From Chaetoceros tenuissimus (lineage: Eukaryota; Bacillariophyta; Thalassiosirophyceae; Chaetocerotales; Chaetocerotaceae), in the NCBI GenBank assembly GCA_021927905.1, contig BLLK01000038.1, positions 1,054,001 to 1,118,000 of the forward strand: a DNA stretch of 64,000 nt, given 5' to 3'. The position numbers were made by a program, and so were the translations under genes. The notes beneath the pieces were generated by a model that saw nothing but the letters and a program-made list of their open reading frames with translations, was not told the DNA's origin and ran no database searches. Shown here piece after piece: positions 1 through 64,000 of the stretch; the first letter of the stretch is position 1; the number at the start of each line of letters is the position of its first letter.

Positions 1-1
1 A

Positions 2-2026
2 AATAGTTACAGTCCACAGCAAAATCAAGGTGGGAACAGTGGATATGGTGGAGCACAAGCGAATAATCAGCCTTTACCCATGCCTTCTTCTAGATTACAG
101 GCTGCATATATTACCAATTTACTGGATGCTGAAAAGGCTGAAGAGTCTACTGCATTCAAATATTTGACGGAAAAAAGAGGGTTGACAAAGCAAACTCTGA
201 GAAAGTATGGTGTAGGATTGGGATCTTACAACTTTCGTAACAATGATGTAAGACATCATGAGAAATTTATCAAGGCTGATTGTATCACCTTTCCTTGGAT
301 TATGAGAGCGCAAGATATTCATGAGCAGGAGACATTGCGGGGATGCGAATACAATTGGAAAGAATCAGCACAAGCTTCAGTGAAAAAGTCGGATGAAGAT
401 GGAAATGATGCATCTGATGCACAACCGAATGAGGATTTATCCGAAGAGGCAAAGGCATCGAAATTAGTAGAACAGGAACAAGGGCCATTTGTGACTCGTC
501 GCATCAAGGCTAGAGCACTTGAATCCAAATCCTGGCAACGTTTAGATCCACCAGGAGGAGGATGGGGTCTTTTTGGATGGCACACAGTGCCACATGATGC
601 CACTTCCATTGTATTGACTGAAGGGGAGTATGACGCAATGGCTGTACATCAAGCGACGGGCCGAGCAGCTGTATCTCTTCCAAATGGATGCCGTTCACTC
701 CCTGTCGAAGTGTTGCCTATGTTGGAACGTTTTGAAAAGATCTATTTGTGGATGGATAATGATGCACCTGGAAGAGAAGGTGCGGAGCAATTTGCGAAGA
801 AAATTGGTGTTAATCGGTGTTTTCTGGTACAGCCTTCAGGTGAAACAATGACCGCTGTTGACCCAAATGGTGGTATTAGTCATATTACTGCACCAAAAGA
901 CGCAAACGAAGCTTTACTGAAAGGTGTAGATCTTGAAGAAATGATTCGCAATGCTGACGTGTTGCCACATGAAAGGATTTTGACCTTCTCTGAACTGAGA
1001 AGTCAGGTCCTTCACGAAATGCTGAACCCTGAGAAATATTCAGGTGTGAAAGTACCTAGTCTTCCAGGATTTACAAACATTCTTAAGGGATTCCGAAGAG
1101 GTGAAATGACCGTTCTGACTGGACCTACTGGTTCAGGAAAGACAACATTCCTTGGACAACTGTCCCTTGACTTTGCGGAAAATGACGTCAATACAATGTG
1201 GGGTAGTTTTGAAATCAAAAACACTCGACTCATGCATAAGTTACTCCAGCAGTTTGCCAGAGGTCCATTGCCAGAAGAACCACAACAAAAGGCGCAAGCA
1301 CTTGAAGTTCTTGCGGATAGATTCGAAAACCTTCCTCTCTACTTTATGAAATTTCATGGAGGATCAGACATCGATGATGTTTTGGATGCAATGGAATATG
1401 CAGCTTACGTTCATGACGTAGAACACATTATTTTGGACAATATGCAATTCATGATTACACGCAACTCTTCCAAATACAACAGCAGTTTTGATAAATTTGA
1501 TATTCAAGATATTGCCATTGAGAAGTTTCGTAAGTTTGCCACATCCAAGAATGTGCATGTGACTTTAGTAGTTCACCCTAGAAAGGAAGAAGAGGGTATG
1601 AAATTAGGTATGTCATCTGTCTACGGTAGCGCTAAAGCTACACAGGAAGCAGACAACGTTTTGATTTTACAAAAAGATCCTACAAACGAGAACAAAAAGT
1701 TTGTAGAAGTGAAGAAGAATAGATATGATGGTACTTTAGGAATTTGTCCTTTACATTTCCAATTCGACTCCAAGAGATACTCAGAGTCACCAGATGCACA
1801 TTCACCACCACCAAAGAAGGCACCAGTGAAACAAGCAACTCCACCAGGAATTGTTCCAAGAAATGCACCACTCAAGAGTGCAAGAAGCTTTGTTTCGTCT
1901 TCATCAGCGGAGCCTGTTCCTCCACCTCCTCCAATGGATAGATCTCCGCCACCTCGTAGTAGAATCCGGCCAAAAGCTTCTACTTTTACAAGTATATTAG
2001 ATCAAACTGAAGAAGAGAAAAAATAA
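2..2026 (+). CDS. Twinkle-type mitochondrial primase-helicase, 5' partial
   Basis: Replicative hexameric SF4 helicase with a TOPRIM primase-like half, related to mitochondrial Twinkle and phage T7 gp4; expected to unwind organelle DNA. The first in-window ATG is at 80, but the same frame is open back to base 2 through a Gln/Asn/Gly-rich stretch, so the true start lies outside the window. Numbering from the ATG at 80, TOPRIM residues are visible at about 180 (TEGEYDAMA) and at the acidic pair in LWMDNDAPG. The RecA-like helicase has a Walker A motif at about 348 (GPTGSGKTT) and an ILDN-type Walker B near 455. The C-terminal ~80 residues form a Pro/Ser/Lys-rich tail, not part of the helicase core. 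The family and domain order are clear; organelle location is inferred because the N-terminus is missing. Convergent with the exonuclease gene that ends at 2123. Confidence 0.9.
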   Translation, partial: NSYSPQQNQGGNSGYGGAQANNQPLPMPSSRLQAAYITNLLDAEKAEESTAFKYLTEKRGLTKQTLRKYGVGLGSYNFRNNDVRHHEKFIKADCITFPWIMRAQDIHEQETLRGCEYNWKESAQASVKKSDEDGNDASDAQPNEDLSEEAKASKLVEQEQGPFVTRRIKARALESKSWQRLDPPGGGWGLFGWHTVPHDATSIVLTEGEYDAMAVHQATGRAAVSLPNGCRSLPVEVLPMLERFEKIYLWMDNDAPGREGAEQFAKKIGVNRCFLVQPSGETMTAVDPNGGISHITAPKDANEALLKGVDLEEMIRNADVLPHERILTFSELRSQVLHEMLNPEKYSGVKVPSLPGFTNILKGFRRGEMTVLTGPTGSGKTTFLGQLSLDFAENDVNTMWGSFEIKNTRLMHKLLQQFARGPLPEEPQQKAQALEVLADRFENLPLYFMKFHGGSDIDDVLDAMEYAAYVHDVEHIILDNMQFMITRNSSKYNSSFDKFDIQDIAIEKFRKFATSKNVHVTLVVHPRKEEEGMKLGMSSVYGSAKATQEADNVLILQKDPTNENKKFVEVKKNRYDGTLGICPLHFQFDSKRYSESPDAHSPPPKKAPVKQATPPGIVPRNAPLKSARSFVSSSSAEPVPPPPPMDRSPPPRSRIRPKASTFTSILDQTEEEKK

Positions 2027-2122
2027 GAACATAGGAAAATTATAAAGCTTTGAATGAATAGTGATGTAATACTGACAACATGTGATAGAAATAACAGAAC
2101 TAAAGATACTTTATGTCACAAC

Positions 2123-3145
2123 CTATCGCTTTTTTCTCTTTGCAACTTCAGCTTCAATTTCCTTTTCCCACTTTTCTCTTGCGGATTTGTACAACTTCAT
2201 TGTCGCTTGCGCATCCTCAACCGATGTATGCTCTTCACCTTCCTTTTGAATAGTCAATCCGCAGTGCTCCTTCACTAAATCACGCAGCTTTCTTGGACGC
2301 ATTTTTCCACCGTTTCTACCACTGGCTCTCATAAAAGGTTTATACCTTGCGGTATCTCTGACTTGCGATTTTGGATGATCCAACATCAAGGCACTAAAAT
2401 CGTTCTTGAGGGAATGACCTACTAATATTTTGCCCTTGAGAATCTCACCAACCTTTTTTCTACATGCATGTAATTCCATAGCATTTTGATTCGTAAATTT
2501 GATATCCTTTGCTCTTACACCAGAAACATGTGTTCTGAAATCAGTGACACGATCTGGAACTTGTACGAAAGTGTCCAGAATTACATTTCCATCCCAATCA
2601 GTGATACTAACACGAGCCAGGGCTGATTGTTTCCCGTCTGACCCGATACCCACCATCTCACAATCAAGTGCAACAAAGGATTTTTTCACTTCGTCAGGAA
2701 TAGAATTTTCATAAGCTTGTTTTTTCTCATTTTCTATCTCTACCTTCTTTTGCTCTTCAGCTTCAGCAAGCATTTGATTGATGCTCGGGAAATTCTTCTT
2801 TTTCCTTTTCTTTCGTTGAGGTTCTTCAGTCTCTTGTTCCTGAGACTTTTCTGTATTTTGCGATTCCAACTCACGTCCCTTTTCATCTACAAATCTAATA
2901 AGAGTTTCATCGCGTCCATCTCTCCTAGCAGCTCTTCTTGCTTCCTTTCTCAACTTGCTAGCTTCCTTTGATGTTGCAGTAGAGGGAATGGTAACTGTAT
3001 GAACAGTATCTTTCTGAATCACTTCCCAATTTTTGTTTGGGTCAACCTCTTCGCCCTCTTCTAATTTTCTCTTTTTTGTCGCGGCTTCAACTCTCTTCTT
3101 GCGCTCTCGCATCTGAGCCTTTGCTTTCTTTGATATCCATGGCAT
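2123..3145 (-). CDS. REXO4-like 3'-5' RNA exonuclease (DEDDh)
   Basis: 340 residues, single exon. A Lys/Arg-rich N-terminal half (basic runs near 13-27, 62-75 and 111-117, likely nuclear/nucleolar targeting) precedes a DEDDh exonuclease domain from about residue 155. Catalytic motifs are visible: ALDCEMVG (Asp161, Glu163), GHSLKNDFSAL in the middle, and HTSVEDAQATMKLY near the end with the His and Asp of ExoIII. This arrangement matches eukaryotic REX4/REXO4, which acts in nucleolar rRNA processing. The ATG at 3145 starts a short divergent promoter shared with the TPR gene at 3531. Family assignment is firm; the rRNA role is known for yeast Rex4 and is inferred here. Confidence 0.9.
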   Translation of the reverse strand: MPWISKKAKAQMRERKKRVEAATKKRKLEEGEEVDPNKNWEVIQKDTVHTVTIPSTATSKEASKLRKEARRAARRDGRDETLIRFVDEKGRELESQNTEKSQEQETEEPQRKKRKKKNFPSINQMLAEAEEQKKVEIENEKKQAYENSIPDEVKKSFVALDCEMVGIGSDGKQSALARVSITDWDGNVILDTFVQVPDRVTDFRTHVSGVRAKDIKFTNQNAMELHACRKKVGEILKGKILVGHSLKNDFSALMLDHPKSQVRDTARYKPFMRASGRNGGKMRPRKLRDLVKEHCGLTIQKEGEEHTSVEDAQATMKLYKSAREKWEKEIEAEVAKRKKR

Positions 3146-3530
3146 TTTGGAATTTCTTGGTTTAGTAGACTATTTTTATATAGTAGGCAGCAAAGTGTAG
3201 AAGGTAGGAGGAATAGAGAAGTAGTATCTCATTCCAATCTACTTCACTTTTCTACTTTCACTGGCTCTCTGATGCCCTAGCTAGATATAAAACTTCGTGC
3301 CAAACACTCGTCTCTTTCGTCGCTTTCGTCCGTCCGTCCTTCATTCTCAGTCTGAAATGAAACAACAAAAAATAATGAACAGCATTGTGAACAGCACAGT
3401 TAAAAACAAAATAATGTATCACATTTCAGAATTGATCCATAGTCTACTTGTTCACGATCTTCTGAATTGAAAATACTGGTGTAGATCATTTGGACTTTCT
3501 GAACTGTTTTAGCTTGTTCTTTCTTAAAAA
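3146..3530. promoter_or_regulatory. divergent intergenic promoter region
   Basis: 385 bp between the exonuclease gene (minus) and the TPR gene (plus). Both genes start here, so it must hold both promoters. It has pyrimidine-rich stretches (cgtccgtccgtcc near 3328) and A-rich runs just before 3531. No specific factor site was recognised. Confidence 0.5.
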
Positions 3531-5808
3531 ATGAAACTTGGCTTTTCTTGTTTTCGACTGGCCACATCATGTTTCACGAAAATGAGCAAAACACAACACA
3601 CAAATGACAATGTCGAAAATGACATAGAAGATGATAGTAAAAGTGTGGCCAAGGAGGAACGTTCTGAAGAAAGGATCGACTCCAAGACTGCCAAGGAAAG
3701 GTCTGAGATGCTTGGCGTCAGCGTATATCACCTTAATCATGTACTGTTGCCATTAGCAGAAGACCTACTACAGCGAAACGATGGTAATGTTTATGACATC
3801 AACGAACCCATCATTAAAGAAATAGGAAAAGAAAAGATTTGTCCCAGGGATGGGAAGGTTGGGGCAGCGTATGTAGATTGTCTCGAGGGCGAAGATCATG
3901 TTGGTAATGCCACATTTATGGTGAGCTATGCATGGGCATATAAATTGGAAATACTATGGCGCGTTGTGAAAAGTTGAAGAATCTTGATCCGAAAAAGGAG
4001 TATGTATGGATATGTTGTTGTGCAATAATCAACATAGATTTATTCCAGAAAATGCAATGTCATTTGAGCAGCTAGAGGAAACTTTTGGTTCCAAAGTCAT
4101 TGGTATTGGTACTGTGGCAGCAATTCTGTCTCCATGGGACGACCCCATTTACATCACTAGAGCTTGGTGTGTGTTTGAACTATTTACTGCGTTTATGAAT
4201 AGAGATAAGGGGTGTAAACTGGAGCTTTACCTTCCGAATGAACAAGTGGGAAGAATGATTGCTGCGGTGTCGAGCGGAGAATTTGATAAAGTCTCTGAAA
4301 CTATGTCTTTGATAGATATCTCAAAGGCAGAAGCCAGTGTTGCAAAAGACAAGGAAAATATTATGGCAATGGTTCAGAGGGAAGGTGGGGAAGAGAATTT
4401 GAATAATACTGTACGAAAAATTCTTCGTGAATGGATTCACGAAACTATTGATGTGACAATGGAGGAGATAAAATCAACATCTGAAAATACAGCAAGCAAT
4501 GTCAAAATGGCTAGGAGTTACTACAAGGCGGGAGAAATCTATCTTAAAGAAGGTCTTTATGAGAAAGCCCTTGGATACTTCGAGAAGTGTAAAAATATCG
4601 AGCAGGAAGCATTCGAAAAGCATAAGATGGATCCTCTTGATTCAGCAAAAACTCTCAGTAATATTGGATTAGTCCACGACGCATTAGGTAACTATGATAC
4701 GGCTCTTACCTTTTACAATGAATGTAGGATAATTCAAGAATCAGAACTTGGATCCAATAACTTATCCATTGCAACTACATACAATAACATTGCGACTACA
4801 TATTTGCACCAAGGAAGATTTGATAAAGCACTCGAACTACTTGAAAAATGTAGAGTCATTCAAGAGTCGATCCATGTTCACAATGATTTAAATCTTTCAA
4901 ACACATACACAAACATGGGGTTCGCATTCGAAAGTAATGGTAACTACGAAAAGGCTCTAGAATTTCTTGAGAAATCTAAAAGCATACAATACACGGTGCT
5001 TGGCTCACAGCACCCTGAACTTGCCCAAACTCTTAGCAATATTGGCGTTGTGAAGATGAGACAGGGAAAATTTGAAGAGGCTTTAACACTATTGGAGGAA
5101 TGCAGAATGATACAGGAGACAACTCTCGGTTTAAACAGCACGTCACTTCCCATGGTCTACAGCAACCTTGCTTCTGTACATGATGCCTTAGGAAACTATC
5201 CTGAGGCAATTGTATTTTTCGGAAAATGCATAAAGATCCAAGAGTCAGCATTTGGCCCAAACCACCCAACTCTTGCGACTACGTACAGTAACATTGGAAA
5301 TTTATGCATAAAAACTGGAAATTATAAGGAAGCACTTCTATCCCTATTCAAATGTATTCATATACAAGAAACAGCCTTTGGTAAGGACCATCCCATGCTC
5401 ATGACAAGTATCTCAAACGTTGGGGTGCTCCTTGATAAGTTAGGGAGACATGATACAGCCTTGGACTTATATCAAAGGTCGAAGGACATACAAGAGTCAG
5501 CTTTCGGTAAAGATCATCCAGATATGGTAAATATCTATAACAACATGGCAGTTGCAAGTGTAAATTTGAAACGTCACGAGGAAGCACTGGAGCTTTACGA
5601 AAAATGTAGAACCATTCAAGAATCAGCCCTCGGATCAAATCATCCATCTCTCGTTAATACTTACAATAGTATAATATCTGTGTTGGAATATCTTGGGCGG
5701 GATGAAGAAGCGACAAAATTTCGAAAGCAAATACAAATTTTCGAAGAAGACTTTGTGCCAGAGTCGAGTATGCTCTGTAATTCCATTGTATTTAATCCAT
5801 GTAGTTAG
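3531..5808 (+). CDS. Kinesin-light-chain-like TPR protein with N-terminal MVSYAW domain, frameshifted
   Basis: One gene in three reading frames. The first frame (3531 to about 3943) ends in MVSYAWAYK. A second frame from about 3944 gives IGNTMARCEKLKN through EYVWICC, and a third from about 4017 continues LCNNQHR into the long C-terminal part. Both changes equal one missing base, in short repeats (taaatt and tgttgttg). The continuous logic of the three pieces suggests a recently broken gene or two base-calling errors; no GT-AG intron explains it. The C-terminal part carries about nine or ten 42-residue TPRs with the recurring YEKALE..EKC..IQES pattern of kinesin-light-chain-type repeats, so a protein-binding scaffold is likely. 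ATG at 3531 is used; ATG at 3582 is an alternative. Function unknown. Confidence 0.7.
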
Positions 5809-6154
5809 ATTAAAAGTCGATATACTAGCGATAAAATTTTATGGCTCGAGTATCATGTATGTATAATATGAATTAATGAGAAGGAAAAACTGACATTCAA
5901 CTTGAGTACGAAATCAATAGTAGAATTGTCTATTTTTCACTCGGATCTTTCATCACTTGCATTTTCAGTATTATTTATCAAGCACACAGTACGTACCAAT
6001 GACGTTGCATTGCAGGACCCAAGACCACCTCCGACGCAGTTTTTGGAGATGAAAGATGAGAAATCATGGCGGCACAAATTCATTTTTTGAAAATATACGA
6101 AGCATCGACATAGAATGGAACAATATATTAACACAAACTTCTGCTAATTTTATT
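5809..6154. other. convergent intergenic region, nothing recognised
   Basis: 346 bp between the 3' ends of the TPR gene and the GT90 gene. Short open frames on both strands show no recognisable protein. Presumably 3' UTRs and polyadenylation signals. Confidence 0.5.
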
Positions 6155-7759
6155 CTACGAGAGAATTTCATCTTCTAAAAAAAATTGAAAGTATTTTCGA
6201 AGTACCTTTTTCATCAATCTCACATTTTCTCTGTATGAGTCATCATGGTAAAGAAAGTCCCGCATATAGAGCGTGCTTCTTTCGGCGATTAATCTAGCTT
6301 CGTGATCATTCTCTTCTATCCATTTTACTTTTTCTTCTAAATCAGACAGGTCACTCTTTTCCAAAGGAATGTAATGCTTCCATGGCTGTAACCATTCTTC
6401 CATAGCATACGATGTAATTGTTGGGTTAGGCATAATCACAACGGATCGACTAAGTAGCGCCCATTTTAATCCAGTTGCAACATCATTCCCTTCAAATATA
6501 ATGATTGCTATATTCTGAAGCTGTTGTTCATAAGTCAATCCATCTTTGATGAAATCTTTCTGAATGTACTTCCATTCATCAAATTTGTTCAAAATATTAT
6601 TGTTTCCACTTGTGATACCTACGTCAATGTATTTCGACGTGGTATTCCAATAATTCATGACTAGTTGACAACGGGGTATTGACTTGCAAACACCATCAAT
6701 ATCTGTTGGTCTCTCCTTTTTTGTCATTGTGCTACGACCAGTCAACGACCCTCGCCAGACTGCCTTGTATTGCTTGTCTTCCCAAGGAATATCTACTGAC
6801 ATTACAGTTTTCAATGCATTTGGATTAAAGTGTCGATTCATGGTTATTGGCCAGATAATCCCTTGATATCTTAAATCATCTCTTTCTCTCCTTCTTGATT
6901 CTAATGGTATACCAAGATTGGATCGTGACGGTTTCTCGCCATGGATTGAACAGTTCAGGCCAGTTCGAGGTGAAGTGACAAACAAGAGTGATTCTTTGGT
7001 AGATGCATACCGAACTTTTTGCAAACTTGGTATTCCAAGCCTTTCCGTTGCTTTGTTTCCTATTTTATCACCAGTCACAAAGAATACTGGTGGTATTTGA
7101 GACATTTCCTCAACATCCTTCATCTTGGTTGCCATTATTACAATACTTCTCATGTCATCACAATACTCATTCCCAACAGTCAGATTCAAACAGATCTCAT
7201 GTCCTTCTCTACGTTTTCCTTCTTTCCAGAGCGCGTTTTCCCATAGTGTTATCAAAGTTGCCTTATCAGGTAGTGTTGATAGAGTCAGACTGGAGCGCAT
7301 ATAAGTTGAGTCATCATTTTGAACCTTTGTTCTTTTTATGAAAGATAACTCTACACTTGGAAATTCCAAACTAGATGTATAGTTGAAATGATACCGTATC
7401 CTCTCATCTTGGATTGTATTTTCATTTGTACAAGGTGGCAAATACCAATTGCCCGTATAAATTCTTAATCGTTCTTCGAAACTGGGAAATCTTTCTGATC
7501 TCTCTGCTGGATGCCAACTTGGATGAAACCCATATCTATTGTAAATTTCTACATCATTATCAACAATAGTTTCATTAGGATGCGGATGAGTATGCTCTGA
7601 AGGGATATTCAATTTGTTTTCCATACCTAAAGACTGTTTCTCGGAACTCGGTAGAAACGATAGCTCTACATCTAGAGAAAGGATTAAAATAACAGTCAAG
7701 GCAATCAGACCAGTCATTACTCTCCCACAGCCGCATGATTTCAGACAACTATTACGCAT
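6155..7759 (-). CDS. GT90/CAP10-type glycosyltransferase
   Basis: 534 residues, single exon. A type II membrane protein: short cytosolic Cys/Arg tail, one hydrophobic segment at about residues 14-34 (VMTGLIALTVILILSL), then a long lumenal domain with several N-x-S/T sites. The C-terminal half has CAP10 (Lipopolysaccharide-modifying, GT90) features: YKAVWRGSLTGR, then EGNDVATGLKWALLSRSVV with PNPTITSYAMEEWLQPW and HYIPL. This is the nucleotide-sugar-binding region of the family. GT90 enzymes transfer xylose or glucose in the ER/Golgi (fungal Cap10, animal POGLUT/Rumi); the substrate here cannot be told. Start is the only sensible ATG, immediately before the membrane anchor. It is divergent from the ZIP transporter across a 513 bp gap. 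Confidence 0.85.
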   Translation of the reverse strand: MRNSCLKSCGCGRVMTGLIALTVILILSLDVELSFLPSSEKQSLGMENKLNIPSEHTHPHPNETIVDNDVEIYNRYGFHPSWHPAERSERFPSFEERLRIYTGNWYLPPCTNENTIQDERIRYHFNYTSSLEFPSVELSFIKRTKVQNDDSTYMRSSLTLSTLPDKATLITLWENALWKEGKRREGHEICLNLTVGNEYCDDMRSIVIMATKMKDVEEMSQIPPVFFVTGDKIGNKATERLGIPSLQKVRYASTKESLLFVTSPRTGLNCSIHGEKPSRSNLGIPLESRRRERDDLRYQGIIWPITMNRHFNPNALKTVMSVDIPWEDKQYKAVWRGSLTGRSTMTKKERPTDIDGVCKSIPRCQLVMNYWNTTSKYIDVGITSGNNNILNKFDEWKYIQKDFIKDGLTYEQQLQNIAIIIFEGNDVATGLKWALLSRSVVIMPNPTITSYAMEEWLQPWKHYIPLEKSDLSDLEEKVKWIEENDHEARLIAERSTLYMRDFLYHDDSYRENVRLMKKVLRKYFQFFLEDEILS

Positions 7760-7873
7760 TGGCGTTTATAGCTAGAGTTTCATCTCAAGTTTAGATTTTC
7801 TTGAAAGAGATATGCTTTTGAATGGAGAATAGATAAATATTTTGTGGTGTATGAATGATCTGCACCAGAGGAC

Positions 7874-7881
7874 TGACGTCA
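7874..7881. promoter_or_regulatory. CRE-type palindrome TGACGTCA
   Basis: Perfect 8-bp palindrome, 115 bp upstream of the GT90 start and about 390 bp upstream of the ZIP start. Predicted bZIP factor site by sequence only. Confidence 0.5.
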
Positions 7882-7938
7882 AAGCCTGCACAAGAAGCAA
7901 AAAATACAATGACTCTTGATGACTCTTGACACTTTTGT

Positions 7939-7946
7939 TGACGTCA
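7939..7946. promoter_or_regulatory. CRE-type palindrome TGACGTCA, second copy
   Basis: Second perfect copy, 65 bp from the first, in the same divergent promoter. Predicted bZIP factor site. Confidence 0.5.
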
Positions 7947-8272
7947 AGTACAAGTAATTTAGCTGATCCAAAAGAAAGGCCTGGTTTTACATCTACGTAG
8001 GCTCAACAATGGTCTCTTATTATGGATCTCATACTTATGGCATTCGCATTGTAGTAACTTATCCAAAACAGCTTCAAACAAGATAGGCTCTAAAAAGGCT
8101 GTATTGAATGGTGCCAGCATTGTTGGAAACTTCGAAGATGTTCGATTAGATTCCAAAAAAATAGGCCCGTGTCATTTTTAGGCTCCAAAACAACAAAGAG
8201 GAAATTTTCTCATTTTTCTTCAATCCACATCTCTCATAAAAAAGTTGCAAGCATTTTTCATAAACAATCATC

Positions 8273-9757
8273 ATGCTTCTATCCAAAGTGTTTCATGCAT
8301 CTTTGCTTCTAGCCTCCCTTGCATCAAGTGTTGCTTCTGCTGGTACTCATGTCGCATCTCCTAGAGTACTAGCTGAGGATGATCATGGTATGGTAGAATG
8401 GGCTGGCATCTTCGATACTCCAGATAATTCCTACGTCTGGATCGCTCAGAAGGTTGATGGAGGATATGTTGACGCTACCATGAGACTTGTAGCTTTGCCT
8501 GTAGAGTGTGCATCTGAAGAATCACTTGAGGGCGTCGAGGAAGCTGGAGAAGAAGCCATTGAAGCTGAATCCTGTACCGTCTTGAATCATGGAGACACCA
8601 TTACTCCTGCTGCAGACACCTGCTACTTGCTTACATTTGATGATTCTAGATGGGAAACAACCTTTCCAATCGATGCTTCTGCTACATCCGCAATTGCATT
8701 TTTTGCTCAACACATTCCTACGGAGTTTGAGGAGGATACTCATTATTTGAAGCTTGTATCCTCTGGGGAAGACATTGAACCTGTTGCTGAAGAGGCCGGT
8801 GGTCACGATGACGAGGAATCCTCAAAGCCATGGGGTCCAGCTCTTGGAGCAAGCGCACTTGTCAACCTTGTCACTTTATCAGGGCTCATCTTTGCGATCC
8901 CATTCATCTCAACAGTACTCAAAAAGTTTGATCCAGTCTTTGTATACGCTGGCTTTGCTTCATTTGCCGCTGGTGCGATCCTATCATGTGCGTTCTTCCT
9001 TCTACTCTTTGAGTCAACTCATTTGATTGCGACTGGTTGGGTGGAGGAAGAAACTGAACATATCTGGCGCTGGGGAACCATGATTTTACTTGGTTTGATC
9101 CTTCCACTTATAGTAGAAGCAGTTGTTGGCCACATCAAGCCTGAAGAGGTCTCACCTTCCATTGTAGATACTAAGGCTGTTCAAGAGCAATTTGATGAGG
9201 AGAAGACAGATATCAGTTCGACTGAACAGTCCCCTTTTAAAGCCAAGACATTTTCGGAGAAGGCTCGAGTTGTCTTTGCTATTTGCTTTGGTGATTTTAT
9301 CCATAATTTGTGCGATGGATTCTTCATCGGGGCAGCATTCCAAGACTGTAATAGTTCCATGGCATGGGGTATTGCTGTTGCCACCATCCTTCACGAGATC
9401 CCTCAGGAGTTGTCAGATTACCTCATCCTCACGGGCCCTCAGGTTGGTCTTTCCACACTTTCTGCAGTCCTTGTAAACTTTGCGACAGGTCTAAGTGTCA
9501 TTCTAGGTACAATCATTGTACTTGCCATTGATATTAAGACAAGTACCACTGGCCTACTTCTAGCATTTGGAGGTGGAATCTATTTACAGATTGGTTGTGT
9601 CGAGTGTATGCCCAAAATGTGCAGTCATGCTTTGTCACCTCTTAGAAAGTTCTTTTGTATTCTAGCTTTCATCACAGGTGCTGTATTGATTGGTCTTGTA
9701 CTCTTGGATCACGAACATTGTATTGCTGATGGACACGATCATGGACATGGACACTAA
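8273..9757 (+). CDS. ZIP-family divalent metal transporter
   Basis: 494 residues, single exon. An N-terminal signal peptide (about residues 1-23, ending SSVASAG) is followed by an extracytosolic acidic domain to about 180 and then about eight membrane segments. The ZIP signature helices are clear: GDFIHNLCDGFFIGAAF (helix IV, His-Asn..Asp) and ILHEIPQELSDYLIL (helix V). The latter resembles the LIV-1 HEXPHE motif, with Gln-Glu in place of His-Glu. A charged loop lies between helices III and IV, and the C-terminus is His-rich (HDHGHGH). Expected to import Zn2+ or another divalent metal into the cytosol across the plasma or an endomembrane. The metal and membrane are not determined by sequence. 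Convergent with the next gene. Confidence 0.9.
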   Translation: MLLSKVFHASLLLASLASSVASAGTHVASPRVLAEDDHGMVEWAGIFDTPDNSYVWIAQKVDGGYVDATMRLVALPVECASEESLEGVEEAGEEAIEAESCTVLNHGDTITPAADTCYLLTFDDSRWETTFPIDASATSAIAFFAQHIPTEFEEDTHYLKLVSSGEDIEPVAEEAGGHDDEESSKPWGPALGASALVNLVTLSGLIFAIPFISTVLKKFDPVFVYAGFASFAAGAILSCAFFLLLFESTHLIATGWVEEETEHIWRWGTMILLGLILPLIVEAVVGHIKPEEVSPSIVDTKAVQEQFDEEKTDISSTEQSPFKAKTFSEKARVVFAICFGDFIHNLCDGFFIGAAFQDCNSSMAWGIAVATILHEIPQELSDYLILTGPQVGLSTLSAVLVNFATGLSVILGTIIVLAIDIKTSTTGLLLAFGGGIYLQIGCVECMPKMCSHALSPLRKFFCILAFITGAVLIGLVLLDHEHCIADGHDHGHGH

Positions 9758-9848
9758 ACATTATCATAATATACGATAAAGGCACTTGTATGGAGTAAAA
9801 TAAAATGAACATAAATGAATTCTGCCATTATTTATTCACTAGGAAGAA

Positions 9849-11279
9849 TTACATTTTCAATATATTCTCCAGATTGGCCCGCAGCTGCATCGTTTGCTGT
9901 TGCTGTGTGCTAGAATTGCTTACCCCATACATTCTATTCATATACTTCCGAGAACCTTCAGAACATGGTGACTCAGCAGATTTGTCTTTTGCTACCGGCC
10001 ACATTTTTAATGCTTCAAGGATCAGTGCTTCAATCTTCTTCGCATCATTTCTTTTTTCTATGGAATCAAATGGTCTTTTACTTTGATTTTTAGCAGCCTT
10101 TAGAGCTGTAGTGACATCATCTTCATGCATTGTGTACCTATCGTCTATAAAACAATTCATACAAGATTCCAGTGTTGGATCACATAGACCAGTGTATAAT
10201 AAAGACAAAACAACCTTAACATCTGTTTTCAGCACAGCAGAAATGAGTGGAGTATGTTCGTAAAAATACATTGATCTTTTGACTTTGCCCCAATCACTGA
10301 TGTCCTGGTCTTCCCTTATTTTGGCCGAGTTAATATGTGCAGCCAAGTAATGTTCAATATTACTAAGAGGAATCTCTTGCATAATCTCATCTACACGATC
10401 TTTATTTCCCAACTCAGCATGATGTACTATAAATTTGGCTTTGTTTTCATGACCTTTTTCTATGCTCTTTTGCTTGTTACGATATCTTTGACAAGCTGCT
10501 TTTTCTTCTTCGTTCAAAGCTTTTACAAGTTTCCATTTTTCTATACCACTATTTCCGTCTCGAAGTAGATACATGACATTCTTCCCTACTCGTCGTTTGG
10601 CAATCGCTATGGGTCTTGATAGAGAAGATGTTGAAAAACTTGTTTGCCTGCCTCCAACATTGGAAGTCTTTAGATATGGGTTGGCAATTGGTTTGCGCGG
10701 TGTTCTTTGATGCATCATATTTGAAGGCTTGTTTGAGGGTGCTTTGAAAGGAGGTGAAACAATAGCAGGAGCTTTAAATGCAAATTGCTTCGCATATGGA
10801 TTTTGAATTGTCATCTTTCGTTTGTTGTCAATGATTTCTAAATTGTCCATATCTTCATGAGATGAATTTGATTGATCATCGTCCTCACATTCTTCCTCAC
10901 TACTACTGTCGATCTCAATGATTTCGCCATCTGTACTTGAACTACTTAATCTTTCAGTGACTGTATCATCCAACCTCTCTTTTGCATTTTGACTCATGGT
11001 CATCGTCATATCTTTATTTGTTGCTGGAATGCTCCTGGAACTGGAACTGTCATCTTTTCTAGTGGAATCTGATTCAGCATCAAGATTCACTTTTACTCTG
11101 CTTTGTTTCACTGATTCTTTCCTTACAGCTTCACTTTCTTCTACTTTCCGTTTCTTGGTCAATGAAGTTATTGATGAGGAAGCTTTTGCTGTAAAGGGTT
11201 GGAAGGAAAGAAGGGGATCATCATCATCGTCATCACTGATGGAATGATCAGAACAACACAAGTCAATGATGTCAGCCAT
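9849..11279 (-). CDS. nuclear-looking protein with two SIM-like motifs and an ankyrin-like C-terminal region
   Basis: 476 residues, single exon, no family recognised. The N-terminal ~250 residues are disordered, Ser/Asp/Lys-rich, with basic runs (KKRK near 42). Two motifs have the hydrophobic-core-plus-acid form of SUMO-interaction motifs: IIDL at residues 4-7 followed by an Asp-rich run, and EIIEID near 118-123 followed by SSSEEECEDD. From about residue 280 a helical region (KAKFIVHHAELGNKDRVDE, then TPLISAVLKTDVKVVLSLL) reads like degenerate ankyrin repeats. A SUMO-binding nuclear regulator is a reasonable guess, but nothing shows an enzymatic activity. Confidence 0.6.
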   Translation of the reverse strand: MADIIDLCCSDHSISDDDDDDPLLSFQPFTAKASSSITSLTKKRKVEESEAVRKESVKQSRVKVNLDAESDSTRKDDSSSSRSIPATNKDMTMTMSQNAKERLDDTVTERLSSSSTDGEIIEIDSSSEEECEDDDQSNSSHEDMDNLEIIDNKRKMTIQNPYAKQFAFKAPAIVSPPFKAPSNKPSNMMHQRTPRKPIANPYLKTSNVGGRQTSFSTSSLSRPIAIAKRRVGKNVMYLLRDGNSGIEKWKLVKALNEEEKAACQRYRNKQKSIEKGHENKAKFIVHHAELGNKDRVDEIMQEIPLSNIEHYLAAHINSAKIREDQDISDWGKVKRSMYFYEHTPLISAVLKTDVKVVLSLLYTGLCDPTLESCMNCFIDDRYTMHEDDVTTALKAAKNQSKRPFDSIEKRNDAKKIEALILEALKMWPVAKDKSAESPCSEGSRKYMNRMYGVSNSSTQQQQTMQLRANLENILKM

Positions 11280-11568
11280 GCTATGTTTGTATCTATGTAT
11301 CTACACAACTAAAGTATTTAAGGTACCATCATTGGTTCTTCTTGTGTTATTACAACATTTGCAGCTATTGTACGTATGTGTCTGATGTGTTTTGGCGGGC
11401 TTTTTTCCAATTTTTTAATTTTGTGAGTTACTCCCATTTCTTTCAAAAGTCGCCATATGACACAATTTCATTGGAATTTGTTATAGTGACATGTCATCAA
11501 AGGCGTCATTGTAAAATAGGTGGAAATAGAGTTTTTTGAAATCTAATTTCATACTCGTATTATTATTA

Positions 11569-12180
11569 TTAAATGTCAATGTACCCTTCTTTTCTTCCAT
11601 CACCTTCGTCTTCATCAACACGAACTTGAGGTTGGTCAAAAAACTTCATTATTCTTTCTATTTCGCTTTCAATTTCCCCACTTGAATAGCTAATATCCCA
11701 ACCAAATTTCTTGATCCAACTCGCAATAGAACTCTCTTCTCTCCTGTCTGGAGCTTCATCCCTTCTTACATAAACTGATGATGAACTGCTGCTTTCACTC
11801 AAAAGATCTGCAAGTGATGGCACTTCTCCACCATTTGCAACAACTATAAAAAAGCAACCATACAAAGGCAGTTCTGGTAATAATTTTTTCAGAGCCTTCA
11901 CCTTTGGCCTAGTATATACAAGCATGTTAAGAAGACCACCGATCGGATAAAAGAGCGAAGAGATCCAAAAGGATACTTCGTTATTATTGATTTTTGCAAC
12001 AGTAGTACCCATTTCGATCAATGGACCAGTGTATACCAGTACAAAAGCAAAGACATAGCGCGCAGATTGGCGAGCGGCAGCTTTCGTCAATTTCATTCGT
12101 TGTACTTCTTTTTGTTCTGCTTCATTATTTGATTCATCATTGGCGACAGGATTTGGAGATTTGTTCTCTTTATCTGCACC
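11569..12180 (-). pseudogene. C-terminal fragment of a 7TM receptor-like gene
   Basis: Encodes the last two membrane helices and tail of the same family as the complete 7TM gene at 26998-28637. Shared landmarks are FYPIGGLLNMLVYTRPKVKAL (compare VNILVFTRPAISNL there) and VANGGEVPSL (compare LLNGGEVPVL). The first in-frame ATG is at 12096, but the frame is open and receptor-like (charged loop before helix VI) to about 12180, where it runs into the copia remnant. Helices I-V are absent from the window side examined. It is therefore a truncated gene copy, cut where the retroelement remnant begins. Not expected to make a working receptor. Confidence 0.65.
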
Positions 12181-13748
12181 ACTTTCAATTTGGAATTTGT
12201 GATACCTTCGAAGATATAGGCATGTTTTGCAACATCAGATAATTGGTCCGGTAATGGAAGGTAACCGTCTTCGTCACTTGTTGTTTCGGAAGAATCAGGG
12301 AGTTGAACAGATGGTCCATTTTTTATCTTGGATCTATTTTTTAAAATATGAGCATCTTTTTTCCTACCATAATGTCCTGTTGCACCGGAATCAAGTTTTG
12401 CGACAACGGAGTTTCTCCGCGAGGACGTTTTGGTAGTGTTTCCGAAAGAAGAGTGGAATGTGACATTTTTGGCACGATCGGTCAACGCAAGATGGGAAGC
12501 TGCTACAGATTTGTAAGAGGGGGGAACTACAGAGTTTGAAGAGTAAATTCTTTTTGCAATTGGATTTAATTTATCTTTTAACTCGGTCCCACCTCGTCAC
12601 AAGCGATTGATGAAGTTGGTACTGCCTCCCATGCGATTGTTCTTCGTAGCCTCATCCTTATGACCCTCTGCTTTATTTCTGCATTCTGGAGACTTGTGAT
12701 TGCAAGCACCATGAGTCCAGCAGTATTCGGTGTAACGACGAGTGCGTGGATTACGACGAGTGTCATTTGGAGTATCATTGTCAGTGGTACGTGATTCTAG
12801 CTGTTGAAGGCGACGAAGGATCTTGGCTAGGGATGAAGCAACGTCCGTGTTAGACGAATTTGCTTGGAGAGCAAGAGCCTGTTGAAAAGTACTCGCAAGA
12901 TTAGCAGTGAGCTGTTCACGTTCTTGATCTTGGATAGTAAGGACGTTGGATTCAAGCATGAATCTGTGACACTCATTGAAGTAGGTCACTAAATTAACCC
13001 AAGTCTTATCTTGCTGAGGTTTCTTCTTCCATTCCTTAATATCTTCAGTGAACTTTCCTGTCTTAGTTAACAGGTACAACACCTTATCTATCTTCCATGC
13101 TTCAGTAACTGGGACGTTTTGACGTTCTCCTGCCTCTGCATGGTTCTTAAGTAGAGTCCAGATGGTAGCGATTGGATCATGTGGATCATAGAAGTGTTGG
13201 TTGATCTTGATTTCTCTGGAGGACATGGGTTCGTCACTTGTCTTGTAATTTTCTGCTAAATAAGCGATGACCTCACTCAAAGACCTGTCAAGAGACTGAG
13301 TATGTTCATTGATAATAGAACTTAAGTAGATGGGTTCAATTGCACTCTCAACCTGAGCCAAGAGTGCAAGTTCCACACCTGTGTATCTGTCAAAGTTGTT
13401 GACAGCTTCCTGATGGTTCCTTTCAGCTGCAGAGATCTGGGCTGCAGTTGCACCTACTGGAATCTGAGGAAGAGGTCCTGGATGCACAGGACGGATTACA
13501 GGAACCGTTCCTGGGATTGCATTAAAATCGGCATCTGTTAGTACTAGAAAGATGTGGCCATGTTGAGCTCCACCGAGAGTAGAGGTAACGGACTTTGCAT
13601 TTTTAGTTAGCTCCTTCTTCATGTAAGCGACACTGTCAGTTGTAGGCGGGCCTACGATGGGAGTGGCTGTCTTCACTGGGAAGTACAATTTGTTGTAATC
13701 AATTTGTTGTGACATTTGATTAGAATGAATAATTACTTGGTATGTCAA
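12130..13748 (-). mobile_element. Ty1/copia (CoDi-like) LTR retrotransposon remnant: gag and part of protease
   Basis: A broken retroelement on the minus strand. Gag-like coding lies at about 12597-13715 (first ATG near 13715). Its end has a zinc-knuckle-like Cys/His cluster (YCWTHGACNHKSPECRNKAEGH), as in diatom copia elements. Downstream at about 12130-12485 is part of an aspartic protease with the LDSGATGH active-site signature. Integrase, reverse transcriptase and RNase H are missing: the remnant stops at the 7TM gene fragment. A leader or LTR may extend to about 14.0 kb, but no pair of LTRs was identified in the window. It carries several breaks and is clearly non-autonomous; age cannot be set without a second LTR. 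Confidence 0.75.
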
Positions 13749-14297
13749 TGTGTAGTTAAGTAGATTACCAAGTAAATTAATGAGATCACAGGATTTGCAT
13801 GGATGTGCTCAACCTGTGGTGAATTGATTTATAAGTAACTGGTAATTGGATTCGACTGTCATTGGATATCAAGATATGGTCCCAACTGGATACGGATAAG
13901 GATAGTGTCATACACGACGTATCAACAATCACTGAATAATATTGTTTGAGAAAGACGAGAAACTTTATCCTCTTACGAATCTTTCGAACTTAACACCACC
14001 ACAGTTTCCGTCGTTCCGTTAAGTGGACTAGAGAAGAGAAGAAGAGTGAGAAGAGAATCATATCAGTGTCCACACCCCTGTCCGATAACCATTGGAAACT
14101 TGCTCATTATTTTGACGCTTCTCACTTCTCACTTCTCACATCCTGTCAACCTGTGTCTATTCGTCTCATCACATCAGCCATCAGCACAGCAGCAAGTATC
14201 GCTTCTCTATAGTCTTAGATAATTTTATAGTAGTTGAAGGGAGGCTTTCAAGTTCAATAGAGCGTTTTTAAAAAGATTGGTAGTATTTTTTTCAAAC
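13749..14297. other. retroelement leader/LTR candidate plus promoter of next gene
   Basis: 549 bp. The left part (to about 14000) probably belongs to the copia remnant (untranslated leader or a partial LTR); its ends could not be fixed. The right part contains short cttctcactt repeats near 14119-14140 and must hold the promoter of the gene starting at 14298. No other feature seen. Confidence 0.35.
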
Positions 14298-15416
14298 ATG
14301 AAAAAGAAGGAGCGAGAAGCACGTCCTTTACTCCGTGCATCTTCCACTACTGCAACAGATGAAATACCAGATGACTATACAGTAGCAACTGCTTTGGTTG
14401 AGGAAGATATAGACGTTTCAGAAGAAGAAAATAATGATGAAGAGCAGCAATCACTACAATCTAGTAATGCGAAGAATCAAAATGCTGTACCATCACTAGG
14501 AACTGAAAAGAGTCCTTTAGGAGATCCTGTTCATGTTATTCTCCTCTTGATGGATCCTAAAACTCGTAGATTTGAGATTCTACGACTAGAATTCGATGCT
14601 GTTGCAAAGGTATCTGACATTTATAGACATATCAGCGCATCTGCTACTGAAATTACACTCAAGAGTCAAGAATATAATTCACTTATAAACTTGAAGTCAG
14701 AGCGGTTGGACAACACGGAGCTTATTAGCACATACATTGATTCTACAGGGATTGGTATCGCCGTACCTTCTTCTTCAGAAGAGAGTCCAGAAGCGATTAC
14801 GAAGCAAGCTACTATAATTCTTACAAATCCAAAGGTTCAAAAATTACTACAGCCAAATAATACAAAGAAGCAACATTTTGAACTACGAAAGAAAGTAAGA
14901 CAGTTGCACTGTGAACAACTAATCTTAGTAGTTCTGATATTGATTCTATTCATTCGGTTGATACAGAAGGAACCCCCAGCAACTATTGTCAAAGTTGTAA
15001 AAGAAGAGGTGCAAAAAGCAAAAACACCTTTTCCTCACATGGGTCATAAACTGCAAATAAACTCAAGTGCTTTCACAGCAAACGATTTCGAATGTCTACA
15101 ATTAGATACTGGTAATTGGCCATCGGAACGGGTACATTGCGAGCTTCAAGCTGGATCAGAATTTATATATGACTTTGTAGTGGAACATTTTGACGATGTA
15201 CACTGTCAAAAACCTAATGCAAAATTACCAGTAGTGAGACATACTTCATCGGGATGCTTTTATTACGAACAATACAATCATAGCTATCATGACTTGTGTC
15301 ACACCAATCGCACTTTTACTGTTTCGGCTTTTGTTGGAGAAGGATGTATCACACCTTTGGATGTGACTGCGGTGAATCTCTTACCAGAAGACATGAATTT
15401 TGAAACATTAAGGTGA
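14298..15416 (+). CDS. unknown single-pass membrane protein
   Basis: 372 residues from the ATG at 14298 (the frame is open a few codons upstream without an earlier ATG). No family recognised. The first ~215 residues are cytosol-like: acidic Ser/Glu-rich, then a compact segment (VHVILLLMDPKTRRFEILRL) that could be a small folded, perhaps ubiquitin-like, domain. One strongly hydrophobic helix follows at about residues 214-230 (QLILVVLILILFIRLI). The C-terminal ~130 residues hold six or more Cys and several N-x-S/T sites, suggesting an oxidised lumenal or extracellular domain. Topology is inferred; function unknown. Confidence 0.6.
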   Translation: MKKKEREARPLLRASSTTATDEIPDDYTVATALVEEDIDVSEEENNDEEQQSLQSSNAKNQNAVPSLGTEKSPLGDPVHVILLLMDPKTRRFEILRLEFDAVAKVSDIYRHISASATEITLKSQEYNSLINLKSERLDNTELISTYIDSTGIGIAVPSSSEESPEAITKQATIILTNPKVQKLLQPNNTKKQHFELRKKVRQLHCEQLILVVLILILFIRLIQKEPPATIVKVVKEEVQKAKTPFPHMGHKLQINSSAFTANDFECLQLDTGNWPSERVHCELQAGSEFIYDFVVEHFDDVHCQKPNAKLPVVRHTSSGCFYYEQYNHSYHDLCHTNRTFTVSAFVGEGCITPLDVTAVNLLPEDMNFETLR

Positions 15417-15710
15417 TTCAGTGTATGTACGTAGATTGAATTTTTCTTTGTTAAGGAATTCGTTATGAGACAGTAGTTACCATCCATACATTTTATATTG
15501 ATTGTTCTTTTTCACCTCTCTTTTATATTCAGTCAATTTGAAGCCTACTGAAAGTTTCGGACTGGTTTCGTCTTCTTTGACAAGTAATGACAGAACTGGA
15601 TAAAAGAGAGACATGTGGCGACTGATGGTCATCAGAAATCATTCTAGCTCCATCATTTATCAGGTCATAAACAATAATTTGTACACATTGATAAGACTTT
15701 TTGATATACA

Positions 15711-16478
15711 ATGAAGTTTGAAGTAGTCAATGGTTTGGAAACTGTATTTTACGATGGGAGGCAGCTTTGTACCGAAGACTCCTTCACTCCTATCGAGTTT
15801 GATAAAGAGGAGAGGGACTCATGGGAACAGATCATAGTTTTGAACGATGTATCTTTCATTCCTGCAGCTACATTCTACAGATGCCGCAATCTCAAAAGGG
15901 TCGTATTTGCTCGAAGTGTAAAAAGAATAGAGGGCTATGCTTTTTGTCGATGCGACAGCCTAGTCGAGGTTGTTTGGTCACAGAACATCGAATACATTGG
16001 AGAATATTCCTTCCTTTGTTGCACTTCTCTCATTTCTGTGTTCATACCGCCTTCATGCTTAGAAGTCGATGATGGCGCATTTTGTGACTGCGAAAAATTA
16101 GAAATATTCCAAGTTCCTCCAACTATCAGACTTGGTGAAGAGGTGATCTTAGGAACAAAATTGTTGCTCATGTCAAGCTTTTACACAGTCAATAGGCATT
16201 GTCATGAACTTGTCACTTCAAAAATAAATGCTTGGATCAGAAATCAGAATAATGAAGGAAAATTCAAATTGCATCGGCTGTGCTCATCCTATAATCCCAC
16301 CAGTAAGAAAATATTCGAAGCATCAAAAATAGAGGATTTGCTATTTGCATTGCAAGTGGAAAACGACATCGGAGTCACGCCTATGCGATATCTTGATGCT
16401 AACCCCCATTCATGCATTTCTGAAATGGAACTTGCGACTCATCTCATTATGAAGATGATAGGTTTAATTTCAGATTAA
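15711..16478 (+). CDS. BspA-type leucine-rich repeat protein (LRR_5)
   Basis: 255 residues, single exon. Residues about 35-150 hold four or five BspA-type LRRs, recognisable from recurring ..IPAATFYRCRNLKRVVF.. and ..IEGYAFCRCDSLVEVVW.. units. The C-terminal ~90 residues (INAWIRNQN, LHRLCSSYNP, GVTPMRYLDANPH) match the tail typical of the large diatom BspA-like family. The proteins bind other proteins; no specific role is known. No signal peptide, so probably intracellular. Confidence 0.8.
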   Translation: MKFEVVNGLETVFYDGRQLCTEDSFTPIEFDKEERDSWEQIIVLNDVSFIPAATFYRCRNLKRVVFARSVKRIEGYAFCRCDSLVEVVWSQNIEYIGEYSFLCCTSLISVFIPPSCLEVDDGAFCDCEKLEIFQVPPTIRLGEEVILGTKLLLMSSFYTVNRHCHELVTSKINAWIRNQNNEGKFKLHRLCSSYNPTSKKIFEASKIEDLLFALQVENDIGVTPMRYLDANPHSCISEMELATHLIMKMIGLISD

Positions 16479-16530
16479 ATATGATTATAATGTTAATTAT
16501 CACACCAGCATATATTTCACCATAAAATGC

Positions 16531-19500
16531 TCAGTCTAATGCACTATATCTAGCAATGTTTACTGGAGATATTTGCCGCCTTCGATAGAAAAGGACATAT
16601 GCACTCTCTGCGTTCACTGACCTTGGAGGTAATGGTTCAACAGTGTCATCATCAAACTGAAGCCAGAGAGGTTCAGAACTTTCTGCTGCTGTCTTGGATG
16701 CAGATAATGCTGCTCGACTTTGAAGATCAGAAGAATCTTTATCTTTGCTTCTACCCAATTTCCAGGTAGCCGTTTGCGTAATTTTTTCTTGAGTTCCAAA
16801 AGCATGTACACCAGCACCGTTGAAGTTGTGCTCAACTTCTTCACTTCCTTCGGGAGAACAAGAAGTCACTTTGCAAGCTGCAACGTAATGTCCACCAGTC
16901 ATACCTCCATAGTGATTAACAACACCAATAAGATCGTAAATACTACCGTCGATATCCATTGTAGGAGATGCTGTATCGACCCATTTTTTCATGTCAAGAC
17001 CTGTCAAAGGAAAGTTAACCTTCGTTGTTATCTTTTCCCTCCAACGAGCGGAGCAATTAAATCGCTTCAAATGGAATGTTAGTAAGTCTGGAAGACGCCA
17101 TAAGGTCATGCTTTGTTTTCCAGCTCGAAAATCTTTGCACTTTGGGCAACGCCAACAGTCAGTCTCTTCCAAGCTCTGTTCTTTGCAGAACTCATCAAGG
17201 CAAGCACTTAGCCTTAATCCATCATTAGAATACATTGCTGCTAGATTTGCTGCTTCCTCTTTTCGCTTAATTTCTTCAGGATCAGGTTTGACAGATTTAT
17301 CAATCGGCTCAAAAAATATAGTTTCGGAGCTTCTACCAAAACGTTTCCAGCGGAGAATAATCTTATTGCGGGCATCTAAAAGATTCCCTATGGAAATATC
17401 CAAGTCAAAATCAAAAGGTTTGATTTTCTCAATGTGATTTGTATCTCCATCAACCTTGCGATGAATGTATACTTCAAACGGAAGACGACCCAATAGATCA
17501 GACAGTTTCTTTTTCTGTTGTTCCTTTCGAGATGAAATTGCTTTTGCGATGTTTTTCCCAGAAGCGCTACTGGAAAGCAATGCCCTCAGAAACTCTTTGT
17601 CTTCCTCTAACAGGAGGTCTATTGTCTTTGCGATCGCATTTCTGCACTCCCTACTAATCTTATTAAGCTCAAAGTCTTTCATCTCAGTCCCAATATCTTC
17701 ACTAGATTTTTCAAGAAACCGACTGGCTTGAGACAGTAAATGAGCTCCTGCCCGAGCTGTACTCCAATCATGATAAAATTGTATAATGAAAGGATACGAA
17801 AAATAAGAATCTGTTTCATCAACTGTTGAGTGATAAACTAGAAATTCCTGAGGTTTCTCTTTTGGTTTGCATTTGGTGTAGATCGGGAGTACCTTTCCTC
17901 CAGTCACATCACTGAAAGAATATTCGAGATCCCATTTGTCGTCAAAATTATCAAAGTGAACAGTCATCACTTTCTCATTTTCTTTGACTGCTCCAGATTG
18001 CAACTTATCCTGGTCAATTCGAATGATGCTCCCAGGAAACCATTGCCCTCCTTTATCGATCGCGTCTACTCTAGTACCGACGAACAGATCTTCTACAGAC
18101 ATTGGCCAGACGCTTCTTGTGATAGCTTTTGTTAAGTTGGTTGGTTTTGAATCACACAAACGACATTCGTCAGGTCCTCCATACACTTTTAGCTCGTCGT
18201 TGGCGAGTTTTGTTGATTTTTCTCTATCTACTGTGGTTTGCCCATTGGCAGCAGGAACGGTATCAGCATCTATTGTGCGTTCAAGGAGTGTCGACTCGAA
18301 AGCAACGATCAAAGTTGGAGTTTCAGATGGTGAGACAAACTTGCCTTCTGTAACTTCTTTCGCAAATTGAAGACATGGTCCCTCTTTTTCAGGAATAGCA
18401 CTCAGGGTGATACCATTGCCATTGTTCCTTGGAGACAATTCTTCCTTTTTATCGATAGATGTATCAATATCAACAAAAAATGTTAACCTTTCAACTGGAA
18501 TTTCGCAAAGTTCTTGGATCTTTTCTTTCAATTCACTGATGTCGGCGAGACGGGATATTGTGATTGAATATTCTTGTATGATTCTATTACCTGTATTACC
18601 CTTGTTTCTCTTTTCGTTTCTTGCCCCCAGTGTACTTGGACAACACTGTGGAGTAGCACGGCGAAGTACTTTGCACTTGAATACGACTTCGGAGACAACA
18701 GGAAATGGAATAGAGAGCATGTTAAAGGGATCAAAGTTTAGACTTGTGTGATTACAAGTAGGACAAGTTACACGATTTAGAACTTGTCCCATGCCAATAT
18801 TTGCTATGACAGATCTATTGCGGCGTAAGAACCTATGTAGAATTGTGTGAGAAACGGTGATAAGTCTGAAAAGAAATATAGCTCCTCGAATTGAGACGTA
18901 CCTTCTCCAGCTTTCCTCCCCGACCAAGCTCAGCGGATTATGTTCAACAAAGTTGTCCTCTAAAGCTTCTACGTAGGGTTTCTTTTGAACTTTATTGCAA
19001 TCTTCATGAAGTGCATCCAAAAGATCATTGAGTAATTCCTGTGCATCTTGCTGCTCAGTACCAGCATACTGTGAAAGATTTCTTGAAAGTTGAGCACGAA
19101 ATTTGGATGGCGATCTCACACCAATCTTTGCATTCCACATAAGTTGCTGTAGAGATGCAAATTCTTCCAATAATTTGCCGCCTGTACCAAGAGGATTGTC
19201 CTTGTTGATCTCATTAAATTTTTTGAAGTGTCCACTGACAAGATAAGATCTCAGAAGAGGCATGTATGAGATACATTGGATTGCCGAATTGGCATAGCAT
19301 GTATTACCAAGATTGGCTAAACCACAAGCACCAAAGCCAGGGAAGGGACATATTGAACTTCCAATCTGGAATGGAGTCGCTTCTTTGCTTGCGTTTCCCT
19401 TCAACACGAAACTTAATCTTTTCGACTCTCCATTAGATTGCTTCCCATTAACAGGATTTTCCATTTCCTCTAGTCGAATACTTTTCATACTATCTCTGGT

Positions 19501-22500
19501 GAATCGTCCTTTTACGGCTAAACGGTCTGATGATACGAGAATCCACTGTTCGTGACCACCGATGTCACGAAAGTCAATCTTCACTGCTCTGATTTCCTTT
19601 TGGATGTCCTTTTCAGAAGATTTCGATTCTTCGTTCTCATCATCAGAATCGTCATTGTTATCTTTGAAGCAGTCAATATCTGCAATTTCGGCTTGAAACC
19701 ACCTCCCTGCACCGTCCATTGCATCAATTACAGTACCTACAATGGAAGCTTTGGGGTCTTTTATCAAATTTCCTGCTGGATCCAAGCCTCTCAAGAACAA
19801 TCTGAATTCAATATCTTCGACACTATCACGTTGTTGGATGCCTGCCTTCTCAGCTGCTTCACGAGGCCATATGCTATTATCAAAATATGAAATAAGCAAA
19901 AAAGTGTCACAATAACTCAAACAAATGTTATCCTCAACAGCACTTACAAATTTCCATCTCTACCAAGCAATGCATACTCAAACATAAGTCGTGCCCCGTC
20001 CTCAAGACCAGCTCCTCCAACAGTGGTGTCGTGGACATAAGCTTCCCAGCTAGCCACAAATGAGCTATATGCGACATGGTCCATATCCATATTATCCCCA
20101 ACTGGAAATTCAGCTGCACCTTCGTTTATTAATAATTGCCATGGTCCAAATCTAGAAACAGATTTTCCTCTATTATCCATTAATTCCTCATCTTCAATAT
20201 TTTTCCATAATCTTCCTCTTCCCTTCCCATCGGAGTCTTTGCCTCTTGGATGGACTATTGGTAATCTCAATACTATTTCAGCAAAAAGTCTCCATAGCGG
20301 TTGCGTTGGTGAACTCATGATGCGGATTGACATGGGACCAACATCACCCCTTCGGTAAGGCTGATGTGGATCACATACATGACATTCAATGATCCATGGA
20401 TGCAGCAATACTTGTAATGTTCGAGGAATTCGATTAGGAATTGCGAGTTCTTGGTCATTTGGTAAATCAATTGATGACTTATCAGCAGATCTTCTCAAAA
20501 TCATTCTCGGTAAAGGAGGCCCACCAGCATAAAGCTCGTATAAAATATCCCATACGCAAGGTGGTACAAGAATGAAATCCCTGTCCTTTTGTAAATTCTT
20601 CTTCATCAACTCATATGAACCCATCGAACCCCCAATAAGTTTATCCGATGTTCGATCCAATAACTCCTCTGTAGACAATTCGCTTGGTCTTCTTCTCGAT
20701 CTTGATATATTATCTAGTTTTTCTCCCTCCCATTGCCATCCAACATACGATGTCCATTTGTTCCACCATTTCTTGTCAATACAATACATGATGCCATTAC
20801 CTAAACCTCCCTTACCATCAAAACCACCTATTCCACCCCATACAGAGCTACCGTTAATATCAAAATTCTCATCAATCAACACAGGAGAAGTTGGTTCCAA
20901 TTCAGCTTCAATTTCTCTATTTGAAAAGCTCAAAAGGTTGCGAATACCATTCGTCATGGCATGTATTGCTCCAAAGTCACCATCACTAGTACCACTGAAT
21001 AAATGCCTTTCGCGATTTTGCCACTCCACCCAACTTTCCTTAACAAGTTTTCTTTCCATAGCTGGAGTTGGTAGTAATCCCATACCAAAAATCTGGTGCA
21101 TAATAATGTCAATAGTAGCATCATCAGGAATAGCTTTCTTTGTCCATGATATAAAGTCATGTAGGGTCCAATAAGTTATCTTTGACCCTTGTTTCTCCAT
21201 TCGTTTGTAAGTATCCGCAGATGCATCCCAAAATATATCTAATAATCTTTGGCGAGCATTTCTTTCTTCTTCAGTTTCAAAAGTAGGCGCATCTTTTCCA
21301 CTGCGAACTTTTCTCAGATATCCAGCTAACATGACATGCATTTTTGCCTTATGATATTTCTTATCACCATAAGATAGTGTACGTTTCCGCCTTCTTGGAG
21401 CTAAATGTTCATCATGATGTTCCTCTTCCAAATCTTGCGGTGGACAAAATTGTAACAAAATGGCGATGGTTTCAATAGCCACACGTGCATTAATTTTGAG
21501 TGAAGTCTTGTAATAGAAATCATGCCCTAAACTACCATAGCTCAACTTCCAATCCTGCTCGCATTCAATAATCCAACTTGGCACACCACCTGCAGGATGT
21601 TCTTTCAAGACACTTTTTAAACGGTCAGATCCAAGCAACAAATGAAATAAAAGATTCAAGCGTTGTAATCTTGAACATCGAAGTGAAAAAGACATTAACA
21701 AAGTGATTGCTTGAAATGTGACTCCATTCTCCAATGTTGGTGAAGGTACATCTGCCTCTGAAAATGGGTTCAAAACAGGTGGATCCATAACATCACGCGA
21801 CTGCTTTTTCTCCTCCGACAAAATCTTTTTATTCACATCCAGCTCTAATCCAGCTCTTTCAGCTGAATAAACAGCAATAGCTTGTGCATGATCCCATCTA
21901 GACTCCGCCAAATGTAACAACAAAGTATATGCTGCATCAATCAAATCACCAGGCTGTCCATGCGTAATAGCTTTGAAATTAGATTTCTCTCCTCCATGTA
22001 AATCATGTACAATATGATCTTCAACGATTCTGGGTAAATTTTTATTCATACGAGTTTCATATTGCGTCAAACTAGTCTTGACCCATTGTTCCATAGTCCC
22101 CCTATTCAACCACCGATCACCAGCTACAAAAATCGATCGAAAGACATTGGCATCCAACAACCCTTCTTTTTGATAGATACTTCTACTTTTACTCAAATCA
22201 TCCATTGGGACTTTCTTCTTAGTGTAGCCTAAACTTGCACCTCGAGATTTTTCCTCACTTGCAAGTTCCGAAACGACTTTTCTAACTCTTCGTAGAATCA
22301 AGGTAGTTTCTGCGGATTGCAGTTGATTGATACAGCTTGAGAGACTACTTTCTAGGACGGTGTGTACATCTTGTGGGTCAATGATGTCATCTTGGTATAT
22401 CTGTAGAATACGTTGCCATCTCGATTGTGACTCGGCTGATAGTTGCATGCTATTATGGGATGAGTCCGACATTTGATTTTGGATCGACTGTGAGTTTCTA

Positions 22501-22610
22501 GAGGACGAGTTTTGTGTCGATGAATGAGAGGACTTGATGGAGCGGCGAGAGGAGCCAACTCCGTGCATGCTCGATACCTGACTTTTGGCATCGGATGAAC
22601 AATTTCCCAT
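16531..22610 (-). CDS. USP32-like ubiquitin-specific protease, 3 exons, 1978 aa
   Basis: Two open frames join into one gene. Exon 1 is 22610-19948, intron 19947-19874 (74 nt, GTAAGT..ATAG), exon 2 19873-18902, intron 18901-18833 (69 nt, GTACGT..ATAG), exon 3 18832-16531. Spliced length is 5937 nt, in frame. The second intron is a multiple of three without a stop, so it reads through as extra residues between SWRR and LRRNRS. N-terminus MGNCSS fits N-myristoylation. Residues ~1-800 resemble the EF-hand/regulatory half of USP32-type enzymes. The joint region (PWQLLINEGAAEFPVG..DGNFIWPREAAEKAG) looks like a DUSP domain. The catalytic domain has the Cys box GLANLGNTCYANS and His box YGGMTGGHYVAA, split by a long insert with zinc-binding CPTC and CPKC pairs. 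A cysteine protease removing ubiquitin, probably at membranes. Exact substrate unknown. Confidence 0.85.
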
Positions 22611-23177
22611 GATGATAAATTATAAGGTAAGATATGCTTGTTTGAGTGTCTGTTAAGTAATGTACTCGTAGGATCTATCGTGTGTGAACGTGGGAAGGAC
22701 GAGATAGTACTATCTTCACTAGAATCTAAAGTATCTACGATTAATAGCTGTAAAAGAATGACTCCCTCGACTCTAACGATTAAAAAAGAAAGGTAACTCT
22801 GGATCACGAACTATTCCAAAGAAGATTCGAATCTATTAGTACTACACCAGCGTGTCCGTCTCGACACTTTCTAATCACAATTTTGCAATAACACTCTGGA
22901 TCACCCGAGAAGAGAGGGAGAGGAAGTTAGGGGAAAAGATATGTGAGAACAAAAGTGTCAATACACATCTATTTTAGGTGTAGACATTATTTCAACTTCT
23001 AACCTCTCCTAACCGTCCATTTGGTCCCCTCTTTGAACATCTTCATCTGTTTGTGTTCGCAACCATCCAATGCAGCTCAAATGAAACACATCCAAATTAC
23101 ATCTTCGTCTAGCCAATAGATAAAAGTACAAATCCTAAAAGAGTCATTCAAAACTTGCATAACCTCCTTCTATAAAA
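22611..23177. promoter_or_regulatory. divergent promoter region
   Basis: 567 bp between the deubiquitinase start (minus) and the EF-hand gene start (plus). Contains purine/pyrimidine-rich stretches (agaagagagggagaggaag near 22908) but no site I can name. Confidence 0.4.
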
Positions 23178-23969
23178 ATGGCAGCAAGTAAAGCAGAGAT
23201 GGAAAAAGCAATGCGCATGCAGATCGAACAAAGACTCAAGATGCAAAAAATACAAGAGATCCATTCTAAATTCGACGTGGACAAAGATGGTTACCTCAAC
23301 CATAGCGAACTATCAGCACTACAAGAAGTCACCAGTGGTGAAGTCATGAGTCGCAAAAAATACAAGACAATCTGCAATACATCGGATTGTAAACCTGCTC
23401 AAGGATTGACTTTGAATGCTTTAGTGGATATCTATGCTGTAGCTGGTTATGATGCTATCGATACTGATTTTGATAAAGTATTTGGTATCACGAGAAAGGA
23501 AAAGCCTGCTGGTACAGAACAATTGGAGGAAGTCAAGGAGGAAGTTTCTCCAAGTGTGCCAGAAGTGAATCAAGAGTCAATGGCTGCTTCGAATGATAAG
23601 AATGATGATAGTCTCATGGATTTGTTAAAGGCTGGTGAAGATCCAGTGATTGAGAGCAGCTCACCTGAAGCTGTGGAGAGTACAAATGAGGAACATCAAC
23701 CAATTAAAACTGTCAGTAGTGAGGGAAATGATATTCGTATGGCGGAAACTGCTGCTTCTAGTAAAGTTGCTCTTGCACCGACTGAAGTTGTGGAAGAGGA
23801 AGGAGCTGAAGATAGTGGAGCTGTTCCTGTAGCTATGGAAGGTGCAGTAGATGCTGTCAAGTCGAGGGGACATAACATTGCAGAGACTATTGAAGCTTCA
23901 GGAGCCGATTTGCATTCTAGATCTAGAAGTAGTGAGGATGAGTGTTGTGCAGGATGTGTTCTCATGTAA
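23178..23969 (+). CDS. EF-hand protein with C-terminal CAAX box
   Basis: 263 residues, single exon. An N-terminal helix is followed by one canonical EF-hand loop at residues 33-44 (DVDKDGYLNHSE: Asp at 1, 3, 5, Gly at 6, Glu at 12). A weaker partner region follows (~85-105). Residues 110-240 are acidic, disordered and Glu/Ser-rich. The protein ends DECCAGCVLM: CVLM is a CAAX prenylation motif, and the two upstream Cys are candidates for palmitoylation, as in Ras proteins. It is thus predicted to be a lipid-anchored Ca2+-responsive peripheral membrane protein. The family is not known to me by name; both motifs are seen directly. Confidence 0.75.
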   Translation: MAASKAEMEKAMRMQIEQRLKMQKIQEIHSKFDVDKDGYLNHSELSALQEVTSGEVMSRKKYKTICNTSDCKPAQGLTLNALVDIYAVAGYDAIDTDFDKVFGITRKEKPAGTEQLEEVKEEVSPSVPEVNQESMAASNDKNDDSLMDLLKAGEDPVIESSSPEAVESTNEEHQPIKTVSSEGNDIRMAETAASSKVALAPTEVVEEEGAEDSGAVPVAMEGAVDAVKSRGHNIAETIEASGADLHSRSRSSEDECCAGCVLM

Positions 23970-24651
23970 TAGAATTGTAATGGAAGACGTACTTAGTGTC
24001 ACCTTTATTCCAATACATAGTATTATATTTATTTGAGTTATTGCAACATTGTTGTGTAGCTTTCAATATAGAAACATTGGTGATTGATACTTGGATTATG
24101 CGTGAAGTTGCGAATTGAATTACTCTTCAAACACATCACAAATGATTCCGCAACAAAACACAACAGAATAAAATTTCTTGAGTCTCTAAACTTGCACAAG
24201 ACAATTTCAATCTACAGGACTCTCATAGAAAGGAAGCCATCATATCGAATTATATTATTGTAGAAGCACTCAAGATCCTATATTATGAATAAAAATGCTA
24301 GTCGCTTGATGCTAGACAGTCAATACTTGTATCTTTCATCACAACAAAGTAAATGAATTTCAATAACTTCCGGGTCAGCGATGACCTTTCAAATTTTTGT
24401 TTGTAGATGAAAATGAAATTCCATATCGTAGCTATTACTTTTTTGTTTTTAGTGAAATTATGGCTTTGATCTCCCCTTACGTCATTGTTATTTTAGTAAA
24501 TAGGACCGGTTCTCACCCCCATGCAAATGGGTGCTGCTGCTAAGGCTAAGAACAGGAAAGATGTGAAACGAAAACGCGATGATTGATGATTGCAATCAAC
24601 ATCTCTCATTCATTTTCATTACACAAATAGAATAAATCTAACTACGAAACA
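23970..24651. other. intergenic, nothing recognised
   Basis: 682 bp between two plus-strand genes. Holds the 3' end of the EF-hand gene and the promoter of the PUB/UBX gene. AT-rich, with no repeat, RNA gene or coding signal seen. Confidence 0.4.
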
Positions 24652-26510
24652 ATGGTGGTAAAAAAGAAGAAAGCAGCCGCACCTTTGAAGGTAATGATCA
24701 AGTGCAACTGGAGTGGAGCTCGAATCCCCGTCCCTCAATCAGTCACACCTGCGTCAACTCTTCAACAAATCATAGATGCCATTGCAAACTCTTTACCTCC
24801 GCTATTTACCAAACCTAGTGAATGGAATGATCCACAGCCAAGTCTAGTATACATGCGTACATCTGTATTGAAGCGTGATTGGGCTATAACGAAAATAGGT
24901 GACTTTTGCGACGGTGGAAGTATTTTGCTCACTTTGAATTTACCAAAAGAAGATAATGCATCATCTGTTGCTGCTATCCCTCCTGCTGCTAAAGATGAAG
25001 TCGAACCAATGGACATTGATCATTCCATGAATAGTACCGAAAATATATTGAATACAGCATCTAGTTTAGAGGGAACACATGAAGCAGTGAAATATATTCT
25101 AAATTCTAATTTCGATGCGGACAGTCAAGAATGTCTCTCAACAGTATTAAAAATGGTGGATAACTTATTGAGCAAGTCAGATGCCAAATTTCGATCTATT
25201 AGATTGACAAATGCTACTGTTGAGAAAAAGATTCTATCAAAAAAAGGAGGGCTAGAGTTGTTGTTTGCATTAGGTTTTGATTATGAACAAAAGGTTGCTT
25301 TTGACTTTGATAACTCGAGTAATGTACAGCACAAGAGTGAAATGATTGTTTTGACTGCTGACAAGGAGGAAAGGGATCTATTACTTCGAGCAAGAGGGGA
25401 TTTGAGTCAGGCTTTGAAAAATGAATTGAATGTAGAAAAGGTACCCCAAGTGCCAAAGGTGCAACCATTTCCAACGATGGCTAGTGTTGGTGCTTCAGCA
25501 ACATTTGATCCATTCAAGAGTTCATCTTACAATACACAAGCTGCTGCAGTAGGTGCTCCGAATCCTAATTCTATTGTTCCTGATGGATCATCCTCCAAGT
25601 CAAGTACGGAACGCAAATTGGAGATTTTACAGCAGAAACAACAGCGTTTGGAACAAAAGATACAAACTCTGCAAGATCGCCAAATTGTGGCTTTACTTCC
25701 TGGTGAAGTTGGACCAATCGTAAGCTTGGATGCACCCGGTGATGACATACTAGATGGTAAGGGTGATACATCTTTGATCGCTGGTCTCGCAAAGAAGAAA
25801 ATGGAAGACAGGAAAAAGAGGGAAGAAGGAAGTTTTCAGACCAAATCAATGCGTAAGTAATTGTCATTTGTTTCTTGTATGTTCTCTACATACTTTACAC
25901 CTGTATGCTTACTGGTTCTTTTTACTCCCTATTTTTAGGTGAATTGGAAAAGATGAAAAAGGCAAAGGTGTACAGTCATGCACAACTCAAAATATTTTTT
26001 CCAGATGGAGCTCGTATTGATGCGAAGTTTTTACCTTCCGAAAGTATTCAAATTGTCAAAGATATCGTTATTTCTACATTTTTTCCAGAGTATGCCATGA
26101 TGGCATTTGATTTATATATTTCACCTCCTCGACGAGTTTTGGATTGTAAAAAGTCTTTGAGAGATGAAGGTCTCGTTCCTGCTGCAAAGATTCTTGTTTC
26201 TTGGAAGAGTCCACCTCCTAAAGCCAGCCCAGGATTTTGTATTCAACCGCATTACTTCCAAGCTAGCTCGAGTAGAAATTCAGCGACAGCTTTTCCAGAT
26301 GCAGTCGCTTTAGAGGAGTCAAAGAAAGATGAAGATATGGATAAGAAGATGCCAGCTAAAGTAAGTGGGAAAAGCGGCAAGTCTTCGAGGGAGGAAGAGT
26401 TGATGAATAGAATGCTTGGAAAAAGGAAAGGACTAGGTTTTGGTAAAAAGAAATCATCTACAGATGGGAAAAGTACGGGAACTGGAAAACCAAAATGGTT
26501 CAAAGGCTGA
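24652..26510 (+). CDS. PUB and UBX domain p97/Cdc48 cofactor, 2 exons, 590 aa
   Basis: Exon 1 is 24652-25852, intron 25853-25938 (86 nt, GTAAGT..TTTTTAG), exon 2 25939-26510; 1773 nt in frame. Splicing gives KSMRELEKMKKAKVYSH, a usual lead-in to a UBX domain. The N-terminal ~100 residues have a ubiquitin-like fold pattern (KVMIKCNWSGARIPVP). A PUB domain follows at about 135-265 (KMVDNLLSKSDAKFRSIRL..LLFALGF), which binds the p97 C-terminus. A coiled coil lies near 318-345. The UBX domain is in exon 2 (AQLKIFFPDGARIDAKF..), with a Lys/Gly-rich tail. The combination resembles UBXN6/ASPL-type cofactors that recruit Cdc48/p97 to ubiquitinated or membrane cargo. Which of the two is the true orthologue is open. 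Confidence 0.85.
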
Positions 26511-26997
26511 AGATCATAATACATGATAAAGAAAATCATTTTCCACTTTTCAAATGGTGGTTGTTTCAAAACTTGCTAGAGAAATACATAGTAAAATTTT
26601 CTTAGCCTGTGTATACGAATATGTTTTAAAACTACAGAGGTGTCAAGATTAAAAAAATAGTGCGTTTGTGTCGACAAGATGCACTCTAGTAACTTTTGAC
26701 AACATTGATGAATCAAATTATACAATGACGAAGGCATCTAGCTCGTCATAGTATGACCTGACACATTTTAACATCCTTGTTAGATTGGTAGTACGAACGT
26801 ACGTACAGATGCTAAAAAACGACAGCACTTACTTGTTACTTGACAGCACGAAGGTTTTTGAGCCACTGAAACTATGTACAGTACGTCCATAGGTATGAAG
26901 TCAACTTCTCAATTCTCAACTTCAACCGGCTCATTGTCCCTTCCCTACTATCTTACCATTTACACAATTTACAGTCAATTTATCATAAGACAAATCA
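26511..26997. other. intergenic/5' leader
   Basis: 487 bp between the PUB/UBX gene and the chosen start of the 7TM gene. An in-frame ATG at 26874 could add 41 residues to the 7TM protein. No other feature seen. Confidence 0.4.
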
Positions 26998-28637
26998 TGT
27001 CAGAAGGATCTACTGCTTTCAAAGCTGACCCAAATTGGGTCACTGGAACAATATTGCAAATTGTTGTTGCGGGTATAAGCTTCCTTGCTTCTCTCATCGT
27101 TGTTCTTAGTATAACTTTACGAAGAGATAAAAACGTATCTCGAGAAATGTCTGGATTGCGAAAGAATGCATACAGAAGAATAATATTTGGCATATCTATT
27201 GCAGATATGTTGCTCTCTTTCTCTCTTTCTGCTGGTGTTGTCTTATTTACACCAAATGATGCACCTCAGTTTGCTAGGTGGGGCATAGGTAACGAGAAAA
27301 CATGCGCCTTTAATGGAATCCTATTGAATAGTGGTCTTCAGCTGTCTCCAATGTACATTGGTTTTCTTTGCTTTTACCTTTATTGCAAAACAAAGCATAA
27401 GATGCCCGATGAAGTATTCAAGCAACGATTCGAGATCAAGATTCATATTTTCATTTTTGCAGTAGTAACCACTTTCAATATTGCTGCAATATCTTTAAAT
27501 GCTTTCAACTTGATTGAAAGTGGAACTCTCTGCTCATTTGCTTCGAAACCAACTGGATGTACAATTTCTCCGAAATATTTTGGAGAGTGTGATCCGGATA
27601 TTGAGAAGGCTACTGGGAACTTGATTCTTGTCTCCTTTGGAATATTAGGCTCTTCATTCTTGGTGATTGTATTTTTCATGACAGGTCTATTATGCCATGT
27701 TTGGAGTCTCAATAGAATATACAGGACTATTTCTACGCGAATAGGTTCAAATCAAAGATCTGAGCCTTCGCCCCTACCCAACCTTCGAGACCTTAATAGC
27801 AATGACAACTCTTTAGAGGAGACCAACGTACAGGATGCTCCAAACGGTGCTCTAGTTGGCAGAAGCGCCGATGAGTCTTCGCACCTACCCAACCTTCGAG
27901 ACCTTAATAGCAATGACAACTCTTTAGAGGAGAACAACGTACAGGATGCTCCAAACGGTGCTCTTGTTGGCAGAAGCGCCGATGAAATCGCAGAAAACGC
28001 AGAGAAATTAAGAAAGCTTTATGTGAGAGTCTCTATCACTCAAGCAATCCTTTTTGTTGGAGCTTATGTCGTGTGCAATTTTACATACTTTTATTTTGCA
28101 ATTGCAAACACCATTCAAAGGAATCCTTCATATTTCAGTCATCCTCTACTTCGTTACTTCCAGACAATATCTTTCTCTGGAGTTGGTATTGTAAACATAC
28201 TGGTTTTCACACGTCCGGCAATTAGTAACTTGAGAAGATTGAAACCTGATTATTCATGGTTTTATTGCTTTTACCTAGTACTTCTCAATGGAGGGGAAGT
28301 TCCAGTATTGGAAAATGTAATTCTTCCTCATGCTGCTTTTGCAGAGTTGAACAGTGTTCCATTTGGTATTGAAAATGAAGCATCACTAGGCATGTCAATC
28401 ATAGGAGATTATCGTGGCAGCTATGAGCAATTAAGTGAAAACAATGCTGCCTATAATCCAGAGGAAAACTGGGGGTATGTCAGAGGTGTTAGATTAGTAC
28501 CTCCCTCTGGTGCACTACGTAGAGTTCAATCAAATTCAAGGAACAATGAATCTTTGCTTGTTGGATCACTGGATAGTTTTCCCATTGAAAGCCAATTTGA
28601 TTGTGATGAGGATATGACCTTTGAACATATATATTGA
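26998..28637 (+). CDS. seven-transmembrane receptor-like protein
   Basis: 546 residues from ATG 26998; an upstream in-frame ATG at 26874 adds a Ser/Thr/Tyr-rich leader. Seven hydrophobic helices are visible: I WVTGTILQIVVAGISF, II RRIIFGISIADMLLSF, III around ILLNSGLQLSPMYIGFLCF, IV IHIFIFAVVTTFNIAAI, V LILVSFGILGSSFLVIVFF, VI SITQAILFVGAYVVCNF, VII VGIVNILVFTRPAISNL. Cys pairs near helix III and extracellular loop 2 fit the usual disulfide. The family is the rhodopsin/cAMP-receptor-like 7TM group expanded in diatoms; ligand unknown. The third cytosolic loop contains a 37-residue direct duplication. A truncated relative lies at 11569-12180. Confidence 0.8.
27775..27996 (+). repeat. tandem 111-bp duplication inside the 7TM gene
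   Basis: Two copies (27775-27885, 27886-27996) with only a few differences. They encode a 37-residue in-frame unit (LPNLRDLNSNDNSLEE...) in cytosolic loop 3. Near identity points to a recent event. Confidence 0.9.
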
Positions 28638-29128
28638 TTCAAACGACAATCAAAACTAGGAGATAGCAGATGTGAAGAAAAATTTGAACAAATAAATTTT
28701 TACAAAGCGACATTTTGTACATATATGATTTTCCATTTTTATTAGATCTTACGTACTCAACTTGGTACATGACTTGTTCCAATTCATAATGCACTTTAAA
28801 GTGAAATGTAAAAATCATGCCAACAAGAGACATTCTTCAGAAGATAGAAACATTAGTTATTAGTAGTTACTTTCGAATAGGCAACATGGATCATAATAGA
28901 TAGTACATAGCAGCAGCAATGACAAATTAAAAGTTCAGCGGTGTCAATAGGCCAAATTTATTTCATCAGTATGACGTCATAATAGCCTAGGTGGCTGTCC
29001 AATGCGATTGCATTCTGACTCAACTATTTTGTGAACGAAGAAAACCAAAAAAGATGCATCAAAATGTATTGATCATAAATTGGTGCTCTAGTCTACCAAC
29101 TCCTAATCTTATATAAAACCAAATCGCT
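28638..29128. promoter_or_regulatory. intergenic with CRE palindrome upstream of heme oxygenase
   Basis: 491 bp holding the 3' end of the 7TM gene and the heme oxygenase promoter. A perfect TGACGTCA lies at 28972-28979, about 150 bp before the ATG. tcttatataaaa near 29107 is a TATA-like sequence. Confidence 0.5.
28972..28979. promoter_or_regulatory. CRE-type palindrome TGACGTCA
   Basis: Perfect 8-bp palindrome within atgacgtcat, about 150 bp upstream of the heme oxygenase start. Predicted bZIP/CREB-type site; function untested. Confidence 0.5.
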
Positions 29129-29941
29129 ATGAAGATTTCATCCATACTAACTATTGCATCAGTTGCCAATGGGGCATTTGCGTTCATGGGCCCTGTCGCT
29201 CCTAGGCCATCAATGCATCTCCAATCCACAGAAGCTGCAATCGAAGAGAACCCAAGAAAGATAGGTTTGGCACTTCAACTAGATGATGGAACTAGAAAGT
29301 CTCACAGTGTTGCTGAAAGTACAGCCTTTGTATCTGGATTTTTCAAAGGCTTGTCAACAAAAGATTCATATTCCAATCTCATGACAAGTCTCTACTTTGT
29401 ATACGATGCAATGGAAGATGAATTCGACAAGACTTCTGAATCCACTGTCAAGGCAATGGATTATCCAGAGTTGAGACGTTTGAAAGCTGCAGAATTAGAT
29501 ATGGACTACTTTTATGGTGGAGATTGGAAGAACAAGATTCAACCTTCCCCTGCAACCAAGAAATATGTAGCGAGAATAAGAGAGGTAGCACAGAGTGATC
29601 CAAAGCTTCTAATTGCACATCAATATTCTAGATACTTGGGGGATCTATTTGGAGGACAGATGATGAGTGGAATGGCAACAAAGTCCTTGAATTTGGATGA
29701 AGGAAAGGGAATTGCGTTCTACCAATTTGATGATATTAATAGCACAGGTGATTTTATCTCTGCTTGGTACAGAAGACTAAATGAGCTTGACCTGACCGAA
29801 AAAGAAAAGCAAGATATTGTCGACGAAGGAAATTTGGTTTTCGCGCTTAATATTGAGATCTTTGAAGAATTGGAGGGGTCTCCTTTCTCGGCAGTTCTGA
29901 AATATGCTTGGAAGAGCTTCAAGGAGAAGTTGGGAATGTAA
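29129..29941 (+). CDS. plastid heme oxygenase
   Basis: 270 residues. Cleaves heme to biliverdin IXalpha, CO and iron, supplying bilin for phytochrome-type chromophores. The N-terminus is a bipartite plastid presequence: signal peptide to about residue 17 ending GAFAF (Phe motif), then a Ser/Arg/Pro-rich transit stretch. The proximal heme His is His59 in KSHSVAEST; the distal-helix signature appears as YSRYLGDLFGGQMMSG near 170-185. The usual Ser of GDLSGGQ is Phe here. Length is normal for plastid HO1 plus presequence. A CRE-type site lies in its promoter. Confidence 0.92.
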   Translation: MKISSILTIASVANGAFAFMGPVAPRPSMHLQSTEAAIEENPRKIGLALQLDDGTRKSHSVAESTAFVSGFFKGLSTKDSYSNLMTSLYFVYDAMEDEFDKTSESTVKAMDYPELRRLKAAELDMDYFYGGDWKNKIQPSPATKKYVARIREVAQSDPKLLIAHQYSRYLGDLFGGQMMSGMATKSLNLDEGKGIAFYQFDDINSTGDFISAWYRRLNELDLTEKEKQDIVDEGNLVFALNIEIFEELEGSPFSAVLKYAWKSFKEKLGM

Positions 29942-30208
29942 TTAGCGTTTACATACGACTTCCATAGAATATACATTTGGGCATAAACTATATCATTGAT
30001 CATAGTCATTTGCCCCATAGGTTGAAAAGGAATGAAGCCATAAATCACCTACCATATAATATACATTTTACTATATATACATTTCACTCAGATTAAGTTG
30101 AGCTATTAGATTCAAATTGAACCTCGAAAGAGAATAGATGATATGACAATTGATTTTACAAGAAAATTACCGGTAGACACTTGCACAATGCTGTTCGTTT
30201 TGGCAGAA

Positions 30209-30949
30209 TTACATGCCACCACCAGTATGACCATGACTTGCTTCTCTCTGTGCTTCTGGAATCATTCGATCATTTGCACTGGTCAAAATTGTAACAGCCC
30301 GAATCATTTCTACTTCAGACAAGGATTTGGATACATGAATTCCAAGTGGTTTCCTGACGTATTCCATGTATGCCTTGCGACCGGTAAACAAGTCAGTATA
30401 TGCCTTTGGAGTTCCAGCAATATCATAAATGTATGCAATAGCATTTCCATTGTAGAGAAGTGCAGTACAAGTATTACTCTTCTTCTCAAGACTATATCCA
30501 CCATCTAGAGCGATAACATGGCCTTCCCATGTAAAAGTTGCAAGAGCCTTCCACATGGTCACCATTTTTCCATCTGCCTTGGTGACTATCTCAATGGTTT
30601 TTCTCTCTGGCAATGAACTGTGAAGAAGTTGTGGAGTGACTCTCTCTGGACGATCATGCTTTCCAGTTTTTACGATGCATAAATCTTCAGATTGTAACAT
30701 TTCTCCAGTCTCAAAGTATGATGCTTTGTATACTCTGCAACCTTCCATTTCGTTCTTGAAGTAGTACGATGGGCATCCGTCTCTATCATTTTCGAGATAG
30801 ATTGCCATTGCTCTTGAAATCAAACCTTTTGCAGGAATGACCTTCACAGTGCCAAATGACACATCTGGATCAGGAGAAGATGGAGGAATAATTCCCTCAG
30901 CAAGTGAGATAGGAGCGAATTCAAGAGGCTTTGATTTGCAGCAACCCAT
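30209..30949 (-). CDS. unknown acylated MGCC protein
   Basis: 246 residues, single exon, no family recognised. N-terminus MGCCKSK is a typical dual acylation motif (Gly2 myristoylation, Cys3/Cys4 palmitoylation), so a membrane-attached cytosolic protein is likely. The middle is beta-rich (SYYFKNEMEGCRVYKASYF, KATFTWEGHVIALDGGY-like strands), vaguely like a tubby/LURP-type barrel, but this is not secure. The tail is Gly/His-rich (SHGHTGGGM). Lies convergent with heme oxygenase, 267 bp apart. Confidence 0.6.
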   Translation of the reverse strand: MGCCKSKPLEFAPISLAEGIIPPSSPDPDVSFGTVKVIPAKGLISRAMAIYLENDRDGCPSYYFKNEMEGCRVYKASYFETGEMLQSEDLCIVKTGKHDRPERVTPQLLHSSLPERKTIEIVTKADGKMVTMWKALATFTWEGHVIALDGGYSLEKKSNTCTALLYNGNAIAYIYDIAGTPKAYTDLFTGRKAYMEYVRKPLGIHVSKSLSEVEMIRAVTILTSANDRMIPEAQREASHGHTGGGM

Positions 30950-31390
30950 ATTGATTATATTTCGTTATATTGAAATGCAGTTGATAATTTGTACAAACAG
31001 AAATTTGAAAGAAACCAGAACACCAAAATCTGTTTTGTGCGTTAGCTGTGACAATGAGTCGTGTTTTAACGGATGAATGCATGCAGATCCCAGAAGAAAC
31101 GAATCAAGGAAATAAATACTGCATTCAAGTAAAAGGCATTATTTAATAAAAGAAGGTTAGCGATTTGTAAATAAAGCATATACCATAAAAATAAATGATA
31201 TATTATTCTCAGCGGTGACATGGACAAAGGACTATTTATTTTACCCCCGTCTAATAATGTACCCGTTATCTTTTCAGTTAATTTTTAGAACAATCGAGAA
31301 TGAATAAGGGTGAGCTTAAAAAGTACTACCATAAAAAAATGCCTTATAAAGAATGGAAAATGATAACTTTCTCAGGAAATATATTATTTT
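30950..31390. other. intergenic, nothing recognised
   Basis: 441 AT-rich bp between two minus-strand genes: promoter of the MGCC gene and 3' end of the DUF1499 gene. No repeats or RNA genes seen. Confidence 0.4.
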
Positions 31391-32185
31391 TTAAGGGCTC
31401 ACATTATTCTCAGCATAGTAACCCTTGTGTGTAGCGTATTCAACACCCTTTGCATCCCATCGCAACTTGTTGAGCTTATCTGCGATATAATTAATTCTCT
31501 TGGAATTCACCCCGAAATCCAAATATCCAACTCTGGAACTGGAACGAACTTGTACAGCATTCTCACCCTTTCCTTCAATGTATGCAACTTCGAAATCATC
31601 AATGTATCCAGCTTTCAATGACTCAAATTGAGTGTATATGTAGCCCTTCTTTGGATCATTTGTAACAACTTTAAATCCACCACCATCAATATTTCCCTGA
31701 CCAGGTTTATAAGCCATGATTACATCATACAATTCATTGAAAGCCTCTTCTTGACTTTTACCTTTTGGATAAGTCCAAGCTGGGATAGAATGATCTGGAT
31801 CATCTTCTACATCATCTGTAGAACAGAAACAATTTGGTGATGGTCCACATGGCTTCAATCCCAAATATTCTTCACCCACCATATCTTTTCTTGTTGCCAC
31901 TCCCAAATCTTTTGGCTGTGGTCCGCGTCTCTTTGGACGATCGTCGTATTGATTGGATATCTTGTTGTCAAATGCATTCGCTGGTGATGATGCTAGTAGC
32001 GGAAGTGCTACGGCTGACATTAACTTTTGGAGAGATTCACGACGTGTATTGACATCTCCAGATTTTTCGTTGAATGAATATAGTTGAGTGCTAGATTGAG
32101 ATACAAATGTTTGCTGAACTGGAATAGTGAATGCATTCGCGAATGGTAGCGATCCTAGAAAAATTGCTGCAGAGGATACCTTCAT
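31391..32185 (-). CDS. thylakoid-lumen DUF1499 protein with tripartite targeting
   Basis: 264 residues. Three targeting parts are visible: an ER signal peptide ending FANAF (15-19), a Ser/Thr-rich plastid transit stretch, and a second hydrophobic signal with twin Arg at 48-49 (RRESLQKL) ending in SPANA before Phe72. That is a Tat signal for the thylakoid lumen. The mature part is DUF1499, with its Cys cluster near 112-120 (CGPSPNCFCST) and the PAWTYP, YTQFES and RSSSRVGYLDFGVN segments. DUF1499 proteins occur in cyanobacteria and plastids; the molecular role is unknown. It is divergent from the HECT gene. Confidence 0.85.
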   Translation of the reverse strand: MKVSSAAIFLGSLPFANAFTIPVQQTFVSQSSTQLYSFNEKSGDVNTRRESLQKLMSAVALPLLASSPANAFDNKISNQYDDRPKRRGPQPKDLGVATRKDMVGEEYLGLKPCGPSPNCFCSTDDVEDDPDHSIPAWTYPKGKSQEEAFNELYDVIMAYKPGQGNIDGGGFKVVTNDPKKGYIYTQFESLKAGYIDDFEVAYIEGKGENAVQVRSSSRVGYLDFGVNSKRINYIADKLNKLRWDAKGVEYATHKGYYAENNVSP

Positions 32186-32734
32186 TTTTGCTGTTATTTT
32201 ATTAGTGCTGTTAAGGAGAATAAACTACACTGTGCCTAGGTGAGAAACACAAGTTAGAGTAAGGTAGAGTTCTCTATTTACCAATTAACAGAAATGGTAC
32301 CTACCATACCTACTATCATACACCATACCATACCATACTTACTTATGCATCTCAGATCACATCGAAAAAATCTTTGTGACTCATTGGCTCTGCTGATGTT
32401 TTTGACACGTTGTTGACAGTAGTCATTTTGTCCGACTAAGATGGACGAAAAGAGCGAAGCAAAACGCCGCCGCAACTTTTTCTTTTCAGTCAGAATAAAA
32501 TGGAAGCCCTAATTGGATTGGACTGCCTCTTTAAGATTAATCATCAATAGCTCGTGATTCATCAGATTCCACAAAGGCTTCGTTTCTTTCGAGTGATTTA
32601 TGCGAGGAGAACTTAACGAAATCGCCTACAATAAGTAATCAAGCAAACAAAGAGACTATAAGAATTCTTTTGGAACGACGACAAGACACATCAAATATAT
32701 AAAATATATAGCAAACATCATAGCATAGTGAAAA
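32186..32734. promoter_or_regulatory. divergent promoter region
   Basis: 549 bp between the DUF1499 gene (minus) and the HECT gene (plus). Contains a short ccata microsatellite near 32318-32340 and an AT-rich stretch just before 32735. No named factor site recognised. Confidence 0.4.
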
Positions 32735-35238
32735 ATGGGAGCAGCGCCGTCTACTCAAAATAGACCAGGCAATAGGATGTCTTCCTATCCTGGTGCAAGA
32801 CCTCAAATGCAACATAATCCGAGCTGGAGACCGCCGACTCAAGCCTCGAGTGGCAATAGATCCAGCTCAGGCACAGCTACAATAAATGGCCCAGGAGCTT
32901 ATTCCATATCCAGAAATGCTACTGGTTCTCCTCAGTTATTTCGTGTCACCATTCCTCAAAATATCAGACCTAATCAAGAGTTTCAAGTTTATGGTAAGCT
33001 ATTTTACATAAGTTCTACTTTACTTTCATAGCTCTTTTTTTTTAGTCTTGAAATCTAATATCGTTCTTCTCCCTTATAGCTGGAAATAGAATTGTAAGAG
33101 TTCGTTGTCCTCCTGGAAGCAGACCAGGACAAATGGTACAAATTGAAGTGCCACCTGAAGACTTGGTACATAATGCAAGTCAAACAGTGGCAGTATTAAC
33201 TGATGCAGAGGGTGATGGTGGTGGTGGTGCAGTTAGAATGAATAGTCAAGCTAGAATGAGTAATGCTTCACAAACAATTAATAACATTTCAAGTCAACAA
33301 CATCAACAGCCTCAACAACAGCAGCAACCACAAGCTTATAATGTTGTGATTCCAGCAGGTGTAAGACCAGGAAGTACATTTCCTGTATCAGTGAATGGAA
33401 GAACAGTTCAAGTACAATGTCCTCAAAATGCAAGACCTGGCATGACAGTCAGAATTGTTCCGCCTCCCTCCATGTCAAGTCCACCACCAGGAGTGCAGTC
33501 TGCAACGAATTTAAATAGACCACCGGAAGAAATGCGGAGATCTGAAGTGCAGACAAATAGACGTACCATGCTTCAGACTTTTGAAGTTGTAGTACCGCAA
33601 GGTGTAAGACCCAATCAACCATTTTCTTTAATTGCAGGGGGACAACGTGTTATGGTGAATTGTCCTGCTAATGCAAAACCTGGAAGTAGAATCAGATTCA
33701 ATTTACCTGTTTCTGTTGATGAAAAGAATGATAAGACAGAATCTGGGCACGGAAGTGTTAGTCAATCTTTTAAATATGATACAGAAGATGGATGGACTAG
33801 ATCAACTCGTGTCAGTGATGGGAAATTCATATGGATTCGAATGGACCGTGACGGTAAAGTTATTCAGGAAGGAGATAAATTTGATATTGAAACTAGTGCA
33901 TATGTTGGTAATTTACAATTTTTGGAAGGAAATGATATTAGGATGAGGACTGGAAGACTGTCATTAATGCCTGCATCTGTGTATACCGTTGATTCGACCG
34001 TCAAGGATGAACATGGAAGAGAAGTTGTAGGACAAGGAGAAATTAGTACTATACAAAGAAAGCCGTTTAATGAAAAGGCTGCGTGGTTACAACGGACTTG
34101 TAAAAAGCTAGGTGTACCATGGGAAGAAGGACATATGAGAATTTGCGTCAGACGTGAGAATCTTTTGGATGATTCGGTAAAGGCTGTCATGAGTTTGGGA
34201 AGGCAAGATATGAAAAAGACATGGAGATTCGAGTTCTTGGGAGAAGAAGGAATTGATGCTGGTGGACTTGCAAAGGAATGGTTCCTTCTAGTCACACAAG
34301 CAATATTGGATGCAGATAGTGGATTATGGTTAAGCTCCACAGGCAACCAAATGCTCATGCGAATCAATCCAGCTTCGGAGGTCTCTTGTCCGGAAGATCA
34401 TTTGATTTATTTTAGATTCCTTGGCCGTGTGCTCGGCAAAGCATTATTTGAAGGTCAACTAGTTTCAGGTCACTTGGTACAATACCTTTACAAATACATG
34501 CTCGGTTGGCCAATAACATTTGATGATTTGGAAAGTGTCGACCCAGATATATATGAAAACCTGAAGAAGCTCATGGCGATGAATCCGGATGAAATTGAAT
34601 ATTTGTGCCTAGATTTTACAGCTACCCAGAGTCTACTGGGTGAAACACAGCAAGTAGCTCTCTGTCCAGGAGGCGAAGAAAAGGAAGTCAATGGTGACAA
34701 CTTCAATGAATACATTGAATGCTATTTTAGATATCTCATGCTTGATCGAATCAAGGCTCAAGTGACGGAATTACTTCTTGGATTTTACGACGTTGTTCCT
34801 GAGCCAATCTTGACAGTTTTCGATTATCAAGAATTAGAAATAATGATGTGTGGTCTCCCAAAAATAAATATGGATGATTGGAAGAAGAATACTCTTTACA
34901 CTGGAAACTTTGAGGGTACGAAAGCTAGATCTAATCCATGTAAATGGTTCTGGGAGATAGTAACGGATGAATACGACCAAGAAATGAGGGCTAGACTACT
35001 CCAATTCATCACCGGGACATCTGGTGTACCTTCTAGAGGTTTCAGTGTCCTCCAGGGAAGCGATGGCAATATCAAACTCTTCACATTGAATGGTATTGAT
35101 ATGAGGCCCAATGCTTTCCCCAAAGCCCATACCTGTTTCAATAGACTTGATCTTCCTATGTACAAATCCAAGGCAATGCTTCGTGAGAAGCTTACTTATG
35201 CTATCACCAACTGTCAAACAGGCTTTCATCTAGAGTAA
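32735..35238 (+). CDS. HECT E3 ubiquitin ligase with three V-P-x-G-V repeats, 2 exons, 805 aa
   Basis: Exon 1 is 32735-32993, intron 32994-33079 (86 nt, GTAAGC..TTATAG), exon 2 33080-35238; 2418 nt in frame, giving FQVYAGNRIVRVRC at the joint. MGAAPS suggests N-myristoylation. Three ~45-residue repeats follow near residues 70-115, 200-250 and 275-325. Each has the form (F/Y)xVxxPxGVRPxxxF, then VxCPxxxxPG; such repeats are common in heterokont proteins and their ligand is unknown. The second half is a full HECT domain: EEGIDAGGLAKEWFLL, PEDHLIYFRFLGRVLGKAL and the active-site Cys in AHTCFNRLDLP, 33 residues before the end. Transfers ubiquitin to substrates through a thioester. No WW or C2 domain, so it is not a plain Nedd4. 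Confidence 0.9.
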
Positions 35239-36705
35239 CTTTTCCGTAAACTAGTTCTTTGTAGCTTTCTTATTTCGATCAATGAATAGTAACAAGCTCG
35301 CTCAAACTACTATGACCTTTCATGGTGGCTGCTTACTCTGATAAGAAGGTTGATGTGATCTACGAATGCTGAAATCTGAGCCTGCTGTACTTGAGATTGT
35401 TGACTACAGATAATGTAATATTCTAATGTAAACTTGAGTTAAGCTTTATGTATACTACTTCAGTTTAATAGCAATCGTGAAATAAATTTGGTATGGAAGT
35501 GCAGGACATTGTATCACTTAGATCAGAAGCTGTATTTCTCTTTCCCTTACTCATGCCCATTGATATAAAAGTCGAAGAGCGAAGACTTCATCAAGTCTGC
35601 ATCTAGCAGCCTCATACATCTACTGTTACAATTGATTATGACTCATAGATTGAGCTAATGTTTTACTGTAGTATCGAAAGTACTGATGATTCTCAAATTT
35701 TTCAACAGAAGAGAAAATTCCCTCCGAGCTAAACGATGAAAACAGGATAGATGCATTACAGACCGACTGACTTTAAGGATTAATCGAGTACCTTACACGC
35801 AGAAGGATTTTTCCAAGCTCGCATGTATCAACGCGATCCTCCTCTAAAGGCGAGTACAAAGAATAAATTGTAAAAGCAGAGGTGGTCAAGGAAGAGAAGA
35901 AACCGTCTCTTAGTTCCACGGACAGACCTGTAGTATCTCTCATGCATGGATAGAATCGAACTTAGAGAGAAGCTGGGCTTATGAGCAATGATCTAGTATC
36001 ATGGACTGCAAATAAATACAGCATAAAGGCAGCAAGAGAAGTAAACCATCTCTACAGGAACATGCATTCACCGACGGTACAACTACGAAACTCTGCTTAG
36101 CGACTGCACAGAAATTGGGTCAATACGCGATCAAAAGAAAAGAGACTGTTCAATGTTAGCTTCAGAAGTCAGGGCTGTCACAACCCAATGATTCAAGTCA
36201 ATGAATCCACTTCCTACTGACACTCCAAGCCACGTGAAGGCCTTGAACAAGTTGGAGCTGAAGCCGGTGACAAGGAATTGTCACACCACCCGCGAACGAG
36301 CAGGATACAGAATTGATGTCGCTGTCGAGATTGAAGAATGATGAAATAATTCAAAAAGGCTTACGCATTGATCAAAAGACCAAGAGGGTGAACCACCAAA
36401 CACCATATTCAGGACAAGTCCTGTCATGCTTTATCCACCACAAGTGATGGAAGGGGACCAATTTGCACTATTTCATCATCTTCAAAATCTTCAACGAATC
36501 AATCTGATCTAAGCCTCCCCCTCCGAAGAGGGTTATTCTGCCTCCGAAGAGGGAATTGGTATATAGTAAATTGCTAATAGAAAAGGAAGGAATAGTACTT
36601 TAGAGTACACATCACATCCTCAAATATATAAAATAATTGAAAGAAAATGGACTTACCAAGGGTGCATTTAAAGTCAAGCACCATAAGACTCCCGATGAGA
36701 ATGAT
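35239..36705. other. 1.47-kb gene-free block
   Basis: No open frame of convincing length on either strand. Composition is less AT-rich than the other gaps, and a short cctccgaagaggg repeat occurs twice near 36520-36550. Fragments such as codons at about 36190-36330 could be decayed coding sequence, but nothing is recognisable. Confidence 0.35.
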
Positions 36706-38322
36706 TCAGAACTTGTAGATTCTGCGGCTCTTCCCTTTCAGGCGATGTGAGAACCTCCTGACACGACCTGTGGCATCCGTAGTAAATCCTGAGCCAAGTT
36801 CCTCTGCCTCAACAGAATCACTCTCTTGTTGCACCTCGGTCTGCACCTGCATTGGTTCTTCCTCTGCTGCCTCTGCTGCTACAATCTCGATTGCTGCTTC
36901 CGGAGACTGGATCGAAACCTCAGTCTCAACGGAATCACTCTCTTGATGCACCTGCATTGGTTCTTCCTCTGCTGCCTCACTCTCGATTGCTACATCCGGA
37001 GACTGGATTGGAACCTCAGTCTCAACGGAATCACTCTCTTGATGCTCGGGATTCGCTTCCAACTTCCTTCTCTTTGATCCTATTTGCACAAAAGACGAAA
37101 ACTCCAAATGGACTGTTAGTTCTTTCAATTCTTCTACACTGGTACTTACCTCTGCCACTGTGTGCTCCATTACGTTGTCTACCTCGTGTGTATCTTCCTC
37201 AACGTTATTTTCTGAATGATCCTGATCCTGTTCCTCTAACATATCTACCTTCATATCCTCTGGTCCACCTGCATCTTCAATCACTGCACTTCTAGCCTTC
37301 ATAATTAGACGTAACCGTTCCTTCTCAAATGCCCCCCTCGCAGACTTATACTTCCTATTTAAACAAGACAAAGGCTGTGCTGGTATTATTAGTTTTGTCA
37401 ATTTGAATTTGTACTCACCTTCGCCGATCCACACTCCTTTCTCGTCGTTCTCTGCTCCAACTGCATCCGTCTCCTCCTTGTCTGCATCTTCCTCCTCATC
37501 CTGCACGTCTAACATTTCTACATCCATATCCTCTGCTCCCCCTGCATCCTCAATCACTGCACCTTCACCCCCAAGCTTCTTCTCAATCTTCTTATCTTCC
37601 CATCTTGCTGCCTCCTGATCCTGCACGTCTAACATTTCTACATCCATATCCTCTGCTCCCCCTGCATCCTCAATCACTGCACCTTCACCCCCAACCTTCT
37701 TCTCAATCTTCTTATCTTCCCATCTTGCTGCCTCCGCTTCTGCAAATTCGTTGATCTCCTCTTCCTCTAACAATTCCTCTGTATTCCCCTCTGGATAAAT
37801 AAACTCATCAATCTTTCGCTCCAATTCCGGATGCATCTGCTCTAATGCTCGCTGCTTCTCCCTGAACCTCTCCTCCATGAACCTCTCCGAATCTGCCAAC
37901 GAATGAATCTTTCTCTCCAAGTCCGACCACTGGTTTTCAACGGAATTCCTTTTGCTCACATGATGCCAAAACGAAGCCCTCTTCTCCAAATCCTCCATAT
38001 AATGTTGATCCCAATCACCGAAGTTACCGTCCTTGTAGTCAAAAGGCTTGGATATATGACACACCTCGCCTCCTACTTCTCTAAGGATTCTTGATGGCGT
38101 CCACACTCCACTCCATTCTAGGACTCCATCATACTTCTTTGCATTCAACGCAAAACGAACACGACGACCCTCACCTTCCTGGTCCTCGGTGTTCTGAACA
38201 CTGCACCAATCACTCACCTCGTGACGAAAGGCTGATAGCACTGGCCTGGTTACCAATACCTTAAGGCTGCCTACAACTGGGTAGACGATCGCTTTCAAAG
38301 CTTGCTTTACTGCGGTTAACAT
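36706..38322 (-). CDS. acidic repeat-rich protein of unknown function
   Basis: 538 residues from the ATG at 38322 (the frame is open further upstream without ATG). N-terminal ~190 residues look folded (LEWSGVWTPSRILREVGG, FWHHVSKRNSVE). The rest is Glu/Asp-rich and repetitive: a 40-residue unit occurs twice almost perfectly, a third diverged copy follows, and a HQESDSVETEV unit occurs two to three times near the end. KRRK near 429-432 is a possible nuclear signal. Two intron-like segments lie inside (37418-37355, 37149-37080). Removing either alone breaks the frame, removing the whole 37418-37080 keeps it. No family recognised. Confidence 0.6.
   Translation of the reverse strand: MLTAVKQALKAIVYPVVGSLKVLVTRPVLSAFRHEVSDWCSVQNTEDQEGEGRRVRFALNAKKYDGVLEWSGVWTPSRILREVGGEVCHISKPFDYKDGNFGDWDQHYMEDLEKRASFWHHVSKRNSVENQWSDLERKIHSLADSERFMEERFREKQRALEQMHPELERKIDEFIYPEGNTEELLEEEEINEFAEAEAARWEDKKIEKKVGGEGAVIEDAGGAEDMDVEMLDVQDQEAARWEDKKIEKKLGGEGAVIEDAGGAEDMDVEMLDVQDEEEDADKEETDAVGAENDEKGVWIGEGEYKFKLTKLIIPAQPLSCLNRKYKSARGAFEKERLRLIMKARSAVIEDAGGPEDMKVDMLEEQDQDHSENNVEEDTHEVDNVMEHTVAEVSTSVEELKELTVHLEFSSFVQIGSKRRKLEANPEHQESDSVETEVPIQSPDVAIESEAAEEEPMQVHQESDSVETEVSIQSPEAAIEIVAAEAAEEEPMQVQTEVQQESDSVEAEELGSGFTTDATGRVRRFSHRLKGKSRRIYKF
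37501..37737 (-). repeat. near-perfect 120-bp tandem duplication
   Basis: Copies 37501-37620 and 37621-37737 differ at one visible base before the match ends. Encodes 40 residues per copy in the acidic protein gene. Very recent event or under gene conversion. Confidence 0.92.
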
Positions 38323-39202
38323 TTTTGTACAATCTAAAATTGTGAGAACTTGCTGAGCTCTTCGCTGCACTTACATTTTCCTTTGCAAAAGAGGTTGATT
38401 GTTTTACGACTAGGTGTCACGTGAGCTGAGCTGTCACTTGAAGTTGCCATCGACGCACCATAGATGAATGTAGATAGATTTGGTGGAAAATGTGAGGAAT
38501 TGCTTGGACGACGTGCCAGAGAAAGAGCGAAGCACTGCTCCTGGCTAGCTAAACTGGCACCTACATTGTAAGACGATAGAGACCGAACTCTCTATCTATA
38601 TATGGATTTACATTGACATGTTATCTTTTTATCTTTACATACGAGTATTGAGTTGGTCTCATCAACTGAAAGAGAAATGAATCATTCAAAATAATATTGA
38701 AGAGAAAAGTCAAAAACCGTCAAAACATGTGTAGTTCAAGTTGACAGTTGAGAGCCGCGTTATTAGAATGCATTCAGAGCCAATGATTTCTTCTACTTGT
38801 GTCGTTGTATTCGATGCCAAATGCCAATAGAAGCACCATGTCAAAGTCAATAACATACTCTCGTATTTGATGGTGTTGAATGATTTAGATCTATCGAAGA
38901 GTGCAAAATGACATTGTTTGGATTGCTGGGTCTGCTTGTGTGTCATTGTATTTTAAAATGCTGGGAATCATTTTCTGCAAAAGATTTATCGTTTCTTCAA
39001 CATGGGAATGTGATGTCCAAAGCGTTGGATATACCAAGTTTCAGTCAAAGGGTGCGACGAAGCGATAGCAAGATGAGACTTCTGTATCATTGACGATATT
39101 AAAAAAAAAAGTCCTTTGTTTTGAAAATTCAAATTTGATTTTGCAAACCAAATGACCCAGTCTGCTATTTTCGGATTTTGCCTACAAGTACACTAATTGA
39201 AG
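38323..39202. other. divergent intergenic region
   Basis: 880 bp between the acidic repeat gene (minus) and the first MYND gene (plus). Short open frames on both strands look non-coding. Contains a poly-A run near 39100. No named site. Confidence 0.4.
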
Positions 39203-40365
39203 ATGGGGAAGAGCAGCAAAAACAAGAGTAAGAAGTTAGCAAAGCAAGATAGGGTTGCGCATCTCAAGCAGGTGGAGGAATGTGAAAGTAGTTTTTCTTT
39301 AGTCGTCGGTCAAAAAATCAAAAGTATGGGGTTTAGTAGGAATCGAGAAGTATGCGGGATCTACAATCAACACATCAAACTAACATTACAGAGCAGACAA
39401 GCTTTTGTGGCTTTGCGCAAGCCAGAGGCTTTTACGTGTATGCTTTCAGGAAGTTATGCAGGTCTACTTGTACGTCAAATCTTGTCCGAAAACTATATGG
39501 AGGGATTCGAATCTCTGACAAATTTGATGAAAATTCCCAAGCTCGAAACCTCCCTGAAAATTTCAGTAGAATTGTTCAAAGACATTTTTCTCTTGAGACT
39601 TGAAGGTATTAACTATGATAGAATTCAAAGGATTATTCGAAATGTAGTTGATTTTATTGATTTGTCAGAACAAATCAAAACCCACTCGAAAATATTTTTG
39701 TGGGACGAGCTCTATTTGAATTGAGTCGACTACAAATATTTGAAGCAGTGCAATTCCTCTCAGATGGGTTTCTACAAAAACTCAAAGATGTTCCACTAAG
39801 AAACGATTATGGGCAAATGAAGATGTTCTTTGCATATTCGAATATAGACAAAATTCGACACGCTATAGTTCACGAGAAAGAAGTGTCCCCAATGCTTGAT
39901 ACAATCCAAACATTGAATTCGAATAGGACCCTATTACTTGGTTTAATGAAGGGGACAGGACTTTTAGCTGCATCTCTCCATAGTTTCTACCGTTTTTTCT
40001 GTGATAAAGAGGAATTTCCTCCTGACAAACTCAATGAGGCCATCAAAATGATGGGAATCTATATCAATCACAAAAGTAGCAAACAAAATATGATTTGCTA
40101 CACATGCAACGACGAGGACACTAAAGATCATGAAGTCTTTGTATGTCAAGGCTGTCGAGTAGCTTGTTACTGCTGCAAAGACCATCAACGCTTGAACTAC
40201 CTTCATCATGAGGATACAGGAACTAGAGGTCTAGGACATAAGAATTTATGCCCTGTATATAAAACCTTTCGAAAGATGAGGGATAATACTGATGGCTCAA
40301 AAGATGATCATCTCGAAAGAAAGTTTCAGAGAGCTTGCAAGAGATTCTTTTTGAGCACAATATAA
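39203..40365 (+). CDS. MYND zinc-finger protein, frameshifted
   Basis: Starts at ATG 39203 with a Lys-rich leader (MGKSSKNKSKKLAK). The frame must slip at about 39690-39700, in aaaatattttt: the first frame ends ...HSKIF and the next continues VGRALFELSRLQIFEAVQF. The change equals one missing base beside homopolymers; no GT-AG intron explains it. The C-terminal MYND finger is near the end (CYTCNDEDTKDHEVFVCQGC, then CYCCKDHQ, His, Cys). MYND fingers bind proline-rich partner peptides. Either a recent null allele or a base-calling error. A relative with the same layout lies at 47913-49407. Confidence 0.65.
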
Positions 40366-40529
40366 TTGAAGAATATGGTGAAACAGAACAGATAAAATCT
40401 CTTTGATAACTTGAAATTACGCAACAATAGACCTAGCCTGCACTGGCAGGTTACTAAATTATCTACGTACAATCTTGTTATCTCATGTCAAAATTGCTTT
40501 TAGCGGTTTAGGCCCGCCTCATGGTCATT

Positions 40530-41237
40530 TTACTCCACGAACCTCTCTCGTAACTTTGACACATGATCCAAACGACACTCATCCTTCTTTCCAAGAAACC
40601 TATATCTATTCTCCGCAATCAAAGTATATGCATGATCTCTCAGAAAAGAAGGCACCCAAGCACCTATATTCGCCAACATTGGATACATGTATCCATCTAA
40701 ATCATTGGAAATCTTCAAGACAGCATCTGACTTGAAATATGCATTGCCTTCTTTCGTAACCAAGACCATGGACGATAAATCATTGACATCTTTTCCATGT
40801 TTCATTAGTAGAGACTTTCCAAGTGGTCCTTGAATGAATGTAAACCGAAATTTAGCATGTTCGTCGTGATCAATGATAAAATTGACGGAGCTGTTGCAAA
40901 AATTGCATACTCCGTCAAAGAGAATGATGGGACGATCGTCTTCTTCAAAAGCTTTTTCTGCAAGTTTTGTAGAAATTTCAGAGGAGGCGTCTTCTTTTGC
41001 TACAGTAGACCCCGCAGTTGAGAAGCATCTATATTGTTGTGGATGAAAAAGACTCTGATTACCCACAGCTGGAAACTCCACACGATTATTATCATTTTTC
41101 AACATGGAATTATGTAAAAGTCGAGTCGTCAAAGGGAGCCTCGTTGTCATCTGACTTGTTTGTAGATTTCTTGCACCTATGCTGTTCAGGTGCTTCAGAG
41201 TCTGAAAGATAATATTTCGTCTCTGCAGTGCATTCAT
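40530..41237 (-). CDS. DCC-family (DUF393) thiol oxidoreductase-like protein
   Basis: 235 residues. Residues 1-95 are Arg/Ser/Thr/Gln-rich with no acids early on, like a mitochondrial (possibly plastid) presequence. The DCC domain starts about 103 with ILFDGVCNFCNSSVNFI: the Asp-x-x-Cys-x-x-Cys signature. FIQGPLGKSLL and YRFLGKKDECRL complete the family pattern. DCC proteins are thought to be thioredoxin-like; the substrate is unknown. Convergent with the MYND gene (165 bp between). Confidence 0.85.
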   Translation of the reverse strand: MNALQRRNIIFQTLKHLNSIGARNLQTSQMTTRLPLTTRLLHNSMLKNDNNRVEFPAVGNQSLFHPQQYRCFSTAGSTVAKEDASSEISTKLAEKAFEEDDRPIILFDGVCNFCNSSVNFIIDHDEHAKFRFTFIQGPLGKSLLMKHGKDVNDLSSMVLVTKEGNAYFKSDAVLKISNDLDGYMYPMLANIGAWVPSFLRDHAYTLIAENRYRFLGKKDECRLDHVSKLRERFVE

Positions 41238-41990
41238 TTTTGGATAATTTATAAGCTTTCTTTTTTGACCACCTTGGCTAGAATCTATTCATCTTCAGCA
41301 TCAGGCCTCTGCTTCATGATTGTTCGGTGTCAGTCAAAAGTGTTCCAGAGCAGCTATGCTATTCAAGAAACTACAAGAAAATGCAAACACTAGTCAGAGT
41401 CCTCTCCTTCCAGATCTATCTTTGCATATATTTGTTTCTTTATTTATGATGGAAAACCTCTGTAATGGTTTTCTCAGCTATCGTCTGCTGCCCCTGTATT
41501 GCTTTCTTGGTGGCTGCTAGCTGCCTAGACTACCAGATAGGGGCGTCATTGTGATAGATATGGTACGAGTTACGTACGTTACTCATTTTTCTCAAAAAAC
41601 AAAATATCTTTGTTCAACACATACTCAGATATCTATCATATTTTGGCTTTAACATTAGTTTTCGAAAACTTTATATACTTATATCCTTCTTCATCTTCAC
41701 AAATACCTGAATTTTACAATGCTTTCGAGTTACATTGATGTAAAAAAGATGAATTTTAATTTGAAATCCATTGATGTACTAAAATAGCATTGCTTTAGTC
41801 GTTTTGGACACTACTGGAAACGGCCCTCCTCTCTCTCACCAAAAAAACGAGAAACTTTTTTGATTGAAAATTTGATTATGTGCAATCAATACACAATAGA
41901 TTACACCATTTCATACAATTCCATATCCCTATCTCTTCCATAGTGCATGTGAACGCAGTCATATATAAGAAATAGAGACCTGGATAGACT
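41238..41990. promoter_or_regulatory. divergent intergenic region
   Basis: 753 bp between the DCC gene (minus) and the STIMATE-like gene (plus). AT-rich; no repeats, RNA genes or named sites seen. Confidence 0.4.
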
Positions 41991-42824
41991 ATGGACGACG
42001 CATACTATAATTTTGACGATGACTCAAATCAAGAGATTTGTAAAGTCTATGACGTCGAAGATGCCTTTACATCTTTTGTACAAGTGCTATTGGCAGTAAT
42101 GGCACTCGGATCGCTGTACTGGAAACGCCATCATGAATTCCCAAAGAGAAAATTTCGTACTTGGTGGCTTGATGTCAGTAAGCAGGGCATTGGGGCGGTT
42201 TATGCTCATATTACAAACATGTATGTAGCAGCTATATTGCCTAGTTTAACTCGTGGAAATTATATCTTGCATGATCAATGTGCATGGTATGCAATCAGTT
42301 TCGTTACTGATACAACCGTTGGACTATTCTTCAGTCTAGTCTTTTTGGGAATTTTGAATGCACAAGCTAAGAAAAGGGGGTGGGACTCTCTCGAGAATAC
42401 TGGAGTATACGAAGGTCCAGATGGTATGCGGCATTGGAGAAACCAGTTAATCTCCTGGATGGTAATTTTGACCTTGACCAAGTTTCCTGTTGTTGGTGTC
42501 ATGTGGCTCTTTTCTCCAATTTTATCGAGAGCTGGAGATTTTCTTTTTGAACCGCTACAGTCCAATATCAGATTTGAGCTATTGTTTGTCATGATTATCT
42601 TTCCTGGTATCTGTAACTTTTTCTACTTTTGGATTGCAGATCATTACTTAAAGGCTGGACCAGAGCATACCAGTGCTCATGAATCTTTCGATGAAGCAGA
42701 GAATGGTGCCGGACAATATGTTGCAACTGATGCGGATGGTGCTCTACAGAATAAGGTACCGCCTCCTTCACCTTCTTTCGAACTGCCAGAGTTGAAAGTG
42801 GGCTCGGTAAGGACGTTGATTTAA
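41991..42824 (+). CDS. STIMATE/TMEM110-like membrane protein
   Basis: 277 residues, four to five membrane segments: about 24-40, 70-85, 98-118, 152-175 and 195-215. Conserved features of the STIMATE (TMEM110, yeast YPL162c) family are present: SKQGIGAVYAHITNMYVA, CAWYAISFVTDTTVGLFF, and WSWMV-like ISWMVILTLTKFPVV. The human member sits in ER-plasma membrane junctions and promotes STIM-ORAI Ca2+ entry; the fungal one is vacuolar. Here the location is not determined. The C-terminal tail is hydrophilic. Convergent with the PPR gene, 127 bp apart. Confidence 0.85.
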   Translation: MDDAYYNFDDDSNQEICKVYDVEDAFTSFVQVLLAVMALGSLYWKRHHEFPKRKFRTWWLDVSKQGIGAVYAHITNMYVAAILPSLTRGNYILHDQCAWYAISFVTDTTVGLFFSLVFLGILNAQAKKRGWDSLENTGVYEGPDGMRHWRNQLISWMVILTLTKFPVVGVMWLFSPILSRAGDFLFEPLQSNIRFELLFVMIIFPGICNFFYFWIADHYLKAGPEHTSAHESFDEAENGAGQYVATDADGALQNKVPPPSPSFELPELKVGSVRTLI

Positions 42825-42951
42825 GTCTCGACAAACTATGAATTTGAGTTTGGGGTGTCATAGCAAACATGATGTACTGTACATTATTGTATATGGTTTT
42901 CGCGTCTAATAAAAAGAATTTAGACTTTAAAATTACTAGTAACTCTTTTTA

Positions 42952-45900
42952 CTACTGTTTACGAGTCGTCTTGCGAGATACATTTCTCGTCCATGCTTTA
43001 GGAAATTTATGCATATGTATCCGACCATCATCTCCTATAGCTGTGAATTCGTCATTGCAATAGTCTGGAAGGAATCTCATCATTGATTTTATTATCTTGA
43101 GTGAAACCATTCCATCTTCGCAACAACGATTGAAAACAGCTAGAATCAATTCTTCTTTTTGGTCTGCTTCGTTGTCGTTCTTGAGCAATAGTCCAAACAC
43201 TTTGATAAGACTGTTGTAATACATAGCATCAGCTTTGCCAAAGAGACTGTTACTTTGTTGAACAGCATTTTGTACAGCAAACGCAACCTGCAGGGCTTCC
43301 CTCCGCTCTTGATCGTATGAAAATGCACAGGCATTCAAAACGACATTGGCTACAGCGATGTTGGGCTCAAAGTCTTTGTCGCCCTCTTGATATTTCTTTT
43401 CCATTTGTTGGTATAGGTCCCATACTTTCGCCGCCTTTGATTTTATCTTACTTGATGCAATGACTCTCATTACAGCGGTAAAGATTGCTGCGTTTGGTTT
43501 GGTATGTTCGTAGTTGGTATCACTATAGAGTTGGTTCATTTTTGATATCCACTCCTGTGTAATTGTTGCACGTTGCGGGGTTTTACTCCGAAATAAAATA
43601 TTCAAGAAAGGGAGAATTGAGAACTTTGTCGGTATCATAGCTGCGTCTCCACCTGCATATGCTTCTTCGATGTGATTCATAATTTGGATGGCCTTTTCAT
43701 CTTTCCATTCAGCAGCATTCTTTTTGTCATTAGCAATAGCATTTAATACTGAACAATAAAGCATCATATCCGGCTTATAATGCATGTCCATAGTTTCCTC
43801 GTATTGTTTCTGCAGAGACTGTAGTAATGATATTGCTTCCGAGGATCTCTGAGGTGAAATCATGGCTGTATAAAGTGCTGATGCATTGAAATCGCTCTTG
43901 TCCTGATCGTGAGGAGAAAGGCTCTTGTAACTATTAATGGTGTCAAAGAGAATATCCTTTGCAATGACTTTATCTTGACCAACTCCACCCTTGATTAGGC
44001 CCATGATGGCTGGGACTGCATGAACAATTTCCATTTTGATTCCATCGTCTTTCATCATAGCGAGAATCTTCCGCATGTTAGATGCGGCATCTTTGCCTTT
44101 GAAGCGAGAAGCCATTTTTAGAATTGCTGCATATATAAAAGCGTTTGTTTTGGGGGTGAATTCATATGAGTCCACACTCCAATTCTTGGATGAAAGGGAC
44201 CGAAACTTTTCAAGTATAGTGATGGAACGAGATACATCTTCAAACGTAGGTTGGCTAGCACTAATCATTTGCAGTACTCTATACAAAGCAGTTGTCAATG
44301 GTTGCTTTCCCCTATCATTCCAAAGCAAATCTTTCTCATGCAAATCCATCATTTTCTCAAACAATTCAGCAGCTTGTAAACTACTATTTCGATGCCGAAG
44401 GCCATTCTTATTTGATAAGTAGAAGCATTCTATCACTGTTTTGTAGATGGAAGCAGGAATCTTTTCATGGACTGGTACAACCATTCCATCAGATTGCTTA
44501 CAAACCAAAGAGTCTAGATGCTCGATTTCCATTTCGGACAATAATTTCCTGACTTGTGATAGTATATCCTTGCGAGTTTTTGAGTTGACATCTTGCTCCA
44601 CGCAGTTTGTATAAGCTTGTATTACACGAAAATAGTGGATAGGTTGCACTACCATCCCACTGCTCTTCATTAATTCTATCATCGCAAAAGACGATCTTGC
44701 ACCCAATAGATCTTCATCCGCATCGCTTTCAGTCAATCCTAAATGTTTCCGTTCAAGTTGTTCTTTTGTCCATGCAACCATGACAGACTCAAAGGCTTGA
44801 CCGAGATAAGACAGTGTATCTTTGTCGAGATCACGTGTATGATCAAAGCTGTTCCATGCACGAACAAATAATTCTTCTGTATCTTTGCCAATGTAAAGAT
44901 TGAGATCATCCCCTCGATCACAATCATCACGTCTCAACATTGCATTGGATGATAGATTTAGAATATCTACATGTGCTCTCCAAATCAAACAAAGTTCCTC
45001 ATCACGTAAACCCTTCTTGTCATCATTCACCATATCCAACATTCGTTTCCAAATCGAATATGCACGTATAGCTGCAATTTCACTATCCATTTGACTATCA
45101 AAAGATCTCTTACCGTGCTTCATGACAAATGCATGATTGGCAAGAGCATTTACTAAATGACTGCTCGAACTGACATTCGGTAATACTGTAGGATCATCCA
45201 ATCTCGATAACAAATTATACAAATCCCATGATAATTCAGCTGGAAAATTTCCTTTTTGATATGATGAATAATCTCTCGATGAACTTTTGGCATAACCATC
45301 AAATACAATATTGAATTCATGTATTGACGGTGCATTATTAATATCACCACCATAAAGTTCTCCCCATAGTTCTAGACAAAGTGCTGTCTTTTGACCGACC
45401 AATGGAGAAGAGGATTGACACCATGCATCCATCACTTTTCGAAATGGATCAGTATTGACATGTTTCTTGGATAGACTGAATAAAGATTTTTGTTTCTTTT
45501 GCAATGGTTTTAGATCCAGTTGAATATGATATTCCAACAACTTGAGCATATTCTCAGCACATGATTCTTGAGCAGCTTGTAATTTTTTTAGTTCATCCTT
45601 GGGTATTTGAAAAGTATAAGGTGCACTATCGCTTTTATTTCTCTTTTGTAATGGCTGGGGTATGTCGACAGACTTGGAGAGATTGTACCATTGGTCGATT
45701 AGGTCTAGTCGATCTTTTGTTTCTTCATTTCCAATGGATGCACTGCTGCAAAGTAGAGATGTGTTTGTTTCTAACCTCTGACATTTCATTTGGATATTAT
45801 TTATTTCCTTTTGACTTATTAATTGATCTGACGGCTTGTCTTGATGATACATGCACCGTTGATAAAGATTTGGTAAACAATTTACATCATGTCGAAAAAA

Positions 45901-45984
45901 AGAGGCGAGTCTGTTTACGTTCGCATTGGAAGTAGAGCCATGGGCTAATAGTCTCCGGCTCGACCTGGCTATTGAAGAAGACAT
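42952..45984 (-). CDS. large PPR-like helical-repeat protein, organellar
   Basis: 1010 residues, single exon. N-terminus MSSSIARSSRRLLAHG is Ser/Arg-rich and acid-free like a mitochondrial presequence. The body is all helical with degenerate ~35-residue pairs typical of pentatricopeptide proteins: FNIVFDGYAKSS, YRVIQAYTNC, YAAILKMASRF, YCSVLNAIANDKK, FTAVMRVIASS, ANVVLNACAFS. Such proteins bind organelle RNA for processing, stability or translation. No Smr or DYW tail domain was seen. RNA target unknown. Confidence 0.75.
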   Translation of the reverse strand: MSSSIARSSRRLLAHGSTSNANVNRLASFFRHDVNCLPNLYQRCMYHQDKPSDQLISQKEINNIQMKCQRLETNTSLLCSSASIGNEETKDRLDLIDQWYNLSKSVDIPQPLQKRNKSDSAPYTFQIPKDELKKLQAAQESCAENMLKLLEYHIQLDLKPLQKKQKSLFSLSKKHVNTDPFRKVMDAWCQSSSPLVGQKTALCLELWGELYGGDINNAPSIHEFNIVFDGYAKSSSRDYSSYQKGNFPAELSWDLYNLLSRLDDPTVLPNVSSSSHLVNALANHAFVMKHGKRSFDSQMDSEIAAIRAYSIWKRMLDMVNDDKKGLRDEELCLIWRAHVDILNLSSNAMLRRDDCDRGDDLNLYIGKDTEELFVRAWNSFDHTRDLDKDTLSYLGQAFESVMVAWTKEQLERKHLGLTESDADEDLLGARSSFAMIELMKSSGMVVQPIHYFRVIQAYTNCVEQDVNSKTRKDILSQVRKLLSEMEIEHLDSLVCKQSDGMVVPVHEKIPASIYKTVIECFYLSNKNGLRHRNSSLQAAELFEKMMDLHEKDLLWNDRGKQPLTTALYRVLQMISASQPTFEDVSRSITILEKFRSLSSKNWSVDSYEFTPKTNAFIYAAILKMASRFKGKDAASNMRKILAMMKDDGIKMEIVHAVPAIMGLIKGGVGQDKVIAKDILFDTINSYKSLSPHDQDKSDFNASALYTAMISPQRSSEAISLLQSLQKQYEETMDMHYKPDMMLYCSVLNAIANDKKNAAEWKDEKAIQIMNHIEEAYAGGDAAMIPTKFSILPFLNILFRSKTPQRATITQEWISKMNQLYSDTNYEHTKPNAAIFTAVMRVIASSKIKSKAAKVWDLYQQMEKKYQEGDKDFEPNIAVANVVLNACAFSYDQERREALQVAFAVQNAVQQSNSLFGKADAMYYNSLIKVFGLLLKNDNEADQKEELILAVFNRCCEDGMVSLKIIKSMMRFLPDYCNDEFTAIGDDGRIHMHKFPKAWTRNVSRKTTRKQ

Positions 45985-46319
45985 ATTATATGAGAGTGTG
46001 TAGGATGAGATCCTTGGCTTCAGATACGAGTATACTTATTCAATGAAGGAGGAAGCCATATCTATCTCTATCTCATCAAAAAAAAATGTTGTTCGTTTTT
46101 TCGTTGCTCTTGTTTGTGTGGCCGAGGAGGATTTAGAGATAGATGTCAATAGACATCAATAGCCCGAATGACTCACTGAAGTAGGGTTCGCATCTCAAGA
46201 GGAATTAAGATTTTTCTCCCATCTTCTTCAAACATGAATGAAACTCATCGGAGTATCCATTACTGTTCTCACAAATAATAATCACATCAATTCATATTCA
46301 TAAATTCATAGTATTCACC
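45985..46319. promoter_or_regulatory. divergent promoter region
   Basis: 335 bp between the PPR gene (minus) and the EndoU gene (plus). Contains a poly-A run near 46078-46086. No named site recognised. Confidence 0.4.
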
Positions 46320-47726
46320 ATGTCTGGTAAAGTTTTCGAATCATACTTCAGAGAAATCTACTCTGACCTATCAGTTACTGCAGAAGAGTCTGATGCCATC
46401 AAAGATAAACTAGAAGAATCCAACATTCCGCCTGATAAACTAGTCTGGCTTCGTTCTTCTGCATTTCGTATCGGATGCCAGTATCTATCCGATGATAATG
46501 ACTCCAATATTAATTTATTGAAATGTATCAATAGAGTAGTACATGCTATTGAGGATACCTGCATGGGACCTACAGTCGAGGCTGAAAATGAATCTTTTAG
46601 TGAAGAAGCGGTGGAAGAACTCTATCGTACACTCTTTACTGATCTTGTGGTAGATTCCGAAGAGAATCAAGAGCTTTTTGAATTCTTTCGTGGAGATAAT
46701 CGTCCACCAGAAGATAAATTTGTTTGGACGAGAGCATCTGCTTTTAGAATGGGTGTTGAGTTCCTTGGTGAAGATCGTGATACCAATGTTTCTTTGTTGA
46801 AATGTATCAATAGCATCGTTCATGCTCTTGAAATGACCTGTATGAAACCTAAGCCTTATGAACTCAAGGCAGATATTCCTGAGGATATGAGTGATATGAG
46901 TCTTGCTGAGGCCCTTCAAACTCTTTGGGATCTTGATTTGAATCGTCTTACTCCTGGAGAAGATTATCAGATCAATGTACAGGAAGGTAAAAAGGCATAT
47001 TGGAAAGAGGACAAAGCAGAAGATCCACTATTTACCTTTGTTGATAGAAGTGCCTTTCGTAGACCTACCTATAAAGCTTTCATTGCTTTACTTGATAACT
47101 ACACAGCAGAAACAGGAGTGCGTGAAGCTGTGACTTATGAAGAAAGAAAAGAGAATTGGAGCTTTTTGAGAGCCATCATGGAATCTGGACCTATGCAATT
47201 TTGTCACAAGTACTGCATGTCAAAGAATCCAGATGTTCCGTCTGATAGAGATGAATTCATGAAGATGCTGAACAACATGTGGTTTGGTATCTACAGAAGA
47301 GGTGGATCTGGAGGAGATAGCTCTGGTTTCGAGCATGTATTCGCGGGAGAGTTGAAGAACGGTAAAGTTTCTGGGTTTCACAACTGGGTATACTATTATC
47401 TTGAAGAAAAGAAGGGAAATGTCGACTACCGTGGATATATTTACCCTCGCAGTTATTCTGATGCAGAAACTAATGCAAATGATCATGTTCTGACTCTCCA
47501 ATTTGAATGGCAAGGGGTTCTCAAGAATGTAGGGACATCATTTATTGGCGTATCTCCTGAATTTGAAATGGCACTTTACACCATGTGTTTCTTCGCTGGG
47601 GAAAAGGAGAATATCTTTGACTTGGATACTGGTTCTGATGTTTTCAAGCTGAACTGTAAGGTATATACAATGGGAAGTGACAAGATTGGAACAAGCTATG
47701 TAGAGACAATGGGACATGAAGATTGA
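46320..47726 (+). CDS. EndoU-type endoribonuclease with duplicated N-terminal module
   Basis: 468 residues, single exon, no signal peptide. The C-terminal half is a eukaryotic XendoU domain: catalytic His in GFEHVFAGE (about 338), second His in GFHNWVYYYLEEKKG (about 352), and the Lys in VLKNVGTSFIGVSPEFEMALYT (about 402). These enzymes cut at uridines, leaving 2',3'-cyclic phosphate ends. The first ~180 residues are two copies of an ~80-residue helical unit: YFREIYSDL...LRSSAFRIGCQYL...LLKCINRVVHAIEDTCM and LYRTLFTDL...TRASAFRMGVEFL...LLKCINSIVHALEMTCM. I do not recognise this module; it may regulate or dimerise the nuclease. Confidence 0.88.
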   Translation: MSGKVFESYFREIYSDLSVTAEESDAIKDKLEESNIPPDKLVWLRSSAFRIGCQYLSDDNDSNINLLKCINRVVHAIEDTCMGPTVEAENESFSEEAVEELYRTLFTDLVVDSEENQELFEFFRGDNRPPEDKFVWTRASAFRMGVEFLGEDRDTNVSLLKCINSIVHALEMTCMKPKPYELKADIPEDMSDMSLAEALQTLWDLDLNRLTPGEDYQINVQEGKKAYWKEDKAEDPLFTFVDRSAFRRPTYKAFIALLDNYTAETGVREAVTYEERKENWSFLRAIMESGPMQFCHKYCMSKNPDVPSDRDEFMKMLNNMWFGIYRRGGSGGDSSGFEHVFAGELKNGKVSGFHNWVYYYLEEKKGNVDYRGYIYPRSYSDAETNANDHVLTLQFEWQGVLKNVGTSFIGVSPEFEMALYTMCFFAGEKENIFDLDTGSDVFKLNCKVYTMGSDKIGTSYVETMGHED

Positions 47727-47912
47727 ATTGATAATACGTTCAAATATACAAGAACGTAAAAAATAAGTTACAAATGTCTTTCCTTCAATAGAATTACCTT
47801 TAAAAGTATAATATCTCGACGAACAACAGTTTCCAGTAAATTATGGAAACTATATCGAAAATATGTAAGTTTCATTGGTGAGTTTTGTTTTGCACTTGGT
47901 TCCTGCCTTCTT

Positions 47913-49407
47913 CTAAAGATCATTATCGTCAAATTCTAGAGCTTCTAGGAGTGTTTTAAAGTCATTATAGATGTTTCGGTTTGTAGACTGTGTGTAATGT
48001 CTGCAGGCTTTCCTGTGATTTTTCCAATCTGCTACCTGACAGTCTTCAGAGAATAGTGAAATACTTAGAGTTGGGTTGGAGTCAGAAAAGGGAACAAGAA
48101 CGACAACTTACCTTTAGAGCAGTAAGAAACTAAGTGACAGGATGAACACTCCATAAGTTTCCTATCGTAAGAATCACAATGTAGGCAGCAATAATTTCTT
48201 TTTGACATCTTCAAATCATTCATTTTTGTTTCCAATTCTTTCATCAAGGCATCTTTTGTTCGGCCAGTAGCTTTGTCAATTCTTCCCCTTAATGATATTT
48301 TATCGTCGCTAAACTTCCTTTCGCGAAAGTAAGTATTCACGAAACATTGCTCAATGTGATTATTTCTGAACTTGGAAGGATAAAGTCTACGAAAAAGCTT
48401 GGACGAGGTAAACTCCTCTTCGGCTTGTATTTCCTTGAAGTAGTCTCCCAGTGTTCCGAGAGATGGGTCTTCTATTATCAACATGCTAATAATAATATGA
48501 AGAACGGGTTGACGCTTGTCATGTTTATGGAGTTTTTGTTGAAGAAATTTTGCTTCTTGAAAAATGTCCTGGCATGATTTAGTTTCAAATGAATACCAGA
48601 TTTCTAATTGGGCAAATCGAGCATCGTAGGCCTTGTCATTTGTATCCAACACTGTCTTCAGAACTTTTAGAGACAACTTAAGGTTGCCAATGAAACCGAG
48701 ATACATAGCATAGAGTACAGGTAACTTCTGTGGATTGAGAAACCCTCCAAAGTTATTCCATGTATTCATGCTTATTTTTGAAGGGTCGGATAAAAATTTC
48801 TTTGTAATTTTTTCTGTAGCTAAAAGTCCACTAGTAAGAGCGACTTGGAATGCTTCGCTTTTCAAAATAGCATCATCTCTAGGAAATTTGGTATAAATTC
48901 GCAAGAACCAACAATGTCCATTACTGCTGAAAGCTGCTCAAAAAATGTTAGAAGCTCAGGATCATTACGATCTTTCTCGCTTACTAATTCAGTGTACTTT
49001 ATTTCAAAGAATTTCTCTATGATTGTCATGTGTAAAATATAATCCTTCTCTTCCTCTTTGACTTCTGACTTGAAATTGACTGCGGATGAATCTACTAGAA
49101 AGGCTGTTGAAAGTGCTATATGAAACATCAATAAACCATGACCTATTGAGAGCTTGTCTTGAGGGCTGAGGACTTGTTCCTGCTTTCCTTCTTCTAAAGA
49201 AGGCCATGCATCAAGGGCCTTATATATAAACATGATTGCATCGCAGAACATGCAATGTGCGAGATCACGGCTATGAGCATTTGGGTCAGACGTAAATGGT
49301 GCGGTTGGGGTATAGTGCGGATAGTCTTCAAACTTTGGTTGTGACTCCCACTTTGCGTACCATTTAGCAATGTCCTCCTTTACAGTTGAATTTTCTTTGT
49401 GTGTCAT
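47913..49407 (-). CDS. MYND zinc-finger protein, 2 exons, one frame break
   Basis: Exon 1 49407-48112, intron 48111-48044 (68 nt, GTAAGT..CTGAAG), exon 2 48043-47913. Splicing completes the MYND finger: CLHCDSYDRKLMECSSC, YCSKDCQVADWKNHRKAC. Without it the last Cys/His residues are lost. Within exon 1 the frame changes at about 48895-48925, between ..AVMDIVG and FPRDDAILKSEAF. This equals one missing base; no intron fits. So, as in the MYND gene at 39203, either a recent lesion or a sequencing error. The region before the finger is helical and resembles diatom-specific MYND proteins. Function unknown. Confidence 0.65.
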
Positions 49408-50195
49408 TGTATTCTTTTGGAGATATTACTTCGACTTTGTTGATGATTCGTATCTATTTTATGATGCAAGTTGGAACATCTATGTAGATCTCATGGGAGA
49501 AGGTGTTCTTTTTCTAGAAAAAAGGGGGTTCTCGTAGTTGATGTAATCAATCAACAAAGAATGTGATACGCTTCTTATTAGAAGAAGACAAAATTTAATT
49601 CAAAAATGTGCGCGAGGTTAAATAGGGGTTAAATCTACTAAAATAGGTCGAATCGTCTTTGAATCGTATCAGCAATTGGGAGGGAAGCATTTTCATCTTT
49701 CGATTTGGACTTTAGGGTCGTCAAGTAAAAGGGACCAAAGCAATATTAAAGCTCATAAACCTTCTTGACTAGTTCAACATCCATAGTATATGATGTTTCA
49801 ATTCAGTGTTTCAATGCTTAGAGAACTCAGATTAAAAAATAGAGAGACACTACTCCATTACGAGTATCTCTTTCCACAACCTAATCATATCACCATACTA
49901 CTCACAAGATACCATAAATAATTCAACTAGTCTGCAACTACAATAATTAAATTGCATACTGAGGTCGCCACAGAACTTTACTCTATCGTCTTCTTAGTCG
50001 TGTCAAACCCAAGATAGAACTTGTATGAAAGGCCAATTATTACATTTTATTTTCATTTCAATAGTCCTATGGATTCAAAGTGGAAAAAGTCAAAAGATTT
50101 CATACAACTATGAATTACATGGAATTGAAAATGAGTTATTACATAAATTTTATAAAAACGTGTATACATGTATGGCGTAGTGATGAGCTAGAGCA
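49408..50195. other. intergenic with direct-repeat copy A
   Basis: 788 bp. Holds the promoter of the MYND gene on one side and the 3' region of the 13-exon gene on the other. Its main feature is the ~123 bp repeat at 49865-49987. No gene seen. Confidence 0.45.
49865..49987. repeat. direct repeat copy A
   Basis: Matches 58721-58846 in the same orientation. A 57-bp core is identical (starting actactcacaagatacc), and both flanks match with scattered changes, from tctctttccaca to ctctatc. The two copies bracket the 13-exon gene. Confidence 0.88.
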
Positions 50196-53100
50196 TTATT
50201 CAAAGATGGTGAACTTATGCTCCTCACTCGTGAATTTCTCCTGAGAACTTGGGGCACAATTGCCGAACTTGACAGTTTCTTTTCTGAGTTTATCAGGGGT
50301 ATTGAACTTGGATGACTTGACTACATTGCCATCCCAACTTACAGTATAGTCTCCAGATTTATTCGTAAAACCGTCCCCTTTTTTCTTAGCCCCGGAGTCA
50401 AAAATTTGGAAAAGGTAGCAGTTGTTAGGATTCAAACATTTCCTCCAATTGTATGTACCGTTTGGAATATCAAAATTTCGCTGGTTGCGACGAAAGACTG
50501 TTTTCGAAAAGACGCATTTGTTCGTTGTACATGCTTTTGATGATTTCGATGCTTTCGATGATTTCGATGCTTTCGATTCTTTCGCTGGCTTCTTTACTAC
50601 AATGAAATTTTCTTTTGTTGAACTATCAAGATTGACTTCAACTTGAAAAGATTTATGACCTGGCTTAGAGCATTCCGTGGAAAGAGATGGTGATACTGAT
50701 GGATATGATGACGGGTCGCATAAACCGCATGCAAGAGTACAAGCAGCACCCGTACGAGATAAAGTAAAGCCGTCCTTTTTAAAGCAGTATTTGGCACGAC
50801 GAGTCTTACGTTTGGCAAGTTTGTTTGTAGAAATAAATTTGCACATTCGGAATTTGCCTGGTCTTACTTGAAATTTGTACTGTGGATCATTGTTGCAGTC
50901 AACAGGATACGTGCTTGGTGTCTCTACGGAAGGTTTTGAGGTCGGTGAAGGAGAAGGCTTGGAACTCGGTGAAGGAGAAGGCTTGGAACTCGGTGAAGGA
51001 GAAGGTTCGGAGCTCAAGAAAGGAGAAGGCTTGGAACTCGGTGAAGGAGAAGGCTTGGAACTCGGTGAAGGAGAAGGTTCGGAGCTCAAGAAAGGAGAAG
51101 GTTCGGAGCTCAAGAAAGGAGAAGGTTTGGAGCTAGGTCCTTTAGATCTCACTATTGAAGGTGTATCTGAAGCCTTTACGCTAGGTGCAGATGATGGAGA
51201 ACGAGTCGTAGACGAAGAGTCTACATTGAATGTTACAATTTGGCCTGCATTACAATGAAATCCATTTCCTTTTGAGCAAAGAAATGTAAAAGATCCCTCT
51301 TTTGAGAAACGGTAAGTGAATGAGGTCTTGCCTGGGATATCTCCTCCAATATTCGTGAGTTTACCATTACATTGGCCATTGCTTGTGAAATAGACTGCAG
51401 AAATAAACTTCAAATGAGCAAAATGGTACTGTCTGATAGATCCATGCTTGTAAACAGCTTACTTACCATCATGACTTCCTGGGGTTGTCCAAACAAATCT
51501 AATAGAGTCTCCAACGTTGATTTCCTGATCTCGAAAAGGTTCTACAGGAATAAACCAGGAAAAATCGATGACATTACCAATGGGATCAGATGGACTACTT
51601 GATGGTTTGGAGCTGATTATTTCAGATGTTGACGGTGAATTAGTTATTGTTGGACTTGATGTTGTAGAATACCCATAGAATACATCAGTTCCAAAGAGGT
51701 TCTCTGTGAATTTCATTCGATTTGGAAGAATTTCATTAAGATCCGCATTGGTAGTAACGCCGAACCATTGCACCACTGCATTCCACATTGCCTCGAAAGG
51801 TGTAGTTGGAAACAAAACTCCACGCTCATTAATAGAGTTTGGTCCAGTTGGAGAAAGATCGGAAGGATATCGACCAAGAATTTTTCCACCTTCTATTGCT
51901 CCGCCAAAGACAAAGTGATTTCCGGCCCACGCTATAAATAGAGATGATATATAGGTTAGCTATTGATCTGGAATATATGCAGGAGTTCATCTGTAGAAAT
52001 TCTGGAATAGATGTCAAGCTATTTCGAAGTAAAGACTACTTACCATGATCAGTTCCATTTCCCGAGTTTGAAGATAATGTTCTGGCAAACTCGGATATGG
52101 AGACAACAGTTATGTCGTTCCACTCTTTTTTAGAACTCAGTTCATCTTTAAAAGCACCAATTGCGCCATTAAGTTCCGTAGTTAGACCGTCAAATGCTTC
52201 TGCAAATTTATTATGTGTATCAAATCCATCTGAGTAATCGCGAGGAGAATGAGTTTGTTTGAAATATTGAAATAAAAGCGAGAAAGATTAGGATATTCTT
52301 TACCTTGTTGAACAAAGAAAACATCTCTATCCACGCCTCTATCGTCTTTTGTTTGGATCATTTTCGCGACCGTTTCTAATTGCTCTCCAAGTCTGGTATC
52401 TGGAAATGTTGTCTTGGTCGTCACTGTTTGCAAAATATCATACAATAGCTGGTTCTCTGCTAGTCCCTGATGCAATGTTGAAGAAAAAGTCTCTGATAGA
52501 AGGTTTGAACCTATACTTGTTGCTTTGTTCAATTGTTTGACAAAATCAATTAGTACATTGGGATCGCTGCCTTCGGCTGAAATTGGGTCAAACTTCTCAT
52601 ATTTTGATGCAGATGGAACAGAGATGATTGGTGCCTTATTACCTACTAATGTTTGTGAGGCCCTTCGTGCTGTTGAAATAGAATTGACCTTGAAACCTTT
52701 TCGACTCAATACATCCAGCAATCTGCCTGCCATGCCTCTACCCGACTGTTGATTAAAGATGTCCATCAATTGGATCTCTAATTGTTGAGTATTGTGAGCA
52801 AAGAGAGCAGTGTTTCTTGATTTATCTTTCCAATTTTCTTTGTTGATACCGGCTTCTTGTAATACCCCAATGTTTGACAGGAAAAGTAGCTCTTTGTCAT
52901 TGTACATTTTTCGAAGACTGGACAAGTTTTGATGAAGTCCAAACTTCGAACATGGTTGGGAAGATCCACTCGCATCGATAGTAAGCAAAGAATCTTGAGG
53001 CAAAGCTACGAAATTTCTGACTGAAGCATATTTTTTGTAAAGCCAATCGCATTTTGGAACAAGCATGTTGTAAGAGTCAGCGCCTCCAGATAAATTAAGA

Positions 53101-56100
53101 ATCACAATAGCTTTGTACGGTTTGGTAGATGGCTTTGGAGCTGGGATTTCAGGTCGTTGTGTCGCTTGTAGATTGACCAAGCCAGAAGAATGGAACTCAG
53201 GAGTGCTGGTCACAAGCTTTTGGAGTAAAGAAACATCTTTTGTAGACCTGTAAGCATTTAGTAAAATGGACTTTGTGTTCTCGTTCAATCTGCCTGCCGT
53301 CAGGAGCAAACTAAGCTCATCGATAATAGTTTTTCCTGATGACTTGTCTAAGGATACAGTCAGTTTTCCCCTGTTGTAGGCATTTGGATCCTTCTTCCCA
53401 CCTGGCAAATATGCTTGACAATTCTCTTCAAAGCGCCCATCACCAAAGCCACCAAAACAGCGCATCAGTCCTAGTTCCGTCAGTGACCAAATACCATTAT
53501 TGAGGGCTGTGAGGGAAGGGCCGTTCATTACCATATCTTCAGGACTGGTCAATGATGCTGCTTTGATATGACCGGAAGCGGAATGTTCGGGCAAAAAGAA
53601 ACTGAAAACATTTGGAATGGAATGAACATTTTGACCTATCCTTTCTTGTAATGCATTGAGACGAAGTTCGGGAGCGAGTCCTTTGCTTTTGAATTCCATA
53701 GCTCTCATGAAAGCTACAACCTTCAGCAAAGGTTCTCTCAGAGAACCTTGGGTTGGATCTGCATCCAACACTTCGGACCTTGCTTCGTCATGCAAAACGA
53801 TAGCTGCAATCATTGATGCCATTGAACCATAATTCCCATCGCCAAAAGTTTCGCCTGTCATAGAGGTATAAATACCATTTTTGAAAGCAGTTGCAACAGC
53901 CTCTATGTAATTCGGAGACGGATTTGAAGTTCCAAAGCGCTGAATCATGCGTAGAGCTAAGAACGGTGGAACATTTTCATGATGAAAGTAATGATTGAGG
54001 ACAGCATCCGTTTCATCAAGAGCATCTCTGGCTTCTCTTGCCACGTAGTTTAAAAACTGAACTGGGTTCCTGAAAGAATACTTGCTGGTTCCAAGGGTTA
54101 CCGTTGACAGTTCGTTCTTGTAATAAGATGTCTTCTTATTTTGTGAAACTCGAAATATAGTTTCTTTATCATATTGCCCAGATTTTGAATATGCAATGAC
54201 ATCTCTATTTTTACTCGCCTCTAGCTCAGAGTATTCTTCAGACATAGTGACATCGATTCCACCAATGGTTAGACTGTTCTCAATGGATGAAATGCTGGGC
54301 AAAGAAGTAAACACAGGCTTATCTTTGATGCGAACTTCACAAAGGCACTCTGAGGTTGACGGCTTGTAGCTGCAACCACTGCTACTACATTCAGACTCAT
54401 TGGATGGATATCCATTGGTCCACAAGACCTTGAAGTAATTTGGATTGTCGACGTCTACATTGATATCAACAATTCGTTCTCTTTTCGGTTTAGAGAGAAA
54501 AATTGGATTGTGGACAATAGCGACTGCTCCTGTGTCTACCACGACTAAGAAATAAATGTGAATAACAAAACAAGGTCAGTGGTAAGGCCAACGAGAAAAC
54601 AATCAAGTTCAAATCAGCAGCCATCATGTCTCACCTTTAGCTTGCAAAGTACAGCTACTGTCTGACTGCCAATAGTAATTATCATCATGATTGAGTTGAC
54701 ATGCTTTATTCACATTGGTGTTAATAGAGTCACTCTGACACTGACTGCCACCTGCTATTTTACTACATCTGGCAGCAGATGTTTCTAGAGTCGTCTTTTC
54801 TGCAGTGTAACGACATTGCAATTGTACTCGAGGAAATTCATTCTCTGGGTTTTCACAGCAGGATGCCATTGCAAGAGGAAGACGAGCATTGGCACACAAA
54901 GCAGTACGTGGATCCCTTGCCTTTAGAATATAAAAAAAGTTAATCTTGCATGCATGGAACAAGAATGACATCCACATCACCCTTATACTCACTTGGATTG
55001 TTACTGAATTCTCAAAGAAAGTCTTTTCGACACAAGGTTGGCGAACATACTCATAATGTACATCAGGATCACTTTGTATTTTAATCAATCGCAAAGTATC
55101 CACATCGCATTCAGGGTCGCCATCTGAACAAGACAAATCAGAATCAAGAGTCATAACAGGGGCAAATTCACATCTTCCAACCCTGCCCTGGCAGAGATAA
55201 TTGAAAAGATCTGATGATGTATTCAATTCAAGCGTCTCGACATCTTTATTTCGGCGGACCCACGAAGACGGTTGACTATGGTGGAGAGGGACACGGGACG
55301 ACCCGATAAGCACATATCTTGCTCCTGATGATAATTTGTTAACAAGTTAGAACTTTCACATATATGAAGGAAAAAAAGATTCAAGCGGATGCCATCACTA
55401 GATACCTACCCTTCTTCAAAAAGTGCTTGGCAGGAAGATCGGAACAAAGGGGATAACCATCCCCAATGTACCCATTCCTCAAATTTGTTTTTGGCTAACG
55501 GCAAAATATGAGTATGAAATGAAAGGAAAGAAAATAGTTTTACACAAGAAGTAGGAGTGAAAGACATACCGAGGGATCCCTCCACAGACCATTCACACGC
55601 ATAGGATCTACTTGATTGAGATCCCGAAACTGTCCTTCAATGTTGGAGCGATGAGGTGAGGGAAAGAAACCAGTCCATGCTCTTGCAAAGTTTTGAATAT
55701 CTTCCGCAGCGTACGTCAAGATAGGGGAACCATTTTCATCTAACTTTCTTGACCCGTCTAAATTCAATTCATAAACCCCAATGGAGAACAACTGCATAAC
55801 TTCTCGGGCGCTACAAAAAGGGAAGGTTAGAGCAAACTAGGAAACTCTCCATTCAACTCTGCTATTTCACTCACAAATTTTCGTCTGGGTATTGTAGAAT
55901 TCCAAGATTACGATAAACATAAGGTCTACTGACTGATTCAATATATCCAAGCATCTCTCCCATCTTCATGGTTGGAAAAGGAATTATTGAAGTCAGAATA
56001 TAATTCAGCAAGGGTTTAATCATGAATATGGAAACTACTCACCATAGGACTAAACGATACTTCTTTTAGAATATCGAAATAGTTTCCGAATGCATGTTTT

Positions 56101-58058
56101 ACAAAGATATCGTAATAATTGAGGTAGTTTTCCGCGGAGTCTTTGTTGTTGATTTGATTAGGTGTAATGACAAGTATTTGACTCAAAGCAAAGGCAACTC
56201 TCTGCCGAAGTTGATCTATGCCACTCAAAGCAATCATAGTCCATACTGACTTTTTCTGAGACCCAAATTCAGCTTTTATTTTGATATCCGTAGTTTCCTT
56301 GAACTGGAAAATGCTTGACCCATTTGGTCTGTTCGCAACTTCTTGGTCAGATCCACAAACTACAACTGCGCTTCCAGCTGGAAGATTCTCATAAGCTCTA
56401 TCAATGACAGAAGAACAAGCACCATCATTGAATGTTAGTGCACAACGATCAGAGTTGAACATGTCCATGATTGGGTTTGAGCATCTATCAACTCCACTTC
56501 CATTGAAAAGCGGTTCTCGGATTGTATTCTTTTCAATTTCAAGATATCTGGCATATCTTAGTTGTACACCAGATGAAGAAGTACCTACAATGTACGTGCT
56601 ATTTGAAAGATCAAAACTTGCGCAAAGAGGATCATTGAAGTCTTCACGAACAATGAAATTGCCATCAAGACTCCGACCATTCCCGGTCTCAATGATTTTT
56701 ACAGCTTTTAAGTTTGATTCCTTGATTGAGTTGCGGAGGAATCTGTAAACGGAAGCTTTCTTGGAAAGCTTGAATGGAGGGTTGCCACCCTTCACATACT
56801 TAAAAGCATTATTAGAACCTTTCTTTCTCACTCCTATGAATTTTGAATGATAAATTTAGATGTCAAACAGAACATTGAGCATACTACCATGGAAATGTAC
56901 AAAACTCACTGAAGGTTCCTCCCAATTTCTCTTGGACAGACCCAATCTCAAACGAACCAGCCCACAAGTTTTTACCTATAAGAGTTAGGGTTTGGTTAGG
57001 GCATTTTTCCGACAATGATATGTAATTTTCGAAAATTCTTACCGTCATCATCAACCCATTCCTCCATGATTGTACGAAGAATAACCCTGGAGTCAGGTAA
57101 GGTCTGTCGAATGTACCATCGATTATCGTTTCCTTTCTTGACATCCAAAATAACATCCCTGCTATCGTTGAATGTGAAACTGTAACTCATCCATCTAGCG
57201 CCTGAAACACATGGATTCCGAACTTTCAATAGCTGTCCTCGAGCTGGATTTTCCCACTCAGACTTTAGTTCACCATTGACACGATGTCTGAAATATCTTC
57301 TATGTGATGTCATAGCAGTAGTGCGCTTGTTCATTTGATCCTGTACCCAAGATACCATTTCGGAATTGAGATTGCGACTAAAGTCCCAACTGTTTAGCAT
57401 TTCCTTGGTGGGACCAAAAGTGGTTTGGTGAAAAAACCTAGACACTTTTTCGCGCTTGGTCAAAGAATGTTCAAATGGCATGAACACTAGTCTTCCCTTT
57501 TCTAAATCAGAGAGATCCGGGATAAGGATCTCACAAACAGAAGAAGATGGACGGCAATCAATAGTCAAGGATTGCGAGTAAGGCCCTGCTACTCGCTGCC
57601 AATCTTTACCATCATAAGAGCGAGATACAGGAGCTAAATTGTAATCAGCTAGACCTGAATCCTTGTTGAAATCTTGCAAACGAGCTTCACCAATGGCAGT
57701 GACACGGAAAAGCATGCATAATTCTTTTGCTTTGCTTTTTTGAACCTTGATTCGTCCAACACGATCTTGAATTGAAAAATAGACGAAACGTTAGAAAACA
57801 AAAGATTTCCAATACATCCAAATTAGAAGGCCCTGTGTAGAGAGGCATCTTCGCGAGAAGAAATTGATTTCAGTACAGCTTTCTAGCAATCCATAACCGA
57901 TCGTTTCCCATAGGGTAAATCTTAAGCTTCAAATTATACTCACCATAGATGACTTTCAACTCCTCGCCAACATCATTACATGAGTATGGACGAGCCGGAC
58001 TCTCAGCAGCGGCTAGCTTTCCAAAAAGGAAACCGACTATTAAGTTCGAGATACGCAT
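50196..58058 (-). CDS. secreted DUF1800-DUF1501-phytocyanin fusion, 13 exons, 2272 aa
   Basis: Exons: 58058-57944, 57765-57043, 56975-56910, 56833-56043, 55963-55875, 55810-55570, 55494-55410, 55324-54993, 54920-54635, 54544-52304, 52229-52044, 51931-51467, 51394-50196. All introns are GT-AG, and all phases agree (6819 nt). Signal peptide MRISNLIVGFLFGKLAAAES. DUF1800 runs about 140-1280 (RFFHQTTFGPT, LRQRVAFALSQILV, ENFAREVMQLFSIGVYELN). DUF1501, an alkaline-phosphatase-superfamily relative, runs about 1380-1810 (ILNLSGGADSYNMLVP, QQDGFDTHNKF, SEFARTL, GTDHAWAGNHFVFGG). Next comes a phytocyanin-like copper domain (SHDVYF and CSKGNGFHCNAGQ: His, Cys, His, Gln). Eight-residue Ser/Pro repeats, a Cys-rich ShKT-like segment and a Lys/Ser tail follow. 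In bacteria DUF1800 and DUF1501 are neighbouring genes. Function unknown; extracellular or frustule/wall-related by inference. Confidence 0.85.
50945..51136 (-). repeat. 24-bp minisatellite, about 8 units
   Basis: Tandem gaaggagaaggcttggaactcggt-like units encode the KPSPxxSS/EPSPxxSS linker of the 13-exon gene. Units alternate among three variants. Confidence 0.9.
54921..54992 (-). other. stop-free 72-nt intron of the 13-exon gene
   Basis: GTGAGT..CTAAAG; 24 codons with no stop. Splicing joins NSVTIQ to ARDPRTALC. If kept, it would add a hydrophobic 24-residue insert to DUF1800. Confidence 0.75.
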
Positions 58059-58152
58059 ATTTCGAATTGTAGTCGAATATGAAGTGATTTTCTTTTCAGT
58101 TTTTACTTCTCTCTTTTTATGTGTTGCTATGTGATAGAGAAGGTAATTTTTT

Positions 58153-58206
58153 TGTGTCATTTTGAACTTTTGTGCCATTTTGAACTTTTGTGCCATTTTG
58201 AACTTT
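58153..58206. repeat. 18-bp minisatellite, 3 units
   Basis: Three tandem tgtg(t/c)cattttgaacttt units about 100 bp upstream of the start codon of the 13-exon gene, in its likely 5' UTR or promoter. Confidence 0.9.
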
Positions 58207-58720
58207 TGCTCTGCACTCATGCGAAATCGTCTTCCATTGCATCATTGGTTCGAAATAAGTGTCAGTCTTGTTTCAAAGGGAGGTATTGTATTAGTATTTT
58301 AGTCTCCTTCTCGAGATTGAACGATTGAACGTATGTACGTCAGCAAACTCAGCATAAGTTCAAAGGCGAATCTTTTCATTTCTTTCAAGAAACGGAAACA
58401 AAAGGGAAAGAGATGAAAAGCTTAACAATGTATTGCCAAACCGCCAAATAACTGTAGAACATATTTTACCCTAAGGTCAAAGGGGCTAAACGACTGTGGA
58501 GTATTTTAAACCATCATATCACTATTCCCATCATTACTCTGGTGATGATAAATATTGTCTGATGATGCTCTATCTTTCCGCTCAAGATCAAGTGGTTCAA
58601 GTACTACAAATTAGTAATAAGAAGAATAACCCTAATCGAGACAACATTTACTTGATCCAGCGACATTAAAAAGAAGTCTCTCTTGAGTTTATTAGAGCAA
58701 ACATTGAATTCTTGCCTAAT

Positions 58721-58846
58721 TATCTCTTTCCACACTCTAAAATCATATTACCAGACTACTCACAAGATACCATAAATAATTCAACTAGTCTGCAACTACA
58801 ATAATTAAATTACATAACTGTTGTCACCACAGAACTTGACTCTATC
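58721..58846. repeat. direct repeat copy B
   Basis: Matches 49865-49987. Lies 31 bp beyond the citrate synthase stop, so probably in that gene's 3' UTR. Confidence 0.88.
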
Positions 58847-58876
58847 TCAAGTTTCCAATCCCTCAAAATAAGTCAC

Positions 58877-60433
58877 TTACTCGCACTGAGCAGCAAGCCA
58901 TTCTGGAGTAACACTCTTTGGTCTCTCAAGAGGAAGTCCAAGAGCACGATCCCAGTAAAGTTGACTCAATGCTCCAACTGCACGAGAAACTCCGAACAAT
59001 ACAGTGTAGTATTGGTACTGTTTAAATCCATAATGCCAAAGAAGAACTCCAGAGTGAGAATCAACATTAGGGTATGGGTTTGCAGTCTTTCCGTGCTCAG
59101 TCAAAATTCCTGGCATGACAGAGTAGATGGTATCTACAATCTTGAAAAGTTGATCATCTGGCATATGCTTCAATGCAAATTCTCTCTGACAGGTATAACG
59201 TGGATCAGTCTTACGAAGAACTGCGTGTCCATATCCTGGAATAACCTTTCCAGCATTCAAAGTATCCCATGCAAACTCAGTAATGGTATCAGCATTAACT
59301 TCCTTACCCTCAGCCTCGAACTTTGCACTCAATTCCTGAATCCACTTGAGTACTTCCTGATTTGCAAGTCCGTGAAGTGGTCCAGCAAGTGCATTCAATC
59401 CAGCAGAATAAGACAAATATGGATCGGAAAGGGTAGATCCTACCAAGTGAGTGGTGTGCGCAGAAGCATTTCCTCCCTCGTGATCAGTGTGAATACAAAG
59501 GTAAAGACGCATAAGTTCATCAAAGGACTTATCGTCATACCCAAGCATACGGCAAAAGTTTCCAGAGTAATCAAGGGACATATCCTTGTTTACAACTCCA
59601 TCATGGTATACGTTACGGTAGATGGTTGCTGCAATTTCCGGAAGGATAGCAACAACATCAAGAATATCCTCAAGTACATGTTTATGGTATTCGGACTTGT
59701 GTACTCCCTCCGAATAAGCCTTTGCGAATTTAGATTGTACCTGTGCCGCATTCAATCCGATGGAGAATTGAGTCATTGGGTGCATATCCTTTGGAAGAGA
59801 GTTAAGAAGCGGAATAACATTCTCAGGAAGCTTGGAACGCTCATGCAATTCAGCAGTAAGGGTATCTACCTGTTCCTTTGTTGGTACTTCAGAGGTAAGA
59901 AGAAGCCAAAGAAGGGATTCAAGAAGAGGTTCTCCATCGCCAGCCTTTCCCGAGTAAGTTGGGAGTACTTGTTGACATTCAGGGATGGTGAGTCCACGGA
60001 AACGGATTCCTTCATTTGCATCCAAGTTGGATGTTTCCCAAAGCATGCACTTGACTCCACGTGCTCCTCCGATACATTGATCAATGGTAACTTCTCCAAT
60101 CACTTTACTTCCGTGCTCCTTTTTGAGTGCAAGGAGAGACTTTTGCTTCTCAGGTACTTGTGCCATGAGTGTCTCAGTAAGAGTAGTTACGGAACGAGAT
60201 GTCAAGTTTGCAGCATTCTTTGCTCCCATTGCCTGTCAGAAGAAAGTCACGACATGAGTAAGTAATTGCAATAGTCTGGATATCTTTCCATTTTCATTGG
60301 CGAGCGTGTTCGCATCATGGAAGATGTGTGTCACTAATGAATTTGACTTTTAGCCAGAGAATCATGACATGATCACATCTAGATGACTCACCTTCTTGGC
60401 AAGAGACTTTGCTCCATTGGAAAGAAACGACAT
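58877..60433 (-). CDS. mitochondrial citrate synthase, 2 exons, 465 aa
   Basis: Condenses acetyl-CoA and oxaloacetate to citrate, the entry step of the TCA cycle. Exon 1 60433-60392 ([14 protein letters not shown]), intron 60391-60233 (159 nt, GTGAGT..GACAG), exon 2 60232-58877; 1398 nt in frame. The exon 1 peptide plus [14 protein letters not shown] is a basic, acid-free mitochondrial presequence, so the start at 60433 is preferred over the ATG at 60229. Active-site motifs are intact: [11 protein letters not shown] (His), [14 protein letters not shown] (His, Arg), and the Asp in [14 protein letters not shown]. Length and motifs fit the eukaryotic type I enzyme. Divergent from pyruvate dehydrogenase E1 alpha. 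Confidence 0.96.
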
Positions 60434-61019
60434 GGTGATACAGTTATTCTTCAATTATGTAATAAGTGAAAGTGATGGGTGGTTGGATGCTTGGATCTTT
60501 TGGAAGAACAAGCGAAAGCGTTTTGTGTTCTGCTTGCACTTTTCGTGGCTGGAAACTTCCGTTGGGAAGAAAAGAAGAAGATATGTCCTTGGAAAGTGTC
60601 AATGATGTCATTATTACGATTTGACATTCTGATGCAATTTGATGCAAATTAGATGTATTCCATCAAGTTGCTTTCTATTGTGCCAATGTACTACTTCTAG
60701 TTCAGATAGTGACTTGTGTAAATATTTTAATTTCCTATCATGTATGTAATTTATATTTGTAAATTATTTTGCTTTTGCAATTACTTCATGAAGGGTGTTT
60801 CCGGAACCATGCCATTATCAGCGATGACGATCCCCTGTTCAGACAAAGAAGAGAAGCAAAAGAGGAGAAGAAACCTCTCAAGATCGCAGGGAAGCGAACT
60901 ATTTTTGATGTGCACCAATAAAAAGATTGCAACACATGCATAGAAAAGAATTGCATCTAGAACCACTGCAGTCCTTCTCTCATCCTATATTTATATATAC
61001 TATACACACATAAACTCAA
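60434..61019. promoter_or_regulatory. divergent promoter between citrate synthase and PDH E1 alpha
   Basis: 586 bp. Both genes start here, so it may act as a shared bidirectional promoter. A TATA-like atatttatatatac lies about 30 bp before the PDH start. No other named site recognised. Confidence 0.5.
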
Positions 61020-62228
61020 ATGTTTTCATTGGCAAGATCATCCTTGAACGCAGCAAAAAGAGCTGCTTCTGGCAACAGCCTCAAGCTCGCTACCAGAACC
61101 ATGTCTTCCGATAGCGTTACCTTCGACCTTACTGGATCCTTCCAGCTACACAACCTCGACACTGCACCGAATAACGAAATCACAATGACAAAGGAGGAGC
61201 TACTCGAACACTTTAGACTCATGTACACCATGCGTAGAATGGAAATCACCTGTGATAACGAATACAAAGCAAGAAGCATTCGCGGATTCTGTCATCTCTA
61301 CGATGGACAGGAGGCAGTAGCCACCGGAATCAATGCTGCTTTCGAACCGGAAGATTCATGGATCACCTCTTACAGATGTCACTGTATCTCCCTTGCAAGA
61401 GGAGGAAACGTTGCCAACATTCTTGCTGAACTGTTTGGAAACGCAGGAGGACAGACCAAGGGAAAAGGAGGTTCCATGCATTTTTACTCCAAGGAAAATA
61501 ACTTTTTTGGAGGACAGGGAATTGTAGGTGCTCAGGTTCCTGTTGGGACTGGACTTGCTTTTGCGAATAAATACAATGCCAAGCCTGGTGAGAAGATGAA
61601 TGTTGCCATTGCATGTTATGGAGATGGAGCTGCAAATCAGGGACAGATTTGGGAGTCTGCTAACATGGCTAGTTTGTGGAAGTTGCCAATGATTTTCTGT
61701 ATTGAGAATAATCATTATGGTATGGGAACCAGTATTGAACGTCACTCGTCTCATTCCGATTACTACAAAATGGGAAACCATATTCCTGGAATTCGTATTG
61801 ATGGTATGAACGTTCTTGCTGTCAAGGAAGGAATGAGATTTGTCAAGGATTTCTGTGGGTCTGGAAATGGACCAATGTATGTTGAAATGATGACTTATCG
61901 TTACCATGGACACAGTATGTCTGATCCTGGAACTACCTACCGTAACCGTGAAGAGATTGCAATGACTCGTTCTACTCGTGACCCTCTTGAGTTTGTTAAA
62001 AAGACTTTGATTGATAATGGACTTGTTGAGGCAGAAGAGATCAAGGCTATTGAGAAGGAAATTCGTAAGCATGTGCAGTCCGAGACCAAGAAGGCGAAGG
62101 AGTTCCCTGATGTTGAATTGAGTCAGTTGTTTGACTATGTTTATGCTGCAGAAATCGATGGATACAAACAGGAGGTTCCAGATTACATTCGTATGCCTGA
62201 CTACGCAAAGAGTTTCTGGAAGTCATAA
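61020..62228 (+). CDS. mitochondrial pyruvate dehydrogenase E1 alpha subunit
   Basis: 402 residues, single exon. With E1 beta it decarboxylates pyruvate using thiamine diphosphate and acetylates lipoyl-E2. Basic presequence MFSLARSSLNAAKRAA, no acids in the first ~29 residues, supports mitochondrial import. The ThDP motif runs from GDGAANQGQ to ENNHYGMG. The phosphorylation loop YRYHGHSMSDPGTTYR holds the serine that regulatory PDH kinase targets in animals. TMRRMEITCDNEYKA and GFCHLYDGQEAVATG are standard family segments. Its plastid counterpart would be shorter and more bacterial, so the mitochondrial form is favoured. Adjacent to citrate synthase, its downstream partner. Confidence 0.96.
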   Translation: MFSLARSSLNAAKRAASGNSLKLATRTMSSDSVTFDLTGSFQLHNLDTAPNNEITMTKEELLEHFRLMYTMRRMEITCDNEYKARSIRGFCHLYDGQEAVATGINAAFEPEDSWITSYRCHCISLARGGNVANILAELFGNAGGQTKGKGGSMHFYSKENNFFGGQGIVGAQVPVGTGLAFANKYNAKPGEKMNVAIACYGDGAANQGQIWESANMASLWKLPMIFCIENNHYGMGTSIERHSSHSDYYKMGNHIPGIRIDGMNVLAVKEGMRFVKDFCGSGNGPMYVEMMTYRYHGHSMSDPGTTYRNREEIAMTRSTRDPLEFVKKTLIDNGLVEAEEIKAIEKEIRKHVQSETKKAKEFPDVELSQLFDYVYAAEIDGYKQEVPDYIRMPDYAKSFWKS

Positions 62229-62936
62229 ATTGATGATTGACAAATGATTGGAAGTCAGTGAGAGGTTTGGATAGGATAAGGTTGCAAAAATCTATTTCAT
62301 AATAATGATATTGTTTAAAAAATGATTCTTTTCTTTTTCGTTGACCAAAGACGCAAGCAGTAATGGTGTAATCTGTGCATTGATAGGAATCGTTGGTGTG
62401 TTCGTTCGTTCGTTCATCATGTCCTCTTCCTTTTTCCTTCTCGTGTTCATTGAGTATAATTTCTGTAAAGTTTTGCTGGCTTTTGTGGAAGAAGATAAAT
62501 ATAAAATAGGCTAAATAGGTGTAGATTTACAAGCATAGCATGGTAAGTGATAGTGATTCATCTTTGACGACGGACAGACGTCAAAGGCTCAGCGAGAAAT
62601 GACCCTTTTGATGGAATGAAAAGAGGAAACAAGATGAGTTGATTGAACTCTCTCTTATTAAATACGAGTTCATGTCGACAATAGATTGAAAGTAATTTTC
62701 ATCCATTCATTTACGACTAGATATGGATAACGAGCCTATTGTAACAAAATAGAATTTGATTTTCTAATTAAATTTTGAAACACGCAGAGAGGAGCAGTCA
62801 TTCATGTACTCGTATACTGCATTTCAAAGATTTCGCATTTCATAACAAGAAGGAATTCAATTTTGTATAGCTTTTTTGAGTGATAGAATTTGATTTTCTA
62901 ATTAAATTGTAGTTGTAACCTTGGTATTTTCCAAGA
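62229..62936. other. intergenic with a 26-bp direct repeat
   Basis: 708 bp. atagaatttgattttctaattaaatt, written here as positions only, recurs at 62749-62774 and 62883-62908, both upstream of the SET gene. Nothing else recognised. Confidence 0.45.
62749..62908. repeat. 26-bp direct repeat pair
   Basis: Exact copies at 62749-62774 and 62883-62908, 134 bp apart, AT-rich, in the promoter/5' leader of the SET-domain gene (second copy 28 bp before its ATG). Confidence 0.85.
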
Positions 62937-64000
62937 ATGAAGGCAAAAAAGAATGCAAAAAAGAAGTCACCTAGAGGCACAAAGCCTTCATCAAGAAAGC
63001 AAAAAGAGATACGCGTAGGCTTGAATGCATTGCCAGTATGGGTCAAAATCTCCATCGTAATCGGAGTCATAGCATCAGGATTTCAAATACCCTTTTTCTT
63101 CAACAGTGATAATCCCATTGAATCATCAAATGATAAAATCGAGAAATTTATAGATTGGCTACGAGAAAATGGAGCCGATATCTCAAGCAACGTCAAAATG
63201 GCTGCATTTGAAGATTATGGATATGGCTTGATGGCCACTTCCAATAATGATCATCATTCCATCGACTCTTTTGATTCAGAACCAGTTATTCATGAACTTC
63301 AAGACATGTTTATCATTCCAAAAAATGTAATCACGTCTACTCAATCCGTCATGCAATATTTTCATTCCATTGATGCTTCCTTTGCTCAAAAAGTGAGACA
63401 TTTGATTCAATCAAGCTTTCAATCGCCAATGGTGCAACAAGATGTATTATTGGCAATGTACCTCATGAAACAATGTAGTCTAGGAAGTGAAAGTCATTTA
63501 GCTCCCTATCTGGATATTCTACCGCAAAAGACTGTTCCTCGCTTAGACACTTTTTCAGAACAAGATTTGAATGCTTTGCATGATGAATATTTGGCAAACT
63601 ATGCTAGACAAAGTCTATCGCAATTACAATCCTTTTACAACAATGGACAAGTACAATCTAATTTTCGTAGGTTACAAAGATACAAGTCATTAGCACATAC
63701 AGATGTGGATAGTTCAAAGGAATGTTGGGATTTTGATTCTTTTCATCGCCATGTATCCATTTCTTCTTCTCGAGCAATGGTACTATACGGTACAAAACAC
63801 TTGACACCACTTGCAGACGTTTTGAATCATGAGCAAAGATCTCAAGAACGTATAGATAGTGGAGCGAAACAGACATTTACTCTGTTTCACGAGAAGCAAT
63901 CTGATGGATCTATTATTGTTCGTGCAGATAGAGACGTTTACAGTGGTGAGCAAATATTTGAAGATTATGGCGATTTGGATAACAGTTTATATCTTGAGGC
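62937..64000 (+). CDS. SET-domain methyltransferase (SETD3/4, Rubisco LSMT-like), 3' partial
   Basis: Open from ATG 62937 to the window end (354 residues seen). Lys/Arg-rich N-terminus, then a hydrophobic helix (VKISIVIGVIASGFQI, about 37-52): a signal anchor or plastid/ER leader. From about 60 on it follows the SETD3/SETD4/LSMT pattern: FIDWLRENGADISSNV at the start, LTPLADVLNHEQRS (the LxPLADxLNH motif of the split SET domain), and SGEQIFEDYGDLDNSLYL near the end. Such enzymes methylate Lys or His of particular proteins (Rubisco, aldolase, actin). The substrate-binding C-terminal domain lies outside. The target is not known. Confidence 0.85.
   Translation, partial: MKAKKNAKKKSPRGTKPSSRKQKEIRVGLNALPVWVKISIVIGVIASGFQIPFFFNSDNPIESSNDKIEKFIDWLRENGADISSNVKMAAFEDYGYGLMATSNNDHHSIDSFDSEPVIHELQDMFIIPKNVITSTQSVMQYFHSIDASFAQKVRHLIQSSFQSPMVQQDVLLAMYLMKQCSLGSESHLAPYLDILPQKTVPRLDTFSEQDLNALHDEYLANYARQSLSQLQSFYNNGQVQSNFRRLQRYKSLAHTDVDSSKECWDFDSFHRHVSISSSRAMVLYGTKHLTPLADVLNHEQRSQERIDSGAKQTFTLFHEKQSDGSIIVRADRDVYSGEQIFEDYGDLDNSLYLE

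Follow-up and report, generated by a model that had tools for sequence, protein, structure and literature searches.

A DUF1800-DUF1501 fusion gene of probable bacterial origin and its paralogues in the diatom Chaetoceros tenuissimus

DUF1800 and DUF1501 are, by their Pfam names, bacterial families without known function, and the presence of both in what looks like one gene of the diatom Chaetoceros tenuissimus raises the question of whether a bacterial gene pair has become a single eukaryotic gene and, if it has, what its product might do. The window analysed here is a stretch of 64,000 nucleotides, to which all coordinates refer. From its sequence, an initial annotation had proposed a single gene of 13 GT-AG exons encoding about 2270 residues, with a signal peptide, both DUFs, a cupredoxin, Ser/Pro repeats and a Cys-rich segment.

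The gene and its family

The spliced frame is open for 2272 residues across 12 GT-AG introns of 64-178 nt, with a stop codon ending at 50196, and a homology-free dynamic-programming gene model, whose codon usage was trained on this same gene, recovers the same 13 exons with an in-frame upstream ATG at 58220 as the single difference. Two crude gene models were rejected: one ended after 3 exons and 93 codons, and the other misplaced the start of exon 2, left exons 8 and 9 unsplit and overran the stop. The exon joins are further supported because the domains are split across them, with DUF1800 in exons 2-10, DUF1501 in exons 10-12 and the cupredoxin across exons 12 and 13. The parts of the gene are as follows.

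50196..58058, minus strand: whole gene, 13 exons, 2272 aa
58058-57944, 57765-57043, 56975-56910, 56833-56043, 55963-55875, 55810-55570, 55494-55410, minus strand: exons 1-7
55324-54993, 54920-54635, 54544-52304, 52229-52044, 51931-51467, 51394-50196, minus strand: exons 8-13
57999..58058, minus strand: signal-peptide-like N-terminus by hydropathy, aa 1-20
Exons 1-2: N-terminal domain preceding the DUF1800 start, aa 21-144
57266..57448, minus strand: DUF1800 start with RFFHQTTFG motif, aa 145-205, from alignment with L030/L132, L130 and L131
55450..56270, minus strand: DUF1800 core, aa 490-690, exons 4-7, with DENFAREVMQLFSIG and Arg672, from Pfam PF08811 and conservation
54036..55449, minus strand: DUF1800-internal insertion of 389 aa, aa 691-1079, exons 7-10, 18 Cys
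53178..54035, minus strand: DUF1800 C-terminal half, aa 1080-1365, exon 10
53118..53177, minus strand: fusion linker of 20 aa, aa 1366-1385, sharing one open frame with DUF1800 and DUF1501
51708..53117, minus strand: DUF1501, aa 1386-1793, exons 10-12, from Pfam PF07394 and conservation
51222..51572, minus strand: phytocyanin-like cupredoxin, aa 1839-1931, exons 12-13, predicted ligands H1872, C1913, H1920, Q1925
50910..51215, minus strand: Ser/Pro-rich repeats, aa 1934-2035, 67% Ser+Pro
50715..50909, minus strand: Cys-rich segment, aa 2036-2100, 6 Cys in 65 aa
50199..50714, minus strand: C-terminal region with a lysine-every-third-residue cluster, aa 2101-2272

The proposed gene structure is thereby borne out, and the Ser/Pro repeats and Cys-rich segment are both present. 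Checked by profile search, the two DUFs lie well above their Pfam cut-offs: DUF1800 (PF08811) matches in two stretches at E 6.7e-45 (154.4 bits against 26.1), and DUF1501 (PF07394) at E 1.1e-22 (81.1 bits against 27). The N-terminus is hydrophobic, as a signal peptide should be, with a hydropathy of 2.17 over the best 10-aa stretch in the first 35 residues, a measure of hydropathy and not the output of a signal-peptide predictor; the protein is apparently secreted. A hydrophobic N-terminus is likewise clear in 12 of 17 diatom models, the remaining five being rough at their 5' ends.

The fusion is no one-off. Together with 17 further loci that the initial annotation had not included, the window gene belongs to a family of 18 DUF1800-DUF1501 loci in the 41-Mb genome, a count obtained by grouping 42 match pieces manually and merging partial tandem copies with their neighbours. 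DUF1501 is found at all 18, at 16 by Pfam; a local profile detects it at the other two (C17 and C34_5). The paralogue models other than that of the window gene are rough, and some run into neighbouring genes.

Given that the bacterial relatives are two genes, it is worth considering whether the diatom DUF1800 and DUF1501 might also be two adjacent genes instead of one protein, and the two domains do fall outside a single unspliced frame at 7 of the 18 loci. Against this, a single stop-free frame in exon 10 runs from the last part of DUF1800 into the first part of DUF1501, with about 20 aa between them, and the fusion therefore requires no assumption about splicing. One such frame crosses the junction at 11 of the 18 loci, with that of C27_75 and C27_76 taking in only the first ~20 DUF1501 residues. 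Furthermore, the junction exon is under purifying selection, with a dN/dS of 0.18 across exon 10 relative to the closest paralogue; the same simple Nei-Gojobori count gives 0.13 for DUF1501, 0.23 for DUF1800 and 0.37 for the cupredoxin. Two separate genes are thus extremely improbable, and we are confident that this is a single fused gene of bacterial origin.

Bacterial gene pairs and the donor

That DUF1800 and DUF1501 are usually encoded side by side in bacteria, as the initial annotation had stated, was confirmed in 80 bacterial loci, which are the best 80 of at least 576 confirmed candidates and not a random sample. Both genes are present at 71, and at 67 of these DUF1501 lies directly downstream of DUF1800 (within -1500..+400 nt) on the same strand; a fused gene was found at none of the 71. 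The four outside the distance limit are L055, L069, L100 and L103, the last with a second DUF1501 directly downstream, and among the nine loci lacking a DUF1501 frame, seven stop where the DUF1800 frame ends or close to that point, while L033 and L090 do not. The diatom protein therefore has the same domains in the same order as the bacterial pairs, of which those of Opitutia (L030/L132, L130 and L131) are the nearest, and it keeps the key DUF1501 residues. It differs in being one gene with a single N-terminal signal, introns, two large insertions and, in some copies, extra C-terminal domains, whereas the bacterial DUF1501 mostly has a twin-arginine-like start of its own (a loose pattern finds it in 65 of 71, with some misses arising from misplaced anchors). 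Visual inspection of the linkers in the window protein and 14 paralogues revealed no twin-arginine signal.

The surroundings of the bacterial pairs are also informative. Ten hand-picked same-strand downstream neighbours comprise five F5/8 type C proteins (three with a T9SS sorting tail), one exosortase, one adhesin-like DUF2807 protein, one sigma factor and two proteins without a family, and three third genes from Opitutia end in what we take to be a PEP-CTERM-like tail. PA14, PKD, CHRD, TSP3 or FG-GAP domains occur in 9 of 13 bacterial DUF1800 proteins scanned, the nine having been chosen by length; no extra Pfam domain was found in the DUF1800 proteins of the nearest relatives, L030 and L130. 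Judged from gene content, the bacterial operon context is extracellular. A search for the third bacterial gene fused into the paralogues C17 and C54_82 gave no match. Separately, 11 loci were seen on viral contigs, at a best identity of 46%.

In the phylogeny, the 15 diatom proteins included (C33_90, C34_5 and C34_139 of the 18 loci were left out, as was the bacterial L131) form one clade with support of 100/100, nested among bacterial pairs and sister to L030 and L130, pairs from Opitutia, with 96.4/99. Examined separately, DUF1800 again places L030 and L130 as sister (support 0.97), and DUF1501 sets the diatoms beside L055 (support 0.62). AU tests of four trees, built by a fast search and accompanied by a tool warning of too few replicates, excluded none for DUF1501, where the grouping with L030 and L130 had the best likelihood; for DUF1800 they excluded the L055 grouping (p-AU 0.017; p-SH 0.058) and retained the others. 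Donor placement, as read from these alignments, rests on DUF1800, and DUF1501 alone leaves the donor open. L030 also scores 498 bits against the diatom profile, while the second-best of the 80 bacterial loci reaches 337, and the DUF1800 start together with part of the N-terminal domain aligns with L030/L132, L130 and L131. The N-terminal domain, which the initial annotation had not described, is shared in part with the nearest Opitutia proteins; with up to three candidates scored per genome, a match to this region at E <= 1e-8 was obtained for 3 out of 384 genomes from the class to which L030 belongs. An Opitutia-like donor is thus probable.

The cupredoxin was found at 5 of the 18 loci, and the four of these in the tree form one clade, which argues that it was gained after the fusion. 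The order of events suggested at the outset, a bacterial pair joined first and a copper domain added later, is consistent with this subset, with the single nested diatom clade and with the lack of fusions among the 71 bacterial loci. We propose that a diatom ancestor acquired an adjoining DUF1800-DUF1501 pair from a relative of Opitutia (Verrucomicrobiota) and that a single event joined the two frames. With the signal at the N-terminus of the DUF1800 part now sufficient for the whole protein, DUF1501 would have lost the export signal of its own. Introns and two large DUF1800 insertions would then have been gained, the fused gene would have multiplied to 18 loci, and the phytocyanin-like domain would have been added in one branch. 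The sequences show or support each of these steps, from uptake to phytocyanin gain.

Structural features of the three domains

The initial annotation had not noted that DUF1800 is interrupted by two insertions, of 284 aa and 389 aa. No counterpart of the longer one was observed in the bacterial relatives included in the comparison, and 17 of its 18 cysteines are each retained by 10-12 of the 12 sequences, the remaining one by 7. The bacteria-invariant block DEN-x-ARE-x-x-QL is present in the window protein, with each position kept in 14-15 of 15 diatom sequences. A bacterial histidine is not retained: His463 (L030 numbering) is His in every one of the 41 bacterial rows of one alignment, and its column in the joint alignment holds 69 His, 1 Gly and 2 gaps among 72 bacteria and Arg in all 16 diatom models, with Arg672 in the window protein. 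This histidine is not a Pfam criterion, and the joint alignment supersedes an earlier text-pattern search, which had recovered the residue from only 63 of the 80 bacterial frames. Comparison of a DUF1800 model with solved structures by Foldseek gave no match at E <= 0.001, and searching PDB sequences with single DUF1800 and DUF1501 stretches returned nothing credible.

For DUF1501 there is more to work with. The window protein has conserved residues D1399, H1493, D1660, H1662, E1703, D1717 and H1718, putative metal positions that are kept (as an acid at 1703) in 15 of 15 covering diatom sequences, H1493 in 14 of 14. A model of DUF1501 from a bacterial relative gave 17 PDB matches at E <= 0.001, led by choline sulfatase 6fny and Escherichia coli alkaline phosphatase 1kh5, at TM-scores of only 0.22-0.35; we take all 17 to be sulfatases or alkaline phosphatases. 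These matches and the Asp/His set underlie the prediction that DUF1501 is alkaline-phosphatase/sulfatase-like, and it differs from that superfamily in the low TM-scores and in having neither a conserved nucleophile nor the C/S-x-P-x-R motif of formylglycine sulfatases. Specifically, no column between D1399 and D1660 is Ser, Thr or Cys at 95% among 72 bacteria, and column 1492, which comes closest, has Ser in 64 of these 72 and Ala in 13 of 14 diatom sequences. Both cysteines of the window DUF1501 lie outside the sulfatase motif, S-x-P-x-R was not found by eye, and hhalign of DUF1501 against one sulfatase gave no support (probability 0.4%). The usual phosphatase or sulfatase chemistry is therefore doubtful. 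The extracellular enzyme originally envisaged is accordingly a putative one, no invariant Ser/Thr/Cys nucleophile having been found.

The cupredoxin assignment held under closer scrutiny, though below the Pfam cut-off. No Pfam match to it appears at E <= 1 in the whole window protein; alone, the domain scores 14.2 bits against PF00127 (cut-off 21.2), and 3 of the 5 copies match PF00127 at E <= 1, the best at 0.011. When the window sequence is searched alone against the PDB, antibody chains rank level with plastocyanin. A profile of the five paralogues finds umecyanin (2.1e-6), stellacyanin (2.3e-6) and plastocyanin (2.4e-6) among PDB sequences, and the predicted type-1 copper ligands H, C and H are present in all five copies, with the axial Gln in four and unclear in C38a. 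The domain thus resembles umecyanin and stellacyanin in its fold by profile and in the alignment of its Cys, His and Gln ligand positions; unlike phytocyanins and plastocyanin, it forms a single module towards the C-terminus of a larger protein with several domains.

Possible functions of the fused protein

We suggest that the protein may be secreted and located at the cell wall or within extracellular polysaccharide. There DUF1501 would use its predicted alkaline-phosphatase/sulfatase-like metal site to act on a glycan that carries ester groups and is presented by DUF1800, and the copper domain would be a side module for electron transfer or metal binding. Taken as a whole, from the Opitutia-like pair and its fusion to glycan action and the copper module, this explanation has about an even chance of being right. 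Action on extracellular glycans is a tentative proposal that we hold at somewhat less than even, and participation of copper electron transfer in the glycan reaction is distinctly unlikely. A bolder version, in which diatoms made a novel extracellular machine out of a bacterial surface operon and the fused protein uses a metal site without the usual nucleophile on the diatom's own wall or mucilage glycan and is coupled to blue copper in one branch, is doubtful.

It is just as important to ask whether catalysis is involved at all. A catalytically dead scaffold or adhesin, serving as a structural wall protein with the cupredoxin, Cys-rich and Ser/Pro segments as wall-binding modules, would fit the lack of an invariant DUF1501 nucleophile, the diatom loss of the DUF1800 histidine, the surface modules of the bacterial partners and the wide divergence of C-termini among paralogues. 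The Asp/His set in all covering diatom sequences and the purifying selection on DUF1501 seemingly exceed what a scaffold needs, and we regard this alternative as unlikely, yet the most serious of those concerning function. A role in copper or iron handling, with the secreted cupredoxin as the working part and the DUFs as its carrier, draws on the conserved ligands; the domain was not found at 13 of the 18 loci and is thus better seen as an add-on to a pre-existing function, so that such a role has only a slim chance.

The C-terminus suggests another possibility, a biosilica protein that is targeted to silica by its lysine cluster and acts in frustule formation or maturation. The cluster has seven Lys, one per three residues (aa 2142-2160), and among 2000 shuffles of the window protein a 5-K match occurred in 4 and a 7-K match in none. 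It resembles the pentalysine clusters that target silaffins in the portions consulted of PMC9650480, and in those of PMC7563939 DUF1800 and plastocyanin-type domains are both enriched among genes upregulated during calcium-induced biomineralization in Emiliania huxleyi. However, the K-x-x-K cluster was found in none of 16 other diatom models, closest paralogue included, and reads like a short tandem repeat, and a biosilica function is accordingly rather improbable. Emiliania huxleyi, with 10 DUF1800 genes in the background set of that study, is like the diatom an alga with several such genes (PMC7563939). In the sections consulted of PMC5122149, DUF1800 and DUF1501 genes lie beside bacterial chitin synthases, with which a functional link is proposed; there they are bacterial and unfused, and the diatom genome has no match to Chitin_synth_2 (PF03142, the one family searched) at E <= 0.001.

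Among the open-access papers searched, four naming DUF1800 and ten naming DUF1501, no title mentions diatoms, and DUF1501 and diatoms were found named together only in the paper on bacterial and fungal chitin synthases; the fusion may thus be undescribed in open-access main texts. Because the fusion arose naturally and is maintained by purifying selection, it speaks strongly for DUF1800 and DUF1501 working as a unit, and the 18 diatom loci offer natural variants with which to find their role. If a metal site without a nucleophile does act on the diatom's own glycans, several paralogues would tailor different wall glycans. The family also presents a clear case in which the steps from a bacterial gene pair to a single eukaryotic gene, and then to the gain of a cupredoxin, are visible in living sequences.

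A thirteen-exon gene and its family

As rebuilt from the sequence, the window gene (58058..50196, minus strand) comprises 13 exons joined across 12 GT-AG introns of 64-178 nt and encodes 2272 residues, its sole stop being the terminal one. A homology-free dynamic-programming model, whose codon usage came from the window gene itself, returned the same 13 exons and differed solely in an upstream ATG; together these models uphold the single gene of about 2270 residues proposed in the initial annotation. Two cruder models failed or were erroneous. The start at 58058 is supported by an equivalent start in the close paralogue C34_139 (MRTSKLAVSLLFGKL). DUF1800 spans exons 2-10, DUF1501 exons 10-12 and the cupredoxin exons 12-13; domain halves flank introns, and whole domains therefore require the exon joins. 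Three neighbours have no evident link to the fusion gene:

46320-47726, plus strand, XendoU endoribonuclease
58877-60229, minus strand, citrate synthase
61020-62228, plus strand, dehydrogenase E1 component

Profile searches of the translated exons recovered DUF1800 (Pfam, 6.7e-45) and DUF1501 (1.1e-22), as had been anticipated, with the cupredoxin below the Pfam cut-off. Because the window cupredoxin by itself scores antibody chains level with plastocyanin in the PDB, its identity was decided by a five-copy profile, which matches umecyanin, stellacyanin and plastocyanin with E near 2e-6 and aligned ligand positions, and bears out the cupredoxin assignment made initially. Insertions of 284 and 389 aa separate the DUF1800 parts; the longer contains 18 Cys, of which 17 are conserved in 10-12 of the 12 sequences aligned, the window among them, and has no counterpart at its length among the bacterial relatives compared. 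Residues 2142-2160 (50535-50591, minus strand) include seven lysines, one per third residue (KPAKESKASKSSKASKSSK), resembling pentalysine silica-targeting clusters; this cluster occurs in none of 16 other diatom models. The genome also holds 11 silicon-transporter matches, which mark it as that of a diatom, three of them consecutive (G000:C17:442278-446357) and attributed to one 1459-aa open frame, with one match crossing two stops.

Across the genome (41.03 Mb, 68 contigs), 42 DUF1800 match pieces were grouped by us into 18 loci including the window. Pfam places DUF1501 after DUF1800 in 16 of these, and a window-derived profile adds C17 and C34_5. Both domains share one stop-free frame at 11 loci, and no unspliced frame holds both at the other seven; a cupredoxin was found in 5 of the 18, and a clear hydrophobic N-terminal stretch in 12 of 17 models. 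By a simple Nei-Gojobori count, dN/dS is 0.18 for exon 10 against C34_139 and 0.37 for the cupredoxin; exon 10 is, on sequence comparison, under purifying selection. In the closest paralogue, 86% identical along the exon 10 stretch, about 9.2 kb interrupt the gene at aa 1078 (C34:1386742-1395923; L021 about 4743 to L022 about 4023), within which three scanned frames gave no Pfam match above cut-off. Two paralogues, on contigs C33 (L013/L012) and C34 (L014-L016), have head-to-tail repeats of their N-terminal parts, spaced by about 8.04 and 9.47 kb, but only one C-terminal part, reflecting either real partial duplication or an assembly effect. Family C-termini differ by module: many Cys-rich modules are repeated at the end of the C38a model, and a different Cys module recurs several times at the end of the C42 model (L024 and L029).

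Bacterial relatives and probable origin

Among the best 80 of 576 confirmed bacterial candidates in the matches listed, 71 loci carry both genes, none fused, and in 67 the DUF1501 gene lies immediately downstream in the same orientation, in agreement with the side-by-side arrangement claimed initially. Far the closest of the 80 to the diatom profile is L030, from an Opitutia metagenome-assembled genome (498 bits versus 337 for the next), which shares part of the N-terminal domain with the diatom proteins. Of 384 genomes in that class (at most three candidates scored per genome), 3 match this region at E <= 1e-8; additional genomes match more weakly. In each of the three, DUF1800 is followed by DUF1501 and then by a third gene, the DUF1800 frame being broken in L131. 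The third genes, 3' of DUF1501, encode small proteins with a PEP-CTERM-like tail:

L130, 7478-8173
L131, 3120-3899
L132 (with L030), 11957-12736

Several other bacterial loci have an F5/8 type C protein in this position.

A combined tree covered 802 columns and 87 taxa, 72 bacterial and 15 from the diatom. In it, the diatom proteins form a single clade (100/100), sister to L030 and L130 (96.4/99), with the bacterial locus L072 next (99.9/100) and a weak node beyond (50.8/39). Of the proposed phylogeny of both DUFs, the DUF1800 tree recovered the same sister pair (0.97); the DUF1501 tree recovered diatom monophyly without a resolved sister, and an AU test on DUF1501 excluded none of the four trees compared, among which the Opitutia grouping was the most likely. 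Four of the five cupredoxin loci are in the tree and form one clade (96.2/99; 0.96 and 0.94 in the two single-domain trees).

Predicted activity and setting

A structure model of the L030 DUF1501 (46 sequences, pLDDT 86.5) resembles sulfatases and alkaline phosphatases, with 17 matches at E <= 0.001 and TM of only 0.22-0.35. All diatom sequences that cover the seven Asp/His/Glu positions retain them, and no invariant Ser/Thr/Cys was found at the expected nucleophile region. The DUF1800 model (pLDDT 74.6) has no PDB match at E <= 0.001. Ten hand-picked same-strand downstream bacterial neighbours include F5/8 type C proteins (5/10), sorting tails, one exosortase and one sigma factor, with no family assignment obtained for two. 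PA14, PKD, CHRD, TSP3 or FG-GAP domains occur in 9 of 13 bacterial DUF1800 proteins scanned, nine of which were picked for length; those of L030 and L130 lack additional domains. Bacterial neighbours and fused domains are thus often extracellular and glycan-associated.

This context, the seven kept positions and the sulfatase/phosphatase-like model lead us to favor a secreted glycan-acting complex. Ranked close behind is the idea that the DUF1800-DUF1501 protein acts as a scaffold. In the open-access literature searched, four papers mention DUF1800 and ten DUF1501. One study links both DUFs to bacterial chitin-synthase gene clusters (PMC5122149); this diatom genome gave no Chitin_synth_2 match at E <= 0.001. 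Another lists DUF1800 and plastocyanin-type domains as enriched in the gene set upregulated during calcium-induced biomineralization of Emiliania huxleyi (PMC7563939).

His463 of DUF1800 (L030 numbering) is present in 41 of 41 rows of the bacterial alignment and in 69 of the 70 with a letter in the joint alignment, and the corresponding position (window aa 672, exon 6) is Arg in all 16 diatom models; the diatom DUF1800 branch may therefore differ in activity.
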